Shown: one piece after another, positions 1-64,000 of the stretch
Layout: each line of letters starts with the position of its first letter
Position numbering within the stretch: the stretch's first letter is position 1
NCBI GenBank assembly: GCA_023957315.1
Contig: JAMLHE010000004.1
Location: 186,001 to 250,000, forward strand
From: Candidatus Kapaibacterium sp.
GTDB taxonomy: Bacteria; Bacteroidota; Ignavibacteria; Kapaibacteriales; UBA2268
Direction of reading: 5' to 3'
DNA length: 64,000 nt
The notes under the pieces: model-generated
Told to the model about the DNA's origin: nothing
Databases searched by the model: none
What the model saw: only the letters and a program-made list of their open reading frames with translations
Translations under genes and position numbers: made by a program

Positions 1-10
1 GAGGCAAATT

Positions 11-1462
11 ATGGAAGAGAAGAAACTCACAAGCGTATCGGGAGCACCGATTGCCGATAACCAAAATGTCATGACAGCCGGAAAACGAGGTCCGATGTTG
101 CTTCAAGATGTCTGGTATCTGGAAAAATTAGCTCATTTCGACAGAGAAGTTATCCCTGAACGTAGAATGCACGCCAAAGGTTCCGGTGCATTTGGCACCT
201 TTACCGTTACTCACGATATAACAAAATATACAAAAGCGAAAATATTTTCGCAAATTGGCAAAAAGACTGATATGTTTGCGCGCTTTTCGACTGTAGCCGG
301 TGAAAGAGGAGCCGCAGATGCCGAAAGAGATATCAGGGGATTTGCGATGAAATTTTATACTGAAGAAGGGAATTGGGATTTGGTGGGCAATAACACACCT
401 GTTTTTTTCCTACGCGACCCGCTCAAATTCCCTGATTTGAACCATGCCATTAAACGCGACCCAAAGACAAATCTCCGAAGTGCGCAAAATAACTGGGACT
501 TCTGGACACTTTTACCGGAAGCACTTCACCAGGTGACTATCACGATGAGCGAACGTGGTATTCCATATTCATTTCGCCATATGCACGGTTTTGGTAGCCA
601 TGCTTTCAGCATGATAAACGCTCAAAATGAAAGAATTTGGGTGAAATTCCATCTAGTTACTCAACAAGGAATCAAAAACCTATCTGACGCCGAAGCTGAA
701 GCAATCGTTGGTAAAGACAGAGAAAACAATCAAAGAGACTTGTTTGAAAGCATCGAAAGAGGCGATTTCCCAAAATGGGACATGAAAATACAAGTTATGA
801 CCGAAGAGCAAGCAAGCAAATTAGATTATAATCCATTTGACCTCACAAAAGTTTGGTATAAAAAGGACTTTCCGCTGATTGATGTCGGAGTCATGGAGCT
901 AAATCGCAATCCCGAGAATTATTTTGTCGATGTTGAACAAGCGGCTTTCAATCCTGCGAATATAGTTCCGGGAATTGGCTTTTCGCCCGATAAAATGCTT
1001 CATGGTAGATTGTTCTCCTATGGCGATGCACAACGTTATAGGCTTGGTGTCAATCACAATCTCATACCCGTTAATAAGGCGAAATGCCCTGTGACAGGCT
1101 ATCATCGTGACGGACAAATGAGAGTGGACGATAATTACGGCTCTACTATCGGTTACGAGCCAAACAGTTATGGTGCTTGGCAAGAACAAACCGAGCATCG
1201 CGAACCACCTCTGAAAATCGAGGGTGATGCTTATCATTTCGACTTTAGAGAAGATGACGACGATTATTACACTCAACCCGGAAAACTTTTCAGATTGATG
1301 AACCCTGAGCAGCAAAAAGTATTGTTCGAGAATACCGCTCGAGCTATGGGAGATGCTCCACGGGAAATTAAGCTGAGACATATTTCAAATTGCATGAAAG
1401 CTGATACCAATTATGGAAATGGAGTAGCTGAGGCTTTGGGACTGAACACCAACGAAGCATAA
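11..1462 (+). CDS. katA: Catalase, monofunctional haem type
   Basis: Decomposes hydrogen peroxide to water and oxygen. The 483 residues match the usual small-subunit clade 3 length. The distal haem histidine lies in [14 protein letters not shown] (H54), the distal Asn in VGNNTPVFF (N127), and the proximal haem-ligand tyrosine in [14 protein letters not shown] (Y337). The start is supported by a GAGG ribosome-binding site at positions 1-4, seven bases before the ATG. No signal peptide is visible, so it is probably cytoplasmic. The stretch before it is outside the window. A strong hairpin follows about 10 bases after the stop, so it is probably the last gene of its transcript. The family identity is very secure. 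Confidence 0.97.
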
Positions 1463-1472
1463 TTATTTTTCT

Positions 1473-1515
1473 GATTACCAAGCAGACTTTCGGGTTTGCT
1501 TGGTAATCAATTTCT
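1473..1515 (+). terminator. Rho-independent terminator after katA
   Basis: A perfect 12-bp inverted repeat (GATTACCAAGCA at 1473-1484, TGCTTGGTAATC at 1497-1508) with a 12-nt loop is followed by a T-rich stretch. It lies just after the catalase stop codon. Confidence 0.8.
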
Positions 1516-1551
1516 TTTGAATATATTATTTATTTCACGTTCTGTCTTCTA

Positions 1552-1583
1552 GTGCTGTCAGTTGTAACAACTGACGAGACAGG
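1552..1583. repeat. Palindromic GTCAGTTGT-type repeat, copy 1
   Basis: GTCAGTTGTAACAACTGAC is an imperfect-centre palindrome followed by GAGACAGG. The same core (GTTGT-ACAAC flanked by CTGTC/GACAG) recurs near 4800, 5678-5704 and 5716-5742, always in non-coding gaps of this host region. It is therefore a dispersed extragenic palindrome family. Confidence 0.6.
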
Positions 1584-1588
1584 TATTT

Positions 1589-1948
1589 AACCACTTCGTG
1601 GTTTAAGTGGGTGCGTGTGTTTGTTTCCCCGCATTTCATACGGGGTTATTCACATTTAACCACTTCGTGGTTTAAGTGTGTGCGTGTGTTTGTTTCCCCG
1701 CATTTCATACGGGGTTATTCATATTCAACCACTTCGTGGTTTAAGTGTGTGCGTGTGTTTGTTTCCCCGCATTTCATACGGGGTTATTTCTATTTAACCA
1801 CTTCGTGGTTTAAGTGGGTGCGTGTGTTTGTTTCCCCGCATTTCATACGGGGTTATTCATATTCAATCACTTCGTGGTTTAAGTGTGTGCGTGTGTTTGT
1901 TTCCCCGCATTTCATACGGGGTTATTCATATTCAACCACTTCGTGGTT
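1589..1948. repeat. Tandem array of five 69-bp units with two hairpins each
   Basis: The motif AACCACTTCGTGGTT begins at 1589, 1658, 1727, 1796, 1865 (as AATCAC) and 1934, each exactly 69 bp apart. Every unit has two inverted repeats: AACCAC-TTC-GTGGTT, and CCCCG-CATTTCATA-CGGGG. Units differ only by a few substitutions, and there are no indels. Because 69 is a multiple of three, the array stays open in one frame and yields a repetitive 142-residue reading frame (1611-2039). I see no ribosome-binding site for it and regard it as non-coding. Together with the flanking palindrome and C-rich tract it accounts for the 745-bp gap between katA and the protease gene. Confidence 0.85.
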
Positions 1949-2010
1949 AAACCCCAAACCCCGAGCTCCAAACCCCGAGCCCCAAACCCCAAACCCCAAA
2001 CCTCAAACCA
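1949..2010. repeat. C-rich AAACCCC/GAGCCCC tract
   Basis: Short degenerate repeats of AAACCCC and GAGCCCC run through this stretch. The complementary strand carries at least seven closely spaced GGGG or GGG runs separated by 3-4 bases, the pattern expected for G-quadruplex formation. It directly abuts the 69-bp array. Confidence 0.7.
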
Positions 2011-2207
2011 ATTATCCCCGACATTATGAAACTTGTTGAAATTAAATTACTGAACTGATTTCTTATGCGAAACTATTTTATTTTCGCATCGTATAAGATT
2101 CTATGCAGAAAGCAAATCAAAATTGAATTTTGTGCCTTAACGTTGAACTGTATTGGTTTTTCTGCTTTTTTTAAGAAGGATTTACTTAATTTTAAATTGG
2201 AGTTTTC

Positions 2208-4649
2208 ATGAAATTTTCATTGAAGTTTTTGTTGGTGTTAGTTCTTGTAGTTTTTTTGATAAGCCCTGTTGTGGCTGCTGATATCAAAGATGATGGTCCT
2301 GAATTGCAAATCATCGGCGGAGTAAACGCTGATATTGAGGATTATCCCTGGCAAATAGCCATTTTTACTGTGGATGCTGATGGAAATTTGGAAGAGCAAA
2401 TGTGTGGCGGCTCTATAATTGACCCATTTTGGATACTAACAGCAGCACATTGCGTTCTAGAAGATGCTCATAAAACGCAAAAGATTGTTGCTCATATCAC
2501 TCGACGCTCTCAACCCGACCAAGGGCAAGTTATTGAAATTTCGGATTACATTATTCACGAGGGTTTCGATACCGAAATTATTCAAAATGATGTAGCATTG
2601 CTCAGACTTGCTTACCCTATTGACACATCAAAATTTGGTTCAAAACCTATCCGACTTCTTTCGCCTGATGAAGAACAAAATGGATTAATTTCTCCCGGAA
2701 CGATGGCTACAACTACAGGATGGGGAATGACAACCTACGGAGGGGATGCATCAGAATGGCTCCAAGTCACATCCTTGCCGATTATTTCTTTAGAAACTGC
2801 AAATCAATGGTTCTCAGAAACTAATGTGCCAATTGAAGTAACCACAGATATGTTACCTTGCGGATACGAGGAAGGCGGGAAAAGTAGCTGCCATGGCGAT
2901 AGTGGTGGTCCATTATTTGTCAAAGATAATACAGATACTTGGGCACTTGCCGGCATCACTTCTTGGGGTGCAATTTGTGCGGGAGTAAAGCAACCTGCTG
3001 TTTATACCCGAGTTCCTTATTTTTATGATTGGATTATTTCTCACTCCAAACTTGGCATTGATGATGTGCCAACCGAAAACGATTACGTCGAAAATGTTAG
3101 AATGATTATTCCAAAAAATGTTTACTCGTGCGATGATTACACAAATTTTGGAGATGTTCTTATCAGAAATATGGGTTTGAATGATTTATCAAGTTTTGAA
3201 ATAATTGTCAAAACCGGCAGCTCACCTGATAATATTACAAAAACCGAAAGTCAAGTTATTACTTTGGAAAAAAGTTTACCTCCGATGGGTTCTAAAAGAA
3301 TTCCACTCCCAAATATTCATCCTGACGATGTAGGTAGAAACTATATCGAAGTCGAACTCAGTAAACCTAATGGTAATAATGTTGTCCCAAATTCTTCTAA
3401 AGGTCAATATTTTAATTATTCCGGAATCACCCCCCTTGTACTTAGTATTGATTTGGAAGAAGTATCACAGTTGGAAATTCAGGTGTTTTCTCTTGACAAT
3501 GAGTCATCGAAAAGTCTTGCAACATTTATGTCTGATGATGCCGGTAAAAAGCACCAATTTGATAATTGTCTTCCTGAAGGTGAGTATCATTTATTTATAG
3601 ACGGTGATGCAAAAGGCTCCTTTGAAATGAAGATAAATCACGAAGGAACTGACTATTTAATTGGAGAATCTTTTTTAACTGATTATTTACAATTTAATTT
3701 AACTTTACCTTTCGTTCCGTCTTATGATATTGTTGTCGAAATCCCTACTGATTTAGAAAACGACACAACTTTCGTTTGTGACATCAATGAATTTAATAAT
3801 GTCGAATACTTATTATTGTATAATATTGGTTCGCTGCCCAATCAAAACATTACCATTAGGACTACCATCAACGGTGTTGTGTCTGATTCGCTACTTGACG
3901 GAAAACTTTTCTATCAAAAATACATAGGAATACCATTAGATAAAAGTAAATGGCGAATTGGCGAAAACACTATAAGATTTGAAGTTGTTGATTATGATAA
4001 CATAGAAAGTGATTTAAATCCGGAAAATAATTTTGCTGAAAGGAAATTTCATATCGTCGAAACTCCACAAATAGCAACTATTGAATGGAAAGGCGACGAC
4101 TATCACTGGAGTAAAAGTTTTTATATTCTAAACTCTAAAGGGGAAATAGTCATGATGCAAGATGAGTTACCCGAAGATAGTTTTGATTATACAGTTTGTC
4201 TTCCGGACGGTTGCTATACATTTATTCCAATAGATTATTTTGAAGAGGAAGCTACTAATGAAACGGCTTTAGTCATGAAAAGAATGGATGGTTCCATCAT
4301 TTTCGAGATTAGCGGGCAGGATTTTGTCACAGGTAAAATAGTTGATTTCTGTACCTCGCCAACAAGCGTGGAAGATTATTCGCCCGAAAAATTATTAATA
4401 TACCCCAATCCGGCATCGGAGTATATAGAAATTAATGCTACTATCAACCCTACGGTTAACCGTAGGGATGATGAATCTTTTGACATCAATATTTTCACCA
4501 CACTTGGCGAAATTGTAATGACAGCCCCTTCGACAGTGAACTATAATGGCTCAGGGAATCAAAGTGTGAGAATTGATATATCTCATCTGCCAACGGGATT
4601 GTATTTCGTTAGGATAGGCGACCGTTTTGAAAAGTTTGTGAAGTATTGA
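2208..4649 (+). CDS. Secreted S1-family serine protease with T9SS C-terminal sorting domain
   Basis: Predicted extracellular chymotrypsin-fold protease (813 aa). A signal peptide (residues 1 to about 24, ending VVAA) is followed by the mature start IIGGVNADIEDYPWQ. The catalytic triad is visible: H81 in TAAHC, D128 in QNDVALLRL and S232 in CHGDSGGPLF. The S1-pocket position six residues before the catalytic Ser is Ser (S226), not the Asp of true trypsins, so a chymotrypsin- or elastase-like preference is inferred. The middle (about 290-720) holds CARDB-like beta domains. The last 85 residues (LLIYPNPASEYIEI ... GLYFVRIGDRFEKFVKY) are a typical type A T9SS sorting signal, implying export through the outer membrane with C-terminal processing. 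An unusual insertion in that domain is coded by a DNA palindrome. Confidence 0.93.
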   Translation: MKFSLKFLLVLVLVVFLISPVVAADIKDDGPELQIIGGVNADIEDYPWQIAIFTVDADGNLEEQMCGGSIIDPFWILTAAHCVLEDAHKTQKIVAHITRRSQPDQGQVIEISDYIIHEGFDTEIIQNDVALLRLAYPIDTSKFGSKPIRLLSPDEEQNGLISPGTMATTTGWGMTTYGGDASEWLQVTSLPIISLETANQWFSETNVPIEVTTDMLPCGYEEGGKSSCHGDSGGPLFVKDNTDTWALAGITSWGAICAGVKQPAVYTRVPYFYDWIISHSKLGIDDVPTENDYVENVRMIIPKNVYSCDDYTNFGDVLIRNMGLNDLSSFEIIVKTGSSPDNITKTESQVITLEKSLPPMGSKRIPLPNIHPDDVGRNYIEVELSKPNGNNVVPNSSKGQYFNYSGITPLVLSIDLEEVSQLEIQVFSLDNESSKSLATFMSDDAGKKHQFDNCLPEGEYHLFIDGDAKGSFEMKINHEGTDYLIGESFLTDYLQFNLTLPFVPSYDIVVEIPTDLENDTTFVCDINEFNNVEYLLLYNIGSLPNQNITIRTTINGVVSDSLLDGKLFYQKYIGIPLDKSKWRIGENTIRFEVVDYDNIESDLNPENNFAERKFHIVETPQIATIEWKGDDYHWSKSFYILNSKGEIVMMQDELPEDSFDYTVCLPDGCYTFIPIDYFEEEATNETALVMKRMDGSIIFEISGQDFVTGKIVDFCTSPTSVEDYSPEKLLIYPNPASEYIEINATINPTVNRRDDESFDINIFTTLGEIVMTAPSTVNYNGSGNQSVRIDISHLPTGLYFVRIGDRFEKFVKY
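4448..4467. repeat. Perfect 20-bp palindrome inside the T9SS domain coding region
   Basis: CCCTACGGTTAACCGTAGGG is its own reverse complement. It encodes part of the segment NPTVNRRDD, which interrupts the conserved beta-strand spacing of the sorting domain (between EIN and FDINIFTTLGE). It looks like an in-frame insertion of a small palindromic element. Confidence 0.7.
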
Positions 4650-4657
4650 TATTAATG

Positions 4658-4682
4658 TGCTGTCTTTGTTACAAAGGCAGCA
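4658..4682. repeat. Palindromic repeat variant after the protease gene
   Basis: TGCTGTCTTTGT-T-ACAAAGGCAGCA is an inverted repeat with one mismatch just after the protease stop. It is a sequence variant of the CTGTCAGTTGT palindromes in this region. It could act as a terminator-like hairpin, but no T-run follows. Confidence 0.5.
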
Positions 4683-4698
4683 CGGCAGGAAACGCAAA

Positions 4699-4790
4699 GT
4701 TCGTAAATAGTTCTATTCGTCATTCTGAACCGAAGGTGAAGAATCAAGTTTTAAAATACATGGATTCCTCACTTCGTTCAGAATGACGAG
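4699..4790. repeat. 92-bp MITE-like element, copy 1
   Basis: Begins GTTCGTAAATA and contains 13-bp terminal-type inverted repeats CGTCATTCTGAAC (4718-4730) and GTTCAGAATGACG (4776-4788). A copy of the same length lies at 5745-5836 and differs at only a few positions. It has no coding capacity. GATTCCTCACTTCGTTCAGAATGAC-like repeats are widespread in bacterial genomes, but the mobilising enzyme is not visible here. Confidence 0.75.
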
Positions 4791-4797
4791 TAAGTAT

Positions 4798-4829
4798 TTT
4801 CGTCTTTGTAACAACTGACCTGACAGGGA
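4798..4829. repeat. Palindromic GTAACAACTGAC repeat, copy 2
   Basis: TTCGTCTTTGTAACAACTGAC followed by CTGACAGGGA closely matches the segment at 5714-5742. It is a member of the same dispersed family and sits just upstream of the lipoprotein gene. Confidence 0.5.
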
Positions 4830-4867
4830 CAGGAAGTTAGATTGCTCATTAGCAAAGAGGTGATTTG

Positions 4868-5629
4868 ATGTTGAGAATAAGTTTGCTTACTTTAATTATT
4901 TTAGTGGCATTGAACGGGTGCTATTCTCCCAAGCCTGTTTATCGCTTGCAAGTCGCTGACCAAGAGCATATCAGCTGGAGATACGGCTCGGAATACCTTA
5001 CGATGAATTATAACAGATTGCATCTCGAAGCTGCCTATATCGAATCCTACGACGGTTTTCATGTTTTCTTTGTTACTGTAAGTAACGAATCAGGCTTGAA
5101 AGCCGTTGTTGACCCTGCAAATTTCTTTTATGTAGTTGATAAAATTGACCCTTACCTTGAAAAGAAACCGGATATTCAAGAGGGCGATATTGTTTTGGCA
5201 GACTCGCCGGAAGAAAGACTGTTAAAAATCGAAATGGATTTGTCGAATCAAATTGCATCGGACAAAAACATTGTTGCTCGCCAAATACTTACCGGCATAG
5301 TTAGCTCTGTAGCCGATGCCGCTATAGCAAATGCTGTTGGGGGCGATGATGAAGACATAGAAGAGACCCTCAGTGAGCGACAAGCCCAAAGAATGGAAAC
5401 CTACAGAGTGGATAGAGAGAACAGCAAATTGCTCATAGTTTCTATGGCGGAAAGGAAGCAATTTTGGGCTACCGAAGTTCTCCGAAAAACAACTTTATTT
5501 CCCGGTTACGAGGTCGGTGGCTATGTCTTTTTCAAACATTATGATGAAATTGAACGAATGACAATCAATTTCAAAATCGAGGGAATCAGCTACCCGATTA
5601 CATATTTGCAAGTGGTATATAAACCGTAA
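4868..5629 (+). CDS. Hypothetical lipoprotein
   Basis: 253 residues beginning MLRISLLTLIILVALNGCYS, a lipoprotein signal peptide with lipobox LNGC (C18). It is probably anchored in the inner or outer membrane. The start is set by AAAGAGG at 4853-4859. An in-frame TTG three bases upstream is less likely. The body has two beta-rich segments around a Gly/Ala-rich hydrophobic stretch (about residues 135-155) and an acidic linker (GDDEDIEETLSE). I do not recognise a named family. It stands alone between two copies of a MITE-like repeat, so the gene with its flanks could have been moved or duplicated by them. No function is assigned. Confidence 0.8.
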   Translation: MLRISLLTLIILVALNGCYSPKPVYRLQVADQEHISWRYGSEYLTMNYNRLHLEAAYIESYDGFHVFFVTVSNESGLKAVVDPANFFYVVDKIDPYLEKKPDIQEGDIVLADSPEERLLKIEMDLSNQIASDKNIVARQILTGIVSSVADAAIANAVGGDDEDIEETLSERQAQRMETYRVDRENSKLLIVSMAERKQFWATEVLRKTTLFPGYEVGGYVFFKHYDEIERMTINFKIEGISYPITYLQVVYKP

Positions 5630-5677
5630 TAGACGCTAAAAGAAGATTCTCAGCATATTAGATTTTCTCAATTTCAG

Positions 5678-5704
5678 TGCTGTCAGTTGTTACAACTGAC
5701 AGCA
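5678..5704. repeat. Perfect palindrome of the CTGTCAGTTGT family
   Basis: TGCTGTCAGTTGT-T-ACAACTGACAGCA is a perfect 13-bp inverted repeat around a single central base. It lies 48 bp after the lipoprotein gene, and a partial copy follows at 5714-5742. It is the best-preserved member of the family seen at 1552 and 4798. Confidence 0.75.
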
Positions 5705-5713
5705 TTGAAATAT

Positions 5714-5742
5714 TTCGTCTTTGTAACAACTGACGAGACAGG
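5714..5742. repeat. Palindromic GTAACAACTGAC repeat, copy 3
   Basis: Near-identical to 4798-4829 and immediately followed by the second MITE-like copy. The pair 'palindrome repeat plus MITE-like element' is thus partly shared between the left and right flanks of the lipoprotein gene, though in a different order on the left. Confidence 0.5.
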
Positions 5743-5744
5743 GA

Positions 5745-5836
5745 GTTCGTAAATAATTCTATTCGTCATTCTGAACCGCAGGTGAAGAATCAAGTTTTAA
5801 AATACATGGATTCCTCACTTCATTCAGGATGACGTA
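5745..5836. repeat. 92-bp MITE-like element, copy 2
   Basis: Same orientation and length as 4699-4790. The left inverted repeat CGTCATTCTGAAC (5764-5776) is intact, while the right one (5821-5834, CATTCAGGATGACG) carries substitutions. It fills most of the gap before the AraC-type regulator. Confidence 0.75.
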
Positions 5837-5897
5837 TGATTCTTTTTTTATCAAAATCTTTTGTCAATCTATTTCATGATAAAAACGTCATGTATTT

Positions 5898-6458
5898 ATG
5901 AAACTATTTGTCAAAAATATGGTTTGCAATCGTTGCATAATGGTTGTCAAAAACGAACTTGATGCAATCGGCATTATGCCATTAAATGTTGAGTTAGGTG
6001 TTGTGAATTTTGACAGAGATTTGACAAATTCGGAGAAACAATTAGCGAGTGAAACTCTGTATAGATTCGGTTTTGAAATTATTGACGATAAAAAAAGTCG
6101 TTTGATTGAGCATATCAAAACCTTGGTAATTGAATTGGTACACTACAAAGACAACGATTTGAAAACCAATTTGTCGGAATATTTGAGCCGTCACCTCAAT
6201 CATGATTATAATTATATAAGCAATTTGTTTTCGGAAGTCGAAGGCAAAACTATCGAAAAATATTTCATAGCCCAAAAAATCGAAAGAGTCAAAGAATTGA
6301 TTGTATATGATGAATTGTCATTGAGCGAGATTGCATTTCGGATGAATTATTCAAGCGTTGCATACTTGAGCAATCAATTTAAGAAAGTAACAGGGCTAAC
6401 TCCAAGCCATTTCAAAAATATTAAAACCATAAAACGTAGTCCTTTGGACAAAGTGTAA
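5898..6458 (+). CDS. AraC-family regulator with N-terminal metal-binding-like (HMA-like) domain
   Basis: 186 residues. Residues 1 to about 70 resemble a heavy-metal-associated domain with a CNRC motif (C10/C13), the usual position for Cu(I)-binding cysteines. Residues about 90-178 form an AraC-type double helix-turn-helix (KIERVKELIVYDELSLSEIA, then YLSNQFKKVTGLTPSHFK). Such short HMA-AraC proteins sit beside copper exporters in many Bacteroidota. Its position 110 bp upstream of a CopA-type ATPase, on the same strand, suggests copper-responsive control of the efflux genes; this is inference. It has no separate ligand-binding domain as in sugar-sensing AraC proteins. Confidence 0.85.
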   Translation: MKLFVKNMVCNRCIMVVKNELDAIGIMPLNVELGVVNFDRDLTNSEKQLASETLYRFGFEIIDDKKSRLIEHIKTLVIELVHYKDNDLKTNLSEYLSRHLNHDYNYISNLFSEVEGKTIEKYFIAQKIERVKELIVYDELSLSEIAFRMNYSSVAYLSNQFKKVTGLTPSHFKNIKTIKRSPLDKV

Positions 6459-6568
6459 ATCTTACAAATCTTTCAACTAAAATTGTAACATATTTAGCTC
6501 TCTATGAGGCTAAATTTGTATCAAGATTAAAATCAATTTTAATATTTACATTTTTCAAAGGCACGAAA

Positions 6569-8986
6569 ATGGGAACAAATCAAAATAAATCGTTTTTTAT
6601 TCCATTGGAACAAGTTGAGAGCGAACATTGCGCACTCATTGTTGACAAAGGGTTAGATCAACTAAAGGGCATTGAAAGCCACAAAGTTGAACTGAACAAT
6701 CGCAGAGCCGTTATTGAAACCGGTGACGGAAGCGAAGCTCTAAAAAAAGCCGTTAGCAAAATACGGGACTTGGGCTATGAAGTCACAACGGTTAAGCATA
6801 CATTCCCTGTGTTGGATATGACTTGTGCCTCATGTGCAATTAGTGTCGAGAGCATGCTCAAATCGCAAGACGGTGTGATTGACGCATCCGTTAATTATGC
6901 TACGCAAACTGTTGCCGTAGAATATCTCCCTAATATCATCACAACAAACGAACTCCGCAAAACCGTTCAATCTATCGGATATGATTTGATTGTCGAATCT
7001 GATGATGAATTTTCCGAGTCTGTGGAGGAAATTCAAGAAATGAAATTCGAGGCATTGAAACGGAAAACCATCTGGGCTATTGCCTTGTCTATACCAATTG
7101 CCGTGATTGGCATGTTTTTTATGAATATTCCTTATGCAAACGAAATCATGTGGGTACTTTCTACACCCGTTATCTTTTGGTTTGGTAAGAATTTCTTCAC
7201 CAACGCATGGAAACAAGCAAAACACCGCTCGGTGAACATGGACACATTAGTAGCTTTGAGCACCGGTGTTGCTTATGTGTTCAGCGTTTTTAATACGCTA
7301 TTTGCCGAATTCTGGATTGAGCGGGGTTTAGAAAGCCATGTTTATTTCGAAGTTGCTTCGGTGATTATAGCATTCATATTATTAGGGAAAATGCTCGAAG
7401 AAAAAGCAAAGGGAAACACTTCCACTGCAATTAAGCAATTAATGGGTTTGCAACCCAAAACTGTAACAATCATCGAAAGCACCGGCAATCAAGTTCAAAA
7501 GCCAATTGAAAATGTGAACAAAGGTGATGTTATTTTGGTCAAACCGGGCGAGAAAATTGCGGTTGACGGCGTTGTGCTTAATGGTAGCTCATATGTGGAC
7601 GAAAGTATGTTGAGCGGCGAGCCTGTCGCAGTCCTTAAACAAGAAAAAGAAAAAGTTTTCGCCGGTACAATCAACCAAAAAGGTGTATTTCAGTTCAAAG
7701 CCGAAAAAGTTGGGTCTGAAACAATGCTTTCGCAAATCATCAAAATGGTACAAGATGCGCAAGGTAGCAAAGCTCCGGTACAAAAATTAGTTGACAAAAT
7801 TGCAGGCATTTTTGTACCGATTGTTATTCTTATTGCATTGCTTGCATTTGGTGCATGGGTAATTTGGGGTGGAGAGGATGGATTCACACACGGTTTATTA
7901 GCATTCGTAACTGTGCTCGTGATAGCTTGCCCTTGTGCATTAGGATTGGCAACTCCTACGGCAATTATGGTCGGCGTCGGCAAAGGTGCAGCTCAAGGCA
8001 TACTAATTAAAGATGCAGAAAGCCTCGAACTTGCCAGAAATATCAATGCAATCGTTTTAGATAAGACCGGAACTATAACCGAAGGAAAACCGGAAGTCAC
8101 TGATATTCATTGGCTTAAAGGTGACAATAGCAGGCAATCTGCATTGTTAAGCATTGAAAAATTATCCGAGCATCCATTAGCCGATGCAATTTCGAAGCAC
8201 TTACAAGACACTGATTTGCAAGATGTTAAAGATTTCGAGAGCATTACCGGGCAGGGAGTCAAAGCAAAAGTTGGCGACAATTTCTATTATGTAGGCAATA
8301 AACAATTAATTACCGAAAACAATATTCCTATTAATTCAGATTTGTCTCAAAAAGCAGAAGAATTGAGCAAAGAGTCTAAGACCGTGATTTTCTTTGCAGA
8401 TAAAGAGAATACTCTGGCAATAGTTGCAATTGCGGACAAAATCAAGAGTACATCAATTAATGCAATAAAAAATTTACAAGAATTGGACATCGAAGTTCAT
8501 ATGCTGACCGGAGATAATGAATCAACAGCGAATGCAATCGCCAATTCGACCGGCATAAAAAATTATAAATCTGAAGTTATGCCCCAACAAAAAGCTGAAT
8601 ATGTCAAACGCCTACAAGAGCAAGGCAAAATTGTCGCTATGGTTGGTGACGGCATTAACGACAGCACAGCTTTGGCACAAGCTGATGTCAGCATAGCTAT
8701 GGGCAAAGGCAGCGATATTGCAATGGATGTAGCTAAGATGACCATCATATCATCGGATTTGAATAAAATACCTCTTGCAATAAAGCTCTCAAAGCAAACC
8801 GTTGTCACTATCAAGCAGAATCTATTTTGGGCTTTTATTTATAATATAATCGGAATTCCGATTGCAGCGGGTTTGCTTTATCCGATTAGCGGATTTCTGC
8901 TCAATCCTATGTTAGCCGGAGCAGCCATGGCACTAAGTAGTATCAGTGTAGTGAGCAACAGTTTGAGATTGAAATGGAAGAAATAG
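6569..8986 (+). CDS. copA: Cu(I)-exporting P1B-type ATPase
   Basis: Inner-membrane pump driving copper (or silver) out of the cytoplasm with ATP. 805 residues. An N-terminal domain with HMA-like spacing but no CxxC (about 1-75) is followed by a true HMA domain with MTCASC (C86/C89). Then come paired membrane helices, the actuator motif SGEPVAV, the transmembrane metal site CPC (C454/C456 in ACPCALGLATP), the phosphorylation site DKTGTITEG (D498), the HPLADAI nucleotide-binding motif and GDGINDS. The C-terminal helices contain the Asn and Met-Ser signature residues expected of P1B-1 pumps (YNIIGIPIAAG, LSSISVVSNSLR). It probably works with the upstream AraC regulator and the downstream small HMA protein. 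Confidence 0.95.
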   Translation: MGTNQNKSFFIPLEQVESEHCALIVDKGLDQLKGIESHKVELNNRRAVIETGDGSEALKKAVSKIRDLGYEVTTVKHTFPVLDMTCASCAISVESMLKSQDGVIDASVNYATQTVAVEYLPNIITTNELRKTVQSIGYDLIVESDDEFSESVEEIQEMKFEALKRKTIWAIALSIPIAVIGMFFMNIPYANEIMWVLSTPVIFWFGKNFFTNAWKQAKHRSVNMDTLVALSTGVAYVFSVFNTLFAEFWIERGLESHVYFEVASVIIAFILLGKMLEEKAKGNTSTAIKQLMGLQPKTVTIIESTGNQVQKPIENVNKGDVILVKPGEKIAVDGVVLNGSSYVDESMLSGEPVAVLKQEKEKVFAGTINQKGVFQFKAEKVGSETMLSQIIKMVQDAQGSKAPVQKLVDKIAGIFVPIVILIALLAFGAWVIWGGEDGFTHGLLAFVTVLVIACPCALGLATPTAIMVGVGKGAAQGILIKDAESLELARNINAIVLDKTGTITEGKPEVTDIHWLKGDNSRQSALLSIEKLSEHPLADAISKHLQDTDLQDVKDFESITGQGVKAKVGDNFYYVGNKQLITENNIPINSDLSQKAEELSKESKTVIFFADKENTLAIVAIADKIKSTSINAIKNLQELDIEVHMLTGDNESTANAIANSTGIKNYKSEVMPQQKAEYVKRLQEQGKIVAMVGDGINDSTALAQADVSIAMGKGSDIAMDVAKMTIISSDLNKIPLAIKLSKQTVVTIKQNLFWAFIYNIIGIPIAAGLLYPISGFLLNPMLAGAAMALSSISVVSNSLRLKWKK

Positions 8987-9107
8987 TACAGTAAAACTTA
9001 CAACTTAATCAATGAATTATGTAATTTATTGGTTAATCATTTAAGTATTTTTGTTATAAGAGTTTAGTTCTTTTTAATATTTATTTACCAACAATAAGGG
9101 ATGTATT

Positions 9108-9452
9108 ATGATATATTCAATTTTAATAAGCGTAGCAATGTTCTTTTTCGGAAGTATAATTGCCCATACACATGATGGTGACCATACGCAAAAAACAGAG
9201 TTTATGGTATATGGGAACTGCGGTATGTGCGAAGCCAGAATTGAAAAAGCTGCAAAAATAGAAGGCGTCAAGTCTGCTGATTGGGACCAAAGCACTAAGA
9301 TGCTTACCGTCGAATATGATACCGAGATTGTCGAACTCAAGACAATTCATGAAAGCATTGCGGCAGTAGGACACGATACAGAGCTTGCGAAGGCTTCCGA
9401 TAGTGTTTATGCAAAACTACACAAGTGCTGCAAATACGACCGACCCGAGTAA
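9108..9452 (+). CDS. Small exported heavy-metal-associated protein
   Basis: 114 residues. An N-terminal signal or anchor segment (about 1-19) is followed by a His-rich stretch (HTHDGDH) and one HMA domain with GNCGMC (C38/C41), then a C-terminal KCCKYD with two more cysteines. The mature protein is probably periplasmic and binds or delivers Cu(I). It follows copA by 121 bp and is closed by a terminator, which fits a copper-handling unit. It resembles small HMA proteins common next to copA in Bacteroidota. Confidence 0.88.
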   Translation: MIYSILISVAMFFFGSIIAHTHDGDHTQKTEFMVYGNCGMCEARIEKAAKIEGVKSADWDQSTKMLTVEYDTEIVELKTIHESIAAVGHDTELAKASDSVYAKLHKCCKYDRPE

Positions 9453-9469
9453 AATCAACTTGAATAATT

Positions 9470-9499
9470 GACTCTGCAATCATGCAGAGTCTTTTTTTT
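9470..9499 (+). terminator. Rho-independent terminator of the copper genes
   Basis: Perfect 9-bp stem GACTCTGCA / TGCAGAGTC with a 4-nt loop followed by eight T residues, 18 bp after the stop codon. Confidence 0.93.
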
Positions 9500-9605
9500 G
9501 CCACTTCGCTATTAAGCATTCATTTCAACACACTTACAATATAATAACAACATATACTTTAATGTATGACTTGTTACTACATAATATAAAAGTTAGAAAA
9601 TTCTG

Positions 9606-11426
9606 ATGAATAAACAAAATTTACGCAATATAGCGATTATTGCTCACGTTGACCACGGCAAGACTACCTTAGTGGACGGCATGTTGAACCAAAGCGGTAC
9701 ATTCCGTGCTAATCAGCATGTGGACGAGCGAGTCATGGATTCGATGGATTTGGAACGCGAACGCGGCATTACCATTATGGCAAAAAATACTGCCATTTGG
9801 TATCACGACATTAAAATCAACATCATTGATACTCCCGGTCACGCCGATTTTGGCGGCGAAGTGGAACGTAGTCTTAGTTTGGTGGATGGTGCAATTCTTT
9901 TGGTAGATGCCAGCGAAGGTCCTTTGCCTCAAACCCGTTTCGTAGTCAAGAAAGCTTTGGCAAAGAAATTACCCATTATTGTGGTAATCAACAAGATTGA
10001 CCGCTCTGATGCAAGGATTCAAGCTGTGACAAATGAAATTTACGACTTGTTTATCGACCTCGATGCCTCTGACCAACAAATTGAATTCAAAATTTTATAT
10101 ACTATTGCCAGAGATGGGATTGCTCATTACGAAATTGGCGACGATTGTACTGATTTGCAACCTCTCTTCGATACTATTGTCGAACAAATCCCCGGTCCAA
10201 AGTCAGTTGATGACCACGAACCACAATTTTTGATTACAAATCTTGATTATGATTCATACGTCGGGCAAATTGCAATTGGCAGGCTCGAAAACGGCGTTCT
10301 TGAAATGAACAAGCAATACACACTTTGTGCCGAACATGGCAACCGCAACAATCTCAAACTTTCTGCTCTATATACTTTTATGGGCTTGAAGAAAAAAATG
10401 GTTGATAGAGTCGAATCAGGAGATATTATAGCAATTGCAGGTATTGACGGTATTAGCATCGGTGATACTCTTACAGATAATGATAACCCAAAACCCTTAC
10501 CGAGAATAACAATTGATGCTCCAACTGTTTCGATGATATTTTATATAAACAACAGTCCATTTGCAGGGACTGAAGGCAAATTCTTGACTACTCGCCATTT
10601 GAAAGCGCGTTTGGAAAAGGAAATGCTCCGCAATGTATCGCTCGAAGTAGAACCAATCGCTGACCGTGCAGACGCTTTCGAAGTTAAAGGTCGCGGAGAA
10701 TTACAAATGGCGATTTTAATTGAAACTATGCGTCGCGAAGGCTTTGAATTCATGGTTTCAAGACCAAGTGTAATTACAAAAGAAGTAGACGGCAAGCTAC
10801 ACGAACCTGTCGAAAGAGTTTACCTGGACGTTCTGGAACAACATGTTGGTGTCATTACCGAAAAGCTTTCAACACGCAAAGGTGTTATGCAAAATTTGAT
10901 GAATACCGGACACGGACGCGTTAATATGGAATTTTTGATTCCATCTCGCGGTCTAATCGGTTTCAGAAGTCAGTTCCTAACTGATACAAAAGGTTCCGGC
11001 GTAATGAATACTTTGTTCGAAGGTTATTCAGAATCCTTTGGCACTATCCCGCAACGCAGTTCCGGTGCTTTAGTTGCTGATAGGTCAGGCAGAACTACAG
11101 GTTATGCAAGTTTGGCTATGGAAGATAGGGGAGAGCTCTTCATCGAACCGGGTACCAAAGTATATATAGGAATGATTATCGGCGAACGCAACAAAACTAC
11201 CGATTTACAGGTAAACATTACAAAAGAGAAGAAATTATCAAATATGAGAGCGTCGGGTTCGGATAATACAATTCCATTACGTCCACCCCGCAAATTATCG
11301 CTCGAACAATCAATTGAATTCATTGCCGATGACGAAGTAGTAGAAATTACTCCCGAATCAATCAGATTGCGTAAAATGGAGTTAGACCCCAATAAACGCA
11401 AATCTTCAATGAGAGACGAACTTTAA
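9606..11426 (+). CDS. typA: Ribosome-associated translational GTPase TypA/BipA
   Basis: 606 residues, the family's usual length. The N-terminal GTPase domain shows G1 AHVDHGKTTL, switch I ERERGITIMAKN, G3 DTPGHADFGGEVERS and G4 NKIDR. EF-G-like domains follow, and the BipA-specific C-terminal domain includes SRGLIGFRSQF. The protein assists 50S assembly and stress adaptation on the ribosome. It is flanked by unrelated genes: the copper cluster ends before it and a convergent minus-strand pair begins 11 bp after it. The identity is secure. Confidence 0.97.
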   Translation: MNKQNLRNIAIIAHVDHGKTTLVDGMLNQSGTFRANQHVDERVMDSMDLERERGITIMAKNTAIWYHDIKINIIDTPGHADFGGEVERSLSLVDGAILLVDASEGPLPQTRFVVKKALAKKLPIIVVINKIDRSDARIQAVTNEIYDLFIDLDASDQQIEFKILYTIARDGIAHYEIGDDCTDLQPLFDTIVEQIPGPKSVDDHEPQFLITNLDYDSYVGQIAIGRLENGVLEMNKQYTLCAEHGNRNNLKLSALYTFMGLKKKMVDRVESGDIIAIAGIDGISIGDTLTDNDNPKPLPRITIDAPTVSMIFYINNSPFAGTEGKFLTTRHLKARLEKEMLRNVSLEVEPIADRADAFEVKGRGELQMAILIETMRREGFEFMVSRPSVITKEVDGKLHEPVERVYLDVLEQHVGVITEKLSTRKGVMQNLMNTGHGRVNMEFLIPSRGLIGFRSQFLTDTKGSGVMNTLFEGYSESFGTIPQRSSGALVADRSGRTTGYASLAMEDRGELFIEPGTKVYIGMIIGERNKTTDLQVNITKEKKLSNMRASGSDNTIPLRPPRKLSLEQSIEFIADDEVVEITPESIRLRKMELDPNKRKSSMRDEL

Positions 11427-11436
11427 TCTTTCAGAT

Positions 11437-12711
11437 TTAAGTCCCAATACCCTTATACAAAATTCCTGCCTTGATAATATTTTCTTTGTCAAGGCAGTTT
11501 TTGCCATCTATAACGATTCTGATATTATATTTCAACAAGAATTCAGGCGTTAATTTTTCTTTGAATAAATTATGGTCTGTTGCCAACACTACTGCATATG
11601 AATTTTCAAGAGCCATTTCGAGCGAATCAACATTAGAATGCTCGGGGAAATACGGGTCATATACAAATGTGGCAGCTTGCTTTTCGTGCAAAATGCTCTT
11701 CAAAATCACCGATGGAGATTCCCTCAAATCACCCACATTTGCTTTGTAGCTCAATCCCAATAATGCAATTGGAGTATTTTTGATTGGTCGCTCTAAAATA
11801 TTTAGAGCATCTGTCAACTTCTCAACTGTGTATTCGGGCATCGAATTATTGATTTCGCGAGCTAATTTGAGTAATTTATGGTCGAAACCACTTTGCCTAG
11901 CTCTTTCAATCAAATAATATGGGTCAACCGGAATACAATGTCCGCCGACTCCGCATCCGGGAAAATGTGGCAAAAATGCAAAGGGTTTGTTGGACGCACC
12001 TTTTATCACAGCCATCAAATCAATATTCAACACATCAAATGATTTTGCCAATTCATTTACAAATGCAATATTAATATCTCGGAAAGTATTTTCGATAATT
12101 TTTGTAGCTTCGACAGTCTTGAGATTTGGCATTTCATTAATTTCGCCCGATATAAAACTTCTATAAAAATCGGCTAAAACTTTAGTCGCTTCAGGGCGAG
12201 TAGAACCGATATTTCGCGGAATATTATATACATTCCAAAATGGGTCACCGGGATTGATTCTCTCAGGGCAATGTGCAACATCAAAGTCAATTCCTGCTTT
12301 CAAATCTATGCTATCTTCAATCATCGGGATAACGATTTCATCGCAAACTCCGGGATTAATAGTTGATTCGACCACTACATAGCAGCCTTTTTTGATATAT
12401 GGCAAAACGGCTTCAACACCTGATTTCAGCGGCGTCAAATCCGGTGTATAATCGTTTAACACAGGTGTAGGCACACAAATGATAAATATATCCGAATCCG
12501 TCATTATATCAGCTTGGTCAGAAACAAGAAATTTCGTTATTTTCAAATCTTCACTACATTGGACATCATCAATCGGGCATTGTCTGTTGCGAATTTTATT
12601 GACTTTTTTTGATTGGTAATCATAGCCTACAACTTCGTGAGACGTTTTCAAATCAATAGCACATGCTAAGGGGAGCCCCACATATCCCAATCCGATAATC
12701 GCTATTTTCAT
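11437..12711 (-). CDS. Nucleotide-sugar dehydrogenase (UDP-HexNAc 6-dehydrogenase, TviB/WbpO-like)
   Basis: NAD-dependent oxidation of a UDP-N-acetylhexosamine to the uronic acid, a precursor step for surface polysaccharides. 424 residues. The N-terminal Rossmann motif is IGLGYVGLPLA, with ESTINPG in the first half, KxxEN-type central helices (TKIIENTFRDINIAFVNEL), the catalytic cysteine in GCGVGGHCIPVDPYY (C259), and a C-terminal UDP-binding domain with LGLSYKANVGDLRESPS. The exact hexosamine cannot be read from sequence. It ends only 11 bp from the convergent typA gene and follows glmS by 13 bp on the same strand, so the two are probably cotranscribed and linked through UDP-GlcNAc supply. 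Confidence 0.92.
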   Translation of the reverse strand: MKIAIIGLGYVGLPLACAIDLKTSHEVVGYDYQSKKVNKIRNRQCPIDDVQCSEDLKITKFLVSDQADIMTDSDIFIICVPTPVLNDYTPDLTPLKSGVEAVLPYIKKGCYVVVESTINPGVCDEIVIPMIEDSIDLKAGIDFDVAHCPERINPGDPFWNVYNIPRNIGSTRPEATKVLADFYRSFISGEINEMPNLKTVEATKIIENTFRDINIAFVNELAKSFDVLNIDLMAVIKGASNKPFAFLPHFPGCGVGGHCIPVDPYYLIERARQSGFDHKLLKLAREINNSMPEYTVEKLTDALNILERPIKNTPIALLGLSYKANVGDLRESPSVILKSILHEKQAATFVYDPYFPEHSNVDSLEMALENSYAVVLATDHNLFKEKLTPEFLLKYNIRIVIDGKNCLDKENIIKAGILYKGIGT

Positions 12712-12724
12712 AATTTTTCTCCTA

Positions 12725-14557
12725 TTACTCTACGGTAACGCTTTTTGCTAAATTTCTGGGTTTATCTATGTCGCAATCCAGCTCTAATGCTGTATAATAA
12801 GCTAATAACTGAAAAGGAATGACGGACAAAATCGGGGTCAGCATCGGCAATGTTTCGGGTATGTATATCACGTTGTCTGCGACAGATTCAATCCTTGTGT
12901 CGCCTTCGGTAGCAATAGCAATGATTTTACCTTTGCGAGCCTTGACTTCCTCTATGTTCGATATTATTTTTTCGTATATTTCATCTTGAGTGGCGATAAA
13001 TACAACAGGCATATTCTCATCAATCAATGCAATCGGTCCATGCTTCATTTCTGCTGCCGGATAACCTTCTGCATGGATGTAGGAAATTTCCTTCAATTTC
13101 AAAGCACCTTCGAGAGCTACGGGGAAGTTATATCCGCGACCAAGGTAAAGGAAATTTTTGGCTTTTGCATGTTGCTTGGCTATCTCTTGAATTTTGTCGG
13201 CTGACTCGAATATTTTATTGATTTTATCTGGAATTTTGAGCAATTCCTTGGCGATTTTTATACCTTCATATTTGCTCAAAGTATTCATCCTGCCTAACAT
13301 AATCGCAATGAGGGTCAATACAGTTAGTTGCGATGTGAAAGCTTTGGTCGAGGCTACTCCGATTTCCGGTCCGGCATGAGTATAGACCCCGGCTGATGTG
13401 TAGCGAGCGATTGAACTGCCCACAACATTGACGATGCCCAAGACAGTTGCACCTTTTTGCTTTGCTTCACGAACTGCTGCCATTGTATCGGCAGTTTCGC
13501 CACTTTGCGAAATTGCAAGCACAATATCATTTTTCTTAATTACAGGGTTTCGATAGCGAAATTCTGACGCATATTCGACTTCTACGGGTATATTTGCCAA
13601 ATGTTCAATAATGTATTCGCCTACAAGCCCTGCGTGCCATGAAGTGCCACAGGCTGTGATTATAATCCGTTCTGCTGAACGAAGCTGCTCATGAATATGT
13701 CGCAAGCCGCCAAGTTTTACATCGCCTTCATCAACAAGCAAACGCCCGCGGAATGCATTTTGAATCGTTTCCGGTTGCTCGAAAATCTCCTTAAGCATAA
13801 AATGCTCGAATCCACCTTTTTCAATTTGCTCCAAATCGAATTCGATTTGCTCAATTTTCGAAATCGTCTCAACGTTGGAAATTGTCTTTGTATGATAGCC
13901 ATCGCGAGTGATTACGGCGATTTCATTATCATTAAGATATATTACTTGCTTGGTGTATTGGATAACAGCTGCAGCGTCAGATGCTGCCACAAATTCATCG
14001 TCGCCGATTCCAATCAGCAATGGGCTACCACGACGTGCAGCAATCAACATATCGGGATGGTCTGCTGAAAGCACAAGCATTCCAAAAGTGCCGTCCACCT
14101 CCGAGAGGGCAAATCTCACTGCATATTCCAAATCGCCGAATCGCTCGTACAATGCACCTATGAACACTGCCAAAACTTCAGTATCAGTTTCCGATTTGAA
14201 CTTATATCCGTCTAAAGTCAATTTTGTCTTAATCGCAGTGTAATTTTCGATTATACCATTATGCACAATCGTTATCTTATTTGCTTGGTCGGAATGCGGG
14301 TGAGCATTGATGTCGTTCGGGAACCCGTGAGTTGCCCAACGAGTATGTGCAATGCCGATTGTGGAGCTTTCTTTGCTCAAATCTACCATTCTTTCAAGCT
14401 CCGACACCTTACCTTTTTTCTTCGTCGTTTTGATGATACCATCGTTCAGCACTGCAATTCCGGCTGAATCATATCCGCGATATTCCATCCTTTTTAAGCC
14501 GTTGATAAGTATGTTCGCAGCCGAACTTTTTCCTAAATATCCTACAATTCCACACAT
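12725..14557 (-). CDS. glmS: Glutamine--fructose-6-phosphate aminotransferase (isomerizing)
   Basis: Makes glucosamine-6-phosphate from fructose-6-phosphate and glutamine, feeding peptidoglycan, LPS and other amino sugars. 610 residues. Starts MCGIVGYLG with the N-terminal nucleophile Cys2, and continues with the class II glutaminase motifs HTRWATHG and VHNGIIENY. It has two SIS domains (ITACGTSWHAGLVGEY, LGRGYNFPVALEGALKLKE) and the conserved C-terminal DKPRNLAKSVTVE. No glmS ribozyme-like structure is evident upstream; the roughly 135-bp gap to prfA is simply AT-rich and must carry divergent promoters. Confidence 0.97.
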   Translation of the reverse strand: MCGIVGYLGKSSAANILINGLKRMEYRGYDSAGIAVLNDGIIKTTKKKGKVSELERMVDLSKESSTIGIAHTRWATHGFPNDINAHPHSDQANKITIVHNGIIENYTAIKTKLTLDGYKFKSETDTEVLAVFIGALYERFGDLEYAVRFALSEVDGTFGMLVLSADHPDMLIAARRGSPLLIGIGDDEFVAASDAAAVIQYTKQVIYLNDNEIAVITRDGYHTKTISNVETISKIEQIEFDLEQIEKGGFEHFMLKEIFEQPETIQNAFRGRLLVDEGDVKLGGLRHIHEQLRSAERIIITACGTSWHAGLVGEYIIEHLANIPVEVEYASEFRYRNPVIKKNDIVLAISQSGETADTMAAVREAKQKGATVLGIVNVVGSSIARYTSAGVYTHAGPEIGVASTKAFTSQLTVLTLIAIMLGRMNTLSKYEGIKIAKELLKIPDKINKIFESADKIQEIAKQHAKAKNFLYLGRGYNFPVALEGALKLKEISYIHAEGYPAAEMKHGPIALIDENMPVVFIATQDEIYEKIISNIEEVKARKGKIIAIATEGDTRIESVADNVIYIPETLPMLTPILSVIPFQLLAYYTALELDCDIDKPRNLAKSVTVE

Positions 14558-14692
14558 AATACTCTTTTTTAATTTTAATTTAACAACAAATATAATTAAT
14601 AATCAGTAAATCTCGGACATTAATCATCTCTTTAACTTAAGTGCTTTATTTCAATCGTCATATTTTTCGTATTTTTGTATGTTATACTATAA

Positions 14693-15793
14693 ATGAATAA
14701 GACGAATATGTACGAAAAAATAAAATCAATCATCGAGAGATTCGAAAAAATTGAGGAAAGCCTGAACAATCCTGACATTATGAATGATGTCAATCGTTAC
14801 AAGCAAATTTCTCGCGAACGTAAGCAACTCAAAGTTCTTGCTGATATTGGCACGCGTTATATCAAAATGAGTGACGAATTGCAATCCAACAAGGAATTGA
14901 CCCAAGAGAAAGCCCTTGACCCCGAAATTCGCGAAATGGCTTACGAAGAAATAGAGATGTTGACCGCAGAAATCGAAAAACTTGACGATGAACTCAGATT
15001 TTTGCTCATTCCCAAAGACCCGAACGATTTGAAAAACTGTATCGTCGAAATGAGAGCCGGCACAGGTGGTGACGAAGCGGGAATTTTTGTCGGAGATTTG
15101 TTCAAAATGTATCAATACTATGCCGACAAAGTTGGTTTCAAACTCGAAGTAATTGATTTCAACGAAAGTGAAAAGGGCGGATTTAAGGAAATTATCTTCT
15201 CTATGTCCGGCGACGACGTTTTCGGCACACTCAAATTCGAGAGCGGTGTGCATCGCGTCCAAAGAGTACCCGAAACTGAAGCAAGTGGTCGAGTTCATAC
15301 TTCCGCAGCAACTGTTGCAATACTCCCCGAAGCTGAAGAAATTGATGTTGAGATTCGCGAAGAGGACGTCCGGATTGACATCTTCAGAGCAGGTGGCAAA
15401 GGCGGACAGAATGTGAACAAAGTCGAAACAGCCGTGAGATTGGTCCACAATCCCACCGGAATCGTTGTCCAATGCCAGGAAGAGCGTTCGCAGTTGAAAA
15501 ATCGCGAAAGAGCTATGAAAGTACTTCGCTCGCGAATCTACGAACTTGAACTCTCGAAGCAACAAGCTGAAATGTCCTCATCGCGAAAAATGATGGTCAA
15601 ATCCGGAGACCGTTCGGAGAAAATTCGCACTTATAATTACCCTCAAAATCGGGTGACAGACCACCGTTTGGAAGGCGACGCCAAAAATTATTCGCTTCAT
15701 TCAATTATGAACGGCGACCTCGACGTCATTATCTCGAATCTGAAAGTAGCCGAAAAAGCCGAATTGCTCAACCAGGGCGTTTCACAACTTTAA
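14693..15793 (+). CDS. prfA: Peptide chain release factor 1
   Basis: Terminates translation at UAA and UAG. 366 residues. The GGQ peptidyl-hydrolysis motif lies at 237-239 ([18 protein letters not shown]), and the codon-recognition PxT motif appears as PET in [17 protein letters not shown]. An alternative start is Met6 (MYEKIKSI), which would remove five residues. No strong ribosome-binding site is seen. pheS follows 59 bp downstream on the same strand. Confidence 0.96.
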
Positions 15794-15852
15794 TTTGAAC
15801 TTATTGCACCTTTTTGTTATATTGTATATTATTTACTAATAAATTTCAAAAA

Positions 15853-16866
15853 ATGATTGACGAAATAAGAAACTTGCGAAACCAAATTGCCACCGAAATC
15901 GGCGAAATTACAAGCAAAGAATTGCTCGATAACTTCCGTATGAAATACCTCGTGAAAAAAGGCGAAATTCAATCCTATTTCGAGAAAATGAAAACAGCCG
16001 CTCCGGACATTAAGCCAATCATTGGCAAAGAGCTCAACGAATTGCGGCAATTTGCAGAGCGTGAATTCAAGGAGCTGCAAGAAAAATTCACAACAGCGAC
16101 CGAAACAACTGTTGACATAGATATGACTTTGCCCGGGCGACGCAACTTCAACGGCACATTCCACCCCGTTTTGCAGACTTTGGAGGACATCACAGAAATT
16201 TTCAGGTCAATGGGTTTCACCGTTGCCGAAGGACCCGACATCGAGGACGGCTACCACAACTTTGACGCGCTAAACTTCGCTCCGGACCATCCTGCACGCG
16301 ATATGCAGGACACTTTTTTTGTCAAATCCGATAGGGAACTTTTACTCAGAACCCATACTTCGCCTGTGCAAATTCGAGTAATGCAATCTCAGCAACCTCC
16401 AATCCGCTCAATCATGCCCGGACGCGTTTATAGGAACGAATCTATCAACTCCCGCTCGCTCGCAGAATTTCACCAAGTGGAAGGGCTTTACATAGACAAA
16501 AACGTCTCCTTAGCCGAGCTCAAAGCCACAATCATGGCATTTGCAAAGCGCATGTATGGCGAAAAATCAAAATTCAGATTCCGTCCCTCATACTTCCCAT
16601 TCACCGAACCATCGGCAGAAGTTGACATAAGCTGCTACCTATGTGGCGGAACCGGATGCCGCATTTGCAAATATTCAGGTTGGCTTGAAATCGCAGGATG
16701 TGGAATGGTGCATCCAAACGTGCTACGCGCCGGCGGAATTGACCCCGAAATTTACAGCGGATATGCATTCGGATTCGGCATCGAGCGAGTCACACTACTA
16801 CGTACCGGCATAGACGACATCCGATTGCTCTACGAAAACGATTTGAGGGTACTCCGACAATTCTAA
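15853..16866 (+). CDS. pheS: Phenylalanine--tRNA ligase alpha subunit
   Basis: Catalytic subunit of PheRS; charges tRNA-Phe with the beta subunit. About 337 residues from the ATG at [12 protein letters not shown] longer reading frame from a TTG 39 bp upstream is unlikely. An N-terminal coiled coil is followed by class II motifs: motif 2 around [22 protein letters not shown], and motif 3 in [19 protein letters not shown]. It carries the Cys-rich insertion [17 protein letters not shown] before the [10 protein letters not shown] motif, a variant known from several phyla and probably zinc-binding. pheT is not adjacent, so the two subunits are unlinked here or were separated by the prophage side. 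Confidence 0.96.
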
Positions 16867-16945
16867 GAAATTTTGCATTTTTCGCTAAAAAAGATTTTGT
16901 CAATTCAGAAAAAAGTGTTACTTTTGAATTCTTTGTGAATCCGAC

Positions 16946-17017
16946 GGTCCCATCGACTAACGGTTAGGTCACCAGCCTTTCACGCTGGCAGTAGGGGTTC
17001 GAATCCCCTTGGGATCA
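16946..17017 (+). tRNA. tRNA-Glu (anticodon TTC)
   Basis: Acceptor arms GGTCCCA (16946-16952) and TGGGATC (17010-17016) pair with one G-T wobble. The anticodon stem CCAGC/GCTGG encloses the loop CTTTCAC with anticodon TTC at 16979-16981. The T arm is AGGGG-TTCGAAT-CCCCT. The CCA is not encoded. Its 3' end faces the prophage integrase 104 bp away, so it is one of two candidate attachment tRNAs. Confidence 0.96.
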
Positions 17018-17041
17018 CAGAAAATATTTTTTTGCGACTTG

Positions 17042-17073
17042 AAACCCTGATTATGTCAGGGTTTTTCTTTTTT
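17042..17073 (+). terminator. Terminator after tRNA-Glu
   Basis: Perfect 9-bp stem AAACCCTGA / TCAGGGTTT with the loop TTATG, followed by a T-rich run. Confidence 0.9.
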
Positions 17074-17120
17074 GCACAAAATAAACGTGTCTAATATGTG
17101 TGCTATTTTGGATAAATTTG

Positions 17121-18239
17121 TCATTTATTGACAAGTTTTTCAATCACTTTTCCGCCCAGAGCCGTTACATAATGTTCACGCTGAACAACTTGGGTATGCC
17201 CTAACAATTCGGCTACAATATGCGGAGCTATGCCAACCTCTTTGATTAGATGATTCTCTCGCCAAGCTCGAATCGGGTGGAAGCCCTTTTCCACCTCAAT
17301 ACCTAATACTTTTTTGGCAGTTTTCAAATGTTCATGCGGATGCACACTCGCAATCCATGGAAACATCTTTCCCGTCGTTTTATCCATACAAGTGTCTCTA
17401 ATTCCCTCTACGATGTCAAATAACTCTGGAAAAATTGACATAGGGAATTCCCGTGACATTATTTTCATATTGGCAGTACCTTTGCCATGGATTGTAATAA
17501 TGTCGTTATTTATATCTTTATTAAAGAAACGAAGGATTCTATAAGTCTTACGCCTGTTGTGGCGTGATAGCGAACCAAATAGTACATGTCATACTTCTGC
17601 TTTTGCCTTGAAATAATCTATTATCGCTAAAACGTGCTCTGTCGTGTAACTAATCTTTTTCGATTTTACCACTTCCGGGATGCTATCCAACAACACCGGA
17701 TTATATTTAATCATTCCCCTGCTATGAGCATATTTGAAAATCCTTGATAAATTGCTTGTTAGCTTGCGAATGTAATTGGGATGATATTGCCGTTTTATAT
17801 CTGCTAATTTATTCTCAATATGATTCCGGATTGCATCAATATCATCCAAATAGAAATCTGAATCCGAAAAGAAGTATTTGAGAGTTCTATCGGTCAAGTA
17901 TTTGGTAACTTTCGGAAATTCATGATAAAACAGCTTATAATATCTATCTACCAGGTCACTTAACATCACAGGTTCAGTTGAACCGTCGTTCGGTCCGTTA
18001 ACAGTTTTGACTGTAAAATGAGTATGTATTGCTTTTTCAAGCTCGGTTAATGCGTAATCTTTATTGCCGGCACTCCAAGGAATACCCAAACTAAAGCGTA
18101 ATCGAGTTGGATTCAATGCAGATTTGACAATATCCAAGTGTACACGGTCATTGCGACGGTAACAGCAACCAAAGTTGTAGTATATGTGACCCTTGCGAAG
18201 ATACCAACGGTCACTTGTTTTAGTTCTTGGACGTGACAT
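17121..18239 (-). pseudogene. Tyrosine recombinase/integrase, disrupted by two compensating frameshifts
   Basis: Site-specific recombinase of the phage integrase family. The 5' part (18239 down to a TGA at 17591-17589) has the Arm and core-binding regions and ends ...IIDYFKAKAEV. The 3' part (to 17121) has HPIR, ELLGHTQ and the nucleophile tyrosine in REHYV. Between them the conserved box I segment YYLVRYHATTGVRLIESFVSL, containing the catalytic Arg, is only present in the +1 frame (about 17590-17513), after which the original frame resumes at DINNDIITIHGKGT. So one indel near 17591 and a compensating one near 17512 break the gene. Either the gene is dead, the sequence has two errors, or recoding occurs; the last seems least likely. 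It overlaps the preceding repressor-like gene by 20 bp. Confidence 0.85.
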
Positions 18240-18486
18240 TGCTCATTTGGCTTGTTTGATAGATAACTATACCTGCATTGTTGAAAGCATACATTCCATT
18301 TTCACCACTTAATAACCAATCGAGTGAACAGCCTGTATTGTAGATTTTAACCAAATCTTGCAATGTTGGCTCGGTAACACCATCGAACCAAGATTTCAGG
18401 TCAGATAAAGGAATCCCGGACTTCACTGCATAAGTGTTGAAGTCTGTGTAATTCGCTTCTATAAAGTTCAAAAGTCTATCAATCAT
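18220..18486 (-). CDS. Small Cro/CI-like DNA-binding protein
   Basis: 88 residues with an XRE-like helical domain ending in CSLDWLLSGENGMY, the signature that closes the HTH domain of many phage repressors of the Bacteroidota/Chlorobi side (also in the proteins at 24461 and 30374). It ends inside the integrase start (20-bp overlap), so the two are coupled, as for excisionase or repressor genes beside integrases. A 9-bp inverted repeat lies about 40 bp upstream of its start. Its role could be excisionase control or a secondary repressor. Confidence 0.7.
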   Translation of the reverse strand: MIDRLLNFIEANYTDFNTYAVKSGIPLSDLKSWFDGVTEPTLQDLVKIYNTGCSLDWLLSGENGMYAFNNAGIVIYQTSQMSNVTSKN

Positions 18487-18524
18487 GACAATTCCAATAA
18501 AAATACTGCAAAAAATAAATAAAA

Positions 18525-18560
18525 AATCTATGCAAATTTATATATTTTTAAGCATAGATT
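18525..18560. promoter_or_regulatory. Inverted repeat, candidate operator
   Basis: AATCTATGC (18525-18533) and GCATAGATT (18552-18560) form perfect 9-bp arms separated by 18 AT-rich bases. It lies in the roughly 120-bp gap upstream of the small repressor-like gene, a natural place for an autoregulatory operator. Confidence 0.6.
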
Positions 18561-18608
18561 AATAAATTTTCTATATTATTTTAGATTATAATGTCAGAAA
18601 AGCAGAGT

Positions 18609-18974
18609 TTACCCCGGGAACATTGTATCTTGATTGACAGGATGGTAACGGCTGAGTACCGGTAATGGATTTTTATTAAGTAGCTTTGCACTAAGCAACT
18701 CATCTATCATTTTGCGTAATGTAGATTCTGCAAGTCGAGTTTCCATTACCAATTTTTGCAGAAGATGTGTAGTGTCAACGCATTCATTGATGCGTTTGAT
18801 GACATAAGGTCGTACCAGCTTTGGATTATCCAAGCGTGGCACGTAAACAGTTAGTCCCGGTATGCCTATAATTAGTTGTTTGACTGCTTGAAGTCCTGCA
18901 TTATCGGCAACAAATTTCAGGTTGTCCGGTAGGTCTTCGTAAGTTATTAAATTGACAATTTCATCTTCTTTCAT
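18609..18974 (-). CDS. Mor-like transcriptional activator
   Basis: 121 residues from MKEDEIVNLITYEDL. An upstream in-frame ATG would add 31 hydrophobic residues with no family similarity, so the internal start is preferred. The segment YEDLPDNLKFVADNAGLQAVKQLIIGIPGLTVYVP matches the dimerisation domain pattern of the Mu middle-operon activator Mor, and a C-terminal HTH (LLQKLVMETRLAESTLRKMI) follows. It may activate the late promoters of this phage, in keeping with the Mu-like head genes. It is the last gene of the minus-strand early operon. Assignment is from pattern memory, so moderate confidence. Confidence 0.6.
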   Translation of the reverse strand: MKEDEIVNLITYEDLPDNLKFVADNAGLQAVKQLIIGIPGLTVYVPRLDNPKLVRPYVIKRINECVDTTHLLQKLVMETRLAESTLRKMIDELLSAKLLNKNPLPVLSRYHPVNQDTMFPG

Positions 18975-19054
18975 GCTGATAATCTCTGTTGTGGTTTTGC
19001 AAATATAGTAAAAATAGTTTAGTATGCAAATTGAACTCTTATCGGAAATAGTAT

Positions 19055-19366
19055 TTAATACAAACACTCGCTAAATAGCATATCATTAACTACTCTGTAT
19101 TCATCAATGATTTGATTGTTCTTTTTAGCGATTTGATATGCTTCTTTTCTGTCAACAAATCTGCCGAAACTTGTTAAGAACCCCTGATGATGGAGCTTCC
19201 TTGATACTGATTTTGATTGCCATAGAATATTACAGTGCCTTAATCCGCAGTAAATCAATGGCTGACCTGCCAAATCTTTTTCGTCAGGATTACGTATTGC
19301 AGCACAAAGTATTCTTTCAGGCAAGTTTTGTAATTTTACTTCAGGTGGAAGTATGATATTTTTCAT
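19055..19366 (-). CDS. Conserved phage hypothetical protein
   Basis: 103 residues. The pattern PERILCAAI, then YCGLRHCNI, HQGFLTSFGRFVDRKEAYQIA and a C-terminal FSECLY matches a family of small proteins common in phages and plasmids. The conserved Cys, His and Arg residues suggest a structural or catalytic metal site, but no function is known to me. It overlaps the preceding gene by 26 bp in the minus-strand operon. Confidence 0.7.
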   Translation of the reverse strand: MKNIILPPEVKLQNLPERILCAAIRNPDEKDLAGQPLIYCGLRHCNILWQSKSVSRKLHHQGFLTSFGRFVDRKEAYQIAKKNNQIIDEYRVVNDMLFSECLY

Positions 19367-19949
19367 TTATGTCCATCATTAATTGATTTAGCATTATCCA
19401 TGCTTCCGGTTTGTCTAAATCCAAATCATGTGCCGTTTCGGACTCTGTTGTGATTTGGATTGCATAGAATTCCGCTTTTTTGGTGGGAATCTCGACTTTT
19501 AGAGATACTTCGTAATCGTTTACACTCCACTCAAATTGAATGTTGCCTTCCGGAGTTGGAAATGTGGCGGGCAAAGGGAGCGCCTCGCTATTGTAATTAG
19601 TTTCAAATGCTTCTATTAGCCATTCCAGACCATCTTTATCAATAGCATTGCCTATTTCACCATCAAGCCAACCCGACTTCAAAAACGACAATTCAGTAAG
19701 ACGAGATGATAAATCTAACGGTTTCTCGCTTTTATGAGTCAGCATAATGCTTTCAACTATCGCTTTAGCCTCCGACAAGCTCCGAACAAAGGGGAAATTA
19801 ACATCGTTTATTTGCTCATCTTTATAAAAAACGGCATACCACCACTCATTATCATCCATTTGCTCAACTCTTAAATGGTAATCGCCTATTTTGATACAGA
19901 AATCATCTTGCTCTGAAGTGGTGGTTTCCCAATTGATAGCGTTGCTCAT
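19341..19949 (-). CDS. Hypothetical phage protein
   Basis: About 202 residues from MSNAINWETT; an upstream Met would add eight residues. The middle reads LSFLKSGWLDGEIGNAIDKDGLEWLIEAF and then LPLPATFPTPEGNIQFEWS, a motif combination I recognise from unannotated bacterial proteins with a conserved LP.P...TPEG.....W core. No catalytic signature is visible. The gene overlaps both neighbours, consistent with tight early-operon packing. Confidence 0.65.
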   Translation of the reverse strand: MSNAINWETTTSEQDDFCIKIGDYHLRVEQMDDNEWWYAVFYKDEQINDVNFPFVRSLSEAKAIVESIMLTHKSEKPLDLSSRLTELSFLKSGWLDGEIGNAIDKDGLEWLIEAFETNYNSEALPLPATFPTPEGNIQFEWSVNDYEVSLKVEIPTKKAEFYAIQITTESETAHDLDLDKPEAWIMLNQLMMDINEKYHTST

Positions 19950-20250
19950 TTTGTTTGATTTCCATTTTTTCATTTTCGATATCTTCGATTCGCTCTAACG
20001 AACCTTTGTTTTTAATAAAATCGTAAGCTTGCCTTTTTGCATTTTCCGAACTATCAATAGAGCTGAAAGAAATGCAGTTTAAGCAATCATCATTTGTTTT
20101 CGGGTCAAATGGCAGGAAAGTCCTTATGTCTATATAAATAAGCCAAGTTCGTCTTAAAATCGGTCTGTTGTGATAGCGAACTCTACAGCCATAGTCATAC
20201 TCTGACGATACAGAGCATCTAAATTTTTTAGAAAACTCTTCGAATGTCAT
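19903..20250 (-). CDS. Hypothetical phage protein
   Basis: 115 residues, hydrophilic. The N-terminal part is aromatic-rich (RVRYHNRPILRRTWLIYID) and there is a Cys pair in DDCLNC. It overlaps the next gene by 47 bp and starts within the last bases of the gene before it. No recognisable family. Confidence 0.55.
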   Translation of the reverse strand: MTFEEFSKKFRCSVSSEYDYGCRVRYHNRPILRRTWLIYIDIRTFLPFDPKTNDDCLNCISFSSIDSSENAKRQAYDFIKNKGSLERIEDIENEKMEIKQNEQRYQLGNHHFRAR

Positions 20251-20510
20251 TCTACAGTTTCCGGGATTGGCTTATTAAAATCTTCAATATGCCCGAGAGC
20301 GAATGTCCGAGCTTCTTTTTCGGATTCGCACCAATGAGAAACTTCGACATCACCGCAAAATGCTTTGTAGCCTGTGCTGATTTTTGCGTCGCCAACTTTC
20401 GAGTCCTTGTTTAAAAATGTTTGGCTCTTAATAACCAAATCATTGCTTTTGAGATAATTATATTTTGCTTGATTGGACATTTCGTCCCATGTTTTTTGAG
20501 TAAGGCTCAT
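20247..20510 (-). CDS. Hypothetical phage protein
   Basis: 87 residues: an N-terminal helix (TWDEMSNQAKYNYLKSNDLVIK) followed by a beta-rich part. It shares a 4-bp stop/start overlap with the next gene. No recognisable family. Confidence 0.55.
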   Translation of the reverse strand: MSLTQKTWDEMSNQAKYNYLKSNDLVIKSQTFLNKDSKVGDAKISTGYKAFCGDVEVSHWCESEKEARTFALGHIEDFNKPIPETVE

Positions 20511-20556
20511 TTTAATTCTCCAAAATAGTTAATGAATCTAAATTGACATTTTATTG

Positions 20557-20802
20557 TCAATCGAGGTTTAAATTTTTAAAATACTCTATTTGTTCTTTGC
20601 AATAATCGACGGAATATCTTTTTTTTTCCGACCAATGGTATATCCCGTTCATTCTATCAGTCCAGCTTGAAATGGCGTTTTGTTTCGCCATTTCGCCACT
20701 TCTTTTGTTTTCCTGTTTCAAAGCCTCTCTTCTTTTTCGTTGCTCTTCAAAAGACTCTTGGTCCCGAAGCTTTCTTTCCTGAATAGTTGTTCTTTTAGTC
20801 AT
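20557..20802 (-). CDS. Hypothetical charged phage protein
   Basis: 81 residues, very Lys/Glu/Arg-rich in the first half (RKLRDQESFEEQRKRREALK), predicted as a long helix or coiled coil. No recognisable family. It is separated from neighbours by short gaps of about 45 and 60 bp. Confidence 0.5.
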   Translation of the reverse strand: MTKRTTIQERKLRDQESFEEQRKRREALKQENKRSGEMAKQNAISSWTDRMNGIYHWSEKKRYSVDYCKEQIEYFKNLNLD

Positions 20803-20863
20803 TATGATACCTTTAAATTATATTTGGAAATTTCTAAACTATATTTGGAAGTTTCTAAATTGC

Positions 20864-21961
20864 TTATTTATCAGACTCTGTGATATGTTTGTAAGTCCTC
20901 TCTAAATGAACTGTAGCGAAGTCTTTTGAATTGTAATTACTATGCTTTGTAAAAAAATCCGGCAAGTCCTTATTGGCTTTTATATCGTAATACACCCCGT
21001 TTTTACAAGAGTAGGCAATAGAACAACTTTCCAATTCAATGCCGTATTTAGTAGCCAAGTAACGTTTCAGTAAAGATTTGAACTTCTTTTTCGCCGTCGC
21101 AACATCGAAATAAGTATCATCCGCTACTTTTTGTTGAATTAAGTCGTAGTAATGCTTCGAATAAAATTCATATTTTTCTGAGGCTAATTGGATATGATTC
21201 ATCCTGCCGTCAATTCTCATCAAAGTTTCATCGTCAATCGGTTCCCCCGATTCAATCAAATCATCATACCATTGCTCGAATTCTTTGGCATTTTTCATTA
21301 TTTTGAAATTCTCTTTTAATCTGTTTTCGAGATATGAAAGGCTGGATAATTCTTTTTGCGTGGCGGAGATGTTGAGTTTCCTCGCTTTTTCCTTAAAGTA
21401 TTCAGCTTTATTGATTTCTGCGTAACCTTTCTCATGCCTTGCAACTACTCTATCTCTTTGTTTTGCGAATGCTCTTCCGCTCGAAGTGTTGACATTAGGT
21501 TGAGTAATCCAAGCCCAATCTTTGCGTAACTTGTTAAATTCCGACTGCAAACTCTCGGCTCTTTTTTTGGCATTTTCCGAGTATCCGGAGTACTTATCAG
21601 CTTTTCGCTCGGCTCTCTGGATTTTCGCTTCCAATTGCTCTTCGAATGAATTAAGCTCCTCTTTGCCTTGATATTTGATTTTATATTTGCTCATCGAATA
21701 AGGTACATATCCGCCTTTGCTTCGAGATACCCACGCCCCTGAATAATTACTCCACAAGAAACCTCTTTTGATGTCGGATTTCACTTCGTTAGGGAGCTTT
21801 TGATAAAATTCTTTTCCGGGTAAATGTAATTCTACTTTGTTATTGGCATTCAATTCGTAATAAGCACCCTCGAATAATGGGTCATATTCTGAAATCGGAT
21901 CGGATTTTGGATTGGCGATTGTTTCAATATCGCTATTTTCGGTGATTTGATTTTCAGGCAT
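20864..21961 (-). CDS. DUF3560-like protein
   Basis: 365 residues. The region EEQLEAKIQRAERKADKYS followed by YSENAKKRAESLQSEF resembles the Arg/Glu/Ala-rich helix of DUF3560 proteins, usually found on plasmids and phages. It is preceded by FLWSNYSGAWVSR, which is also frequent in that family. The C-terminal part (CSIAYSCKNGVYYDIKANK) is of unknown type. It starts directly after the upstream gene stops (one base apart). Function unknown. Confidence 0.6.
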   Translation of the reverse strand: MPENQITENSDIETIANPKSDPISEYDPLFEGAYYELNANNKVELHLPGKEFYQKLPNEVKSDIKRGFLWSNYSGAWVSRSKGGYVPYSMSKYKIKYQGKEELNSFEEQLEAKIQRAERKADKYSGYSENAKKRAESLQSEFNKLRKDWAWITQPNVNTSSGRAFAKQRDRVVARHEKGYAEINKAEYFKEKARKLNISATQKELSSLSYLENRLKENFKIMKNAKEFEQWYDDLIESGEPIDDETLMRIDGRMNHIQLASEKYEFYSKHYYDLIQQKVADDTYFDVATAKKKFKSLLKRYLATKYGIELESCSIAYSCKNGVYYDIKANKDLPDFFTKHSNYNSKDFATVHLERTYKHITESDK

Positions 21962-22312
21962 TTAATTTAACTCCACCCTGAAATAACCTTTCTCTAACAA
22001 GTGTTCGCATTGCCTCCATCCGGATAAATATTCTTTTGCAGATGCCGCGAAAGCTTCATTATCTGCTTCGGGCGGATGAACGCACCAAATATCATAACGA
22101 CCCTCGTCAGTCATTTTATAAGCATTCTCCGGAACACTATCAACTTTTTCAAAAGAATGAAAGCTGAATGTATGGAATGGGACAATACATTTTTCCTTTT
22201 CCAAATATTGAACTTGGACATAGAATTTGAAGTCTTTCCCGTCTGATATTTTGACATAATCACCGAGATTCAACTTATTTCCTATTCTGTCGAACAATTC
22301 TAATCTAAACAT
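21962..22312 (-). CDS. Hypothetical phage protein
   Basis: 116 residues. It begins MFRLELFDRIGNKLNLGDYVKISDG, an SH3-like beta-barrel opening often seen in small phage proteins, and has a C-terminal helix with YLSGWRQCEHLLEKGYF. It overlaps the MazG-like gene by 8 bp. No function assigned. Confidence 0.6.
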   Translation of the reverse strand: MFRLELFDRIGNKLNLGDYVKISDGKDFKFYVQVQYLEKEKCIVPFHTFSFHSFEKVDSVPENAYKMTDEGRYDIWCVHPPEADNEAFAASAKEYLSGWRQCEHLLEKGYFRVELN

Positions 22313-22730
22313 TGCTTTCTCCTGTATCGGTGATGGAGTGTGTTGTGTTTGGCAGGTTTTGAGGAATCGTAAATACGTTCATCTTGGGTCCCGGATTGGA
22401 GTCGGGGTTTAACCTTTGATTCAATCTTTCAATTTTTCTATCAATGCTCAACTGAATTATCTCTTTATTCAAGAGTATTTTTAGTTGATTAAGCATTATT
22501 TCTACATCAGCAACTTCACTACAGAGGTTGTGATATGCTAAAGCCGAATCGGTTTTCATATTGGAATTTGGTTTCTCAATCTCCGAGATTCCAATCAAAT
22601 CCGACCGTTTGACTTTGTTTAAGGCTTGAATCAATTCGGCGCATTCTTCAATTGCCATATCAAATTGGTTCGCTATGCCATAAAATTGTATTGCTTGTTG
22701 CAATACAGCGATTTGTTTTTCATTCATCAT
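22305..22730 (-). CDS. MazG-like nucleotide pyrophosphohydrolase
   Basis: 141 residues. All-alpha NTP-PPase signature: EECAEL (E28, E29, E32) and SEVADVEIML (E72, D75), the metal-binding acidic residues of the MazG/dUTPase superfamily. It would hydrolyse an NTP or dNTP to NMP and pyrophosphate. Phage MazG proteins have been tied to nucleotide-pool or alarmone control, and here it could also clear an unwanted nucleotide if the phage uses modified bases (inference). It overlaps the replication gene by 11 bp. Confidence 0.75.
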   Translation of the reverse strand: MMNEKQIAVLQQAIQFYGIANQFDMAIEECAELIQALNKVKRSDLIGISEIEKPNSNMKTDSALAYHNLCSEVADVEIMLNQLKILLNKEIIQLSIDRKIERLNQRLNPDSNPGPKMNVFTIPQNLPNTTHSITDTGESNV

Positions 22731-23652
22731 TTGCTACTCCGTTTATATTAATTTTTGTCTGGTCTTCCCAGGATGGTGAATCTTTATCGTCGAATCCTGA
22801 TTGCTCTCTTGATGCTTCAATTTGGCTGAAGCTGAGGGCTCGTTTTTTTATTGCAGTAGATACGTTGTTGGTGTGTACGTTAGAAGTGGGTGTAGGCGAA
22901 ATGCCGTTATCAGCAAGCCCTGATTGCGCCCTTGATGCCTCGAGGTCGCTGAGCTTTAGCCCTCGTTTTCCTTTCGCCGTTGGTCCTTTGGGGGATTCGA
23001 TTATTATTTCGTCATTCCAAGATTGATTTCGTAGGTATGTTTCCGGGTTCTTGCGGAACTTTTTATCAGGTGTGCTTTCAACGTATTTCGGAACATGGTC
23101 AAGAAGCTTAGGCAATTCGTTTTCGGGAATCTTCGAGAATAGCTCCATGCTCTTTTCTTTGCCGGTCTTTTTGTCGTATAAATTCCAAAATTGCTCAAAT
23201 AATTCTTTTGCGTGTTGATAATCCGCTGTATTATATTCTTCTTTTATTCTTTCATTCTTATATTCTTTAGTTGTTGTCCTTTGTTTGACTTTTGTTTGTC
23301 CTTTGCTTGACCTTTGTTTGTCCTTTTTTTCTGTTTCAATTTGATAAGTGTCGTAATTTGAAACACTTATAACGGTATATTTGTTTGTCGTTTTTATAGA
23401 AATTTCACCCGTTTTTGATAGACAATTTAAGGCACGCCTAACTTGTTTTACAGTTAAGTTTACATCGTCGGATAACTTTAACAAAGAAGTAATAAAACTC
23501 CCTCTTTTTACAATGACATCGCGCCAAACCTTCTCGGTATGATTCGCAACTAAAACACAGTGAAAGAATACCCTGAAAACATTATTATCGTGATACCATT
23601 GCCACTCTAAAATGCTTCTGTAAATTTTAATCCAACCTATGCTCATTTTCAA
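22720..23652 (-). CDS. Phage replication initiation protein (winged-helix, origin-binding type)
   Basis: 310 residues. The N-terminal winged-helix domain opens with WIKIYRSILEWQWYHDNNVFRVFFH and continues with GSFITSLLKLSDDVNLTVKQVRRAL, a pattern typical of phage replisome organisers. A basic linker (residues about 110-135) is coded by four contiguous 11-bp iterons on the DNA. The middle (FEQFWNLYDKKTGKEKS ... YLRNQSWNDE) resembles the helicase-loader interaction region of such proteins. The C-terminus carries a duplicated motif, LSDLEASRAQSGLAD and FSQIEASREQSGFDD. The layout resembles lambda O, with origin repeats inside the initiator gene. Confidence 0.78.
   Translation of the reverse strand: MKMSIGWIKIYRSILEWQWYHDNNVFRVFFHCVLVANHTEKVWRDVIVKRGSFITSLLKLSDDVNLTVKQVRRALNCLSKTGEISIKTTNKYTVISVSNYDTYQIETEKKDKQRSSKGQTKVKQRTTTKEYKNERIKEEYNTADYQHAKELFEQFWNLYDKKTGKEKSMELFSKIPENELPKLLDHVPKYVESTPDKKFRKNPETYLRNQSWNDEIIIESPKGPTAKGKRGLKLSDLEASRAQSGLADNGISPTPTSNVHTNNVSTAIKKRALSFSQIEASREQSGFDDKDSPSWEDQTKININGVANDE
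23261..23323 (-). repeat. 11-bp iterons within the replication gene
   Basis: On the minus strand, four direct repeats of the GGACAAACAAA type are exactly contiguous at 11-bp spacing (plus-strand positions 23313-23323 and 23291-23301 perfect; 23302-23312 and 23280-23290 degenerate). They are followed by GGACAACAACTAAAGAATA (23261-23279). The same iteron and the same trailing sequence occur in the non-coding array at 31705-32172. This is a candidate replication origin inside the initiator gene. Confidence 0.75.
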
Positions 23653-23972
23653 GCCATTATTTGTGAATCAAGCAGTTTTTTCCATTCCAAAAGTCTTGGA
23701 GACCAAAAATACTCGCCGTCAGTATCAAACAATCTTTGCTCAATACAAAGCGAAACAATACCGTCAAAAGTGTCATTAGGACAGCCCAACGATGCCGCGA
23801 TACCCTCAGTTTTGTCATGCCTTAAATGAGTTTCTTTTGACTCCAACATCATCTCTAACAGGCAATAATAAGTGCCATACCCTTCCATCCGGTATTCAGC
23901 ACGTAACATCAAAATTTTATCATCACTCCGGGCGTATTCATCGTGGGGGAAATAGCGTTTCTCTCCAATCAT
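23649..23972 (-). CDS. DUF4373 (Lin1244/Lin1753-like) domain protein
   Basis: 107 residues. The opening YFPHDEYARSDDKILMLRAEYRMEGYGTYYCLLEMM is the conserved DUF4373 core, often found at the start of phage replication proteins. Here the domain stands alone and overlaps the replication gene by 4 bp, so the two may act as separate subunits of one initiator. It is the second gene of the minus-strand early operon. Confidence 0.8.
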   Translation of the reverse strand: MIGEKRYFPHDEYARSDDKILMLRAEYRMEGYGTYYCLLEMMLESKETHLRHDKTEGIAASLGCPNDTFDGIVSLCIEQRLFDTDGEYFWSPRLLEWKKLLDSQIMA

Positions 23973-23982
23973 GATTTTGCCC

Positions 23983-24336
23983 TTATATTAGATTATTTGA
24001 TTTTGACTTAGATTCATTGTCGAAGTATTTTGCGATACTCATCTCAAGAACATGAGAAACTTTCGGCACGTAATCAGGGTATTTCGCCTGGAGCTCTTCC
24101 AAACTGTCTCTGAACTTCTTAGTGAATGAGAAAAAATTACTCTTTTTCTTATATTTCTTGAAGTCATCTTCTGTAAGCTCCTTCAATCCTTCTGTGGCGA
24201 TTATTTCTACCATTGTAGGAAAAGGTACGCTCGGGAGCTTGTTTATCCGCGTGTCCTCTATCATTTCGAGCAATTTGGTAGGCAATAAATAAGTTGAAGT
24301 TACTTTAGGGATTGTTGTTGTTTCTGAATTTTTCAT
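23983..24336 (-). CDS. Hypothetical early protein
   Basis: 117 residues, Lys-rich and largely helical (KLLEMIEDTRINKLPSVPFPTMVEII, then a charged helix DDFKKYKKKSNFFSFTKKFRD). It is the first gene of the minus-strand early operon, transcribed divergently from the repressor-like gene at 24461. Position and size suggest a Cro-, excisionase- or replication-control-like role, but no HTH signature is certain. Confidence 0.6.
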   Translation of the reverse strand: MKNSETTTIPKVTSTYLLPTKLLEMIEDTRINKLPSVPFPTMVEIIATEGLKELTEDDFKKYKKKSNFFSFTKKFRDSLEELQAKYPDYVPKVSHVLEMSIAKYFDNESKSKSNNLI

Positions 24337-24460
24337 ATATTTGTCCTTATATATTTTGTAAAATAATATAAATAATTTGTTAAATTTCTAAAGCAAATAT
24401 ATAAGTTTTTTATATAATATCCAAGAATAATATTAGTTTTCTATATTTTTTTTAAATAAT
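24337..24460. promoter_or_regulatory. Divergent early/repressor control region with operator-like repeats
   Basis: Very AT-rich 124-bp gap between divergent genes. CTTATATATTT at 24346-24356 recurs inverted as AAATATATAAG at 24395-24405. The latter extends to an 18-nt block (24395-24412, AAATATATAAGTTTTTTA) found exactly inverted at 25194-25211, downstream of the repressor-like gene. These are good candidate binding sites for that protein. Confidence 0.65.
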
Positions 24461-25156
24461 ATGAAAAATAAAATGATTAAAGACAAAAACACGCTCAGCA
24501 AAGAGTTTGGAGAGCGGTTAGAAGACTGGATGAGACCAAATTGGGAAAGGCAGAAAGATTTTGCAACTTACATCACAGAGACTTACGACAAACATTATTC
24601 GCCCGCTACGATTAACAGTTACTGCAAGGGCAGGTCATTTCCCGACCAAGTGTTTCTATACATAATACATGACCTTGGAGCAGACCTCAATGCTATGATT
24701 ACTGGAAAAAATGTCGAACCGACTTACCATTCAAGCTCAATGCCGCATGTCCAACGCTTGAATCGCTGGATTGCCAAGTATTGCGGAACATATGATGATT
24801 TGTTTAACATGCACAAAACTCTAATTGACAGAATGCAATTAGATACGGCGGATATTTTCGCATACGCCTATGGCACACTTTCATATTCTCCTAAGGTATC
24901 GGATTTCTTTAAGGCTATTGGCTGCAATATGCATTGGGTAATGACAGGCACAGGAACTGAGCTTGTATCATCTCAATCTAAAACCGAACCTGGGAAGCCC
25001 CTTGCTTCGAACCCTAATCCAGAAAGCCCCCTTGATTCTGACGCCATAATAGATGCTGCAGCAGACAAGATACTTTCAGACCCTGAACTTTCTGATAAAT
25101 TATCGAAACAAATTTTAGAGAAGCTCGTATCAAATCTGTCGAAAAAGGACAAATGA
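24461..25156 (+). CDS. Phage repressor-like protein with two HTH-like domains
   Basis: 231 residues. It appears to contain two similar helical DNA-binding domains: residues about 10-85 (FATYITETYDKHYSPATINSYCKG, ending DLNAMITGKN) and about 95-170 (YGTLSYSPKVSDFFKAIG, ending NMHWVMTGTGTE). The Trp/Met-x-x-TGxG ending is the same signature as in the small repressors at 18220 and 30374. The tail is a Pro/Ser-rich linker plus a C-terminal helix (LSDKLSKQILEKLVSNLSKK) suited to oligomerisation. It is divergent from the early operon and flanked by shared operator-like repeats, so it is the best candidate for the lysogeny repressor. Confidence 0.65.
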   Translation: MKNKMIKDKNTLSKEFGERLEDWMRPNWERQKDFATYITETYDKHYSPATINSYCKGRSFPDQVFLYIIHDLGADLNAMITGKNVEPTYHSSSMPHVQRLNRWIAKYCGTYDDLFNMHKTLIDRMQLDTADIFAYAYGTLSYSPKVSDFFKAIGCNMHWVMTGTGTELVSSQSKTEPGKPLASNPNPESPLDSDAIIDAAADKILSDPELSDKLSKQILEKLVSNLSKKDK

Positions 25157-25193
25157 GCCGTCAATCTGCTATCTTCTCCTCAGAAGCAAAATG

Positions 25194-25251
25194 TAAAAAA
25201 CTTATATATTTCAAAAAAATATACAAGTAATATATAAATTTCTTATATTTG
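25194..25251 (+). promoter_or_regulatory. Operator-like repeat and Bacteroidetes-type -7 box
   Basis: The exact inverted 18-nt copy of the 24395-24412 block ends at 25211. TATATTTG at 25244-25251 fits the TAnnTTTG -7 element of Bacteroidetes sigma-70 promoters and lies 55 bp upstream of the chosen start of the TPR gene. Control of that gene by the prophage repressor is inferred. Confidence 0.55.
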
Positions 25252-25306
25252 TTTTGTGAATTTCAACAATAAAAATATTAAAAATTTAAATCTACATGGA
25301 AAACTT

Positions 25307-26701
25307 ATGTATGATAAAATCTTAAAATTAAAACTCGCCGTATTGGTATTGATGCTTTCAATAAACCATGATTGCCACAGCAAAGATTACAGCAAAGCGA
25401 TTCAAGAACAGCTTGAATACAACAACTATGACAAAGCCTTCCAGCTTGTCTCAACTCAAAAAAAACAAGCCAAAGCAACCGCAGATACAATCGAGCTTAT
25501 CAAGGCTAATAATTCACAAGGATTGATTTACAAACACATGTTATCGTACGAATTGTCAATTCCCTTTTTCGTTGAGGTTGTTCAATTATCGGAAATAGTA
25601 AATTACTACAAAGGCGAATATTCAGGGCGTATGAATTTAGGCTATTCATATTCTCTTATTGGCAAGTATGATGACGCAATTGAGCATACAATTATAGCCT
25701 ATGATTTAGCTGTCGCAAACCATGATACTTCTGCTATGGCACGTGCTAAAATGGCAATTGGCAACATTAATTATAATATGGATGATTACGAACAGGCTGA
25801 CCGTTATTTTAGTGAAGCTTTCGCTTTAGCTATTGATGATACGGTTTTCAAGGTCAAGTTATTAGTCAATACGTCTGTTAATGCTATTGAATTAGGCGAA
25901 TATGATAAAGCGAGCAACCTGCTTGATATAGCGGAAAGTGCTTGCATATTGCCGATGGACAGGATTGATGTTAAGTTGGCGCAAGGCGAACTTGGGTATA
26001 AAAAGGGCGATATCCAAGTTTCTATATTGAGATTTCAAGAAGCATTGAAACTCGCCAAAACCTTAAAAGACAAAGACAGAGAAGCTATATCGCTTTACGG
26101 TCTCGGTAGAGTACTTATGAATACTGATTTCTACAAATCAGAGTCGTATTTGAAAACTGCCTATTCTATGTTTGAATCAGTTAACAGAGCCCTTGAAATG
26201 GTGAAGGTAGGGGATGCTCTTTTCTCGCTCTATATGGATAATAAAAAATACGACGAAGCAACTGCAACAATGGAGTTGCTGACCGAGATAATCATAAAGC
26301 CTAAAGAGTTGGCGCCTGGAATGTCTATCTTGCTAAATCAAACCGCGAATTTGCATGAAATCAAAATTGAACTTGAAAATTCACTGGCGGAGGAAAAGCT
26401 TCGAACACAATCGAATATGTATATTTCGGCAATTATAATCATTGTGCTTTTGTTCATATTCGCATTCGTTTTCATGTACTATCGGCGTGAAATCAAAGCA
26501 AATTTAAAGCATACTTCAAGTGTTTGCGAATCTCGCAGAAAACTTAAAAAAGACTTGGATCATATCCGGAGCAAATCGAATCAAGTCAAATCCAAGGCAA
26601 TTGAAATCAATGCTTTTGCAGACCTAAAAACCACTCAGCATTTGCCACGAATCAAAAAGAATTCTATCGAAATTCTTCAAATTCTGGACGATAACAGTTA
26701 A
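25307..26701 (+). CDS. TPR-repeat protein with signal peptide and transmembrane anchor
   Basis: 464 residues from MYDKILKLKLAVLVLMLSI, which looks like a signal peptide (through HDCHS); a GTG 51 bp upstream is possible but spoils it. Residues about 30-370 hold tetratricopeptide-type repeats (for example GLIYKHMLSYELSIPFF, GYSYSLIGKYDDAIEH, GNINYNMDDYEQADRYFSEA). One membrane helix follows (MYISAIIIIVLLFIFAFVFMYY), then a cytoplasmic basic/coiled tail. The shape is like Bacteroidota TPR sensor proteins that lack the kinase or HTH part. In a prophage it may be a lysogenic-conversion gene. Function unknown. Confidence 0.75.
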   Translation: MYDKILKLKLAVLVLMLSINHDCHSKDYSKAIQEQLEYNNYDKAFQLVSTQKKQAKATADTIELIKANNSQGLIYKHMLSYELSIPFFVEVVQLSEIVNYYKGEYSGRMNLGYSYSLIGKYDDAIEHTIIAYDLAVANHDTSAMARAKMAIGNINYNMDDYEQADRYFSEAFALAIDDTVFKVKLLVNTSVNAIELGEYDKASNLLDIAESACILPMDRIDVKLAQGELGYKKGDIQVSILRFQEALKLAKTLKDKDREAISLYGLGRVLMNTDFYKSESYLKTAYSMFESVNRALEMVKVGDALFSLYMDNKKYDEATATMELLTEIIIKPKELAPGMSILLNQTANLHEIKIELENSLAEEKLRTQSNMYISAIIIIVLLFIFAFVFMYYRREIKANLKHTSSVCESRRKLKKDLDHIRSKSNQVKSKAIEINAFADLKTTQHLPRIKKNSIEILQILDDNS

Positions 26702-26753
26702 TGTCTGCATTAGCGCATAGTAACTTATAATAATTTATCATTAAGGGGGATTT

Positions 26754-27023
26754 ATGCAATTAAGCTATAACAGCACAAGCAAGAAACTTGAATGGACGCC
26801 CGGAGAGGGTGAAATTCACTTCCAAATCGAATTGAAAGTAAACGACGGAGATTATGCCGTTGTTTATGAAGGTCCGGCTACTGAATATCAATTAGAATTT
26901 CCAAATCCATGCACCGTAAGGGCAAAAGGCAAGGGAAGTGGGACCACCACCGGGCACGATGAATGGCTTCTTATTGAATCTGTTCCATGCTCTACAGACC
27001 CAATCCACTACATGCCGTTATAA
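26754..27023 (+). CDS. Small beta-sandwich-like hypothetical protein
   Basis: 89 residues. The opening LSYNSTSKKLEWTPGEGEIHFQIELKVNDG with EGPATEYQLEF resembles a fibronectin III-like fold. AAGGGGGA before the ATG is a good ribosome-binding site. It is followed by a terminator and sits between the TPR gene and the three-gene accessory operon. No signal peptide. Function unknown; such domains occur in phage structural and moron genes. Confidence 0.65.
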   Translation: MQLSYNSTSKKLEWTPGEGEIHFQIELKVNDGDYAVVYEGPATEYQLEFPNPCTVRAKGKGSGTTTGHDEWLLIESVPCSTDPIHYMPL

Positions 27024-27047
27024 TACACCTTCCATTATAACTCAGAG

Positions 27048-27076
27048 GGCTTGCCATTTTCATTGGCGAGCCTTTG
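27048..27076 (+). terminator. Terminator after the small beta-sandwich gene
   Basis: Stem GGCTTGCCA / TGGCGAGCC (one G-T type pair) with the loop TTTTCAT, followed by TTTG. Apart from this and the promoter at 27147, the 260-bp gap holds nothing I can name. Confidence 0.7.
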
Positions 27077-27146
27077 TTGTTTCATCCCGGCTTGAACTAC
27101 TCAAACGCTATCAATCGAACACCGGAACAGCCAAAAAATATTTTTT

Positions 27147-27174
27147 TTGTTATAACAAATTGGTATTATATTTG
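27147..27174 (+). promoter_or_regulatory. Promoter with overlapping palindrome before the three-gene operon
   Basis: TTGTTATAACAA (27147-27158) is a perfect 12-bp palindrome that overlaps the -33 TTG position. TATATTTG at 27167-27174 fits the TAnnTTTG -7 box. It lies 109 bp upstream of the first gene. A repressor bound at the palindrome would block the promoter. Confidence 0.5.
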
Positions 27175-27282
27175 CAAATCAATATGATGCATTTATTAAA
27201 TCGTTTAAATTATCACATACACTATATAATAATGATTTCGATACGTCCTTAGTTATATTACATATTTATAAATTGAAACATC

Positions 27283-28035
27283 ATGGACCAAATTTGCTAT
27301 AAGAAAAATTTCATAACAGCCGCTATTGCAAGAATTGATTTCCTAAACCCGATTGACGAAATTGACAACAAGTTGCCGAAAGCATTTATAGATTCTTTAA
27401 AAAACAATTTTCCAATTGCCGAATCAAATCCTATCAAAACAGATACATTTGCTATAAGCCACATTGAAACGAAGCAAAGTACCGAAAGCATGATTGAATG
27501 GAAATTTTGGAACAAAGAAAGAAATCGGCTCATTGTTTTGACAAAGTTTTCGCTTGCACTTTCACAAAATTATTATTCAACATTCGAAGAATTCACATAT
27601 GAATTTGAAACCGCCTTAACGTCAATTTGCAGTGTATATAACAACCCAGAAATTAGAAGATTTGGTTTGAGATATGTGAATGAAATTAATATTTCTGAAG
27701 ATAAGCCATTGAAATGGACCAACTATATCAACAAAAATTTAATCGCCACTATTAATTTCCCTAAAGAAAAGGAAAAAATAAGTAGGACTTTCCACAATCT
27801 TATCATGAATTATGATGAATTTGAATTGAAATTTAATTTCGGCATGCACAATGCGGACTACCCCGCTCCAATTAAGCAGAAAAATTTCATATTAGACTTT
27901 GATGCGACACATCACGGCATTTTAACTCGAAACGGTGTTTTGGAATTACTGCCCAAGTTCCATGCTAAAATACAGGATTTATTTGAAGATTCTATTTTAG
28001 ACAAATTGAGGGATAAATATTTGAATCATGACTAA
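27283..28035 (+). CDS. TIGR04255-like family protein, first gene of a three-gene operon
   Basis: 250 residues. The pattern of an N-terminal AIARIDFLNPI segment, a central IRRFGLRYVNEINI, and a late FILDFDATHHGIL matches the TIGR04255 family, whose function is not established. It overlaps the next gene by 8 bp, so the three genes here are translationally coupled. No membrane or signal segments. Together with its own promoter and the terminator at 28827 it forms an independent accessory unit inside the prophage, a layout typical of lysogen-expressed moron or defence genes (inference). Confidence 0.7.
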   Translation: MDQICYKKNFITAAIARIDFLNPIDEIDNKLPKAFIDSLKNNFPIAESNPIKTDTFAISHIETKQSTESMIEWKFWNKERNRLIVLTKFSLALSQNYYSTFEEFTYEFETALTSICSVYNNPEIRRFGLRYVNEINISEDKPLKWTNYINKNLIATINFPKEKEKISRTFHNLIMNYDEFELKFNFGMHNADYPAPIKQKNFILDFDATHHGILTRNGVLELLPKFHAKIQDLFEDSILDKLRDKYLNHD

Positions 28036-28261
28036 TGACCAAGGATACACCAAAAGCTTAGATGATTTTTCAACTATTGATGATGATTCTAAATCTTATA
28101 TTGCAACAATAGTTTCGACAAAACAAAAAGGGGGTATTGATTATGGCGGGAATAAAGAAGCGTGGCTTGAACGAATACCGGCAATTGAAATCGGCGAATA
28201 CGGTTCTGGTAAGCCTGAACGCATCGAAACCATAATAACCTTTAGAGTCAAAGATGATTAA
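28028..28261 (+). CDS. Small hypothetical protein, second gene of the operon
   Basis: 77 residues, acidic, with an N-terminal disordered stretch and a beta-rich C-terminal part. It starts inside the end of the TIGR04255-like gene and overlaps the next gene by 8 bp. Its size and position between two larger partners would suit an antitoxin-like or adaptor role, but no motif supports this directly. Confidence 0.6.
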   Translation: MTNDQGYTKSLDDFSTIDDDSKSYIATIVSTKQKGGIDYGGNKEAWLERIPAIEIGEYGSGKPERIETIITFRVKDD

Positions 28262-28811
28262 AGCCGATGTTAGTAATAAAATTGCAAGACTATGCCAAGG
28301 CGACATCATCAGGGATGTTGAGCTTATTGAAAAAGCTGAAATCCTGGATACCGGGCTTTATATTTCTAAAATCGTTTTCCCATATATTATAGTTCTTACT
28401 CAAGATTGTGATTTAGAACAAGATTATAACAATCGCACTTCCAAAGAAGTAAAAAACCAAGATAAACACATTCTTTCGGTAATAGTTGCCCCTTTGTATA
28501 ACTTGGCGCATGTTTATAATGGAGAGCATCTCTCTGAATTAAAGCTCGTAATGCATAATTTCAACGATAATTCAAAAACTCACAAAGGATTCTTGGAACA
28601 AAACAACAACCCAAGGTACCACTATATGGAATTTGCCCAAAGCGTCCGGATTGTAAATTCCGTGATTGATTTCAAGCATTATTTTACTGTCAATAATGAG
28701 GGATTGAAAGAGAAAAAAGCAAGTAATTTTGTATGCAAAGTGAGCGAACTATACAGGGAGCAAATCTCTTTACGCTTTGCAAACTATTTATCCAGGATAG
28801 GTCTACCATAG
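28254..28811 (+). CDS. Conserved hypothetical protein, third gene of the operon
   Basis: 185 residues. The strongly patterned core VLTQDCDLEQDY, the mid-region RYHYMEF, the segment VIDFKHYFTV and the C-terminal REQISLRFANYLSRIGLP are, as I recall, shared with unannotated proteins of many bacteria. The invariant-looking Cys, Asp and His residues suggest a catalytic or metal site. It ends 16 bp before a bidirectional terminator. Function unknown; it probably works with the TIGR04255-like protein. Confidence 0.65.
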   Translation: MIKADVSNKIARLCQGDIIRDVELIEKAEILDTGLYISKIVFPYIIVLTQDCDLEQDYNNRTSKEVKNQDKHILSVIVAPLYNLAHVYNGEHLSELKLVMHNFNDNSKTHKGFLEQNNNPRYHYMEFAQSVRIVNSVIDFKHYFTVNNEGLKEKKASNFVCKVSELYREQISLRFANYLSRIGLP

Positions 28812-28826
28812 AATTCTGATCTAAAC

Positions 28827-28857
28827 AAAAAGAGCCTGCTATAAACAGGCTCTTTTC
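28827..28857. terminator. Bidirectional terminator between convergent genes
   Basis: AAAAGAGCCTG / CAGGCTCTTTT with a 7-nt loop; A-run on the left and T-run on the right. It separates the plus-strand accessory operon from the minus-strand gene ending at 28874 and can serve both. Confidence 0.92.
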
Positions 28858-28873
28858 TTATATTGGATTTTAC

Positions 28874-29485
28874 TTAGTTGCGATGTAGTATTGCCCGTTT
28901 TCTCAATTCGATTCGCTTCTCAGCGCATAGCGTAATTAAAGCATCTTTCATTTTCAAGAATGCCGGGACGGGAGCCAAAATACAAATATCATCAATCATT
29001 TTATCCGTAAGGTAATAACTATATAGAGATTCTTTTATATCTCCGGAAATTGATGCCAACACTGAGCGTTCGTAAAGGATGTAGATGATGATATCGGGGT
29101 CAAAGGCGATGTAGCAAGTGTAGCTTTTGCCATCCTCGAACTTGCCGTGTTCGACAAATCCCATTTCCGCCAGCCACTTTTGAGTAGATTCGAGTTTCAA
29201 ATCTTTGTTATTCGGTTCTGTGGTTATCGTCACCACTTTTTTAACTTCATCGTAAGAAATCAGCTTTTCGCTTTCTAATTGTTTCACCAATTCTTTTACT
29301 TCCACTTCTTTTAAGTTCGAATAATACATCATATCTCGATAAGAGATTTGATAACTTCCGTCTTTTATTTGTTGAGCTTTCCGGTTCGTCTTTAGCATCA
29401 GAAGGAAAGCACCCGCTTTGAATGCGTGCTTCTTCTTGTCTTTAAAGAAGTATTCCCAGAAACGTATATCAATTTTGTTTTTCAT
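28874..29485 (-). CDS. Hypothetical winged-helix-like protein
   Basis: 203 residues from MKNKIDIRFWEYFF, chosen because AAGGA lies nine bases upstream; an in-frame ATG further upstream would add nine residues. The segments FLLMLKTNRKAQQIKDGSYQISYRDMM and YYSNLKEVEVKELVKQLESEKLISYDEVKKVVTIT look like a wHTH of the RepA_N or DnaD kind. It is followed by a domain of unknown type. It is the last gene of a short minus-strand operon; a replication or regulatory role is possible. Confidence 0.6.
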   Translation of the reverse strand: MKNKIDIRFWEYFFKDKKKHAFKAGAFLLMLKTNRKAQQIKDGSYQISYRDMMYYSNLKEVEVKELVKQLESEKLISYDEVKKVVTITTEPNNKDLKLESTQKWLAEMGFVEHGKFEDGKSYTCYIAFDPDIIIYILYERSVLASISGDIKESLYSYYLTDKMIDDICILAPVPAFLKMKDALITLCAEKRIELRKRAILHRN

Positions 29486-29590
29486 AAATAATTCCTTATT
29501 TTTGTACTTCAATGGTGTTTAGTTGTTTTGGACTCAGCCCCCTGCCAGGGGCTTTTTCCTTTTGTACCTTTTTTGTATGTTGAATGTTTG

Positions 29591-29956
29591 TCATAAGCAA
29601 GAAAGCTCCGTTCTTCTGTCTCTAAATTTTCGCTTTACCGGCGCAATATCAAGCAAACCATCAATCACCTCGACATTTTTATTGGAATAATCGCCTAATA
29701 TTGTCAAATTTCCGATAGTTCTATCCAGCACAATTGTATAGTCAGCTATTTTGTACAAAGTGTCGAGTTCTAATACTAGATTATTCCCTTCCTGCTGTTC
29801 TTTTGCTATTTGAACGAGTATATTTTTGTAGTCTTGCACGAGCTCAATAAGGTCTTTTTTTGACCATTTCATCATATTCTTATGATGCTCGTCCTCAGAG
29901 AGCACGGCAAGGTTTTCAGCTTTTAATAAATTTTGAAGAATTATTTTGGTGTTCAT
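29591..29956 (-). CDS. Hypothetical helical protein
   Basis: 121 residues from MNTKIILQNLLKAENL, with GGAG eight bases upstream. The reading frame extends 49 codons further 5' but through unlikely sequence that overlaps the next gene. The first two thirds are helical, with KWSKKDLIELVQDYKNILVQIAKEQQ suggesting a coiled coil. No recognisable family. Confidence 0.6.
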   Translation of the reverse strand: MNTKIILQNLLKAENLAVLSEDEHHKNMMKWSKKDLIELVQDYKNILVQIAKEQQEGNNLVLELDTLYKIADYTIVLDRTIGNLTILGDYSNKNVEVIDGLLDIAPVKRKFRDRRTELSCL

Positions 29957-29993
29957 TGTTTTTTCTCCGATGTTAAAAATTTTGTTATATTTG

Positions 29994-30242
29994 TTAGTTG
30001 ATTTTGTTAGTTTTATTGTTATGTTCTCTGATAACCAGTTCGAATGTGCGTTTATCGTCCTTGAACATCGCGTGTCCGGCAAGCATGCAGTATTGAGCAG
30101 CAACGCTTAAATGAGGAAGCAGATAGAGTTTTTGCACTTCTTCCATCTTTGTTTTTAAGGCAGAATCAATCGCTAAGGTCGTTCCGCCTCTTGTAGCCGG
30201 AGAAGGTCTCCGAGTCGAGTTTTGATTTTTGTTATTAGACAT
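29994..30242 (-). CDS. Hypothetical small protein opposite a repressor gene
   Basis: 82 residues: a basic, disordered N-terminus (NQNSTRRPSPATRGG) and a helical C-terminal part (LKTKMEEVQKLYLLPHLSVAAQYCMLAG). It is divergent from the Cro/CI-like gene at 30374 across a 130-bp AT-rich control region, so it may be part of a second small switch. No certain DNA-binding motif. Confidence 0.55.
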   Translation of the reverse strand: MSNNKNQNSTRRPSPATRGGTTLAIDSALKTKMEEVQKLYLLPHLSVAAQYCMLAGHAMFKDDKRTFELVIREHNNKTNKIN

Positions 30243-30373
30243 ATGTAAAACCTTTAATAAGTTGATAAAAAATATTGTTTATTATAAATTGTAAATAAAC
30301 ACAGTTCAAATATAACAAAGATTTTATTATAAACAAGTAAAAATTTTATTATTTTATAATTTTTTTGAAAAAA
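30243..30373. promoter_or_regulatory. Second divergent control region with TTTATTATAAA repeats
   Basis: TTTATTATAAA occurs at 30278-30288 and again at 30323-30333, preceded by G in the first case and followed by C in the second, with a degenerate third copy near 30344. Such near-palindromic repeats between divergent genes, one of which codes for a repressor-like protein, are candidate operators. Confidence 0.55.
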
Positions 30374-30730
30374 ATGTTAGATACACCACAAAAGCGTCTT
30401 GAACACTATATAAAAACACAGTATGGTACCAAAGTAGCCTTCGCGAAGGCAATAGGCATCTTACCTACAAGTGTTACTAAGTATGCCGGTACAAAAGCCA
30501 AATCTATTTTCGGGCATGAATACCAAGTCAAATTGAATTCTCTTGGTCTTAATATCGCATGGTATTTGACAGGTCAAGGCGAGATGTTAGAAAGCGAGAA
30601 GGAATCTGAAGTAGTAAAGTTAACTCGATTAGATGAAATGACAATATCCCAGATGAGATCCGTTTTGAATTGGATTGATGCAAATTACGAAACAATGAAA
30701 TCTATTGTTAGCAGTTTAGATGATAAATAA
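30374..30730 (+). CDS. Cro/CI-like repressor
   Basis: 118 residues from MLDTPQKRLEHYI; a TTG nine bases upstream is less likely. HTH region: KVAFAKAIGILPTSVTKYAGTKAKSIFGHEY, then the closing signature LNIAWYLTGQGEML, as in the other two repressor-like proteins of this prophage. The C-terminal helices may dimerise. It is divergent from the gene at 30242 across repeated sites and probably autoregulates. Confidence 0.75.
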   Translation: MLDTPQKRLEHYIKTQYGTKVAFAKAIGILPTSVTKYAGTKAKSIFGHEYQVKLNSLGLNIAWYLTGQGEMLESEKESEVVKLTRLDEMTISQMRSVLNWIDANYETMKSIVSSLDDK

Positions 30731-30754
30731 TTTTGAATATACCTGGAGCTTTAA

Positions 30755-31339
30755 ATGAGAAAGTTTTTGTTAACCTTTGCTATTTTTTTGTTATATTCAC
30801 TTACGATATTCGCCAAGGATGGGCTCGATTACACCTATGTCGATTTTGTAGGTAAAAAGAAAGCGCAAGTCCGTGAAAGCATACTCAAAACCGAGTCACA
30901 AGAGTTGCTTGATACGCTGGATAAGATAATTGAAGGTATCATCCTTGTGAAAAAGCAGGATAAATTCAAAAAGAAAAAACTTAATGCCATACTCAAGGAA
31001 TACCGTGAAAGATTTGAAATAAACAAACTTTACTTTGAGGTAGCCGTTGAAAGTTTGAAAAAAAAACATTTTAATCAAGAGGTGACACGCAGGCTTTTAG
31101 ATAAAGAGCAGAGACGCTTGATACTACCTATTTTAACGATTGAGGATAATTCTACAATCCTTATTACGACACAGAAAGACGTTGAAACATTAATATATAA
31201 AGACCCAAAATACAAGTTAGTTGTGTTTTTATTCTGGGAAATGATAGGTGATGTTAAGACTGAAAGCGTATATGTTAGCGACGTGTCGCCGGATTCAACG
31301 GGTAAATTCGTAGAAACGTTCGGCTACATCGATAATTAA
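30755..31339 (+). CDS. Hypothetical exported protein
   Basis: 194 residues with an N-terminal signal peptide (MRKFLLTFAIFLLYSLTIFA, cleaved near KDG) and a Lys/Glu-rich helical body, then a beta-rich C-terminus. It is 24 bp after the repressor gene on the same strand and followed by a good terminator, so it is probably expressed from the lysogen. A superinfection-exclusion or other envelope role is conceivable but not shown. Confidence 0.65.
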   Translation: MRKFLLTFAIFLLYSLTIFAKDGLDYTYVDFVGKKKAQVRESILKTESQELLDTLDKIIEGIILVKKQDKFKKKKLNAILKEYRERFEINKLYFEVAVESLKKKHFNQEVTRRLLDKEQRRLILPILTIEDNSTILITTQKDVETLIYKDPKYKLVVFLFWEMIGDVKTESVYVSDVSPDSTGKFVETFGYIDN

Positions 31340-31369
31340 TTACAACTCCTCAAAACACAGGTTCTTCCA

Positions 31370-31398
31370 AAGCTACTTATACAGGTAGCTTTTTTTTT
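31370..31398 (+). terminator. Terminator after the exported-protein gene
   Basis: AAGCTAC / GTAGCTT stem with an 8-nt loop followed by eight T residues. Confidence 0.9.
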
Positions 31399-31704
31399 GC
31401 CAAATCCTTGCTTCAAAGAGGGGGTGTCGCGTTTCACGATACCCTTGACCCTTGACCCTTGAATCATTTTATTGCCTTTTGTTCTTGACCTGCTATCGGT
31501 AATACCGATACTATTTTTTTACACAAAAAACACTTAACACTTTAGACACTTTAGAGATGATTTCAGGTAGGCAGTTTGATTTGATTACATCTGTAAAGAT
31601 AGTATGGGACTATCTCGCTTATTTGTACTACAAACAAAAGACAAACAGTATCACCTAACACAACTTGTATTCATCGGCATATCAAGATGTGTGATGTTAA
31701 AAAA

Positions 31705-32172
31705 GGACAAACAAAAAACATTGGAAAATATGAATTTTTTCAAAAAATCGGAAAAAGGACAAACAAAAAACGCTTGATGTAGCTTTTATTCATGCATGAT
31801 TTCAATGTTTTGATGTTTAAAAAGGACAAACAAAGGACAAACAAAAGACAAAGAAAGGGCAAACAAAGGACAAACAAAATAAGCCTGAAAACTCGCTATT
31901 AGCATAGTGTTTCAGGTTTGCACTTAGCAAAAAGGACAAACAAAAAGCGATAAAAATTGAAAATTTGATAGCTATTTTGATTTTTTTGGTGTGGATTTTT
32001 CACAACGCAAGGACAAACAAAATAAGCCTGAAAACTCGCTATTGATAAGTGATTTCAGTTTGTAAAATTTACATTAGGACAAACGAAGGACAAACAAAAA
32101 ACGGCTGAAACTTGGCTATTGGTAGGTGTTTTCAGGTTCGCACCTTGCAAAAAGGACAACAACTAAAGAATA
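31705..32172 (+). repeat. Iteron array with 66-bp hairpin modules; candidate origin or packaging region
   Basis: The gap 31340-32409 has no credible gene. It holds eight perfect GGACAAACAAA copies (starting 31705, 31757, 31824, 31835, 31868, 31934, 32011, 32088), a one-mismatch copy at 32077, and degenerate ones at 31846 and 31857. Copies 31824-31878 are contiguous at 11-bp spacing. From 31868, 32011 and 32088 a 66-bp module runs to the next iteron (31934, 32077, 32154). Each module has an inverted repeat of the CCTGAAA...TTTCAGG type around GCTATT. The array ends GGACAACAACTAAAGAATA, as in the replication gene. Stretches 31399-31700 and 32173-32409 show nothing further I can name. Confidence 0.8.
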
Positions 32173-32409
32173 ATATAATACAAAGAATTAAAGAAATAAG
32201 AAGGGAATTTTTGCTGATGCAAAAAAGTGATTATACTTTTTTCTTATTGGAAATTGTGTTGTTATAAAAACCTTATAAATGCCCCTAATTTCAATTTTTA
32301 CACAAAAGGCGTAAAAACATACCTTTTTAGGAGTAGAAATTCAACCTACCCGACAAAAAATCGGAAATTTATTCAATTTTTGGGCTGTAAAATATGCAAT
32401 TTTCAAACC

Positions 32410-33009
32410 TTATTTTGACAAAGTATCAATAGTTTTCTTTCCAAGAACATCCAATACTAAATATAACTCTTCTTCACCGATTACAATATAAGGTCGTGCC
32501 GGGATGTGTATTTTGTGCGGTCCGGTTTTGCCAAGTACCTTATAACCTCGTCCCTTTTTCAAGAACTGTATTTTGCGGTCTTTCATATCCTTTTTGAATT
32601 TGTAACCGTATTCAGTCCCCCCGGGATGGTCTATTGTGCCACCCCATTGATGAATTGCACCATACGGTGAGTTGACAGAAATAAACACTTTACCACTTCG
32701 ACCAAAAACGTCAATTGAAGCCCTTAGGTTCTTGTTTCGGTTCAATGTTGCTTCCTGAGAATAGCCCAAAGTTTTATATCGTGCTTTGGTATTATCTGCC
32801 AATGGCGCCCATTTCTTTTCACCTCCGGAAAACAGACCAATATCACTTTCTTTGCCGTCCCAACGTCCACCCATATCAAAGTTTTTGGCTATTGATATTT
32901 CGATGATATCGGCAACATCAGTCAATATCTCTTTGTCAATCGGTGGTTTTAACCGACCCAAACGTTGATTAATAGCTTTTAGAATATCTTTGAATGACTT
33001 GTTGCTCAT
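32410..33009 (-). CDS. Phage virion morphogenesis protein (Mu gpG-like)
   Basis: 199 residues. The pattern LTDVADIIEISIAKNFDMGGR, then WAPLADNTKARYKTLGYSQEATLNRNKNLRASI and PYGAIHQWGGTI, with the C-terminal IPARPYIVIGEEEL, matches the Mu gpG / phage virion morphogenesis family, usually found after gpF-like proteins and linked to tail completion or head-tail joining. It overlaps the gpF-like gene by 4 bp and is the last gene of the minus-strand head operon. Its family order (portal, F, G) is conserved with Mu. Confidence 0.8.
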   Translation of the reverse strand: MSNKSFKDILKAINQRLGRLKPPIDKEILTDVADIIEISIAKNFDMGGRWDGKESDIGLFSGGEKKWAPLADNTKARYKTLGYSQEATLNRNKNLRASIDVFGRSGKVFISVNSPYGAIHQWGGTIDHPGGTEYGYKFKKDMKDRKIQFLKKGRGYKVLGKTGPHKIHIPARPYIVIGEEELYLVLDVLGKKTIDTLSK

Positions 33010-33773
33010 GCTTTTACTACCTTTTTCTTATTTAAAACAGCCTTTACAACTTCTTTCCTTAGCTCAGGGCTATACTTTCCCATATCAGGTTTATAAACCT
33101 TTCCCGGCTCGAAGTCAAATGCTTCACGTTCGGCTTTGAGAGTAGCTAATTTCGGATCACTTAATATTTTGTCAGATGTTGATAGCTCGTAACCACCTTT
33201 TTGAAACTCAGCTTCTGTCATCGGAACAGCTGAGCAATCACAACCAAATCCAACAGGCGGAAACAGTTTAGCATCTTCTACCTTAAACACTTTGCCGTCC
33301 AATTCGCTATGTTCATGCCGTTTAGTGTTTCGTTGAATTTGACTCCAACGCCAATACGGATGAGTGTCTTTTCGACGATTTAAAGTCTCGTAAAAGCCTT
33401 GTGAATGGGCTACTTTCATATTTGTGTCAAGAGTAACCTTAAAGCGATTGCCAGACCCCGTCCACCCTCTTTTTTGTAGCTTTTCAGTTAACATAGCATT
33501 CGCCTGAGCAAGCGGAATTCCCTGCTCTTTCATTTCAACAACTGCATTGAAAATATCTTGCAGAAAATCTGCTCTTACAATCCCTGCCACAGTAAAAGCC
33601 GTATCATGAGAAGCATTTCTAATCTTTAGCCATTCATCGGCAGTAACCAGATTACGCCCTCTAAGCAACAAATACTTTAATGCTTTTTCAGGTTTACTTT
33701 TCAACAGTTGAAATAACAATTTTTTATTTAACATTTCCACCGCCTTCAACCCTGCCCAAACCCTCACTAACAA
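33006..33773 (-). CDS. Phage head morphogenesis protein (Mu gpF/SPP1 gp7-like)
   Basis: 255 residues. The segment VTLDTNMKVAHSQGFYETL with YWRWSQIQRNTKRHEHSELDGKVF and PPVGFGCDCSAVPMTEAE is the usual minor-head-protein module (conserved R..H..L.G and a PP.G..C.C motif). Minor head proteins of this type bind the portal and enter the capsid. It overlaps the portal gene by 50 bp. The 255-residue length is shorter than Mu gpF, fitting the minimal module. Confidence 0.82.
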   Translation of the reverse strand: MLVRVWAGLKAVEMLNKKLLFQLLKSKPEKALKYLLLRGRNLVTADEWLKIRNASHDTAFTVAGIVRADFLQDIFNAVVEMKEQGIPLAQANAMLTEKLQKRGWTGSGNRFKVTLDTNMKVAHSQGFYETLNRRKDTHPYWRWSQIQRNTKRHEHSELDGKVFKVEDAKLFPPVGFGCDCSAVPMTEAEFQKGGYELSTSDKILSDPKLATLKAEREAFDFEPGKVYKPDMGKYSPELRKEVVKAVLNKKKVVKA

Positions 33774-35226
33774 ATAACAGATGCTCTAACATCTTGACTA
33801 ATTTATCATTTTCCAAGTCAGGATATAATTTAAACAGCTTACTTTCAACTTCTTCATAGCTATTTGTCCCCTCAAACACTTCAGAAACAACTTTTAACAT
33901 TTCTTCACCTATTACACCCAATTCCTCAGCTTGCTCATCATGTTCGTTAAAAGCGGGTGTTTCTTGCTTAATTTCAGGTGCTTTTGGTTCTTCCGGAATA
34001 TAAAACTCATCTTCTTTCAAACCGTATTTTTTGTAATGTTCCTTAGTGAAAACAATCTTACCTGTACTAAGCAATTTCGAATCCCTTTCGGCTAATGCCA
34101 AATTTACATCGTCTTCCTCGTACATCCCGAAATATGGCATACGCTCAACATTTTCAAAGTTATAATCAATTAGCCATTGAATAAGCGTATTAAAAGTTTG
34201 TTCAATCAAACGCATATCACTTTCAACAATTTCTTGCCTTACGTCCATATGAACTTTTCCAAGTGCAAATGTACCTTTATCGCCTTGCTCTGTACTTAGC
34301 GTTTGTGACAGAATCGCTTTGGAGATTTCAGCATTCATAAAAGCTACTAATTGCTTATAAGTTTCACCCGATTGAGTACTGCCGGCATTAATAGCCTCAA
34401 TCTTTTCACCTGCCTCATCATCTAAAGTGAATACTCCAGAACCACCACCGATTAAAGAAGCTAAAGACGCTGCCAAATCTTCAGCAGCATAACTCGGATT
34501 CGTTTTATCCAATATACCAATCAAGTACGGAGCTCCAAACTTTTCAGAGTATCTCGTCCAGAACTCCATAACAGCTTTTTTATAAGTCCATGGCCAAAAG
34601 CAATTAGCTAACACTCCCCGACCGTAAGGATTCCCGCCTGTATCGCCATGTTTAACAACAATAAACTTCCGCGAGTGCGGTACAGTTCTTTGAGCGTTTT
34701 TTGAATATACGAGATTCTCGTCAGGGTCGAACTTAAACCAATGTGGTGGTTTGCCGATAATAGCACTTGGGATAAGGAAATTCCCTTTCCAAACCTCATT
34801 TTCTACATCCAACGTTCCGACTTCATGCCAATATACTTCCATTGGTTTGAAGCCATACAAAACAGCATCAAGCATCTCATCAATCACTTTGTACAGATTT
34901 AGCTTAGAGAACAATGCTTTGATGAACTTGCTTTCCTTTGTTGGTTCTAAACCTCTGTCAATATCCCATTCTAAGCAAAGATTACCCGCTTTTCGAGATT
35001 CAACACAACTCCTGATATGGCTATCATACAGCAGATTGTAATAAGCATCAATACCTAACCTTTTTTTATTCAATACTTCATCAGGATTTTGCAATTCGCC
35101 AAATGCCATTTCGACGAAGTCAACACTTGCAACAACACCCAACATACCATCAGTTTTTGTCGGTTCTCTTTTGGCTTCTTCTTTTGTTGGTAAGTTTTTC
35201 TTTCCAAAAATATCTGAAAATTTCAT
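33724..35226 (-). CDS. Portal protein (Mu gp29-like, DUF935)
   Basis: 500 residues. The dodecameric ring at the head vertex through which DNA passes. DUF935-type features: YYNLLYDSHIRSCVESRKAGNLCLEWDI, then LDAVLYGFKPMEVYW, and FWTRYSEKFGAPYLIGILDKT; later STEQGDKGTFALGKVHMDVRQEIVESDMRLIEQTFN. It shares one base with the TerL stop and overlaps the gpF-like gene. An acidic C-terminal tail (about 415-500) is typical of portals. Confidence 0.9.
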   Translation of the reverse strand: MKFSDIFGKKNLPTKEEAKREPTKTDGMLGVVASVDFVEMAFGELQNPDEVLNKKRLGIDAYYNLLYDSHIRSCVESRKAGNLCLEWDIDRGLEPTKESKFIKALFSKLNLYKVIDEMLDAVLYGFKPMEVYWHEVGTLDVENEVWKGNFLIPSAIIGKPPHWFKFDPDENLVYSKNAQRTVPHSRKFIVVKHGDTGGNPYGRGVLANCFWPWTYKKAVMEFWTRYSEKFGAPYLIGILDKTNPSYAAEDLAASLASLIGGGSGVFTLDDEAGEKIEAINAGSTQSGETYKQLVAFMNAEISKAILSQTLSTEQGDKGTFALGKVHMDVRQEIVESDMRLIEQTFNTLIQWLIDYNFENVERMPYFGMYEEDDVNLALAERDSKLLSTGKIVFTKEHYKKYGLKEDEFYIPEEPKAPEIKQETPAFNEHDEQAEELGVIGEEMLKVVSEVFEGTNSYEEVESKLFKLYPDLENDKLVKMLEHLLFVSEGLGRVEGGGNVK

Positions 35227-36719
35227 TATAATTGCCCTTGATAAATTGATTCTTCTTGTCTATAATTTGTTAATTGTCTGGTAGAAACCTTATTAGTATT
35301 CGCCTGTAAAGCTCTGAAATGAGGTTCAAGCCTTTGTAGCATGATTGTTAGCGTATCAACTTGGTCTTTGAATTTAGAACCCGGAAACTCAGCATGTTCG
35401 GATATGAAGTCATCTAACCAATCAGCACCGTCAGGTAAAAACACTAAGCCTCTTTCAACTTTAGGCGATTGTTGATGCGCTCTAACCACCTTATCCATAG
35501 TTCCAACTTCTTTGATTGGTAGCTTAGTTTCACGTTTTAAACTCTGTATTAAACTCCGTCCACTCGCTGCTTTTTCAATGGCGATATATGTAGGGTCATG
35601 TTTAACATATTGCACTTTTGCCTCTTTCAACAAGTCAGGATATAACAGCCTTCTTTTGAATCTATCCAAGATGTAAAAGCCGTTGATGTTTACTCCACCT
35701 GTCAGACAGACCGAATAAGCGTTGTTTTCGCCTTCTTCGTATGCAGTATCCCAAACTTGTATCACCAAATCCAACGGCGGTGCAATTTTGAAACGTCCCC
35801 ACCAAGCGGGATTGAATATCATGCTTTCCGGGTCAACAGGATTTTGCTTAATTTGCGCCGAATAGCCATAACTACCCATTTCATCCCTAATGTCATTCAG
35901 AGCAATACGATTCATTCTTACAGGGTCAAACAACCCATCAACATAATGGCTTCTTAATTCAGCGGGTTTTACATCTTCGGTTAGCTCTCCGGGTAAGCAT
36001 ATATGTTTAACATTCGGTCGTTTTAACATCTGTGCCGTAGGGTCATCTGCATGTAAACGTTGCATAACCAAGATTGTCAAGGTTACATCATTGTTTCGCT
36101 TACGGCGTGGCAAGGTTTGTGATAATACTCGATTAGCTTTATTTCGCTTTGCAGTTGAATGAACTTCTTCGGCACTTATAGGGTCATCACCTACGATTAT
36201 ATCAGCGTGCTTACCTGTAATTGTGCCATAGATACCTGTTGCTGTTCGAACGCCAAAGTGATTGTTTTCATATTCTGCTTTAGTATCTCTATCCAAGCGT
36301 AATACTAAATCAGGGTACATAGCCCGAAACAAATCCGAACGAAGTATATCACGAGACTTCAAAGCAAAATCTACTGCCAAATTTGCTGAATAACTTGCTG
36401 TTAAAACTCGCATTGATGGGCGTAAAGTCCAAGCCCATACAGGCAGGTATATTGAACAAATACGGCTTTTTGTCGAACCCGGAGGCACGTTAATACACAA
36501 GTCGTACAACTTCGGTTTACCCTCAGCAACTCGCTTAACAGCTGTTTGAATTTCATCACATAGGTATTTGATATGCCAATTGTCAACTAAGGGAGAATCT
36601 TCGATTGTGTCCCAATAATAGCGTAGGAAGCTGTAAAAGTCATCTTTGAAGATTTCAGCTAACAGCCTGATTGAAACATCTGATATTTGCATTATTTTAT
36701 CAAGATGCAACATTGACAC
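35226..36719 (-). CDS. terL: Terminase large subunit
   Basis: 497 residues. ATPase and nuclease that packages phage DNA. The ATPase domain has an unusual Walker A, NVPPGSTKS (77-85), a Walker B ADIIVGDDP (172-180), and a coupling region near LTILVMQRLHADDP. The RNase H-like nuclease domain starts IQVWDTAYEEGENNAYSV, with likely metal ligand D324. It overlaps the small-subunit gene by 20 bp. The GSTKS form (S in place of G-K spacing) is known from Mu-like and related terminases. Confidence 0.93.
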   Translation of the reverse strand: MSMLHLDKIMQISDVSIRLLAEIFKDDFYSFLRYYWDTIEDSPLVDNWHIKYLCDEIQTAVKRVAEGKPKLYDLCINVPPGSTKSRICSIYLPVWAWTLRPSMRVLTASYSANLAVDFALKSRDILRSDLFRAMYPDLVLRLDRDTKAEYENNHFGVRTATGIYGTITGKHADIIVGDDPISAEEVHSTAKRNKANRVLSQTLPRRKRNNDVTLTILVMQRLHADDPTAQMLKRPNVKHICLPGELTEDVKPAELRSHYVDGLFDPVRMNRIALNDIRDEMGSYGYSAQIKQNPVDPESMIFNPAWWGRFKIAPPLDLVIQVWDTAYEEGENNAYSVCLTGGVNINGFYILDRFKRRLLYPDLLKEAKVQYVKHDPTYIAIEKAASGRSLIQSLKRETKLPIKEVGTMDKVVRAHQQSPKVERGLVFLPDGADWLDDFISEHAEFPGSKFKDQVDTLTIMLQRLEPHFRALQANTNKVSTRQLTNYRQEESIYQGQL

Positions 36720-37188
36720 GCTCCGTTAGCTTAGCCAATATCATAAGTTCATTAACATTTAATTTCATGATTTGCTGTATTTCTTCTTCCGTCAGCGGTG
36801 TTTTATTGCCTTCGTCAATAACAACTCCACCATAGCCTCTATCTTTCGCCTTAGCTCTCAGAAACTCCATTAATGCTCTAAGGTCCGGTTTATGTTCAAT
36901 CTCAGTTATTTCTAATAGCTTTACTTTCTTTCCTTGTGGTGTTATTACTTCTCTGGTCTTAGTTTGCGTTGTCTTGATGCCTGTAAACAGCTTAATCAGA
37001 GTACTTTCACCTAAATCTATCAAACTTTCCTTTATTTCTTCTATCTTTTCGGCAAATTCCTTATCGTCTTTCATCCAAATGTAGTAAATGGTTCTGCTGA
37101 TACCTGACTTACGGCAAGTAACAGCGACATTTAAGGCATTCTTAGGAAAGAGTTCGAGAAATATTTGCTTTAGCTTATCAGTTGACAT
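36700..37188 (-). CDS. Terminase small subunit-like HTH protein
   Basis: 162 residues from MSTDKLKQIFLEL; a GTG nine bases upstream would add three residues. The N-terminal HTH (NALNVAVTCRKSGISRTIYYIWMKDDKEFAEKI) is of the kind used by phBC6A51-type small terminases to bind pac or cos DNA. The C-terminal part contains an oligomerisation helix and the sequence EHKPDLRALMEFLRAKAKDRGYG, common to the family. It lies just upstream of and overlapping TerL. Confidence 0.82.
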   Translation of the reverse strand: MSTDKLKQIFLELFPKNALNVAVTCRKSGISRTIYYIWMKDDKEFAEKIEEIKESLIDLGESTLIKLFTGIKTTQTKTREVITPQGKKVKLLEITEIEHKPDLRALMEFLRAKAKDRGYGGVVIDEGNKTPLTEEEIQQIMKLNVNELMILAKLTERVNVAS

Positions 37189-37224
37189 TTTAAACACTTA
37201 CAGTATTTAGTTAATAAATTATGT

Positions 37225-37278
37225 TTGACAGTTGTCATTTTATCCGCTTGACAGTTGTAAAAAAGTATTGTATATTTG
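37225..37278 (+). promoter_or_regulatory. Promoter with direct TTGACAGTTGT repeats
   Basis: TTGACAGTTGT occurs at 37225-37235 and 37248-37258. The second copy supplies the -33 TTG, 20 bp from TATATTTG (37271-37278, TAnnTTTG type). It lies 27 bp upstream of the small plus-strand gene. The repeats may bind an activator or repressor. Confidence 0.65.
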
Positions 37279-37305
37279 TAACAAGTAAATCACTAAGGAA
37301 TAAAA

Positions 37306-37506
37306 ATGATATTCAAAGCAAGTAGCACTATAACACATGAGCATTTTCAAGGTTCAATCAGCAAAGTTTACAAGTACTTAAACAATCATCACAACAAAGA
37401 ACATTTTGAAGTTAAGCTACCCGATGAAACTCTGGTTGATGCTATCAAATTCATCGAAAATTATGATGAAATTAGGTTGAAATTTCCCTCAAAACCGAAA
37501 ATTTAA
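37306..37506 (+). CDS. Small hypothetical protein
   Basis: 66 residues with a good ribosome-binding site (AAGGA nine bases upstream) and a clear promoter. It resembles a compact alpha/beta domain (HFEVKLPDETLVDAIKFIENYDEIRLKF). It is transcribed against the flanking head operon, so it may be a regulatory or accessory insertion. No family recognised. Confidence 0.65.
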   Translation: MIFKASSTITHEHFQGSISKVYKYLNNHHNKEHFEVKLPDETLVDAIKFIENYDEIRLKFPSKPKI

Positions 37507-37586
37507 GCAGAAAATGAGCATAAAGATTGATTAAATCAGTTAAAACAGTTAATTTCGTATTTAAAGAATGAACTCAAATACGGATT

Positions 37587-37805
37587 ATGCGATACACACA
37601 AAGTCAAATTATCAAAGAATTGGCGTCGAGAAATGTTTTCATCACTCGACAAGCACTTCACGCCCACAAAAAGAAGTATCTTAAGCCCAAAACACACTAC
37701 ATTGAAGATACCGTTACCCTGTTTACACAGCGTGGTTACAACAAAGTGATTAAGTTTTATACTGAGAGTTGGAATCATAATAAAGACCGCATTTCTGACG
37801 ATTAA
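37587..37805 (+). CDS. Small putative HTH protein
   Basis: 72 residues. MRYTQSQIIKELASRNVFITRQALHAHKKK followed by HYIEDTVTLFTQRGYNKVIKFY has the look of a MerR- or excisionase-like winged helix. Its last 56 bp overlap the 3' end of the convergent radical SAM gene. The ribosome-binding site is weak. Confidence 0.55.
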   Translation: MRYTQSQIIKELASRNVFITRQALHAHKKKYLKPKTHYIEDTVTLFTQRGYNKVIKFYTESWNHNKDRISDD

Positions 37806-39102
37806 TCTTGTAAATAACATTGTTGTCATCATCTTTACCCACAGGATATAACACACCCTCAAAGTAGCTGTACGGTGATTTGTGATTCTTTGGAGTATTC
37901 CAAATCTCTTTCACATATTCGTACAAGGTTTGCGTATATCTCTGAGCTCTGACTTTGTTTGAATTAGTATTAAACCCTTGTGCATTGTAGAATTTCACGT
38001 CATATGCGATGTTTCGTAAGTCTTTTTCAATGTCTTTCCAATACACCAATCCATTTTCACGATTCCGGGCTACAATCAAGGCTTCTGTAAATTGTCCTTG
38101 ACTTACATTCCATTCCGGAGGAACTCCACAGCAGCTTGTAAAATCACATTTTTCTTTATGATGAGCGTCTGACACATAGAACCGCATACCTAAGCTATGG
38201 GCTATGTTTCGCATATCTTCGATAATAGGTCTCTTGAATTGATAGTTTAACCGCCTGTAGCCTGAACCTTTGGAATTTTCTTTGTAGAAATCCCATAAGT
38301 CAACACCAGCCCACTTTGACATTTCCTTATACTTGCTTTTTAAACGTTCATCTGCTCTTGTTTCCAGACAAAAGAATTCGGTTGTGATGCTATCTGCACC
38401 GGCTTGGCTTGCTCTTGTGATTGTTTCTTTGTAATCGTCTGATATTCCAACGATGTAAGGTCTTAACCTTAATGTAACTTTTATGCCTGCATCGCTTAGT
38501 TTCTTGATAACTTCAAACCGTTCTTTCGGACTTGCAACTCCCCTTTCAATGGCTTTTGCTTTCATGCTGTCAGAAGTGATAATACTGATTTTGAAATGCC
38601 AATTATGAGCGTGCCGTTTGATAATATCAAAATATCGGTTGTCATTGACAAACCAAGTGCCTTTTGTCGAGAATGACAATGGGTAATCGTATTGGTCGAA
38701 TATCTTCATGAACTCCAGACTTGTACCGTACCGCTTCTCAAAACCGTCAAAAGCATCTGCCAAACCACCCCATTGCATTACTGTTTTATTTCGGACATAG
38801 TTGTAAAATTGCAGATTATACTTAGCAAGTTTTTCAGGTGTACCGTTTAGGGAGTGTTCAAGGAGTGTAGCCACTTTTCGGGGACTTGCTGACTTGACTT
38901 GTCGTTGTAGATACATCTTCGAACTGTGGCTTTTCTGATTGAACGAAAAGCAATAAAGGCAGTTGAAACTACAGCTTGAATAAGTGTCAAATGTCATCGG
39001 CATTGAGCAATCACATAACTCGGCTGACCAACGTGGAGATTCGTAATCTTGGGGTATCAGGTTTTTATTATTTGGCATTTCTGACCCTTGCTGATTAACC
39101 AT
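37750..39102 (-). CDS. Radical SAM enzyme (spore photoproduct lyase-like)
   Basis: 450 residues (a start at MPNNKN, eight residues in, is equally possible). The [4Fe-4S]/SAM motif CSFNCLYC has C44, C48 and C51. Preceding Cys residues (ELCDCSMP) and a late cluster CDFTSCCG may bind a second centre. The barrel segments (WHFKISIITS, KVTLRLRPYIVG) and overall pattern resemble the SplB-like radical SAM proteins of phages. It overlaps the P-loop kinase gene by 46 bp and is in a three-gene unit with a ParB-like protein. A role in phage DNA base modification is inferred from the context. Confidence 0.85.
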   Translation of the reverse strand: MVNQQGSEMPNNKNLIPQDYESPRWSAELCDCSMPMTFDTYSSCSFNCLYCFSFNQKSHSSKMYLQRQVKSASPRKVATLLEHSLNGTPEKLAKYNLQFYNYVRNKTVMQWGGLADAFDGFEKRYGTSLEFMKIFDQYDYPLSFSTKGTWFVNDNRYFDIIKRHAHNWHFKISIITSDSMKAKAIERGVASPKERFEVIKKLSDAGIKVTLRLRPYIVGISDDYKETITRASQAGADSITTEFFCLETRADERLKSKYKEMSKWAGVDLWDFYKENSKGSGYRRLNYQFKRPIIEDMRNIAHSLGMRFYVSDAHHKEKCDFTSCCGVPPEWNVSQGQFTEALIVARNRENGLVYWKDIEKDLRNIAYDVKFYNAQGFNTNSNKVRAQRYTQTLYEYVKEIWNTPKNHKSPYSYFEGVLYPVGKDDDNNVIYKINRQKCGLYYDSNSQYKT

Positions 39103-39533
39103 TTTACGTTATTTAGTGTTTTTGTGCGAGTAGCTTTTAGAAATTTTAGGCTAATTTGGCTTTTTGCTTGTTTCAAACGTTCAAAACTTACCGAAATAGG
39201 GCAATATATAGCCACTATTGATTTTTTATAGCTTAGGGTAAGTAAATAGGCGAAAAAACTATTATTGTTAATTCTATCCCCCTCTACGACGGTTTTTTTA
39301 AAACCCCTATTTTCACTAATAAACTGTTTAATTTTGGGTAATGAGTTATACGCCAAAGTGTCTGTGCCTTTGCAACGGTCTTCGATTGTATAGTCTCCAA
39401 TAAGGCACGTCACGCCGTCCGTAGTGTGCTTAATTGGTTCAGTCACTAACTTCATTTTGTCATTAAAGTAATTCTTCATTACATAGTCAGTTTTGCCTGC
39501 TCCGGCTTGACCTATCACAACTTCAATTGTCAT
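39057..39533 (-). CDS. P-loop kinase-like protein
   Basis: 158 residues. Walker A is GQAGAGKT (8-15). GDYTIEDRCKGTDTL is followed by VVEGDRI (a Walker B-like strand). This G-x-Y...GTDTL...EGDRI combination is, from memory, that of small phage kinases near DNA-modification genes, including the 5-hydroxymethyluracil DNA kinase group. It sits between the ParB-like and radical SAM genes with overlaps on both sides (4 and 46 bp). Substrate not known. Confidence 0.75.
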   Translation of the reverse strand: MTIEVVIGQAGAGKTDYVMKNYFNDKMKLVTEPIKHTTDGVTCLIGDYTIEDRCKGTDTLAYNSLPKIKQFISENRGFKKTVVEGDRINNNSFFAYLLTLSYKKSIVAIYCPISVSFERLKQAKSQISLKFLKATRTKTLNNVKWLISKGQKCQIIKT

Positions 39534-40162
39534 TCAGATACCTGTAACATATCGGACTTAATTTCTATGTCGCCGTTGATAAGCCGTGAATAGCCTTTGA
39601 TTTTTGGTTCAGCAAGTCCGATGTTAGCTAAGAAAGTTTCTGCAATTTCTTTGGTACTGAATGCAATCTCGCAAAGTATGCTTCTACCGTCCTTGTCACC
39701 CTCTACGTGTTCCATGTCACTTGGTTCAATGTCAGTTCCATCATCGAAACTGAAATTATCATCCAAGTCAAGCAATACGTTAATTTCGCCATCTTCAAAA
39801 CCTGTCAGAGTTAAATCAACACCTAAATCCCTTAAGTCTAACAATTCAGCTCTTAACTTTTCCATATTCCAATCTGATTCGCCTGCTTTGTTGTCTGCTA
39901 TTCGAGCCGCTTTCTTCTGTTCTTCAGTCATATCATCGCGTACAATAACAGGTATTAAAGGCTTTTCTAAGTAGATTGAGGCTAACTTGCGCTTATGCCC
40001 TTTAATTAAAATTTTATTTTCATCAACCACCACAGGTACATCAAATCCAAATTCTTTGATTATATTTGCTAAGGTGATTATTTCTTCATCAGTATGAATT
40101 TTTGCGTTATTCTCGTAATCAATCAGTTCATGCGGGTCTAAGTATATAAGTTGTAATCCCAT
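39530..40162 (-). CDS. ParB/Srx-fold protein
   Basis: 210 residues. ParB N-terminal domain: YLDPHELIDYENNAKIH, then KILIKGHKRKLASIYLEKPLIPVIVRDDMTEEQKKAARIADNKAGESDW. In many phages this domain is fused to or paired with a DNA methyltransferase; here no methyltransferase follows, and the C-terminal 90 residues are of unknown type. It is the first gene of the minus-strand unit with the kinase and radical SAM enzyme, upstream of the terminase block. ParB-fold proteins can bind or hydrolyse NTPs (CTP in ParB, ATP in others) or act as nucleases. Confidence 0.82.
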   Translation of the reverse strand: MGLQLIYLDPHELIDYENNAKIHTDEEIITLANIIKEFGFDVPVVVDENKILIKGHKRKLASIYLEKPLIPVIVRDDMTEEQKKAARIADNKAGESDWNMEKLRAELLDLRDLGVDLTLTGFEDGEINVLLDLDDNFSFDDGTDIEPSDMEHVEGDKDGRSILCEIAFSTKEIAETFLANIGLAEPKIKGYSRLINGDIEIKSDMLQVSE

Positions 40163-40332
40163 TCCTACTCTCCAATAGTTGTAAATACTGAAAAGTACAA
40201 CAAATTAAACTCACAATTAAATGCGTGGTTTTCTGCGTTAAACACTAATCACAACTTAGTTTCACACTTTGATTATTGCCGTTCATATCCCCTACATTCG
40301 TAGTGAATGTAAATTATAATTTGGACAATATT
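40163..40332. promoter_or_regulatory. Divergent late control region
   Basis: The 170-bp gap separates the minus-strand block (ParB, kinase, radical SAM, terminase, portal) from the plus-strand block (protease, capsid, tails). Promoters for both directions must be here or close by. I see only AT-rich sequence and no unambiguous promoter. Confidence 0.45.
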
Positions 40333-41418
40333 ATGAGTTGGATACCAATTTTCAAACCCGGTACTCATACCGATGCGGCAGGCAATACACGGACTTGGTC
40401 TGATGCTGATGTACGCAACATGGTAAAAATGTACAATGAACAATCACCTGCCGAAAAGCATGATGCACCTGCCGTCAAAGGACATCCTAAAACTGATGAC
40501 CCAGCACTCGGTTGGGTGGATTCGCTAAAATACGAAGGTGGTCAACTTTGGGCGAAACTCCGTGACATGCAAAAATCATTTGTAGAAGAAGTGAAAAGCG
40601 GAGCTTATAAGAAAGTTTCTGTTAGACTTTATCCAAATAATATGCTTCGTCATGTGGGATTCTTAGGTGCTGTTCCCCCCGCTATCAAAGGTTTAGGTGA
40701 TGTAGAATTGGCAGAATATGAAGGCATTTTCTTTAATGAAGAAGATGTTGCACTAAGTGATATTGCTTTTTCAATTGCTGAACCAGAACCTGAACCAAAA
40801 ACTGTTGTGGTTACTCCTAATGAGAATCAACCACCTGCACCACCAACAAACACAAAACAAGAAAATAACTTTAATCAACATGGAGATTACGTAATGGATT
40901 TTAATGATTTAAAAGATTCGTACTTCGCAAAGCTGAAAGGTCAAGTAAGTGATGATACATACGCTAAAGCATTCGCAACCTTCTCAGAAGTGTTTAGCGG
41001 ATTTAAGCCAAAAGCAACTACTGAAAAGCCTAAAGATTCCGCTTTTGCTCAATCTGACGAATACAAAGCGATGTTAAAGCGACAAATGGAACTCGAATTA
41101 AAAACACGAACACATGATATCGCTGATTTTATCGCGAATGAAACACCACTTGCAGGCATTGCTAAAACGAAGGCTTTCCCTGTGATAGAAATGGCTTATA
41201 GAATTGACAATCCGGGCGACTATCAAGACTTCCCACTTGACTTGAATTTCAGTGAAGAAGACAAAAAGAAACCGGCAAATGAATTAGTCAAGGACTTTAT
41301 GAGAAACCTACCTAAAATTGTTGAATTCAATGAATTTGGTAATGGTGGTACTGACAATACAGGCAATCACAACGAAGATATTGAAAATGCAGTTGCAACA
41401 GCTCAAGGAGTGAAATAA
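40333..41418 (+). CDS. Prohead protease (Mu gpI-like) with fused scaffold domain
   Basis: 361 residues from MSWIPIFKPGTHTDAAGN; a TTG 57 bases upstream is rejected. The N-terminal half (to about 150) is the Mu I-type protease (WIPIFKPG, KGHPKTDDPALGWVDSL, YKKVSVRLYPN, LGAVPPAIKGL). After a Pro/Gln linker the C-terminal part is scaffold-like, charged and helical. An internal ATG at 40894 with its own ribosome-binding site would give the scaffold alone, as in Mu I/Z and lambda C/Nu3. It is the first gene of the plus-strand late block. Confidence 0.85.
   Translation: MSWIPIFKPGTHTDAAGNTRTWSDADVRNMVKMYNEQSPAEKHDAPAVKGHPKTDDPALGWVDSLKYEGGQLWAKLRDMQKSFVEEVKSGAYKKVSVRLYPNNMLRHVGFLGAVPPAIKGLGDVELAEYEGIFFNEEDVALSDIAFSIAEPEPEPKTVVVTPNENQPPAPPTNTKQENNFNQHGDYVMDFNDLKDSYFAKLKGQVSDDTYAKAFATFSEVFSGFKPKATTEKPKDSAFAQSDEYKAMLKRQMELELKTRTHDIADFIANETPLAGIAKTKAFPVIEMAYRIDNPGDYQDFPLDLNFSEEDKKKPANELVKDFMRNLPKIVEFNEFGNGGTDNTGNHNEDIENAVATAQGVK
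40894..41418 (+). CDS. Nested scaffold protein (internal start)
   Basis: In frame with the protease gene (561 bases after its start). GGAG at 40882-40885 lies eight bases before the ATG, and the product (174 residues, MDFNDLKDSYFAKLKGQVSD...) begins where the protease linker ends. This matches the nested protease/scaffold arrangement known in Mu and lambda. The internal start is predicted from the sequence. Confidence 0.65.
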   Translation: MDFNDLKDSYFAKLKGQVSDDTYAKAFATFSEVFSGFKPKATTEKPKDSAFAQSDEYKAMLKRQMELELKTRTHDIADFIANETPLAGIAKTKAFPVIEMAYRIDNPGDYQDFPLDLNFSEEDKKKPANELVKDFMRNLPKIVEFNEFGNGGTDNTGNHNEDIENAVATAQGVK

Positions 41419-41419
41419 G

Positions 41420-42091
41420 ATGGCTTTAGATTTAGGAATAAATACTTTAGGGACTCAAACTCACAAGAAAGATATTTTTGCGAGTTTAGCCCAGACCAAA
41501 GAGATTAGCGATATTATAATCGCATCAGGTCAAAACCTTGCACGTGGCGCCATGCTTGGTAAACAAACAATCGGCGCATTCGATGCAGTAACTGCTGAAG
41601 CAGGTGCAGGTAATACCGGTAATGGTGTTCTTACACTCGCAGACCCCGCTCATGCGGTAGGCGTAAAAGCAGGCGTTTACAAAGTAGTGTTTGTTCAACC
41701 TGTAACCGACTTAGGTTCATTTGTAGTTGAAGACCCTGACGGTATCATTATCGGTTCGGGTGTTGTAGGAACTGCTTTTGATGGTGTTGTGAAGTTCACA
41801 ATTGCAGATGGTTTGACTGACTTTGTAGCAGGTGACAGCTTTAACATCACCGTTGCTTATTTAGCAGGTAATAACAAATATTACCTCTGGAATCCTACCG
41901 CAACTAATGGCGTTCAAAACCTTGTTGGCATCCTTGGATGTGCTGTAGACGCAACCACAGGTGACGAGGGTGGTTTCTGTTACGTAGAGGGTGAATTCCT
42001 CTTATCTACACTCACCGCCGCCGCTGGAGTTACCATTACGGCAGGTGTTTATAATGGTGGTTCTATTGTAATAAAAAAGGAGACTGATTAA
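41420..42091 (+). CDS. Head decoration protein-like
   Basis: 223 residues, Gly/Ala/Val-rich beta structure (LARGAMLGKQTIGAFDAV, then VYKVVFVQPVTDLGSFVVEDPDG). It lies between the scaffold and major capsid genes, the position of lambda gpD-like stabilisers. AAGGAG lies nine bases upstream of the ATG. The pattern fits the phage decoration family that has an N-terminal gpD-like strand set; the call rests on both position and composition. Confidence 0.72.
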   Translation: MALDLGINTLGTQTHKKDIFASLAQTKEISDIIIASGQNLARGAMLGKQTIGAFDAVTAEAGAGNTGNGVLTLADPAHAVGVKAGVYKVVFVQPVTDLGSFVVEDPDGIIIGSGVVGTAFDGVVKFTIADGLTDFVAGDSFNITVAYLAGNNKYYLWNPTATNGVQNLVGILGCAVDATTGDEGGFCYVEGEFLLSTLTAAAGVTITAGVYNGGSIVIKKETD

Positions 42092-42093
42092 TT

Positions 42094-43143
42094 ATGTCTA
42101 TTATGCTTGATATGTTTGACTCGCGTTCGATGACCGCAGCAGTTAATAAAACAAAAGTATTTGACCCGTTTGTCTTGAATATGCTTTTCGGCAAACCCGA
42201 AGGACATGCGGCTGATAAAATTGACCTTGAAGTGATTTCACATAGTGATAAATTAGCAAAGTTCGTGAACCAACATGAGGGTCCGAGATTGCTACAAAAA
42301 GACAATCGCGTGTATCAAACAATTTCACTTCCGCGTACTTATGAAGAATACATCTTCACAGCACAAGAACTTGCAGATTACAACGCTTTTGGTCAAATAT
42401 ACGACCAAAATCCGGGACGTAAAGCTGAGGAAGCTAATAAGTTTGTTGTACGCCATTTGGAATATCTCAAATCAAGGGCAATGCTTAGACGTGAATGGAT
42501 GGCTTGTAAAGCTATCTCTACAGGCGAAATCGCAGTTGCACAAACTAACATTTCATTCAACATTGATTATCTATTCGAAGATAATGTTCATTTGACTGAT
42601 TTGGGTGCTGGTAACTATTGGGATGATGTAACAGGTGATATTTTGACTAACATCCGTGCATGGAAACGTGATATATTACGCCGTTGTGGTCAATCCCCTG
42701 ACATTGCAATTTTGGGTACTGATGCCTCTGATGCGTTTATGTCAAATGAATTAGTCAAAAAAGCACTCGACACAAACAACTATAAAATTGGCACGCTTGA
42801 CTTGAATACTAATCAATCCGGAGCGGCTAACTTCTTAGGTCGTATTATGGGTGTTGACTTCTTCGAATACAACCAACAGTTCAAAGCTGACAATGACACA
42901 TCAACTGACTTAATTCCTACGGATAGAGCTATTGTTACTTTCCGCAAGAATAATAACAACCGTGTGCATTATGGTCCGGTGTTCAATCTTGTAAACAAGA
43001 AACTTCAAACTATCATTTCCGAGTTTCACTTGGATGTTGAAGAAAAGAACAAAAAAGCTATGTCTTGGACTTTGGAGCAAAAATCATTACCTGCAATTCA
43101 TAATGCAGATGCTTTCATTTCATGTAAAGTTATTGGTGACTAA
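42094..43143 (+). CDS. Major capsid protein (lambda gpE-like)
   Basis: 349 residues. Pattern of the phage major capsid protein E family: MLDMFDSRSMTAAVNKTKVFDPFVL at the N-terminus, RTYEEYIFTAQELADYNAFGQ, HLEYLKSRAMLRREWMACKAI, and DIAILGTDASDAFMSNELVKKAL. It forms the icosahedral shell. Starts two bases after the decoration gene with AAAAGGAG upstream. The lambda-type capsid alongside Mu-type portal and protease makes the head module a mosaic. Confidence 0.9.
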   Translation: MSIMLDMFDSRSMTAAVNKTKVFDPFVLNMLFGKPEGHAADKIDLEVISHSDKLAKFVNQHEGPRLLQKDNRVYQTISLPRTYEEYIFTAQELADYNAFGQIYDQNPGRKAEEANKFVVRHLEYLKSRAMLRREWMACKAISTGEIAVAQTNISFNIDYLFEDNVHLTDLGAGNYWDDVTGDILTNIRAWKRDILRRCGQSPDIAILGTDASDAFMSNELVKKALDTNNYKIGTLDLNTNQSGAANFLGRIMGVDFFEYNQQFKADNDTSTDLIPTDRAIVTFRKNNNNRVHYGPVFNLVNKKLQTIISEFHLDVEEKNKKAMSWTLEQKSLPAIHNADAFISCKVIGD

Positions 43144-43146
43144 TTT

Positions 43147-43331
43147 GGGTATGGGGTATATATGGGGTATGGATAGGGTATCCATAGGGTATATCAAAAT
43201 ATGGGTATCGAACTATATATATTGTATTAGTATATTATATTATATTAGTTTAATGTATATTATATTAAGGATTACCTATCCATAGGGTATGGATACCCTA
43301 TATATACCCTATCCAAAGTAGCCACAGTGGC
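43147..43331. repeat. Long inverted repeat after the capsid gene
   Basis: Arms rich in GGGTAT (about 43154-43170) and its complement ATACCC (about 43293-43309) could form a large hairpin of about 160 bases around an AT-rich loop. Each arm also contains its own palindromes (GGATAGGGTATCC). GCCACAGTGGC at 43321-43331 is a separate 11-bp palindrome. With the tandem repeat below it fills the 530-bp gap after the capsid gene. Confidence 0.7.
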
Positions 43332-43489
43332 GACGCTTTCCAAAATTAGAAAATGTTGATATTTCAATCTAAAAAATGAAAAAATTCTAATTTTACCGTA
43401 AAATATTTTTAAAATGATGAAAAACGGGTTGGAAAAACTTTAGAAAAAACGAAAAACGATTCAAAAAGTACAATGATTGATGCAAAAAT

Positions 43490-43617
43490 GATGCAAAATT
43501 GATGTTAAAATCATCAAAAACGATGCAAAATTGATGTTAAAATCATCAAAAACGATGCAAAATTGATGTTAAAATCATCAAAAACGATGCAAAATTGATG
43601 CAAAAATCATCAAAAAC
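43490..43617. repeat. Four tandem 32-bp repeats
   Basis: The unit GATGCAAAATT + GATGTTAAAATCATC + AAAAAC occurs at 43490, 43522, 43554 and 43586 (the last with two changes), followed by a partial unit. The middle of each unit is a GATG...CATC inverted repeat. There are no spacers, so it is not a CRISPR. It sits just upstream of the connector gene start and could bind a regulator or terminase. Confidence 0.85.
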
Positions 43618-43676
43618 GATGCAAAAAACATACGAAAAATTGATTTTTAACCTAAAAATTGAGCGAAAAAACGAAT

Positions 43677-44108
43677 ATGCCTTATTGCGATGTTGCCGAT
43701 ATTGTAGAAAATTTGTCAGAAACTAAGACAAAAATGCTATCAAATGATGCCGATGCTTCAAGAGTTGATGAAACAGTTGTTTTGAAGTGTATTGAAAAGT
43801 CCGCATCACTCATTGACGGCTATTTGAGAGGTCGCTACGAAGTGCCGGTAGAAGAAAATCAAGATGAACGCATACTAAAAGACCTAAACATCGAACTTGC
43901 TGTTATTGATTTGCATGAAAGGCGTGGAAAGTTAGCACCGGAATTGATTAAAGAGCGAAAAACAAAAGCTCTGGAAAGATTACACCTTATTCAAAGAGGC
44001 GTAATATTGATTTCGGTAGTTGAAAAACCTGTCAATCATAGAGTTTCAATGGCGGTTTCTGTGCCTAAACAAAAGTTTACAAGTGACTTTTATAGTGAGA
44101 TGCCGTAA
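43677..44108 (+). CDS. Head-tail connector (Mu gp36-like, DUF1320)
   Basis: 143 residues from MPYCDVADIVENLSE; a TTG 18 bases upstream is less likely. DUF1320 features: an early CDVADI helix, ECIEKSASLIDGYLRGRYEVPV-like core (here VVLKCIEKSASLIDGYLRGRY) and LNIELAVIDLHERRG. It acts as an adaptor under the portal. It shares one base with the next gene (TAATG). Confidence 0.82.
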   Translation: MPYCDVADIVENLSETKTKMLSNDADASRVDETVVLKCIEKSASLIDGYLRGRYEVPVEENQDERILKDLNIELAVIDLHERRGKLAPELIKERKTKALERLHLIQRGVILISVVEKPVNHRVSMAVSVPKQKFTSDFYSEMP

Positions 44109-44545
44109 TGGAATTGGAAATCGTAGATGCAGTTGTTGAATATCTCAAGACTAAGATTAGTCCTGATGATGCTTGTACCCAAGAAATGCCTGAGATGTAT
44201 AACGAAAATGAATCGGAAGAGAATTATTTAACACACCCCCATGCTGATATATTTATTTATGATAACGGCAGTCGGGGTGGACGTAGAGACATCAGTTCGC
44301 ATAGCAACACAATTGCCATTGGATTCACGATTTACAGCATTTCCGAAAGACATCCGCGATATGGTGCAAAGGTTTTAGCTCAAAAAATCAGGAAAGAACT
44401 AACTGTCTTTTATCCGGAATTAGAATCAGGGATTATTGAATCTGTAGAATGGGTTTCAACGGACCCACTCCCATCAATCAAAGATGGAACAATTCTCTTG
44501 GGAATGATAATTAACTACAATGGAATATACTTCGACGGACAATAA
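44108..44545 (+). CDS. Tail terminator/completion-like protein (Mu gp37-like)
   Basis: 145 residues. The alternating alpha/beta layout (EIVDAVVEYLKTKI at the start, then HPHADIFIYD, NTIAIGFTIYSISE, AKVLAQKIRKELTVFYP, ILLGMIINYNGIYFDGQ) is like the DUF1834/gp37 proteins that follow gp36 in Mu-like phages. It overlaps the gp36-like gene by one base. Confidence 0.6.
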   Translation: MELEIVDAVVEYLKTKISPDDACTQEMPEMYNENESEENYLTHPHADIFIYDNGSRGGRRDISSHSNTIAIGFTIYSISERHPRYGAKVLAQKIRKELTVFYPELESGIIESVEWVSTDPLPSIKDGTILLGMIINYNGIYFDGQ

Positions 44546-44547
44546 CT

Positions 44548-44943
44548 ATGACATTAGAATATATAATTTACGCAGTAATAGGTATACTACTAACAACAGG
44601 ATTTTCTATCGTAGGGACAAGGATTGCACAAGCATGGGGAGAATCTGGGGGAAAAACCGAAAAACTAATCAAAGAACATGAAGAACGGAGCAAGGACGAT
44701 AACCACCGGATTGAAAAGGAGTTTCTCAACTTGGAAAAGGCAATAAAAAACTTAGAAACATTGATTCAAGAAGTGCGGCTTTTCGTAGCCCAACAATCAG
44801 ATAAAAATAACTTTGTAGTAGAGCAATTCAAATTGTTATGGGATAAACATAACGATACTAAAAAAGAAATTGACGATGTAAAAAATAGAGTTTCAGAGTT
44901 AGAACATAAGGATAAATATGGAAAATCCAGTAAACAAAACTGA
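44548..44943 (+). CDS. Membrane-anchored coiled-coil protein
   Basis: 131 residues. One N-terminal transmembrane helix (YIIYAVIGILLTTGFSIVG) is followed by a long charged coiled coil. The architecture recalls phage spanin-like or holin-associated proteins, which fits the lysis region that follows. Family not identified. It overlaps the next gene by 26 bp. Confidence 0.65.
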   Translation: MTLEYIIYAVIGILLTTGFSIVGTRIAQAWGESGGKTEKLIKEHEERSKDDNHRIEKEFLNLEKAIKNLETLIQEVRLFVAQQSDKNNFVVEQFKLLWDKHNDTKKEIDDVKNRVSELEHKDKYGKSSKQN

Positions 44944-45163
44944 TAACATAGGTAAGTTGCTAACAAAAATCAATTCCTTGTTATCATATGCTGATTTGCA
45001 AGAACTTGAGGTTGCCGGCAAAGTTGACCTATTGGTATTAAGCAAAGAAATACGCTTGTTGACCATAGCGGCTAAAGAAGAAGCTAAAAACATCACAGAT
45101 GACCAAGCTGACGAACTTAGTTTGCGGTTTGGCGATGCGTTCTTTAAAATACTGAGAGGCTAA
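44918..45163 (+). CDS. Small helical hypothetical protein
   Basis: 81 residues, all helical by appearance (KLLTKINSLLSYADLQELEVAG, then KEIRLLTIAAKEEAKNITDDQADEL). It overlaps the previous gene and is followed one base later by the frameshifted membrane gene. No family recognised. Confidence 0.6.
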   Translation: MENPVNKTDNIGKLLTKINSLLSYADLQELEVAGKVDLLVLSKEIRLLTIAAKEEAKNITDDQADELSLRFGDAFFKILRG

Positions 45164-45164
45164 C

Positions 45165-45594
45165 ATGACTACGATTGATGAAAGACTAACAGGTCTTGAA
45201 GAAAATATTGCCGAAATATTGGAGCATATTAGACCCAAAGTTAGAGCGAAGCAGACCCAAACCAAACATGGATGAAATAGTTGCTATTTCAAACGAGATG
45301 GATTTGTTAATTGACGAGGTTAAATCGGTTCGCAAAGATGTTCAAATTGCAATCGAGCAACCGTTTGAGGCATCAGAAGAACTTACCGAAGCTGATAAAA
45401 GTTCAACACACGAAGAAACATCTTTGTTATAGGTGGATTAGCCGTAACGGGAGCATTGTCTTTAACTTTTTGGCTCTACTTTCTGCCACTATTCGCGGTC
45501 GCAATTGGGTGTTCTTCTCATTTGGGATGTTGGCTCTGGTTTTAGCTTACGATGAATTTGCTTGTATTACCCGGAAACACAATTAAAAGGATAG
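45165..45594 (+). pseudogene. Membrane protein (holin-like position), frameshifted
   Basis: Starts MTTIDERLTGLEENIAEIL (ATG 45165) but that frame stops at 45275. MDEIVAISNEMDLLIDEVK continues in another frame (45268-45432). A membrane segment RRNIFVIGGLAVTGALSLTF then lies in a third frame and VFFSFGMLALVLAYDEF in yet another, ending YYPETQLKG-stop (TAG 45592-45594). Read together these give a coiled N-terminus plus two membrane helices, as in some holins. At least four indels are needed. Either the gene is decaying or this stretch contains sequence errors. Confidence 0.6.
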
Positions 45595-45600
45595 CACAAA

Positions 45601-46559
45601 ATGCGATTGCTTCCGCTATATTTATTCTTGCTCTTGTTGTCATTATTAGCACTGGCATTCAGGTCGGAAATTCCCTTATCTCTGACAGAAGTCAGAGCGA
45701 GAAAGTATCGCCAACCAACTGCTACTGAAAGACAAGCAGAAACAAGAACAGAGCCAAGCATCGGAGACAGCAGGTGAAATACCACTTCATGTTCAGCTTA
45801 TGCTTGAATGCCTTCATGTTGTTGAACAACCGAAAGGCTCAAATCTGGTGACAGTATTGATGTTTGGCGTAAGTATTTCGGCTTCTTATATCCTGTGCCA
45901 TGGTGTGGAATTTTTGGGGGATAAAATCAAAAGAGGGCCAAAGCATATCAATCATTATGTCCGCACGTGCAAGAGATTATGCAGTAATTGGGCGTATATG
46001 CTTTAAGCGACGTAATTTATGGCAATTATATCCCTAAGCCCGGAGATTGGAGAGTAAAAGAAAGCGAAGAAGACCGGGCGGAGCACACGTTGACACATTT
46101 GTTTCATGGGACACTTTAGCACAAGAAGGCATTATTATCGGGGGGAACGTGAATGATGCAGTAAAAATGAGGGAAATCACGCTTAGAGGCATGGTTGCCG
46201 ATGGCACAACGCATATAACTGATGTTACAAGTTATTATGAATTTTTAGAAGCGGAGACTAAAGATGAGATTCTTGAAACTATGGAAGGCATTGCAACATT
46301 CTATTCCGATTATTTCGACGGTCGTAGGACTGCTAATGGAGAAATATATAGGGCAGAAGATTTCACAGCAGCAAGCAAAGAACTCGAATTCGGAACACGA
46401 GTTAGAGTCACAAACCTCAGAAACGGAAAAAGTGTCGAAGTCAGAATCAACGACCGTGGACCCTTCGCAAACAATGCAATAATTGACCTTAGCAAAGCGG
46501 CAGCCGATTCAATCCAAATACGAAAAGGAAAGGTACTTGTAGAAGTGCTTAATTATTAA
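45601..46559 (+). pseudogene. Endolysin: cysteine-peptidase-like domain plus RlpA-like barrel, frameshifted
   Basis: AAAGGA lies before the ATG at 45601 (MRLLPLYLFLLLLSLLALAF, an export or anchor signal). Pieces of one protein then follow in changing frames: ESIANQLLLKDKQKQ, IPLHVQLMLECLHVVEQPKG, SGDSIDVWRKYFGF, YPVPWCGIF (a likely catalytic Cys), SARARDYAV, YIPKPGDW, and from about 46065 one open frame with GGAHVDTFVSWD and IIIGGNVNDAV. The C-terminus is a double-psi barrel of the RlpA type (GIATFYSDYFDGRRTANGEIY, VRVTNLRNGK, VRINDRGPFA, IIDLSKAAA). At least five indels fall between about 45690 and 46065. The intact form would cleave peptidoglycan at lysis. Confidence 0.7.
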
Positions 46560-46577
46560 AATATATTGGAGTATGTC

Positions 46578-47156
46578 ATGGAATTTATAACAGATTTCTT
46601 TAATAATAACATTGTATTGTTTGGCTTCGTGGCTCTCATTGTCATCACATTTGTTGGTATTATGGTGTTGCAATGGTTTAAAAAGAAAACAGGCGTCAAT
46701 ACCGATGCTTTAGTGGATGGATTGAAAGATTTGAACGAAACTGCTCAAGTGGAAACTGCTAAAGAACTGAAAAAGACGGTTGAAAGGATATTGACGAAAA
46801 GAGAAGCTATCTTATCTGTAAAAGAAGGCAATCTTGTTGAAATCAAAAAAGATACGAACGGCAATGATTTGTTCATTGAACATACATTTCCTCATGTAGC
46901 TGAAAAAACGCTCGACGGCAGTCAAGAACATGAAACTTACGAAAGTTCAAGAGAAGACGGTTCAAAAGTGACTGTCTCAATTGACGGACCAAATGGCGAA
47001 ACGCAGACTTTCGAGACCGGACCCGATGAAAGTGTGACAATTATTGGCAAAACCAAGAACAAATACGCCGTCCGAGACAGTAATGGAAAGTTTGTCAAAG
47101 CTGACGAAACTACTGAAAAGCGTAAAGTAGGACGTCCGAGAAAGGTGAAGCAATGA
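46578..47156 (+). CDS. Membrane-anchored hypothetical protein
   Basis: 192 residues from MEFITDFFNNNIVLFG; GGAG seven bases upstream supports this start over a TTG at 46566. One transmembrane helix (IVLFGFVALIVITFVGIMVLQWF) is followed by a charged coiled coil and a basic C-terminal tail (RKVGRPRKVKQ, AT-hook-like). Function unknown; it follows the lysis genes and overlaps the next gene by 4 bp. Confidence 0.65.
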   Translation: MEFITDFFNNNIVLFGFVALIVITFVGIMVLQWFKKKTGVNTDALVDGLKDLNETAQVETAKELKKTVERILTKREAILSVKEGNLVEIKKDTNGNDLFIEHTFPHVAEKTLDGSQEHETYESSREDGSKVTVSIDGPNGETQTFETGPDESVTIIGKTKNKYAVRDSNGKFVKADETTEKRKVGRPRKVKQ

Positions 47157-47425
47157 AAGAACGATTTGTAATATCAAACATACCGACAAAGCTTCCTGTA
47201 CCAAGTACAATTCTTTACACTTTTTTATTGCATTATTACCAAGTGAGCGGAATATGGTGGGGAGTATTTGTTACGCTGATTTCAATTCTTTGGATAGTTA
47301 TTGCTGTTGCTAAATGGAACGAAGTAAGCATTGACTTAAATACCGACGAATCAGACAATAAGCGAAATCTTGCAAAAAGCAAATTTATCAAAAAATTGTT
47401 GGCACTTACTAAGGCAAAGCAATGA
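47153..47425 (+). CDS. Small two-helix membrane protein, possible holin
   Basis: 90 residues with two hydrophobic segments (VPSTILYTFLLHYYQ, and GIWWGVFVTLISILWIVIAVA) and a basic C-terminus. Size and layout suit a class II holin, though the disrupted gene at 45165 competes for that role. 4-bp overlaps on both sides. Confidence 0.6.
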   Translation: MKERFVISNIPTKLPVPSTILYTFLLHYYQVSGIWWGVFVTLISILWIVIAVAKWNEVSIDLNTDESDNKRNLAKSKFIKKLLALTKAKQ

Positions 47426-47613
47426 GTAACCGTAAACCGATGCAAACTTGCGTGACTGCTGAAGTTAAAGACAAAGTAGATGAAGCCGCTCGAAAGTTCC
47501 AATGCAGTAGAAATGACATTGTGGAAGCCGTGCTTTTGTTCTTCGATACTGACACATATGAACGATGCTTAAAATTTCAAAAATTAGACGAATTTTTAAA
47601 GGGAAACCAATGA
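47422..47613 (+). CDS. Small ribbon-helix-helix-like protein
   Basis: 63 residues. MQTCVTAEVKDKVDEAARKF followed by CSRNDIVEAVLLFF has the strand-helix-helix pattern of Arc/CopG regulators. Coupled by overlaps to both neighbours (ATGA type). Confidence 0.6.
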   Translation: MSNRKPMQTCVTAEVKDKVDEAARKFQCSRNDIVEAVLLFFDTDTYERCLKFQKLDEFLKGNQ

Positions 47614-47939
47614 AATTAATCATATCAATATTGCTATTGTCAGCCATGCTAATAAGTGGCTGTAGCTTGTTTCAATCCTCAGCAGAATACTTAATTGATA
47701 ACATTGAAATTACATGGAAGCCGGACAAAGCAAAAGAAACAACTCCGGTGGATTCCATTGTTGTGAAGTTTGACCCTGTATATTGGGTGGAAGCACCGTG
47801 TGAGGACGGCACAGAAGAAGAAACCGAACTTGAATTTACAAAGAGTGGTTACGGTGTATGGATGCTCGATAATCCTTATGCTAAGAGGTATGAAGTGATT
47901 CGCAAAGATACAGTAATATACTTTTATAAGGCTAAGTAA
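47610..47939 (+). CDS. Small phage lipoprotein
   Basis: 109 residues from MKLIISILLLSAMLISGCSLF; lipobox LISGC (C18). The start overlaps the preceding stop as ATGA. The position just after the holin-like gene is compatible with an outer-membrane spanin subunit, but the 90-residue mature domain (YLIDNIEITWKPD ... YFYKAK) is unusual for that. Function unknown. Confidence 0.65.
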   Translation: MKLIISILLLSAMLISGCSLFQSSAEYLIDNIEITWKPDKAKETTPVDSIVVKFDPVYWVEAPCEDGTEEETELEFTKSGYGVWMLDNPYAKRYEVIRKDTVIYFYKAK

Positions 47940-47940
47940 G

Positions 47941-48276
47941 ATGTTAACTGAAATGGTCAGGGGTGCGACTGAAAAGATTCTTTTTGATTACAGTTTGAAT
48001 GGTGTTCCACAGTCATTGACGGGAACAACAATTGAGCACACTTGGAAAAAGTCACCAAAGGACACCGAGCCTGCTCTAAGCATAGCTAAAACTGAGCATG
48101 AAAATGAATACGAATCTCTTATTGTGATAACTTCTGCTATGACAAAAAACTTGGAATTAACGACTTATTATTGGGAGTTTGTCATCATAAAATCTGACGG
48201 CACAAGGATTTCACGTAAAAAAGGACTGCAGGGACATCTTGAATTAACTTTTAATTTAGCCCCTATACCGGAATAG
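47941..48276 (+). CDS. Hypothetical structural protein
   Basis: 111 residues, beta-rich (KILFDYSLNGVPQSLTGTTIEHTWKK, then YWEFVIIKSDGTRISRKKG). The layout resembles small baseplate upper-protein-type domains (BppU N-terminus), seen before fibres in many phages. It is directly followed by fibre-type genes. Confidence 0.55.
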   Translation: MLTEMVRGATEKILFDYSLNGVPQSLTGTTIEHTWKKSPKDTEPALSIAKTEHENEYESLIVITSAMTKNLELTTYYWEFVIIKSDGTRISRKKGLQGHLELTFNLAPIPE

Positions 48277-48278
48277 AG

Positions 48279-48779
48279 ATGGAACACACTGTATCAGTCA
48301 ATATAACAACCGAAGTTCACGAAGTTGAATTGAAAGAAACAAAAATCGCTGTTTCGGAAACTGACAGTTCAACTGCAAATAACGATGTTGGTCACAATCA
48401 TGACGAACGCTACTATACTAAAGCTGTTATTGATGACAAGTTAGATTTGATTCATACAGCAGGCGAAGTAATCAATGGACATAGGTTAGTCTTTTTGAAA
48501 AATGGACTTGCATATAAAGCATCAAATGACAATCCTGAATGCTTCAATCGAATTGTAGGGATGTCGGTAAATGCAGCTTCACTTGGGGACGCGGTGACAG
48601 TAAGAACCGGAAAGATAGTAAATCCGGGATGGGGATTAACAGCGAACGCAATTTATTATCTTGGGCTTGATGGCAATATTACATTGACTTCACCAAGTAC
48701 AGGAATATGGCAAATTGTAGGTTACGCATCAGATACAGAAACTTTAATTGTAAATATAGAAATAGGAATAATGAGGTAA
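48279..48779 (+). CDS. Tail fibre protein
   Basis: 166 residues. NHDERYYTKAVIDDKLD is the repeat unit typical of tail-fibre shafts. The C-terminal domain (GEVINGHRLVFLKNGLAYKAS ... IYYLGLDGNITLTSPS) is a small beta domain also present in the next gene. Probably trimeric host-contact protein or fibre tip. Confidence 0.72.
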   Translation: MEHTVSVNITTEVHEVELKETKIAVSETDSSTANNDVGHNHDERYYTKAVIDDKLDLIHTAGEVINGHRLVFLKNGLAYKASNDNPECFNRIVGMSVNAASLGDAVTVRTGKIVNPGWGLTANAIYYLGLDGNITLTSPSTGIWQIVGYASDTETLIVNIEIGIMR

Positions 48780-48782
48780 ATT

Positions 48783-49295
48783 ATGGCACAGAAATATTTA
48801 AAAGTAGGTACTACGAACCTTGAAGAAGTAGAAGGTTTAGTTGCAAGTGCAGGTGCAGGAGATGCAGGTAAGATTATAGCAGCGGATGCAACAGGGAAGT
48901 TAGATGCAACATTCTTGCCTGTTGGTGTTGGAGCAGATACAAAGTTAATTGCTGCGAGCGAGAATTTAGTAGCAGGTGATTATGTCAATATTCATGATTC
49001 TACAGGTGAAAAGGTTCGTAAGGCAGATGCTTCGACAATCACTAAGAAAGCGGATGGTTTTGTTCTTGAAAACGTTACAGCACCCGCAAATGCTACTGTT
49101 TACTTAGGTAACAAAACAAACAATGCCAAGTCAGGATTGACAGTTGGAGCGGTGTATTTCCTTGATGCTTCTACTCCGGGTGGAGTTACAACAACTGTTC
49201 CTACGACAGCAGGGCATATCAGACAGAGACTTGGGAAAGCTATTAGCACTACCGAGATAGCTACTGAAATCGGTGAACCAATAGTAAGAGCATAA
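48783..49295 (+). CDS. Tail fibre protein, paralogous to the previous
   Basis: 170 residues. After a Gly/Ala-rich N-terminal part (ASAGAGDAGKIIAADATGKL, fibre-like), the C-terminal domain (LVAGDYVNIHD...KVRKADAS, AVYFLDASTPGGVT, RLGKAISTTEI) has the same layout as the 48279 protein. The two look like duplicated fibre tips. Confidence 0.7.
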   Translation: MAQKYLKVGTTNLEEVEGLVASAGAGDAGKIIAADATGKLDATFLPVGVGADTKLIAASENLVAGDYVNIHDSTGEKVRKADASTITKKADGFVLENVTAPANATVYLGNKTNNAKSGLTVGAVYFLDASTPGGVTTTVPTTAGHIRQRLGKAISTTEIATEIGEPIVRA

Positions 49296-49296
49296 A

Positions 49297-49653
49297 GTGG
49301 CAAAAGCAGTTGGCATAAATGGTAATAATTTGGAAGAGTTTGAAATTGCGTCAAGTGCAGGATTAATAAAATATACTCAAGCCAATTTAACAATTGACTT
49401 CAATAATGGGTCTTGGATTGTAGCTACTATAGCAGCAAACGCAAGTTTTTCATTATCGAACGTACAAGAGAATTTTGCATATTTAATTACTGTGAAAAAT
49501 TCATCAGGCTCCGGTATTGTAATAACCTTGCCAAATACAGCAGATGAATTTCAGAGGGCTACCGAAAGAATTGCACCAACATCGAGTAAAGATTTTTCTC
49601 TGATTTATGACGGAACTATTAGAAGATGGTTGGTGAGTGACAATTATTCGTAA
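49297..49653 (+). CDS. Small fibre-associated protein
   Basis: 118 residues from a GTG start one base after the previous stop. The N-terminus (VGINGNNLEEFEIASSAGL) echoes the previous gene's start (VGTTNLEEVEGLVASAGAG). The C-terminal part, NVQENFAYLITVKNSSGSGIVITLPN, is common in phage fibre ends. A role in host binding is inferred. Confidence 0.62.
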   Translation: MAKAVGINGNNLEEFEIASSAGLIKYTQANLTIDFNNGSWIVATIAANASFSLSNVQENFAYLITVKNSSGSGIVITLPNTADEFQRATERIAPTSSKDFSLIYDGTIRRWLVSDNYS

Positions 49654-49671
49654 AAATATAATTTTTTAGAT

Positions 49672-50580
49672 ATGGATGCAAATATAAGAAAAAGGATTTT
49701 TGGCAAATCACTACGTATGATGGCATCAGCACATTTAACACGTCTTTGGAGTTATTTGGACGGGGTCTGGACTGAAGAACAACCAACAGGTAATGTGGAT
49801 AGAAGATGGTTTGGTTGTAGTATAGATGGTGACCAAATGGTTGCTGTCGTGAACAATGTCTATGGCAGAGTGTGGTGCAAATTGGATGGCACATGGGCTG
49901 AGCATCAACCGGCTGGGAATGTCAATAAATATTGGATGGGTGCATCAATTCATAAAGGTCGAATATTATTATCAGTAGAGCGGGCCGCCGATGGTAGGTT
50001 ATATAGTTATGATGGTAGCTCTTGGTCCGAAGAACAACCCGTCGGCGATGTAAGTAGAAATTGGAGACCGGTCGCTATAAATAATGGCCAAATGATAGCA
50101 GGGGTGAATGCGACGACAGGAAGATTATATAGTAAATTGAACGGGTCTTGGGTGGAAGAACAGCCTGCAGGAAATGTTGATAGAGTTTGGTGGTCGGCTG
50201 ATATAAATAATGGTCAAATGATAGCCACTTCAAGGTCCTTGACAAACGGTAGAGTCTATAGTAATTTATCAGGGACATGGGTTGATGAACAAGCGGCAGG
50301 CGATGTGAATAGTAATTGGGGGTGTTGTTCTATAAATAATGGTCAAATGATGGCAGGAAATACCACTCGATTATATAGTAAATTAAACGGGTCTTGGGTG
50401 GAAGAACAACCTGCAGGAAACGTGAATAAAGATTGGGCAGGATGTGCTATATATGATGATATACTTCTTGCAGGGGTTTGGAACGGTAGGCTATATTATA
50501 AATACGATGGCGTTTGGGAAGAAATGCAACCAAGTGGAGATACGAATAGATATTGGCCAAGTGTTTCAATTTCAAAATAA
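49672..50580 (+). CDS. Seven-repeat protein, probable beta-propeller receptor-binding protein
   Basis: 302 residues. About seven repeats of roughly 40 residues follow the pattern LYSKLNGSWVEEQPAGNV, then W....I.NGQM.A and G. Each repeat should form one blade; seven blades close a standard propeller. The N-terminal 25 residues are basic and may attach the fibre. The DNA copies of repeats 4 and 6 are nearly identical, so recombination can shuffle them. In a fibre operon this suggests sugar- or receptor-binding. Confidence 0.75.
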   Translation: MDANIRKRIFGKSLRMMASAHLTRLWSYLDGVWTEEQPTGNVDRRWFGCSIDGDQMVAVVNNVYGRVWCKLDGTWAEHQPAGNVNKYWMGASIHKGRILLSVERAADGRLYSYDGSSWSEEQPVGDVSRNWRPVAINNGQMIAGVNATTGRLYSKLNGSWVEEQPAGNVDRVWWSADINNGQMIATSRSLTNGRVYSNLSGTWVDEQAAGDVNSNWGCCSINNGQMMAGNTTRLYSKLNGSWVEEQPAGNVNKDWAGCAIYDDILLAGVWNGRLYYKYDGVWEEMQPSGDTNRYWPSVSISK

Positions 50581-50592
50581 AGAGGAAATAAA

Positions 50593-51021
50593 ATGGTTTG
50601 TTACATTATTGATAAGAAAATAATCACCTTTGAAGAAGAGTTGGATTCCATTCTTTACAATTATCAAAAATTGAGTGTAGAAGAAACTAATTTCTATCTT
50701 CAAAATCCGACAGCAACAATTGATGAAATTCTAAATCTGGGATTGGCAGTTCAAGTTATAGACTTGAATGAATACAAAGTTTCTTGTATTGCCAAAGTAA
50801 GCGAAATGAGTTTCGAGCTAAGGCGAAGAATTTATGATGATTACAAGCTAATGAACGTGCCATTAGGGCTTTATACTGAAGCTGAAAAAAATGAAATTGC
50901 TTCAGTATGTGACAGATTCCGAAATGAATTTTACCGACTGAAACAAGCAATTGAAAACGCACAAACAATAGATGAAATTAACACCATAGTTGATAGCCAC
51001 AAATACTTGGGAATCAGTTAA
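50593..51021 (+). CDS. Possible fibre assembly protein, paralogue 1
   Basis: 142 residues, mostly helical. The C-terminal part FELRRRIYDDYKLM, GLYTEAEKNEIASV, RFRNEFYRLKQAIENAQTIDEI is shared with the next gene. Its place after the fibre genes suits a tail-fibre assembly chaperone. RBS: AGAGGAAA. Confidence 0.6.
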   Translation: MVCYIIDKKIITFEEELDSILYNYQKLSVEETNFYLQNPTATIDEILNLGLAVQVIDLNEYKVSCIAKVSEMSFELRRRIYDDYKLMNVPLGLYTEAEKNEIASVCDRFRNEFYRLKQAIENAQTIDEINTIVDSHKYLGIS

Positions 51022-51023
51022 TC

Positions 51024-51455
51024 ATGACCTTAAAACTTGTCATAGAAAAATGGAATATATTGCATCCGGAGAGCGAAATACCTTCGGATATTCCGGCAAT
51101 AAACTACTTCGATTTTGAAGAAATCTGTCAAGACTTAGGTATAAAGCATTATCCAAGTTTTATGGAATGCAATACCATTTGGAACGAAATGCAGGATAGC
51201 ATTAAGATTACGGATAAAAAAACATTCGCAATAAAAAGAGCTTCGCAAATGAGTTTTGAATTATGCAAGATTCCAATACACCAACAAATCAATGCAGGTT
51301 TAGGACTTTACACCCCCGAACGTTGCTTGTATATCACTAAACGAATTGATAGGTATAGACAGGAATTTTACCGACTAAGAGAGCTTATTCAAAATGCTAG
51401 CACTATACAAGAAATTGATAACGTTTTGTTAAATCATCATTACGATAGAATATGA
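51024..51455 (+). CDS. Possible fibre assembly protein, paralogue 2
   Basis: 143 residues. The region FELCKIPIHQQI, GLGLYTPERCLYITKRI, RYRQEFYRLRELIQNASTIQEI aligns clearly with the preceding protein, so the pair is a tandem duplication. It overlaps the next gene by 4 bp (ATGA). Confidence 0.6.
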   Translation: MTLKLVIEKWNILHPESEIPSDIPAINYFDFEEICQDLGIKHYPSFMECNTIWNEMQDSIKITDKKTFAIKRASQMSFELCKIPIHQQINAGLGLYTPERCLYITKRIDRYRQEFYRLRELIQNASTIQEIDNVLLNHHYDRI

Positions 51456-52474
51456 GCGTACCAAAAATACAAGCTGTAAATCCAGAAACAGGCAAACCGT
51501 TGTTTCTTGACCCTGCTACAGGTGCACCATCAGGAACAGACGGTCAAACCTTAAGATTCAATTCAGGTGATGAATTAGAAGCAACAAGTGCTATTACGGT
51601 AACAATAGCTGAGACATACAAAGAAACGAACCTTACCACCGACATGGACGCTGAAGATAATTACGTGGGTGCATCTTTGCAATTGCGTGGTCAAATCCCC
51701 GAAGATTTAGGGTTGGATTTAGAAAACAGCTACAGTAGCGCGAAATTAAAAGTAGAAGTACAAAGACCATTGGAAGGTATTGAAAGTTGTGGCATAGAAA
51801 TAAAAAGCAGAAATCTTGCAGAACCACAATCCGAAAGTGAGATATTGTTTAGTGGAGACAAGTTCAATGTGAACAATATGCAACTTCATAACGCACTTTT
51901 AGAGGCTGTTGAAACTTTGCCGTCAGGCTTGACAATGGACGATGCAGGGCGGATTGTTAGGCTCGGTAGTGGCTTCTATTTCTGGCAAGGATGGCGATGG
52001 GTAGGTTTGTCTGATAATAAATATCATTTCAAACCAAGCAATCAAATACTTGCAAAAGACAATATTTGGTATGATGACAACAATATACAGTTTGAAATTG
52101 GACCGCTTGAGCTTTATGAGTTTAAGTTGATAGTAGATGTGAAATTGACCACAGAGACGGACATGGTGGCTTATTGGGGGAGGTTTTCATCAAGTGAAAC
52201 TATAAATGAGATGCGAGGAAGCCGTAGCATGTTCGGTGTAGCAGAATACGACGGAGGTGAAGACCATTGGCATAATATGTTAGCACAGTCCAATTATTTT
52301 CACGAGACAAAGAATGCGTTTACCGGGATGCACCATTATATTTTTCATTTCGACGGCATCATTTACGGTGGTAACGCAACAAGCACAATCAAATTACAGC
52401 ATAAAGCAACGGGAGCGACGGGTATTATTGACGTTCGCCCTTTCACACGCATTATTTTAAAACGAATATATTAG
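51452..52474 (+). CDS. Tail fibre or baseplate protein
   Basis: 340 residues. N-terminal fibre-like start (DPATGAPSGTDGQTLRFNSGDELEA) and a large C-terminal jelly-roll-like domain (HFKPSNQILAKDNIWYDDNN, FELIVDVKLTT-like strands, KLQHKATGATGIIDVRPFTRIILKRIY), which resembles TNF-like receptor-binding heads. It overlaps the previous gene by 4 bp. The pattern FKPSNQ...DxxxQF is common among phage fibre heads. Confidence 0.68.
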   Translation: MSVPKIQAVNPETGKPLFLDPATGAPSGTDGQTLRFNSGDELEATSAITVTIAETYKETNLTTDMDAEDNYVGASLQLRGQIPEDLGLDLENSYSSAKLKVEVQRPLEGIESCGIEIKSRNLAEPQSESEILFSGDKFNVNNMQLHNALLEAVETLPSGLTMDDAGRIVRLGSGFYFWQGWRWVGLSDNKYHFKPSNQILAKDNIWYDDNNIQFEIGPLELYEFKLIVDVKLTTETDMVAYWGRFSSSETINEMRGSRSMFGVAEYDGGEDHWHNMLAQSNYFHETKNAFTGMHHYIFHFDGIIYGGNATSTIKLQHKATGATGIIDVRPFTRIILKRIY

Positions 52475-52516
52475 CATTTAGCAATTTATTTTTAATTATT
52501 TACAAGGAGAATTATT

Positions 52517-53215
52517 ATGCCAGCTATTCCTTTGCTATACGGAGAACCCACATTTTTAAGACTTGTACCCGGTGTTTTTAGCGCAGGTCAAGCAATTGAA
52601 ATCGCATCGCTTGGATCGAAAGTTGATTTTCTAAACGCCGTGAAAGTACTTCCGGCTTTTGCAGGTACTTCATCCGGTGATGAAAGTCCAAAATATCATA
52701 CTACAGAAGGAGCAAACAAGAATCAATATTCTGTTCTGGACGGCTCGAAAAATTATAACATACTTGACGGCAGCGTTATTTCCGAAGATGCCGGAGCAGA
52801 CAATCAAAACAAATTCGAAGCGAGCGTAATGGCATCACCTGCTCAACGTTCTACTGTAATTACAGCATACGAAAACGGTACACCTGTAATCGCTTCTCGC
52901 GAAATTGGAAGAGATTCTGAAACAGGATTGATTGCAGGATACGAGTTCATTCTCGGCAAAGTAACCGATTTCAAAGACAATCCACAGGCAGGACCGCATA
53001 CAATTGATTTCACAATCATCGGTATTGCGACATTTACTATCAAAGAAACAGTTCCGGGAACACCTGATATTGACCATACGGACTATAACTCGATTGCTAC
53101 AGGAGCCGGTAATACAATCCAACCAACAAATGAAACTGCTCGTACAATTACTGAAATTGACGGCACGGATTGGACTCGATTATTGGCAGGCAAAGTTGTT
53201 ACGAAGTTGGTTTAA
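52517..53215 (+). CDS. Major tail tube protein (probable)
   Basis: 232 residues. Clear ribosome-binding site (AAGGAG). Middle part: FEASVMASPAQRSTVITAYENGTPVIASREIGRDSETG ... GYEFILGKVTDFKDNP, beta-rich and like known tail-tube proteins. The last 60 residues may be a small Ig-like addition. It precedes the hub and chaperone genes in the tail block. Based on position and length. Confidence 0.6.
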   Translation: MPAIPLLYGEPTFLRLVPGVFSAGQAIEIASLGSKVDFLNAVKVLPAFAGTSSGDESPKYHTTEGANKNQYSVLDGSKNYNILDGSVISEDAGADNQNKFEASVMASPAQRSTVITAYENGTPVIASREIGRDSETGLIAGYEFILGKVTDFKDNPQAGPHTIDFTIIGIATFTIKETVPGTPDIDHTDYNSIATGAGNTIQPTNETARTITEIDGTDWTRLLAGKVVTKLV

Positions 53216-53218
53216 TTA

Positions 53219-55579
53219 ATGCCGGAGATAATAACTTCATATAAACAATCTTACAGTTGGACTGAAAATGATTTCGGTCCAACTGAGATTATTGTTGTTG
53301 TTTCCGATGCTTTTGAAGGTCTCTACGCTGAAACATTGACTGCTGTAAATGTTATAGAGTTGGACGGTATTCAGCAGAGCATCAAGGGAAAGAACGGTGG
53401 TTTCGAAGAGAATGAGCTCACGATGATAATCAGCGACCTTCTCATTGAAACAGTTGCTGATTCTGACTTCGTACAATTTATGAAAGAAGCTGAGAGTAAT
53501 GAGGTTCGACGATTTATCGGTGTTTTCTTCGATGATAACACTACTGTAAATTTGTTATTCCATGGTACTGCTCAAAGAGAGATTGAAGCTGAAGATTTAA
53601 TATGGCATGGTGCCCATTTTAATGCTTCGCCAAATCCTAAAAGAAAGTTGAATTTCAAAGTTTCGCCGTATCGAGAAAGCGTTTTTGGTGCATTTACTGT
53701 AACAGAATTGACGGAAGGCAGAGAAACTCCTGCTATTCCGGGCTTCGATAGCTCTTGGGAAGCTGCGAATGTGATAAACGGGAAAGGTTATGCCGATTTC
53801 AGTTCATCGCCAAGTATATACGATGTAAGAGTATATCAATTGGTAAACCTAAATGAAGTACTAAGAAAATATGCCGATAATTTGGAAGAAGCAATTTTTA
53901 ACACGGGCGATGGAACAATATCTATCAAATTTGATTCTGTCGAATTAGACGGTAATTGGCATCCTGCAAGATGGAATCGCCGTACTGCATACGGTTCATC
54001 AACTCGCTATGTTTTAACGCCTGGGAACCCTAATTATGTCCCCTTTGAGGTACATAACGATGATTTCAATAGATTAAAAATTAATCCTGACGGCAAACCA
54101 CTTACTTTTGCAGTAGATGTAGTTGGAATACCGCAAAATTCTGAGACCGCGGCGTATCTCAAAGAATCTCCATTTATTAGTTATGGTTTAGTAAAGAAGA
54201 TACTTGGAGAGCCACAACCCAGTTTATCAAATGACTTTCGATTCAACAAAATTAAAACGTTTTTTGATTTAATTAGTTCGTTAGCTCAAAATTTTGGACT
54301 CTTTACTAAAGCTTATTGGGCTACAAGCACAGAGTTACGAATATCATTTGAAAACCGGAGTGAAAATGTTGGCGATGTGGTTTATCTAAAGACTTCTTTA
54401 TCCGGAAAATTGCAACCTTCAGGTGACGAAATTAGCGACAAGAAGTATTTAGGCAAAGCCAATTACAACGCACTTGAGGGTTATGATTATTATGACAAAA
54501 ACAACACCGGAGATTCACCTGTTTACATCAAATCTAAATTTCATGAAAATCAAAGCTTTGAAAACACGAATACTCTATTATTGACAATATCACCAACTGT
54601 TGCATTCATATACAAAGCAATCGATAGAGGAATTGATATAGCAGCGGGGCTGCCCCATAATCATTATTTTGTTTCTTCTGCCGATGGTTACTTTTCATCT
54701 CGAAATTCTGGACAGGAAACTTTTGGCGTTCATACCGCAATTTACCTTTATGTTGACAAATATGATGCTTTAGACGAGAATGAATCCGAGCATTACTACA
54801 CTCCGGCAGCTGCAATGTCAATTAAGAACGGTGCTGAAGACTTAACGTTCCATAGACTTGCAGATTTCTTAAACTATTTGTACGGTTTCGATTACGACGC
54901 ACAATTTTACGAATATACGTTAGAATTGCCGGGCTTTCATACTCTATCAATCAATTCAAGTGGTGTATCGCCTATCTGGAAGAACCATAAACTCCATAAT
55001 AAGCTATTTCTTGACAATCATTGGTGGAAAATAACCCAAATAAAGTGGAAATTCGCAACAAAAAGTATCGAATTGCTTCTTCATTCTGCTCAAAAATACT
55101 CTTTTTCAAACCCGGAGACGCCTGTTTTGTCAACTGATGGCGTTGTAGTGGAGTATTCACCTCCAAATATTGTTGCAAATAGTGGTTATCAATTAATTCT
55201 CCTGAATGCGGCAGTCACGAAATTGGAAGTAGTTGCAAGACTTTCAGACGGCACTTACACTAAAGCCTTACCAATCGCCGCGCATTGCCAAAATCTCGCA
55301 GGTCTTGCGCTCGTTGATGGTATAACAGACGAGTATATTCAAATCAAAACAGAAGGCGAAATCAGCGATGAATCATTTCCGGATTTGCCGATAAATACTC
55401 TTATGTTCTTGCGTAAAAACGACGTAGGTATCAACATATCCAACATTCCTTTGACTGTACCAACTGTGCAAGAGCATCTTTATGCGATAATTGGAGTTTA
55501 TGTAGGATTTAAAACAATCAAAATATTCGAAGGATTTCCGCAACAATGGATTTATCACCCTATTCCGGTTGAGGCTTAA
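53219..55579 (+). CDS. Large tail protein, hub or distal-tail-like
   Basis: 786 residues, mostly beta-rich. It starts VVSDAFEGLYAETLTAVNVIELDGIQQSIKGKNGGFEENELTMII, and contains EALDENESEHYYTP-like loops and a middle region LNYLYGFDYDAQFYEYTLELPGFHTL reminiscent of tail hub proteins. Sits between the tube and the two small tail genes. No catalytic motifs are seen. Function by position only. Confidence 0.58.
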   Translation: MPEIITSYKQSYSWTENDFGPTEIIVVVSDAFEGLYAETLTAVNVIELDGIQQSIKGKNGGFEENELTMIISDLLIETVADSDFVQFMKEAESNEVRRFIGVFFDDNTTVNLLFHGTAQREIEAEDLIWHGAHFNASPNPKRKLNFKVSPYRESVFGAFTVTELTEGRETPAIPGFDSSWEAANVINGKGYADFSSSPSIYDVRVYQLVNLNEVLRKYADNLEEAIFNTGDGTISIKFDSVELDGNWHPARWNRRTAYGSSTRYVLTPGNPNYVPFEVHNDDFNRLKINPDGKPLTFAVDVVGIPQNSETAAYLKESPFISYGLVKKILGEPQPSLSNDFRFNKIKTFFDLISSLAQNFGLFTKAYWATSTELRISFENRSENVGDVVYLKTSLSGKLQPSGDEISDKKYLGKANYNALEGYDYYDKNNTGDSPVYIKSKFHENQSFENTNTLLLTISPTVAFIYKAIDRGIDIAAGLPHNHYFVSSADGYFSSRNSGQETFGVHTAIYLYVDKYDALDENESEHYYTPAAAMSIKNGAEDLTFHRLADFLNYLYGFDYDAQFYEYTLELPGFHTLSINSSGVSPIWKNHKLHNKLFLDNHWWKITQIKWKFATKSIELLLHSAQKYSFSNPETPVLSTDGVVVEYSPPNIVANSGYQLILLNAAVTKLEVVARLSDGTYTKALPIAAHCQNLAGLALVDGITDEYIQIKTEGEISDESFPDLPINTLMFLRKNDVGINISNIPLTVPTVQEHLYAIIGVYVGFKTIKIFEGFPQQWIYHPIPVEA

Positions 55580-55984
55580 ATGAATTCAATCTTTTTAAAA
55601 TACGGCAATTTTGTTGACGGCGAAATATCTTGGAGTTCTGCTGTCGAATTCAAGCCTTCGAAAATCGAGGACATATATTCTACAACTCGGATAAGTGGTC
55701 GAGACCTGCGAGACATTCCATATAATCATCTCGTTGCTAAGAGGAGCAATTCCATTGCCATAACATTAACTCCAATTGATTTAATGCTATCTGCAAAAAT
55801 GACTTTCTTGATAGCATTCTACGGCGCCATGGCATGGCAATATAACTTGACAAATACTGACTGGGAAACCGAAGCTGTTCGAGTAGTTCTTGAAGAAAAC
55901 GGTAATATGCCATACGAAATTATTCAAAAGCATAAACAATTGAAAAAAGTTACTTTAAATCTAATACAAAAAGAGCCTGACTAA
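55580..55984 (+). CDS. Small tail protein
   Basis: 134 residues. FVDGEISWSSAVEFKPSKIEDI and ILNAIPYNHLVAKRSNSIAI-like strands suggest a distal-tail-type beta fold. It overlaps the next gene by one base. Function by position. Confidence 0.55.
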   Translation: MNSIFLKYGNFVDGEISWSSAVEFKPSKIEDIYSTTRISGRDLRDIPYNHLVAKRSNSIAITLTPIDLMLSAKMTFLIAFYGAMAWQYNLTNTDWETEAVRVVLEENGNMPYEIIQKHKQLKKVTLNLIQKEPD

Positions 55985-56490
55985 TGGCATCAACAACATA
56001 TAATGACTGGCAAAAATGGAAAATCATTCCAATCCAAACACTCCAAATCAGTTTTGCGAATGGTAATGATTATACTTTTGGCACTCTTGAAGCCGGGAGT
56101 GCTTTTAGTATTGACTTTATAACTGAAGAAAACGATTCAGGTGGTGAAGATATTCAGTTGGTAGAACTTACGGCATCCGCAATCGTAGTGCAAAATAATT
56201 ATGGCGATATGTACACATTTTTAAACGATTGCAATAAGCAAAAAGTTACGAATTTCAATCTTAAATTAAAAAACAATCCAGGACAGCTAAACCCAGGTGA
56301 AATTTGGATACATCCTCTCGGTTTTGAGCTTGATCCGCCTCTGACATTTACAAATTATCAGTTAAAATGGAATATTAAACAATCAGGCATATCGCCTAAA
56401 CTCACCCTGAATCTCAGAGCATTGCTAAGTATAGATGCTTTCGATACGGTTGCGGGTGGAATTTTAGTAATACAAACAGGAGCAAGTTAA
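55984..56490 (+). CDS. Tail tube- or terminator-like protein
   Basis: 168 residues, beta-rich (LQISFANGNDYTFGTLEAGSAFSIDFITEEND, then LNLRALLSIDAFDTVAGGILVIQTGAS). One-base overlaps on both sides. It lies just before the tail chaperone genes, where many siphophages have the main tail protein; it could therefore be the true tube protein instead of the gene at 52517. Confidence 0.5.
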   Translation: MASTTYNDWQKWKIIPIQTLQISFANGNDYTFGTLEAGSAFSIDFITEENDSGGEDIQLVELTASAIVVQNNYGDMYTFLNDCNKQKVTNFNLKLKNNPGQLNPGEIWIHPLGFELDPPLTFTNYQLKWNIKQSGISPKLTLNLRALLSIDAFDTVAGGILVIQTGAS

Positions 56491-57113
56491 TGACTCATGA
56501 ATTCCAAGTGATTCGAACCAATAAACAAGGTAAAGCTGTAAAAAATTCAGCAGATGAACCTGTATTTGACAAGTTTATATACGATTTTGAGAAGCTCTCA
56601 ATTGACCGCATATTGAGTGCAAGAAAGCTGTTTCATCTAAGTACAAAGGATTATGCTCAATCACCTAAGCAAAATGATGAACTTGAAGTTCTTGTCAAGC
56701 GCGAAAGCGAACGATTGGCATTCGGGGCTATCATTATCAAGGTTGATGATGAGGGAAATTTAGAACCTTATGACCCATATAACGCAGCATCTAACAAATT
56801 TGCTGAACGATTGACTGGTTATGACAACTTCACAAAGTTAATGGAGTGTCAGTCGGATTTTTTTCAGAAAGCGGGGCTGCAATCCGTCGAATTGATGACG
56901 CAGTCGGCAGATATAATGCTGCAATCGCTAAACATAATGAAAGAATTCAAAAATCTCGAAGGGTCGTTGGGGGGAAACATGTCGGAAATGATGTCGGGGA
57001 TTCTGTCGGCAGCTCAAAATATGTCTATAAAACCAGAGAAGAACTCCACAGAGAGTATTACTCAAAAGAATATTTCTCCAGAGAGCAACGAGAACCCTAC
57101 AATTGGAGAATAG
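56490..57113 (+). CDS. Tail assembly chaperone G
   Basis: 207 residues. Immediately upstream of the tape measure. N-terminal half: FDKFIYDFEKLSIDRILSARKLFHLS and a repeat-type helix; C-terminal part: LMTQSADIMLQSLNIMKEF ... NMSEMMSGILSAAQNM. The position, size and the slippery sequence inside make it the counterpart of lambda G. A second reading frame continues past its stop to the tape measure. Confidence 0.72.
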   Translation: MTHEFQVIRTNKQGKAVKNSADEPVFDKFIYDFEKLSIDRILSARKLFHLSTKDYAQSPKQNDELEVLVKRESERLAFGAIIIKVDDEGNLEPYDPYNAASNKFAERLTGYDNFTKLMECQSDFFQKAGLQSVELMTQSADIMLQSLNIMKEFKNLEGSLGGNMSEMMSGILSAAQNMSIKPEKNSTESITQKNISPESNENPTIGE

Positions 57114-57241
57114 TTTGGTTAGCAGCCAAATTTGAGGGGGTAAGGAGAAACGAAATTCTAAAATACCCGGTTATCGAATTTATTGAAATTATTGAACAGG
57201 CACTTGAAGAAAAGGCAGTAGAGTATGGCGCAGGAACTTAG
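56490..57241 (+). CDS. Tail assembly chaperone GT, -1 frameshift product
   Basis: Slippage at 56969-56975 would join the first 162 codons of the G frame to 88 codons of the -1 frame, giving about 250 residues. The second part (YKTREELHREYYSKEYF, NWRIVWLAAKFEGVRRNEILKYPVIEFIEIIEQALEEKA) is protein-like. It fills the 111-bp gap to the tape measure gene and ends 17 bp inside it, exactly the lambda G/GT layout. Not proven experimentally. Confidence 0.7.
56969..56975 (+). promoter_or_regulatory. Predicted -1 ribosomal frameshift site G GGG GGA
   Basis: In the G frame the codons read TTG GGG GGA AAC. The heptamer G-GGG-GGA fits X-XXY-YYZ, so both tRNAs can re-pair after a -1 slip, and the next codon becomes AAA of the T part. 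GGGAAAG is the site used in lambda at the same location. I see no obvious stable stimulator hairpin. Confidence 0.68.
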
Positions 57242-60200
57242 TATTAAATTAAAAGCAGATGTTGACCTTGAGGCAGTTATCAAGCAATTCAACGTTTTAT
57301 TAACCCAATTACGGTCATCACTTGGCGCATTCGGCGAGACCGTTTCTTTGCTTGATGTAGATAAAATCAAAAGTGAGATGAATTCTATAAAACAAAGCTA
57401 TGATTTACTCGGCGATAAAGCAAAAAAGGCAGGAGAAGAAGCTGACGGTTTAGCAGATGGACTGGAAAAAGCAAGAAAGAATGGTACATTGCTAAGTAAA
57501 GCGTTTCAATTCAATCAAATGGCGCAGTCTGTTAATATGGTCGTTGGAGCTCTTGACAAATTCGTACAACCTTTCGTAGAGCTTGACAAGCAAGTTAAAA
57601 ATATCGGCACCTTGGGTGTAAAGAATTTCGAAGAGTTTGCATCATTAGCTACCCAATTGAGCAAAACCGTACCAGATAGTGCAGCCAACATTGCCTTAGG
57701 TGTTTATCAAGCAGTATCGGCAGGTATATCAGGAACAAATCAAGAAATTATAAAGTTCACCGAAACAGCCGCTAAAGTTGCTGTTGCAGGTGTGGCTACA
57801 ACTGAACAGGCTGTGAATGGCTTAACAAGCGTTCTGAATGCTTATGGACTAAAAGCATCGGAAGTATCTGGAGTTTCAGACGGCTTCTTCGCTGCGATTA
57901 AGTTGGGTAAAACAACGTTCAATGAATTGAATGCTTCATTAGCAAATGTAATACCTGCGGCAAGTGCTGCGGATGTAAAGTTTGATGAGGTTGTGGCGTC
58001 TGTTGCTCAAATGACTGCTTTGGGTGTTCCAACAGCACAAGCAACTACTCAAATCCGCTCTGCTCTTATAGAATTGCAAAAACCTACAGGACAATTGGAA
58101 GCGTTTATGAAAAAGCTTGGTTTGTCAGCTCAAGATATGCAAGAAAAACTCTCAAATCAAGGTCTAATTGCTACATTGCAAGAACTCGAAAAATCGGCAA
58201 CTGCTCAGGGCAAACCGTTCAATCTTCTGTTTGGCTCTATGGAAGCCGGATCTGCTGCTGCCTTATTGACAGGAAAGAATGCAGAACGTGCTACTCAAAC
58301 ATTAGCAAGTGTACGCGAGGAGATTGAAAAAGGGGTTTCAACCGAAGCGTATGATGTTGCAGCCCAAAGTATTGATGTTAAAACCAAGATATTCCTTAAT
58401 AAAATTCAAGCAGGTTTTTCTCAAGTTTTCGATACAATTGGCACCGGAGCCGTAACAGCTATAAATACTTTCTCTCAAATCGGACCGGCAATTGCGTCGT
58501 TTGCAGGTTTTAGTCAACTCCTGCCATCAAAAGCGGAGATGACTGAGGGTATTAAGGATTTTCAGAAAACATTAAATAATAAAACTTTGCCTGCAATAAA
58601 AAGTTTCTCTACATCAATAACAAACTTAATACCAGGACTTGCTACCTTTGGGACCTCAGCGTCAACTTCTTTTGGTGCGGCAGGTGCGGCAGGTGCAGCA
58701 AGTGGAACTGCAACATCGGCAGCTTGGATGACAGCATTGGCTCCTATAGTAGCAGTTATTGCGGCTGTTGTGGCCCTTGGTGCACTTTTCTTGTATCTTT
58801 ATAACAATGTTGAGGGATTCCGAAACCTGATAAATGGTGTTTGGGAAGTGGCGGAGTATGGTTTCACTCGGCTGTGGGATATTTTAAAGAGAGTAGGCGA
58901 TATATTTCTTTCATATGGGGCAGCAATTTTCGAAGGTATGGTTCTGCCGTTTAGGTTAGTGATTGATGTAATTTCCGGCATCGTGGAAGCTTTCACAGGC
59001 ATGTCTGGAGAAGCAATAACTGTTGAAGACGTGATTAATGCTTTGGGTGTCGCATTCGATTTTGTGACCAATCAACTAACTTTGATGAAAGCAACAATAG
59101 ACGGCTTTGTTGCAGGGATAAAATCTGTCACCGGTTCAGTTTCGAATATAATTAAAGCAATTTTTTCAGGCAACATTGGCGAAGCAGTTAAAGAATTCGG
59201 CAATATGGGCAGCAATGCCGGTAAAGCGATACTTGACGGCGCAAATGAGTCGTTGCGAGATGCTAAATTTGAAGATATAACAAAAGCATTAGAAGATAAA
59301 TTTGCTGACGGCATCAAAATCAATGCGAAAATTCAGGAAATTGAAGGTATTGATACTTTAATTGAAAATTATCAAGACACTACTTTGCAAATCAAAACTT
59401 TGCAGGCGAAGCCTGAATCAGATTTGACAGAAGATGAGCGTAATCAACTTCAAATGCTCGAAGAAAAAGCTAAACAAACGGCTGATGCAATCGGCAAAAT
59501 CGTACCTGAAGCAAGAGAAAACTTCAGAAGGATTACTGATGAATCGGGTAATCTTGTAAAGGTTTACGATATCAACATTGATAAAACAAAAGAACTTGCT
59601 GAGGAGCGAGAAAAAGCATACAAACAGCAACAACTTGATGACCAAGCAGCATATACACAAGGCTTGACAACTCAATCCGATAGACTTGCAGACCAGACTC
59701 AAAAACTAAAAGAAGCTGAAGCAGAAGCTAAAAAATTATATGCAGCCGGCAATAAGGATGCGTTTGCTCTGCAAAATAAAAAAGTAATTGAGTTAAAAGA
59801 TGGAATTCAAGCAACGCGTGATTCTATGGTAGATTCATTTACCAAAGGAGCTAAAGCAGGTTTGCTGACAAGTGATGCAACTGAGAAAATCGGCAAACAA
59901 CTTGGGCTCAATAGTGCAAGTATCGTTGATGCTAAAACCCAACAAGGCGCATTTACTGCCGAAGTGGAAGGCACTGGCGAAGCAGTTAAAAGCCTTGGGG
60001 AATCGTTCTCGGAAGCCATGAATAAAGCCAAAAAAGGACAAAGTGAAGCAATAAGCGCGTTGGCTGAGTTGGCAAGACAGCTTAAAAATAACGAGATTAC
60101 GCGTGAAGAATACGAAGAAAAGAGAAAAAATGAATTGATTGCCGGCAAAGCAGCGAACAAAGAAGTGTTGTTTTTGACTGAACTCGAAAAACAAGCTAAA

Positions 60201-62444
60201 AAAGACTTAGGAATCCTCGAAGGTCAACGAGCCAAAACAACAGCAACAAATCTTCAGAATGCAAAAAAACTATTCGACACAGAAAAGAAAAGCATCACTA
60301 ACGCGCTTGAGCAAAAGCGTATAATTGCTGAAACTTCACGCTTGGAATCGGGTCGTGAAAAAACAATAATTGATGATATTGCAGCACAAAAAGATGCGAT
60401 AAAGGCTTTGCAACAAGAGAAGGATGTTCTTCAAGAAATTTACAAACTCAAACTCGATGCGAATGGTGTTGTGGTTGATGTAGGAATTAAACTTGGTAAA
60501 GATGAGAAAAAATCAGACGTAATTGATGGCATAAATGACCAAATTACTCAGCTCAACAACTCCATTTCCAAAGAAAAGAATAAGGATATTGAGCTAAATT
60601 TAAAAGCTAAATTGGAAGATGAAGAATTCGTAAAAAAACTCGACGAATTGGCATTATCTGAGTTGCGTTATGAGATCGAACTCGGAATTAAACTTCCAGA
60701 GGATTTAGTTGCTAAATTAAAAGAAAGTCAATCTAAAATTACAAGCACTATTGTTGAAGAACAAAAAACTATTGATGCTTTATTATCGGAATTAGGCTCT
60801 GAAAAAGGAGAAAATCAACTGACAGCCGAACGTCGTGCTGAAATCGAATCCGAAATTAAGGACCGTAAAAGCAAGTTAGTTGATTTGAAAAAAACAGAGT
60901 TAGACGGTAGAAAGGAGATTAATTCTGAAGAAAAAGCCATACGCACAAAACGTATGCAGGACTTGCAAACACAGCATCATGAAGAAATGCAGTTGATTGA
61001 AAAGCGTAAACAGGCTGAACTTGAATTAAATAAAGCAATTATCGGCTCATCATCCGGCGCACTCGACAGAATTTCTGATGTCAGACATAAAAATCAAATC
61101 GAGAAATTGGAGGAGATGAAGGAAGCTGAAATCATTACAGAAGTTGAGTATAATAAACGCAAGGAAGATTTAGAAAGAGAGCATCAAAATAATAAAAAGG
61201 CGATTCAGGATGCCGCAAGAGGTGCAGAGATTGAAGCTCAGAGACAACATGATTTAGCTTTACTAAATGAACAAAGAGCACGGGAACAGGCTATACTTAA
61301 TGCTATAGACCCAACAGATACAAAAGCCATTGAAGCCCAAAGAGCGAAATTAGAAGGGATGGATAAGGTAATTGCTGAGAAGGGAGATATTTTATTGGCA
61401 TCTGCTGAAGCGTTGCAAGGAAGTATTGGCGATATTTTCGTCAATCTTTTCGATGGCGGAGAAGCAATGAAAGATTCCGCCAGGACAATGTTGGCAAATA
61501 TGGGTGGTATTTTGAAAGCAGCGGCAAGTGCTGCCGTCTCAAAACTAATAATTGATTCTTTGTTTACATCCACGACCGGATTTTGGGCTGTATTGACAAT
61601 TCCTATGATTAAAGGGTTGGTTACCGCTGCTATGAATACCATTTTAGGACCGGCATTATCTGCACTCAGTAGTTTTCATACCGGTGGGCGCGTGGATAGT
61701 CCAACTGTAGCAATCGTGGGTGATGCATCTCAAGGACGTCCGGGGGACGATACTGAATGGATATTACGCGATGACCATCTTTGGTTGATTGTAACAGAAG
61801 CCGTTCGCCAACAAGAGCATCATTTAATGAATGCAGTTAAGTTGTTATCATCAGATTTCTCGCAAGAAATGCAAAAAATGGCGAATAATTTAGATTTAAC
61901 TGCTATTATGGGTTTAATGGAGACAGATGTAACTGTAGAAAAGCACCTAAGACAACTCGAAATAGTAAATAAAGGACTTTCTCGAATTAATGAAGGAGTT
62001 AATTCCCTCGAAAAATCCTTAAACACTCAATTGTCGCCTGATAAAACAATTAAATTATTGTCGGAAATGTCAAAAATGATGAAAATACAAGTTGATTATC
62101 AGACCGAAGTAACAGATGCAGATGAATATTTACAACAATACGGTCAACAAGAGCTAAAAATTCGTTCTTATGCAGGAGGTAGTGGGTTTTTGACCAAACC
62201 TGAGTTGGCACTTGTGGGCGATGCAGGGAGTAATAACCCGGAAATCGTGTTAAATAATCCTCAGCTACAAGCGTTGATAAGCGAAGCATCGAAATCAGGA
62301 AATGAAATGTTAATCCGGAAGATGGATCAATTAATTAATGTTGTTGAAAGTCTGGATTTTGATGTATATTTGAATTCACAAACTGTAACTGATGAAGTAA
62401 ATCGTGAAAATAATCGCCGAAAAAGGAGAACAACTATATCATGA
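57225..62444 (+). CDS. Tail tape measure protein (TP901 family)
   Basis: 1739 residues; its length sets tail length. Residues about 120-360 are the TP901 tape-measure domain (EFASLATQLSKTVPDSAANIA ... NGLTSVLNAYGLKASEVSG ... GVPTAQATTQIRSALIELQ). A hydrophobic segment follows near 500-530 (PIVAVIAAVVALGALFLYLY), then long coiled coils (about 700-1400). Near the end two copies of a motif GG...P.(V/L)A.VGDA (around 61680 and 62170) follow a second hydrophobic patch. A roughly 250-nm tail would be expected from the usual 1.5 A per residue. No lytic domain seen. Confidence 0.9.
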   Translation: MAQELSIKLKADVDLEAVIKQFNVLLTQLRSSLGAFGETVSLLDVDKIKSEMNSIKQSYDLLGDKAKKAGEEADGLADGLEKARKNGTLLSKAFQFNQMAQSVNMVVGALDKFVQPFVELDKQVKNIGTLGVKNFEEFASLATQLSKTVPDSAANIALGVYQAVSAGISGTNQEIIKFTETAAKVAVAGVATTEQAVNGLTSVLNAYGLKASEVSGVSDGFFAAIKLGKTTFNELNASLANVIPAASAADVKFDEVVASVAQMTALGVPTAQATTQIRSALIELQKPTGQLEAFMKKLGLSAQDMQEKLSNQGLIATLQELEKSATAQGKPFNLLFGSMEAGSAAALLTGKNAERATQTLASVREEIEKGVSTEAYDVAAQSIDVKTKIFLNKIQAGFSQVFDTIGTGAVTAINTFSQIGPAIASFAGFSQLLPSKAEMTEGIKDFQKTLNNKTLPAIKSFSTSITNLIPGLATFGTSASTSFGAAGAAGAASGTATSAAWMTALAPIVAVIAAVVALGALFLYLYNNVEGFRNLINGVWEVAEYGFTRLWDILKRVGDIFLSYGAAIFEGMVLPFRLVIDVISGIVEAFTGMSGEAITVEDVINALGVAFDFVTNQLTLMKATIDGFVAGIKSVTGSVSNIIKAIFSGNIGEAVKEFGNMGSNAGKAILDGANESLRDAKFEDITKALEDKFADGIKINAKIQEIEGIDTLIENYQDTTLQIKTLQAKPESDLTEDERNQLQMLEEKAKQTADAIGKIVPEARENFRRITDESGNLVKVYDINIDKTKELAEEREKAYKQQQLDDQAAYTQGLTTQSDRLADQTQKLKEAEAEAKKLYAAGNKDAFALQNKKVIELKDGIQATRDSMVDSFTKGAKAGLLTSDATEKIGKQLGLNSASIVDAKTQQGAFTAEVEGTGEAVKSLGESFSEAMNKAKKGQSEAISALAELARQLKNNEITREEYEEKRKNELIAGKAANKEVLFLTELEKQAKKDLGILEGQRAKTTATNLQNAKKLFDTEKKSITNALEQKRIIAETSRLESGREKTIIDDIAAQKDAIKALQQEKDVLQEIYKLKLDANGVVVDVGIKLGKDEKKSDVIDGINDQITQLNNSISKEKNKDIELNLKAKLEDEEFVKKLDELALSELRYEIELGIKLPEDLVAKLKESQSKITSTIVEEQKTIDALLSELGSEKGENQLTAERRAEIESEIKDRKSKLVDLKKTELDGRKEINSEEKAIRTKRMQDLQTQHHEEMQLIEKRKQAELELNKAIIGSSSGALDRISDVRHKNQIEKLEEMKEAEIITEVEYNKRKEDLEREHQNNKKAIQDAARGAEIEAQRQHDLALLNEQRAREQAILNAIDPTDTKAIEAQRAKLEGMDKVIAEKGDILLASAEALQGSIGDIFVNLFDGGEAMKDSARTMLANMGGILKAAASAAVSKLIIDSLFTSTTGFWAVLTIPMIKGLVTAAMNTILGPALSALSSFHTGGRVDSPTVAIVGDASQGRPGDDTEWILRDDHLWLIVTEAVRQQEHHLMNAVKLLSSDFSQEMQKMANNLDLTAIMGLMETDVTVEKHLRQLEIVNKGLSRINEGVNSLEKSLNTQLSPDKTIKLLSEMSKMMKIQVDYQTEVTDADEYLQQYGQQELKIRSYAGGSGFLTKPELALVGDAGSNNPEIVLNNPQLQALISEASKSGNEMLIRKMDQLINVVESLDFDVYLNSQTVTDEVNRENNRRKRRTTIS

Positions 62445-62605
62445 CAATAATTAAAGCAGATGGTGTTTATTTACTTAATAATAAGATATTGCGAAAGCGA
62501 TTAATTAAGAGCCTTGAGAAGAATCAAAACGACGGCAAAATCACATTAAGAAAAACTTTGATGGATGAAACCGAAAAAATGATAAAAGAGTTGAAATATG
62601 ACTGA
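62441..62605 (+). CDS. Small hypothetical protein after the tape measure
   Basis: 54 residues (MTIIKADGVYLLNNKILRKR ... MIKELKYD), basic and helical. AGGAG at 62424-62428 and a 4-bp overlap with the tape measure stop support expression. Last recognisable prophage gene. Confidence 0.65.
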   Translation: MTIIKADGVYLLNNKILRKRLIKSLEKNQNDGKITLRKTLMDETEKMIKELKYD

Positions 62606-62650
62606 CTTTTAAAATCATTTTGCACGCATTTTGCACACGACCACTACGAA

Positions 62651-62682
62651 AAAAGCCTCGACACAGATGTATCAAGGCTTTT
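62651..62682. terminator. Imperfect bidirectional terminator between prophage end and tRNA-Lys
   Basis: AAAAGCCTCGA / TCAAGGCTTTT form a stem with one mismatch and T-rich tails on both strands. It could end both the prophage late transcript and the tRNA-Lys transcript. Confidence 0.6.
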
Positions 62683-62695
62683 CGGTTTTCACTTG

Positions 62696-62768
62696 TGACC
62701 CCGGCAGGGTTCGAACCTGCGGCCACTTGATTAAAAGTCAAGTGCTCTACCGGCTGAGCTACGAGGTC
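62696..62768 (-). tRNA. tRNA-Lys (anticodon TTT)
   Basis: On the minus strand, acceptor arms GACCTCG and CGGGGTC pair with one wobble. The D-arm is GTAGCTCAGCCGGTAGAGC, the anticodon stem CTTGA/TCAAG holds loop CTTTTAA (TTT), and the T-arm is GCAGG-TTCGAAC-CCTGC. Its 3' end also faces the prophage. CCA is not encoded. Confidence 0.96.
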
Positions 62769-62834
62769 GAATGATTTTTCAATCATTACAGACTACAAAA
62801 ATAATAATAATTTTCGAGATAGAAAAAAGAAATG

Positions 62835-64000
62835 TTAATGAAAGATTGCTGATTTGATTATTTGTGATATTTCTTTTACCTTTTCAGCAATTCCGACTGA
62901 GTCTAAAGCCAATTCTCTGAGTAACTCGGCTTGTGTGGCATGGTGGATGAATTTATCGGGGATGCCCATTATATGAAGATGTTTGTTGTTGATATCGTTA
63001 TTGACCATGAATTCTGCGATTGCTGTGCCGAAGCCTCCCATTGCTTGTCCATCTTCGATTGTGACGACGTGGTCGAATCGTTCGAATGTAGATTTTATAA
63101 GTTCGGCATCTAATGGTTTGACAAAGCGCGGGTTGATAACTTCTAAGCTGATTCCTGTTTCGGAAAGTATTTCTGCTGCTTTGAGTGCTTCGTTGACCAT
63201 TGTACCGACAGCCATTATAGCTATATCGGTTCCGGATTTGACTATTTCGCCTTTGCCCAATGTTAATTCTCGCATAGGCATCAGTGTGATTCCCAATCCT
63301 TCGCCACGAGGAAATCTAATGGCTACGGGTCCTTGGGTATATGCAAAAACTGCGGAATAGAGCATATCTCTGAGTTCTTGTTCATCTTTGGGCGCCATTA
63401 TGACCATATTTTGAACAGGTCGTAAATATGTCAAATCGAGCACTCCGTGATGAGTTGCGCCATCTGCACCGACTAATCCGGCGCGGTCTATGGCGAACAC
63501 TACGTGCAATCCTTGAATGGCACAATCATGAACCAAATGGTCAAATGCTCGTTGCAAAAATGAAGAATAAATTGCACATACCGGTATTAATCCCTGAGAA
63601 GCCATTCCGGCGGCAAATGTTACTGCATGACCTTCAGCTATGCCCACATCGAAATATCTGTCGGGGAATTCCTTTTCCATCTTGACAAGTCCTGTGCCTT
63701 CCCCCATTGCGGCTGTTATTCCGACAACACTTTTGTTCATTTTGCAGATTTCAGCCATTGCGTTTCCGAAAAAAGCGCTATATGAGGGTATGCCCGTTGT
63801 TTTTTTTGCTAATGCTTTGCCAGTCAGCTTATCTACTGTGCCAATTGCATGAAGATTTTGCGAATCAGCTTCAGCAGGTGCGTACCCTTTGCCTTTTTGG
63901 GTGATAATATGCAAAAATACGGGTCCTTTCAAATCCTTGGTCAGTTGCAACATTTTGATAACTTTCTGGATATTGTTGCCGTTTATCGGACCAAAGTAAT
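62835..64000 (-). CDS. dxs: 1-deoxy-D-xylulose-5-phosphate synthase, C-terminal part
   Basis: Partial at the window edge: the frame runs off at 64000 in YFGPINGNNIQKVIK. Makes DXP from pyruvate and glyceraldehyde-3-phosphate, the first step of the MEP isoprenoid pathway. Visible parts: GPVFLHIITQKGKGYAPAE, DVGIAEGHAVTFAAGMA, FLQRAFDHLVHDCAIQ, the pyrimidine-domain DRAGLVGADGATHHG, and the transketolase C-terminal domain (VEVINPRFVKPLD-like). About 389 residues are present. An internal ATG at 63953 is not the true start. Confidence 0.95.
   Translation of the reverse strand, partial: YFGPINGNNIQKVIKMLQLTKDLKGPVFLHIITQKGKGYAPAEADSQNLHAIGTVDKLTGKALAKKTTGIPSYSAFFGNAMAEICKMNKSVVGITAAMGEGTGLVKMEKEFPDRYFDVGIAEGHAVTFAAGMASQGLIPVCAIYSSFLQRAFDHLVHDCAIQGLHVVFAIDRAGLVGADGATHHGVLDLTYLRPVQNMVIMAPKDEQELRDMLYSAVFAYTQGPVAIRFPRGEGLGITLMPMRELTLGKGEIVKSGTDIAIMAVGTMVNEALKAAEILSETGISLEVINPRFVKPLDAELIKSTFERFDHVVTIEDGQAMGGFGTAIAEFMVNNDINNKHLHIMGIPDKFIHHATQAELLRELALDSVGIAEKVKEISQIIKSAIFH

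Follow-up and report, generated by a model that had tools for sequence, protein, structure and literature searches.

Two origin loci bound by one initiator, one inside the initiator gene and one far from it, have so far been described mainly for Bacillus phage SPP1. Its initiator gp38 (G38P) binds both oriL, which lies within the gp38 gene, and oriR, which is remote and intergenic. These origins carry similar repeats and each has an AT-rich unwinding element, and gp38 bound at oriR is thought to stall replication forks and thereby trigger sigma replication (PMC6316719, PMC3485210). The prophage described here lies in a 64,000-nucleotide stretch of Candidatus Kapaibacterium DNA (hereafter the window) and resembles the published SPP1 layout in having repeats in its initiator gene and a remote non-coding set with an AT-rich element. 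The two loci are ~12-13 kb apart in SPP1 and ~8.5 kb apart in the window prophage. Unlike SPP1, the window element is a prophage beside a tRNA gene with a DnaD-like initiator, and its remote array has spacings in multiples of 11 bp and inverted-repeat spacers.

The in-gene half of this layout has further parallels. As at ori-lambda within the O gene, the initiator gene holds iterons and an AT-rich stretch; lambda, however, has 18-bp iterons (PMC3349717) and a single origin, whereas the iterons of the window prophage are 11 bp long and recur in an additional, remote array. Plasmid initiators of the pSK41-type RepA_N group share with the window an N-domain of the winged-helix kind, DnaD-like domains and origin boxes placed where the middle of rep encodes the linker, and the pSK41 origin sits in a dispensable linker (PMC5703833). 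Unlike the window element, these systems are plasmids, and a remote second array has not been described for them. We consider it likely, with a probability of roughly 0.7, that the array at 31.7-32.2 kb of the window is a second, non-coding origin-like locus that is bound by the prophage's own DnaD-like initiator and that was derived from, or is co-evolving with, the in-gene origin.

Iterons in the replication gene and in a remote non-coding array

An integrase-like region split into two ORFs (17121-18239) lies beside a tRNA-Glu gene and may represent a frameshift or a decayed integrase. No convincing attachment-site direct repeats were found flanking the prophage. In the host part of the window, 5.3 copies of a 69-bp tandem repeat (1584-2009) precede repeats of the heptamer AAACCCC.

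The rep gene (22720-23652, minus strand) encodes a DnaD-like replisome organizer or helicase loader. It matches PHROG 2514 (E 4.8e-30) and PHROG 270 (E 1.1e-20), and the profile match spans the N-domain and the region that follows it. No Pfam domain matched, RepA_N included, and a sequence search against solved structures gave no relevant match. The protein is predicted to comprise a winged-helix domain (approximately residues 16-104), a disordered linker (107-140) and a helical C-terminal part (approximately 141-200). An AlphaFold model built from a nine-sequence alignment has a pLDDT of ~90 in the N-domain and <40 in the linker. The best Foldseek matches to the N-domain were individually weak and were to winged-helix proteins, including 4pql and 4pt7 'Structure of initiator' (plasmid initiator).

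The linker is encoded by the iterons and the tail that follows them. On the minus strand, two exact copies of GGACAAACAAA (23291-23301 and 23313-23323) and two copies with 2 mismatches (23280-23290 and 23302-23312) are all contiguous at 11 bp. Because the element GGACAACAACTAAAGAATA lies directly after the run, we count five units rather than four, the last being GGACAACAACT at 23269-23279, so that the run of five contiguous 11-mers occupies 23269-23323. At a distance of 67 bp ahead of it, the codons of the wing (TTNKYT; 23380-23390, minus strand) contain a single copy with one mismatch, CGACAAACAAA. This wing copy covaries with each phage's own iterons only weakly (p 0.026 among nine related phages, in codons under protein constraint), and we set the covariation aside as evidence given the kinship of the phages and that constraint.

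After the run comes an AT/purine-rich tail (23222-23268, minus strand), a putative DNA unwinding element that shares ACAACAACTAAAGAATA and TATAATACA with the tail of the remote array and that ranks within the least stable 1.7-4.8% of the prophage when stability is taken over 60 bp. Among relatives of this initiator, 11-bp iterons inside the gene are nothing unusual: a run occurs at the matching place (gene offset ~315-358) in 16 of 19 initiators, each with its own version of the motif. The first-pass annotation had likened the in-gene array to the origin in lambda O, and these features likewise suggest an origin of the lambda-O/pSK41 kind.

Eight exact plus-strand copies of GGACAAACAAA lie ~8.5 kb from the in-gene iterons in the non-coding stretch 31705-32098, starting at 31705, 31757, 31824, 31835, 31868, 31934, 32011 and 32088, with near copies at 31846, 31857 and 32077. 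First-order Markov simulations (2000 for each) gave a mean of 0.004 exact copies for the intergenic stretch and 0.001 for the rep gene, with a maximum of 1 in each. Together the two loci hold 10 of the 18 exact copies in the whole 3.55-Mb genome, the remainder being scattered singletons. The motif shared by the replication gene and the non-coding array, as first annotated, is thus borne out, with 2 and 8 exact copies, far above chance.

The remote array begins with a single exact iteron (31705-31715, plus strand, as for all elements of the array), followed by another (31757-31767) placed 67 bp before a run of five contiguous iterons (31824-31878). The same 67-bp step from lone copy to run is found in the rep gene. 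An inverted-repeat spacer, CCTGAAA...TTTCAGG (31884-31916), separates the run from an exact iteron at +66 (31934-31944); a further exact iteron follows at +77 (32011-32021), then a second inverted-repeat spacer (32029-32058), an iteron pair at +66 and +11 (32077-32098) and a third inverted-repeat spacer (32105-32135), the spacers having been predicted by folding. The array ends in a tail (32154-32213) made up of GGACAACAACTAAAGAATA, at 32154, and an AT/purine-rich putative unwinding element. This tail starts 286 bp (26 x 11) after the run's last copy and belongs to the least stable 1.7% of the window prophage. Run and tail are therefore 286 bp apart with inverted repeats between them, whereas in the gene the tail directly follows the run. 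The longest stop-free stretch in the array is 60 codons; an Rfam search of the array returned sub-threshold matches only, and promoter-like matches within it were at chance level.

Contiguity at exactly 11 bp, which the first-pass annotation had ascribed to both places, holds in the gene. In the remote array it applies to one run of five and one adjacent pair; the copies outside these are spaced by 52, 67, 66, 77 and 66 bp. Likewise, binding along one helix face is roughly possible inside a run, with a drift of 17 degrees per 11 bp at 10.5 bp/turn, but would carry over the 66/77-bp gaps only with DNA held at 11 bp/turn. GC skew, proposed earlier as a check, tracks gene direction and turns at neither array.

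A second remote array in another species

We found a remote array with 2 of the 19 initiators compared, those of the window prophage and of a prophage in another species of the genus (genome G001; IMG/VR contig L052), where the array lies 10.7 kb from the rep gene. In a position-weight scan using each phage's own iterons, in which some relatives were represented by partial sequence, the second array scored 48.1 of 53.9 in the window and 36.6 of 53.0 in G001. None of the remaining relatives that have an in-gene run scored above 20.3 outside the gene; these relatives include six phage records that are whole or largely covered. Wider searches gave little more: a three-copy pattern search of 395 genomes of the phylum found the window array only, in 50,697 phage records Blast matched the array only once, over 48 bp, and a search of viral contigs for the 22-bp perfect tandem yielded two contigs, each with two copies but neither with a longer array. 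Two independent remote arrays are known. The earlier description of the remote array as unusual is correct among relatives (2/19), though it did not name the precedent that has been published, SPP1 oriL/oriR.

The two arrays share their geometry. In both phages a lone copy stands 67 bp before five contiguous copies, after which come further copies at steps of the 66/77 type and a tail exactly 286 bp after the run; the 67-bp step also occurs in both rep genes. Elements similar to the first and third inverted-repeat spacers are present in G001, the tail there is in the least stable 0.2% of the examined region, and in both phages the AT-rich tails of the two loci face outward, away from each other. 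The iteron cores are identical at 88/90 positions between the two species (98%) and the spacers at 213/359 (59%), a contrast expected of selected binding sites. At the first two bases of the G001 iteron, the gene has mostly AG and the array CA, so that gene and array agree in the core only.

This comparison bears on the suggestion that the array is what is left of a second rep gene that has decayed. The homologous tail, the similar geometry and the AT-rich, non-coding character of the DNA would be expected of such a remnant. The core/spacer contrast across two species, the constant lengths and the lack of a remaining Rep reading frame argue that the array is conserved rather than decaying, and we regard a remnant as very improbable.

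It also bears on the packaging site put forward in the first-pass annotation, or more broadly on a packaging (pac/cos) or late-gene control site for some other protein. In the window the array borders the late block, with the final gene of the head operon 200-300 bp away. The small terminase gene, however, is ~4.5 kb from the array in the window and ~9 kb in G001, and in G001 unrelated genes lie between the array and the late block. Given also the chance-level promoter matches, and a motif and tail that match those of the initiator gene, a packaging or late-control site finds no support here and is highly unlikely.

Exchange of the DNA-binding domain and a second iteron type

DNA comparisons with two other prophages amount to a natural recombination test. 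Between the window and G001 prophages, identity is 88-91% over the first stretch of the late block, while in the early half three blocks match and no others: 18.6-19.0 kb, rep and the array. The genome of the window (G000) also holds a sister prophage, on contig C3 at ~270-325 kb. Its late block has 76% DNA identity to that of the window prophage, and the integrase, the repressor region and other early genes are common to both. The sister Rep is related to the window Rep in its C-terminal part alone (65% identity), its N-domain being a different one, and the sister prophage contains no ACAAACAAA arrays, either in its rep gene or remotely. The array thus travels with the type-A DNA-binding domain found in the window Rep. 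According to the first-pass annotation, related phages lacking iterons in both places would refute its proposal. The sister prophage does lack them, but since it also lacks this DNA-binding domain, the absence of both arrays strengthens the link between array and initiator. A comparable exchange is known from plasmid pPR9, in which initiator N-domain and origin were swapped together, and the pSK41/pPR9 pair resembles the window and sister prophages in that the two appear to swap as a unit (PMC5703833).

Between its late and early regions, the sister prophage has an accessory block (C3:285-302 kb) in which some genes resemble, by eye, restriction-modification or other defence genes. In the window and G001 prophages, the corresponding interval is taken up by the iteron array and by accessory genes particular to each.

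Unexpectedly, components of a second initiator/iteron system are present in the window prophage as well. An orphan type-B (WH-B) replisome-organizer protein (28874-29512, minus strand) resembles the sister Rep N-domain (38.7% identity), which is itself of type B (PHROG 6251/1701); the orphan has a weak PHROG 1701 match, lacks the C-terminal part and had no match in the viral contigs searched. At 43147-43309, GGGTAT/ATACCC repeats of the WH-B iteron type, mostly 11 bp apart, are arranged symmetrically around an AT-rich core. A 32-bp tandem repeat (43452-43626; 4.5 copies, 97% matches) lies beside these repeats, and a similar 32-bp repeat occurs near the sister prophage's GGGTAT array (L074 4451-4529).

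Elsewhere, type-B initiators (Geobacillus E2 and contig L077) have in-gene iterons resembling ATACCCTATCG/ATACGGTATCC. The sister rep gene has none of this kind and the sister prophage has two non-coding GGGTAT arrays instead (C3:274682-274833 and 301742-301892). On contig G102, a type-B gene in which no clear iterons are seen is accompanied by a non-coding GGGTAT array ~8.7 kb off (C1:51899-51952). In all of these non-coding arrays the repeats are mostly 11 bp apart; those of the window and sister prophages adjoin or surround AT-rich stretches, and such arrays could possibly form a second origin system.

The orphan, encoded 2.2 kb from the GGACAAACAAA array and of the replisome-organizer type, might itself be the protein that the array serves. 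The G001 prophage, however, has the array, and neither the orphan type-B gene nor a GGGTAT array was found there; the sister prophage has such an N-domain but no ACAAACAAA array; and proteins of the same type elsewhere carry GGGTAT/ATACCC-like in-gene iterons. The orphan is therefore a most unlikely ligand.

A broader and quite speculative proposal, which we think less likely than not, is that in phages of this lineage origins leave the initiator gene and become non-coding modules that can be swapped and that match the initiator's DNA-binding domain. The window prophage would then have two such systems, type A (GGACAAACAAA within rep and at 31.7-32.2 kb) and type B (the orphan and 43.15-43.31 kb). 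Lacking the C-terminal loader part, the orphan could interfere with the replication of type-B phages, the sister prophage in the same cell among them. As the cases are few, we treat the type-B system as a lead rather than a result.

A probable second origin-like locus

Several observations support reading the remote array as a second origin-like locus bound by Rep. The same iteron occurs in gene and array far above chance; the array also has the in-gene tail, both tails falling within the least stable DNA; G001 provides an independent second case with the same geometry; and Rep, with its predicted winged-helix domain, is recognisable as a replication protein of phages. The same initiator is most likely the ligand of both arrays, in keeping with the earlier suggestion of a shared protein, and the combination of iterons with an AT-rich tail gives the remote array features of an origin. 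Against this reading, most relatives carry in-gene iterons alone, the array differs from the in-gene origin in the 286 bp with inverted repeats between run and tail, and only two independent arrays are at hand, with the G001 gene and array motifs agreeing in the core only.

A different role would be that of a titration or handcuffing site, at which bound Rep limits the in-gene origin, for copy control or lysogenic silencing, and starts no replication. The many copies with the same cores would suit such a site, but the AT-rich tail and the register are kept in the array, and pure titration needs neither. Lytically growing phages rarely need copy control, which also counts against it. The E. coli site datA binds DnaA and is not known to have an AT-rich tail copied from the origin. 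As a non-coding, origin-distant site that modulates the initiator, datA is nevertheless a likeness that fits titration (PMC5010248). In lambda, cloned iterons (with oop transcription) inhibit initiation at the lambda ori, and the AT-rich part is dispensable for this effect (PMC3349717). We judge titration to be improbable, if less so than packaging, decay or the orphan as ligand.

For the second origin-like locus, the anatomy, the conservation and the linkage to the Rep DNA-binding domain can be read from the sequences compared, and from them we infer Rep binding, unwinding and the replication step that the array serves. After induction, the Rep winged-helix domain would bind the ACAAACAAA cores in gene and array, oligomerise along the 11-bp runs and open the adjoining AT/purine-rich tail, and the C-terminal domain would load the helicase. 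The in-gene locus would be the usual origin and the array an auxiliary one. Alternatively, the array could be an initiator-bound fork barrier that helps the switch from theta to concatemer-forming sigma replication, as proposed for SPP1 oriR.

If this reading is true, the question posed by SPP1 oriR, whether it is a second origin or a fork barrier that triggers concatemers, would become open to comparison outside Bacillus. Phages with and without the array that have late genes in common would form a natural set showing what travels with the initiator's DNA-binding domain.

Follow-up and report, generated by a model that had tools for sequence, protein, structure and literature searches.

Background

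To our knowledge, only two familiar routes lead to hydroxymethyl pyrimidines in phage DNA, a nucleotide hydroxymethylase that acts before replication and TET/JBP oxidation that takes place after it. The latter requires O2, and we know of no radical SAM enzyme that hydroxylates thymine directly without O2. Related cassettes may be discussed by Iyer (2013); in the openly licensed literature we found no description of a radical SAM enzyme in the place of TET. Phages Margaery and Ottawa share a ParB-TET-KIN-terminase layout, in which the Tet_JBP matches (E 7e-7 and 1e-6) lie under the curated cut-off of Pfam, and Rhodococcus phage Tonitrus carries a cassette of the ParB-TET/JBP-(ADDT)-kinase-terminase type (PMC11955845).

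The ParB-KIN-rSAM locus

The window (the whole 64-kb stretch of DNA that was analysed) contains a minimal ParB-KIN-rSAM cassette, set in a Mu-like prophage. The three overlapping minus-strand genes named in the original prediction were confirmed as open reading frames: a ParB-like protein as the first cassette gene (39530..40162, 210 aa), the P-loop base kinase KIN of the Ploopntkinase3 / 5-hmdU-DNA-kinase-like type (39057..39533, 158 aa), and the radical SAM protein rSAM, the proposed base-functionalising enzyme (37750..39102, 450 aa), with overlaps of 4 bases between ParB and KIN and 46 bases between KIN and rSAM. The rSAM gene perhaps starts at 39078, because in its second copy in the same host genome a stop precedes the internal ATG (residue 9). 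Immediately downstream of rSAM, also on the minus strand, lie the genes for the small terminase subunit (terS, 36700..37197; phrog_4044, 2.8e-6) and the large one (terL, 35226..36719; phrog_38, 9e-95). The prophage context further includes a portal protein (33724..35226, minus strand; phrog_113, 1.8e-102) and a head maturation protease encoded divergently from the cassette (40276..41418, plus strand; phrog_976, 2.8e-59). A small ORF of 72 aa on the opposite strand (37587..37805, plus) overlaps the 3' end of rSAM and has a homologue in another locus, L001. All three cassette genes are under purifying selection, with dN/dS values against the second host copy of 0.083, 0.147 and 0.058. In a near-isogenic phage (L157), KIN, rSAM and the C-terminus of ParB are missing while the flanking sequence on both sides is kept, and the 72-aa ORF is broken at the deletion junction.

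The assignment of the first protein to the ParB fold held, with matches to phrog_620 (5.2e-44) and TIGR00180 (3.3e-8); its Pfam ParB_N match is sub-threshold, and phrog_498, annotated as DNA methyltransferase, is matched at 6.5e-35 over positions 37-173 of 633. ParB lies on the same strand as rSAM and at most 6 kb upstream of it in 54 of 56 non-redundant loci, and would bring the enzymes to phage DNA.

Profile searches of the 64-kb window for ADDT (amino acid:DNA transferase), TAGT (TET-associated glycosyltransferase), SPASM-rSAM, GNAT and MetK found none of them, and a 7-sequence TET profile (TET/JBP, PF12851), which recovered its positive controls, had no match among the window ORFs. The M6 hypermodification proteins and one C5-methylase used as single queries, and the ThyA homologue M6 gp58 used with phmmer, gave no match in the window, in runs made without a positive control. 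That the window has no hydroxymethylase, pyrophosphorylase-type or methyltransferase gene had already been observed. The explanation offered for it, namely that a host enzyme provides the first step or that the target is different, is not the best account, since rSAM occupies the place of TET/JBP in sister cassettes.

In the host genome no C5-cytosine methylase (PF00145) was recognisable, and because no source of 5-methylcytosine is seen there, thymine is favoured as the substrate. The same genome encodes two COX1 (haem-copper oxidases), and NrdD was not found in it; shortage of O2 therefore does not explain the use of rSAM in this host. On these grounds a strict rule of 'phages of anaerobes only' was dropped, and only a trend is retained.

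The kinase KIN

As a single sequence KIN gave no convincing family match, and as a single query against IMG/VR it retrieved zero relatives. Its family is Ploopntkinase3 (PF18751), matched by 30 of the 35 aligned members; the window member itself has no match at E 0.01. In this P-loop kinase, first described with a GTDTL...EGDRI pattern, the invariant residues of the family comprise those of Walker A, G-T-D 56-58, E84, G85 and R87. KIN resembles the 5-hmdU DNA kinase HMUDK_HMUD1 of phage M6 (gp54 = PF18748), which it matches with an hhalign probability of 96.8 (E 2.1e-10). The best fold match of the AlphaFold model (pLDDT 96) is the Clostridium polynucleotide kinase 4mde (Z 12.9, 130 aligned, 2.2 A). 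Elsewhere, KIN occurs in ParB-TET/JBP-(ADDT)-KIN-terminase cassettes; TET/JBP is present in 19 and ADDT in 25 of 28 KIN contigs, a set that includes the rSAM loci L127 and L153. Judging from family and context, KIN would phosphorylate a hydroxyl handle on DNA.

The radical SAM protein

The Radical_SAM domain (PF04055) and the CxxxCxxC cluster motif (C44/C48/C51) are present in all 44 members of the rSAM family. The description of this protein as an SplB-like radical SAM enzyme with extra cysteines agrees with our results: C32, C245, C324 and C325 are invariant (44/44), C319 is found in 30/44, and the fold nearest to the model (pLDDT 92.2) is that of spore photoproduct lyase (SPL; Z 19.7, 269-271 aligned, 3.3-3.5 A), followed by the next family at Z 16.2, in a ranking that re-examines Foldseek hits and leaves room for families outside that list. 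At the sequence level, the SPL family PF20903 is matched by 0/44 members at E 0.01, and hhalign of rSAM with a clostridial SPL gave E 0.005 with a probability of 6.8. In this weak alignment, Gly113 of rSAM stands at the position of the SPL H-donor Cys140 (Geobacillus numbering); the H-donor cysteine is not universal among SPLs, as the clostridial SPL used itself carries Ala there. The NCBIfam radical SAM models PA0069 and Rv2578c are matched by all 44 members, and the window rSAM scores far under their cut-offs (61 vs 360 and 59 vs 430 bits). The rSAM profile found nothing relevant among PDB sequences.

Survey of rSAM loci

rSAM proteins form a tight family, encoded by 136 of 139 pattern-matched IMG/VR stretches, and the rSAM cassette family is large and little described in phages; it also occurs in prophages of cultured Selenomonas ruminantium S137 and Bacteroides fragilis S82. 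In S137 (locus L097) the gene order is ParB-ParB-KIN-rSAM-terS-terL. The host and neighbourhood counts omit weak genome matches of 24-30% identity (L120-L124, L126). Among the 56 non-redundant loci with at least 3.5 kb of upstream DNA, tailoring genes are present in 49, of which 22 have TAGT but no kinase/ADDT and 27 have a kinase and/or ADDT but no TAGT. The other 7 lack both types, and no locus combines them. A Fisher p of 7.7e-10 is reported with these branch counts, treating as independent contigs that are not fully so, and the Fisher values compare two sets drawn from different queries.

Of 80 IMG/VR contigs, 50 were tested for TET, C5-methylase, ThyA, TAGT and ADDT: 36 with a length of 20 kb or more and 14 shorter, hand-picked ones. 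TAGT genes above the cut-off lie at most 1.8 kb from rSAM in 17/17 cases (7.4 expected within 5 kb; 3 matches below the cut-off and extra fragments are omitted), and ADDT lies at most 1.2 kb away in 16/17 (5.8 expected within 5 kb), 4/17 of the ADDT matches passing the Pfam cut-off. In L153 rSAM and TAGT are fused into one protein. Thus, the neighbourhoods of these families connect TAGT, ADDT and 5-hmdU-DNA-kinase-like genes to the same rSAM, in line with the original prediction. A TAGT scan started from a single protein returned only its self-match, and a terL scan found one locus. TET/JBP was found in 1/50 rSAM contigs, and a thymidylate-synthase-type hydroxymethylase (PF00303) in 0/50. The C5-methylase matches, 14 rows merged by hand into 9 places for the distance counts, include 6 at 5.3-6.9 kb from rSAM, so that cytosine may be the target in those phages. 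SAM synthetase is encoded close to rSAM in several loci.

Three loci are informative individually. L144 (ParB-TET-KIN-terL) has the layout of the window with TET instead of rSAM. L037 carries ParB-rSAM plus a convergent ParB-TET-ADDT-KIN operon; therefore, rSAM can supplement TET and not only replace it. L127 encodes a divergent rSAM (33% identity, C245 replaced) with KIN and a ThyA-like protein (PF00303, 4e-4); in this phage ThyA could supply the hydroxymethylation, with rSAM acting later.

Proposed function and alternatives

We propose, with a probability of about 0.58, that the cassette hypermodifies bases of phage DNA by the logic of the TET/JBP cassettes, with a radical SAM protein replacing the dioxygenase. 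The idea of DNA hypermodification, already put forward from the window alone, is strongly supported by the TAGT/ADDT/kinase neighbours, by the rSAM-TAGT fusion and by the ParB-TET-kinase-terminase cassettes. rSAM appears to take the slot of TET, because its contigs nearly always lack TET/JBP and ThyA-type genes, and to make a shared handle, because two alternative tailoring branches attach to one constant rSAM; by this analogy it is probably the first-step enzyme. It would abstract hydrogen from the C5-methyl group of thymine in DNA via the 5'-deoxyadenosyl radical, and the resulting thymine-CH2 radical would be turned into a handle that bears a primary alcohol. The simplest such product is 5-hydroxymethyluracil, and a further Fe-S cluster bound by C32/C245/C324/C325 may assist in the step. 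Related phages would instead use TAGT to attach a sugar to the handle, or would phosphorylate it and afterwards couple it to an amino acid through ADDT; in the window the end product would be a phosphomethyl base, or a base finished by genes not recognised there. The modification would shield phage DNA from host nucleases. The terminase-adjacent position, kept in both the rSAM and the TET cassette types, was first taken to suggest action on DNA that is being packaged, but could merely reflect late expression.

More tentatively, and at somewhat less than even odds, rSAM may be a radical SAM hydroxylase for the methyl group of thymine (or of 5-methylcytosine) in DNA, and thus an O2-independent counterpart of TET/JBP. 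It would then represent a separate, widespread route to hypermodified phage DNA and be an entry enzyme of base modification that is common among phages of gut, rumen and sediment. If so, its presence in the place of TET would account for post-replication DNA hypermodification by phages of anaerobic habitats. It would also be a C-H functionalisation of a new type for DNA, and would give phages of Bacteroides, Prevotella, Clostridia, Selenomonas and Methanobrevibacter a further means of counter-defence.

An alternative that we regard as unlikely, yet worth serious consideration, is that rSAM acts late, isomerising or tailoring an attached group as in M6, on a hydroxymethyl base that comes from the host or from an unrecognised enzyme. 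In M6, ADDT, PALP, the 5-hmdU kinase and an SPL-like rSAM, which we take to act late, as an isomerase, adjoin each other in a phage with a thymidylate-synthase homologue, and the combination of rSAM with a ThyA-like protein and KIN in L127, or with TET in L037, fits the same order of events. However, the M6 protein, which adjoins ADDT, aligns with the window rSAM only over the radical SAM core, and the window has no ADDT that would supply an isomerase with its substrate. The constancy of rSAM next to a variable tailoring branch (TAGT vs kinase/ADDT) and the rarity of TET and ThyA in its contigs also argue against a late role.

Radical SAM enzymes carry out many kinds of C-H functionalisation, and rSAM might make a different handle, C-C bonded or methyl-derived, on a pyrimidine or another base, upon which the kinase and the glycosyltransferases act. 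Its chemistry is probably not that of SPL, because of Gly113 at the H-donor site (in a weak alignment) and the four further invariant cysteines, and SAM synthetase near some loci would also suit such a reaction. We nevertheless consider a different handle improbable, as the relatives of KIN, TAGT and ADDT act on, or adjoin makers of, hydroxymethyl pyrimidines in the cassettes described above and in PMC13216743.

The best folds, SPL and Clostridium polynucleotide kinase, would also suit SPL-like DNA repair by rSAM together with RNA/DNA end-repair by the kinase, without any base hypermodification. This is very improbable given the conserved coupling to TAGT/ADDT, the TAGT fusion, the company of TET and ADDT that KIN keeps, and the glycine weakly aligned with the H-donor cysteine; an end-repair role of the kinase and rSAM was rejected on the neighbourhood evidence. 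That ParB, the kinase and rSAM are unrelated cargo that merely shares one late operon is hardly credible, for although their loss in L157 marks the genes as dispensable, ParB-rSAM linkage in the surveyed loci, purifying selection between the host copies and overlapping frames speak against it.

Comparison with known systems

SPL offers the closest fold and acts, as proposed for rSAM, on thymine in DNA, but the rSAM family lacks the SPL Pfam match and has extra invariant cysteines; to PA0069 / Rv2578c all its members are related far under the cut-offs. The M6 thymidine cluster of a Pseudomonas phage resembles the window in having a radical SAM protein and a 5-hmdU DNA kinase related to KIN, and differs in its thymidylate-synthase homologue, ADDT and PLP enzyme, none of which was found in the window. 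The TAGT family, whose glycosyltransferases act elsewhere on glucosylated hydroxymethylcytosine (PMC13216743), provides the other tailoring option in rSAM cassettes and was not found in the window. The ParB-TET/JBP-(ADDT)-kinase-terminase cassettes (Margaery, Ottawa, LilMcDreamy) use a 2OG/Fe(II) dioxygenase as oxidiser, whereas the window has a radical SAM protein and TET was not found in it. As in the window, ParB comes first, a P-loop kinase follows and the terminase is adjacent; the window combines ParB and the terminase neighbour with a kinase predicted from its family to tailor a hydroxymethyl base, and minimal ParB-oxidiser-kinase forms, like its own minimal set, also exist among the TET/JBP cassettes.

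The cassette and its surroundings

The overlapping minus-strand gene trio of the original prediction was recovered as a ParB-like ORF (39530-40162, family assigned by profile), a P-loop kinase ORF (KIN, 39057-39533) and a radical SAM protein ORF (rSAM, 37750-39102), with terS and terL after them. Their surroundings are the head module of a Mu-like prophage, comprising the portal, a head-morphogenesis protein, a head protease and the major head protein. A second copy of the cassette, on another contig of the same genome (L082), shows amino acid identities of 85.7% (ParB), 83.5% (KIN) and 93.5% (rSAM); the dN/dS values between the copies (0.083, 0.147 and 0.058, respectively) show purifying selection on all three genes. 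A stop codon near the annotated rSAM start in L082 suggests that the real start may be an internal ATG. A near-isogenic phage contig from IMG/VR (L157; terL 87% identical to that of the window) has no equivalent of positions 37691-39839: both flanks abut directly, and KIN, rSAM and the ParB C-terminus are missing. Phages can thus do without the cassette, as would be anticipated for a DNA-protection trait. The deletion junction shows a short microhomology.

Family and fold of rSAM and KIN

A single IMG/VR scan identified rSAM relatives in 136 of 139 candidate stretches, and the best 80 of these 136 were carried forward. In an alignment of 44 sequences, all matching Radical_SAM, residues C44, C48 and C51 are invariant, as are C32, C245, C324 and C325; none of these members matches the spore photoproduct lyase (SPL) family PF20903, and the PA0069 and Rv2578c models match members with scores far under the cut-off. 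The fold nearest to the AlphaFold model of rSAM (pLDDT 92.2) is SPL (Z 19.7, 269-271 residues, 3.3-3.5 Å; next family 16.2), and a weak alignment to clostridial SPL places Gly113 at the H-donor position. Overall, rSAM thus combines an SPL-like predicted fold with chemistry that probably differs from that of SPL.

The family around KIN is assigned to Ploopntkinase3 (30/35 aligned members match; the window's own member does not at E 0.01). Its profile matches the 5-hmdU DNA kinase of phage M6 (probability 96.8, E-value 2.1e-10) and also the other kinase type of rSAM cassettes (E-value 2.8e-16); the structure closest to its model (pLDDT 96) is polynucleotide kinase (Z 12.9), with adenylate kinases no more than about 1 Z unit away. 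Scanning IMG/VR with this profile returned 28 loci, 19 with a TET/JBP dioxygenase and 25 with an amino acid:DNA transferase (ADDT) within 5 kb.

Neighbourhoods of rSAM loci

IMG/VR supplied 80 loci and genomes 28 (identity of 40% or more); together with the window's own locus these collapse to 85 non-redundant loci, 56 of which have at least 3.5 kb of upstream DNA and were surveyed. In agreement with the predicted hypermodification system, related genes adjoin rSAM in most of them: a TET-associated glycosyltransferase (TAGT) in 22, a kinase and/or ADDT in 27, neither branch in 7 and both in 0; a same-strand ParB lies upstream in 54. Both branches occur together in one of the 85 loci (L044, judged from layout). 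Pfam scans assign these tailoring neighbours to PF20691 (TAGT, 4.3e-18) and PF18724 (ADDT; 1.1e-23 for L037 and 7.7e-4 for the representative that was scanned). All 17 TAGT matches above the cut-off lie within 1.8 kb of rSAM (7.4 expected within 5 kb), as do 16 of 17 ADDT matches within 1.2 kb (5.8 expected within 5 kb), four of which pass Pfam's cut-off. L153 encodes a 716-aa rSAM-TAGT fusion protein (2977-5127) adjoining KIN and ADDT.

Further Pfam-identified neighbours are a GNAT protein, a SAM synthetase (L028, L029, L043, L109, L112, L115, L117 and others), possibly supplying SAM to the radical enzyme, and a second radical SAM protein with a SPASM domain, beside TAGT- or GT4-type cassettes (L002, L003, L009, L012, L055). 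A cassette-near gene in L024, L040 and L042, whose start resembles an ASCH domain by eye, is a possible reader of modified bases.

Proposed role of rSAM

Relatives of the kinase, ADDT and TAGT elsewhere act on hydroxymethyl pyrimidines or adjoin their makers. The T2/T6 TAGT, according to PMC13216743, puts glucose onto hydroxymethylcytosine that is already glucosylated. Gene content suggests that rSAM most likely makes the shared handle, because rSAM is constant and the tailoring branch variable. The thymine-methyl radical is an intermediate of SPL chemistry; in rSAM it could be oxidised and hydrated in place of SPL's reduction, and the extra cysteines might hold a second cluster. A less probable alternative, that rSAM acts late as in M6, fits L127, where a divergent rSAM and KIN are joined to a ThyA-like protein; among 50 rSAM contigs (36 of at least 20 kb and 14 shorter, hand-picked), ThyA-type enzymes were found in none. 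The L127 genes (divergent rSAM, the 470-aa ThyA-like protein, KIN) form one operon (2653-6510), upstream of which a protein matches the N6_N4_Mtase C-terminus.

The target in the window's phage is most likely thymine, since this base already bears the C5-methyl and is SPL's substrate class, and the host genome (98.36% complete) contains no C5-cytosine methylase. 5-Methylcytosine is a possible target in other phages; such a methylase occurs in 8 of the 50 contigs, in no case within 5 kb of rSAM and in 6 of 9 places at 5.3-6.9 kb.

Hosts and distribution

The names of 24 of the 28 genome loci belong to lineages that we take to be strict anaerobes, as is generally held (four names were left unplaced), which supports an anaerobic trend among hosts of the rSAM cassette. 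Counter to this trend, the window's own host encodes two COX1 genes and lacks NrdD, and its family also includes the Chocolate Pots MAG. The cassette is sporadic, since matches occur in 6 of the 60 related genomes searched (the window's own included) and the full-length family in only two, as expected of prophage genes.

Comparison with known cassettes

L144 (ParB-TET-KIN-terL, genes overlapping) matches the window's layout save that TET stands in place of rSAM. The same arrangement is found in isolated phages: Margaery (ParB-TET-KIN-terminase), Ottawa (ParB-ParB-TET-KIN-terS-terL) and LilMcDreamy, which has ADDT in addition. Their Tet_JBP matches (E-values 6.8e-7, 1.1e-6 and 2.2e-3, respectively) all fall short of Pfam's curated cut-off, and those of L144, L140 and L154 exceed it. 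TET occurs in one of the 50 rSAM contigs, L037, where ParB and rSAM stand opposite an operon of ParB-TET-ADDT-KIN; rSAM and TET can therefore coexist. The cassette type is already known; no description of its rSAM version was found in the CC-licensed literature searched.
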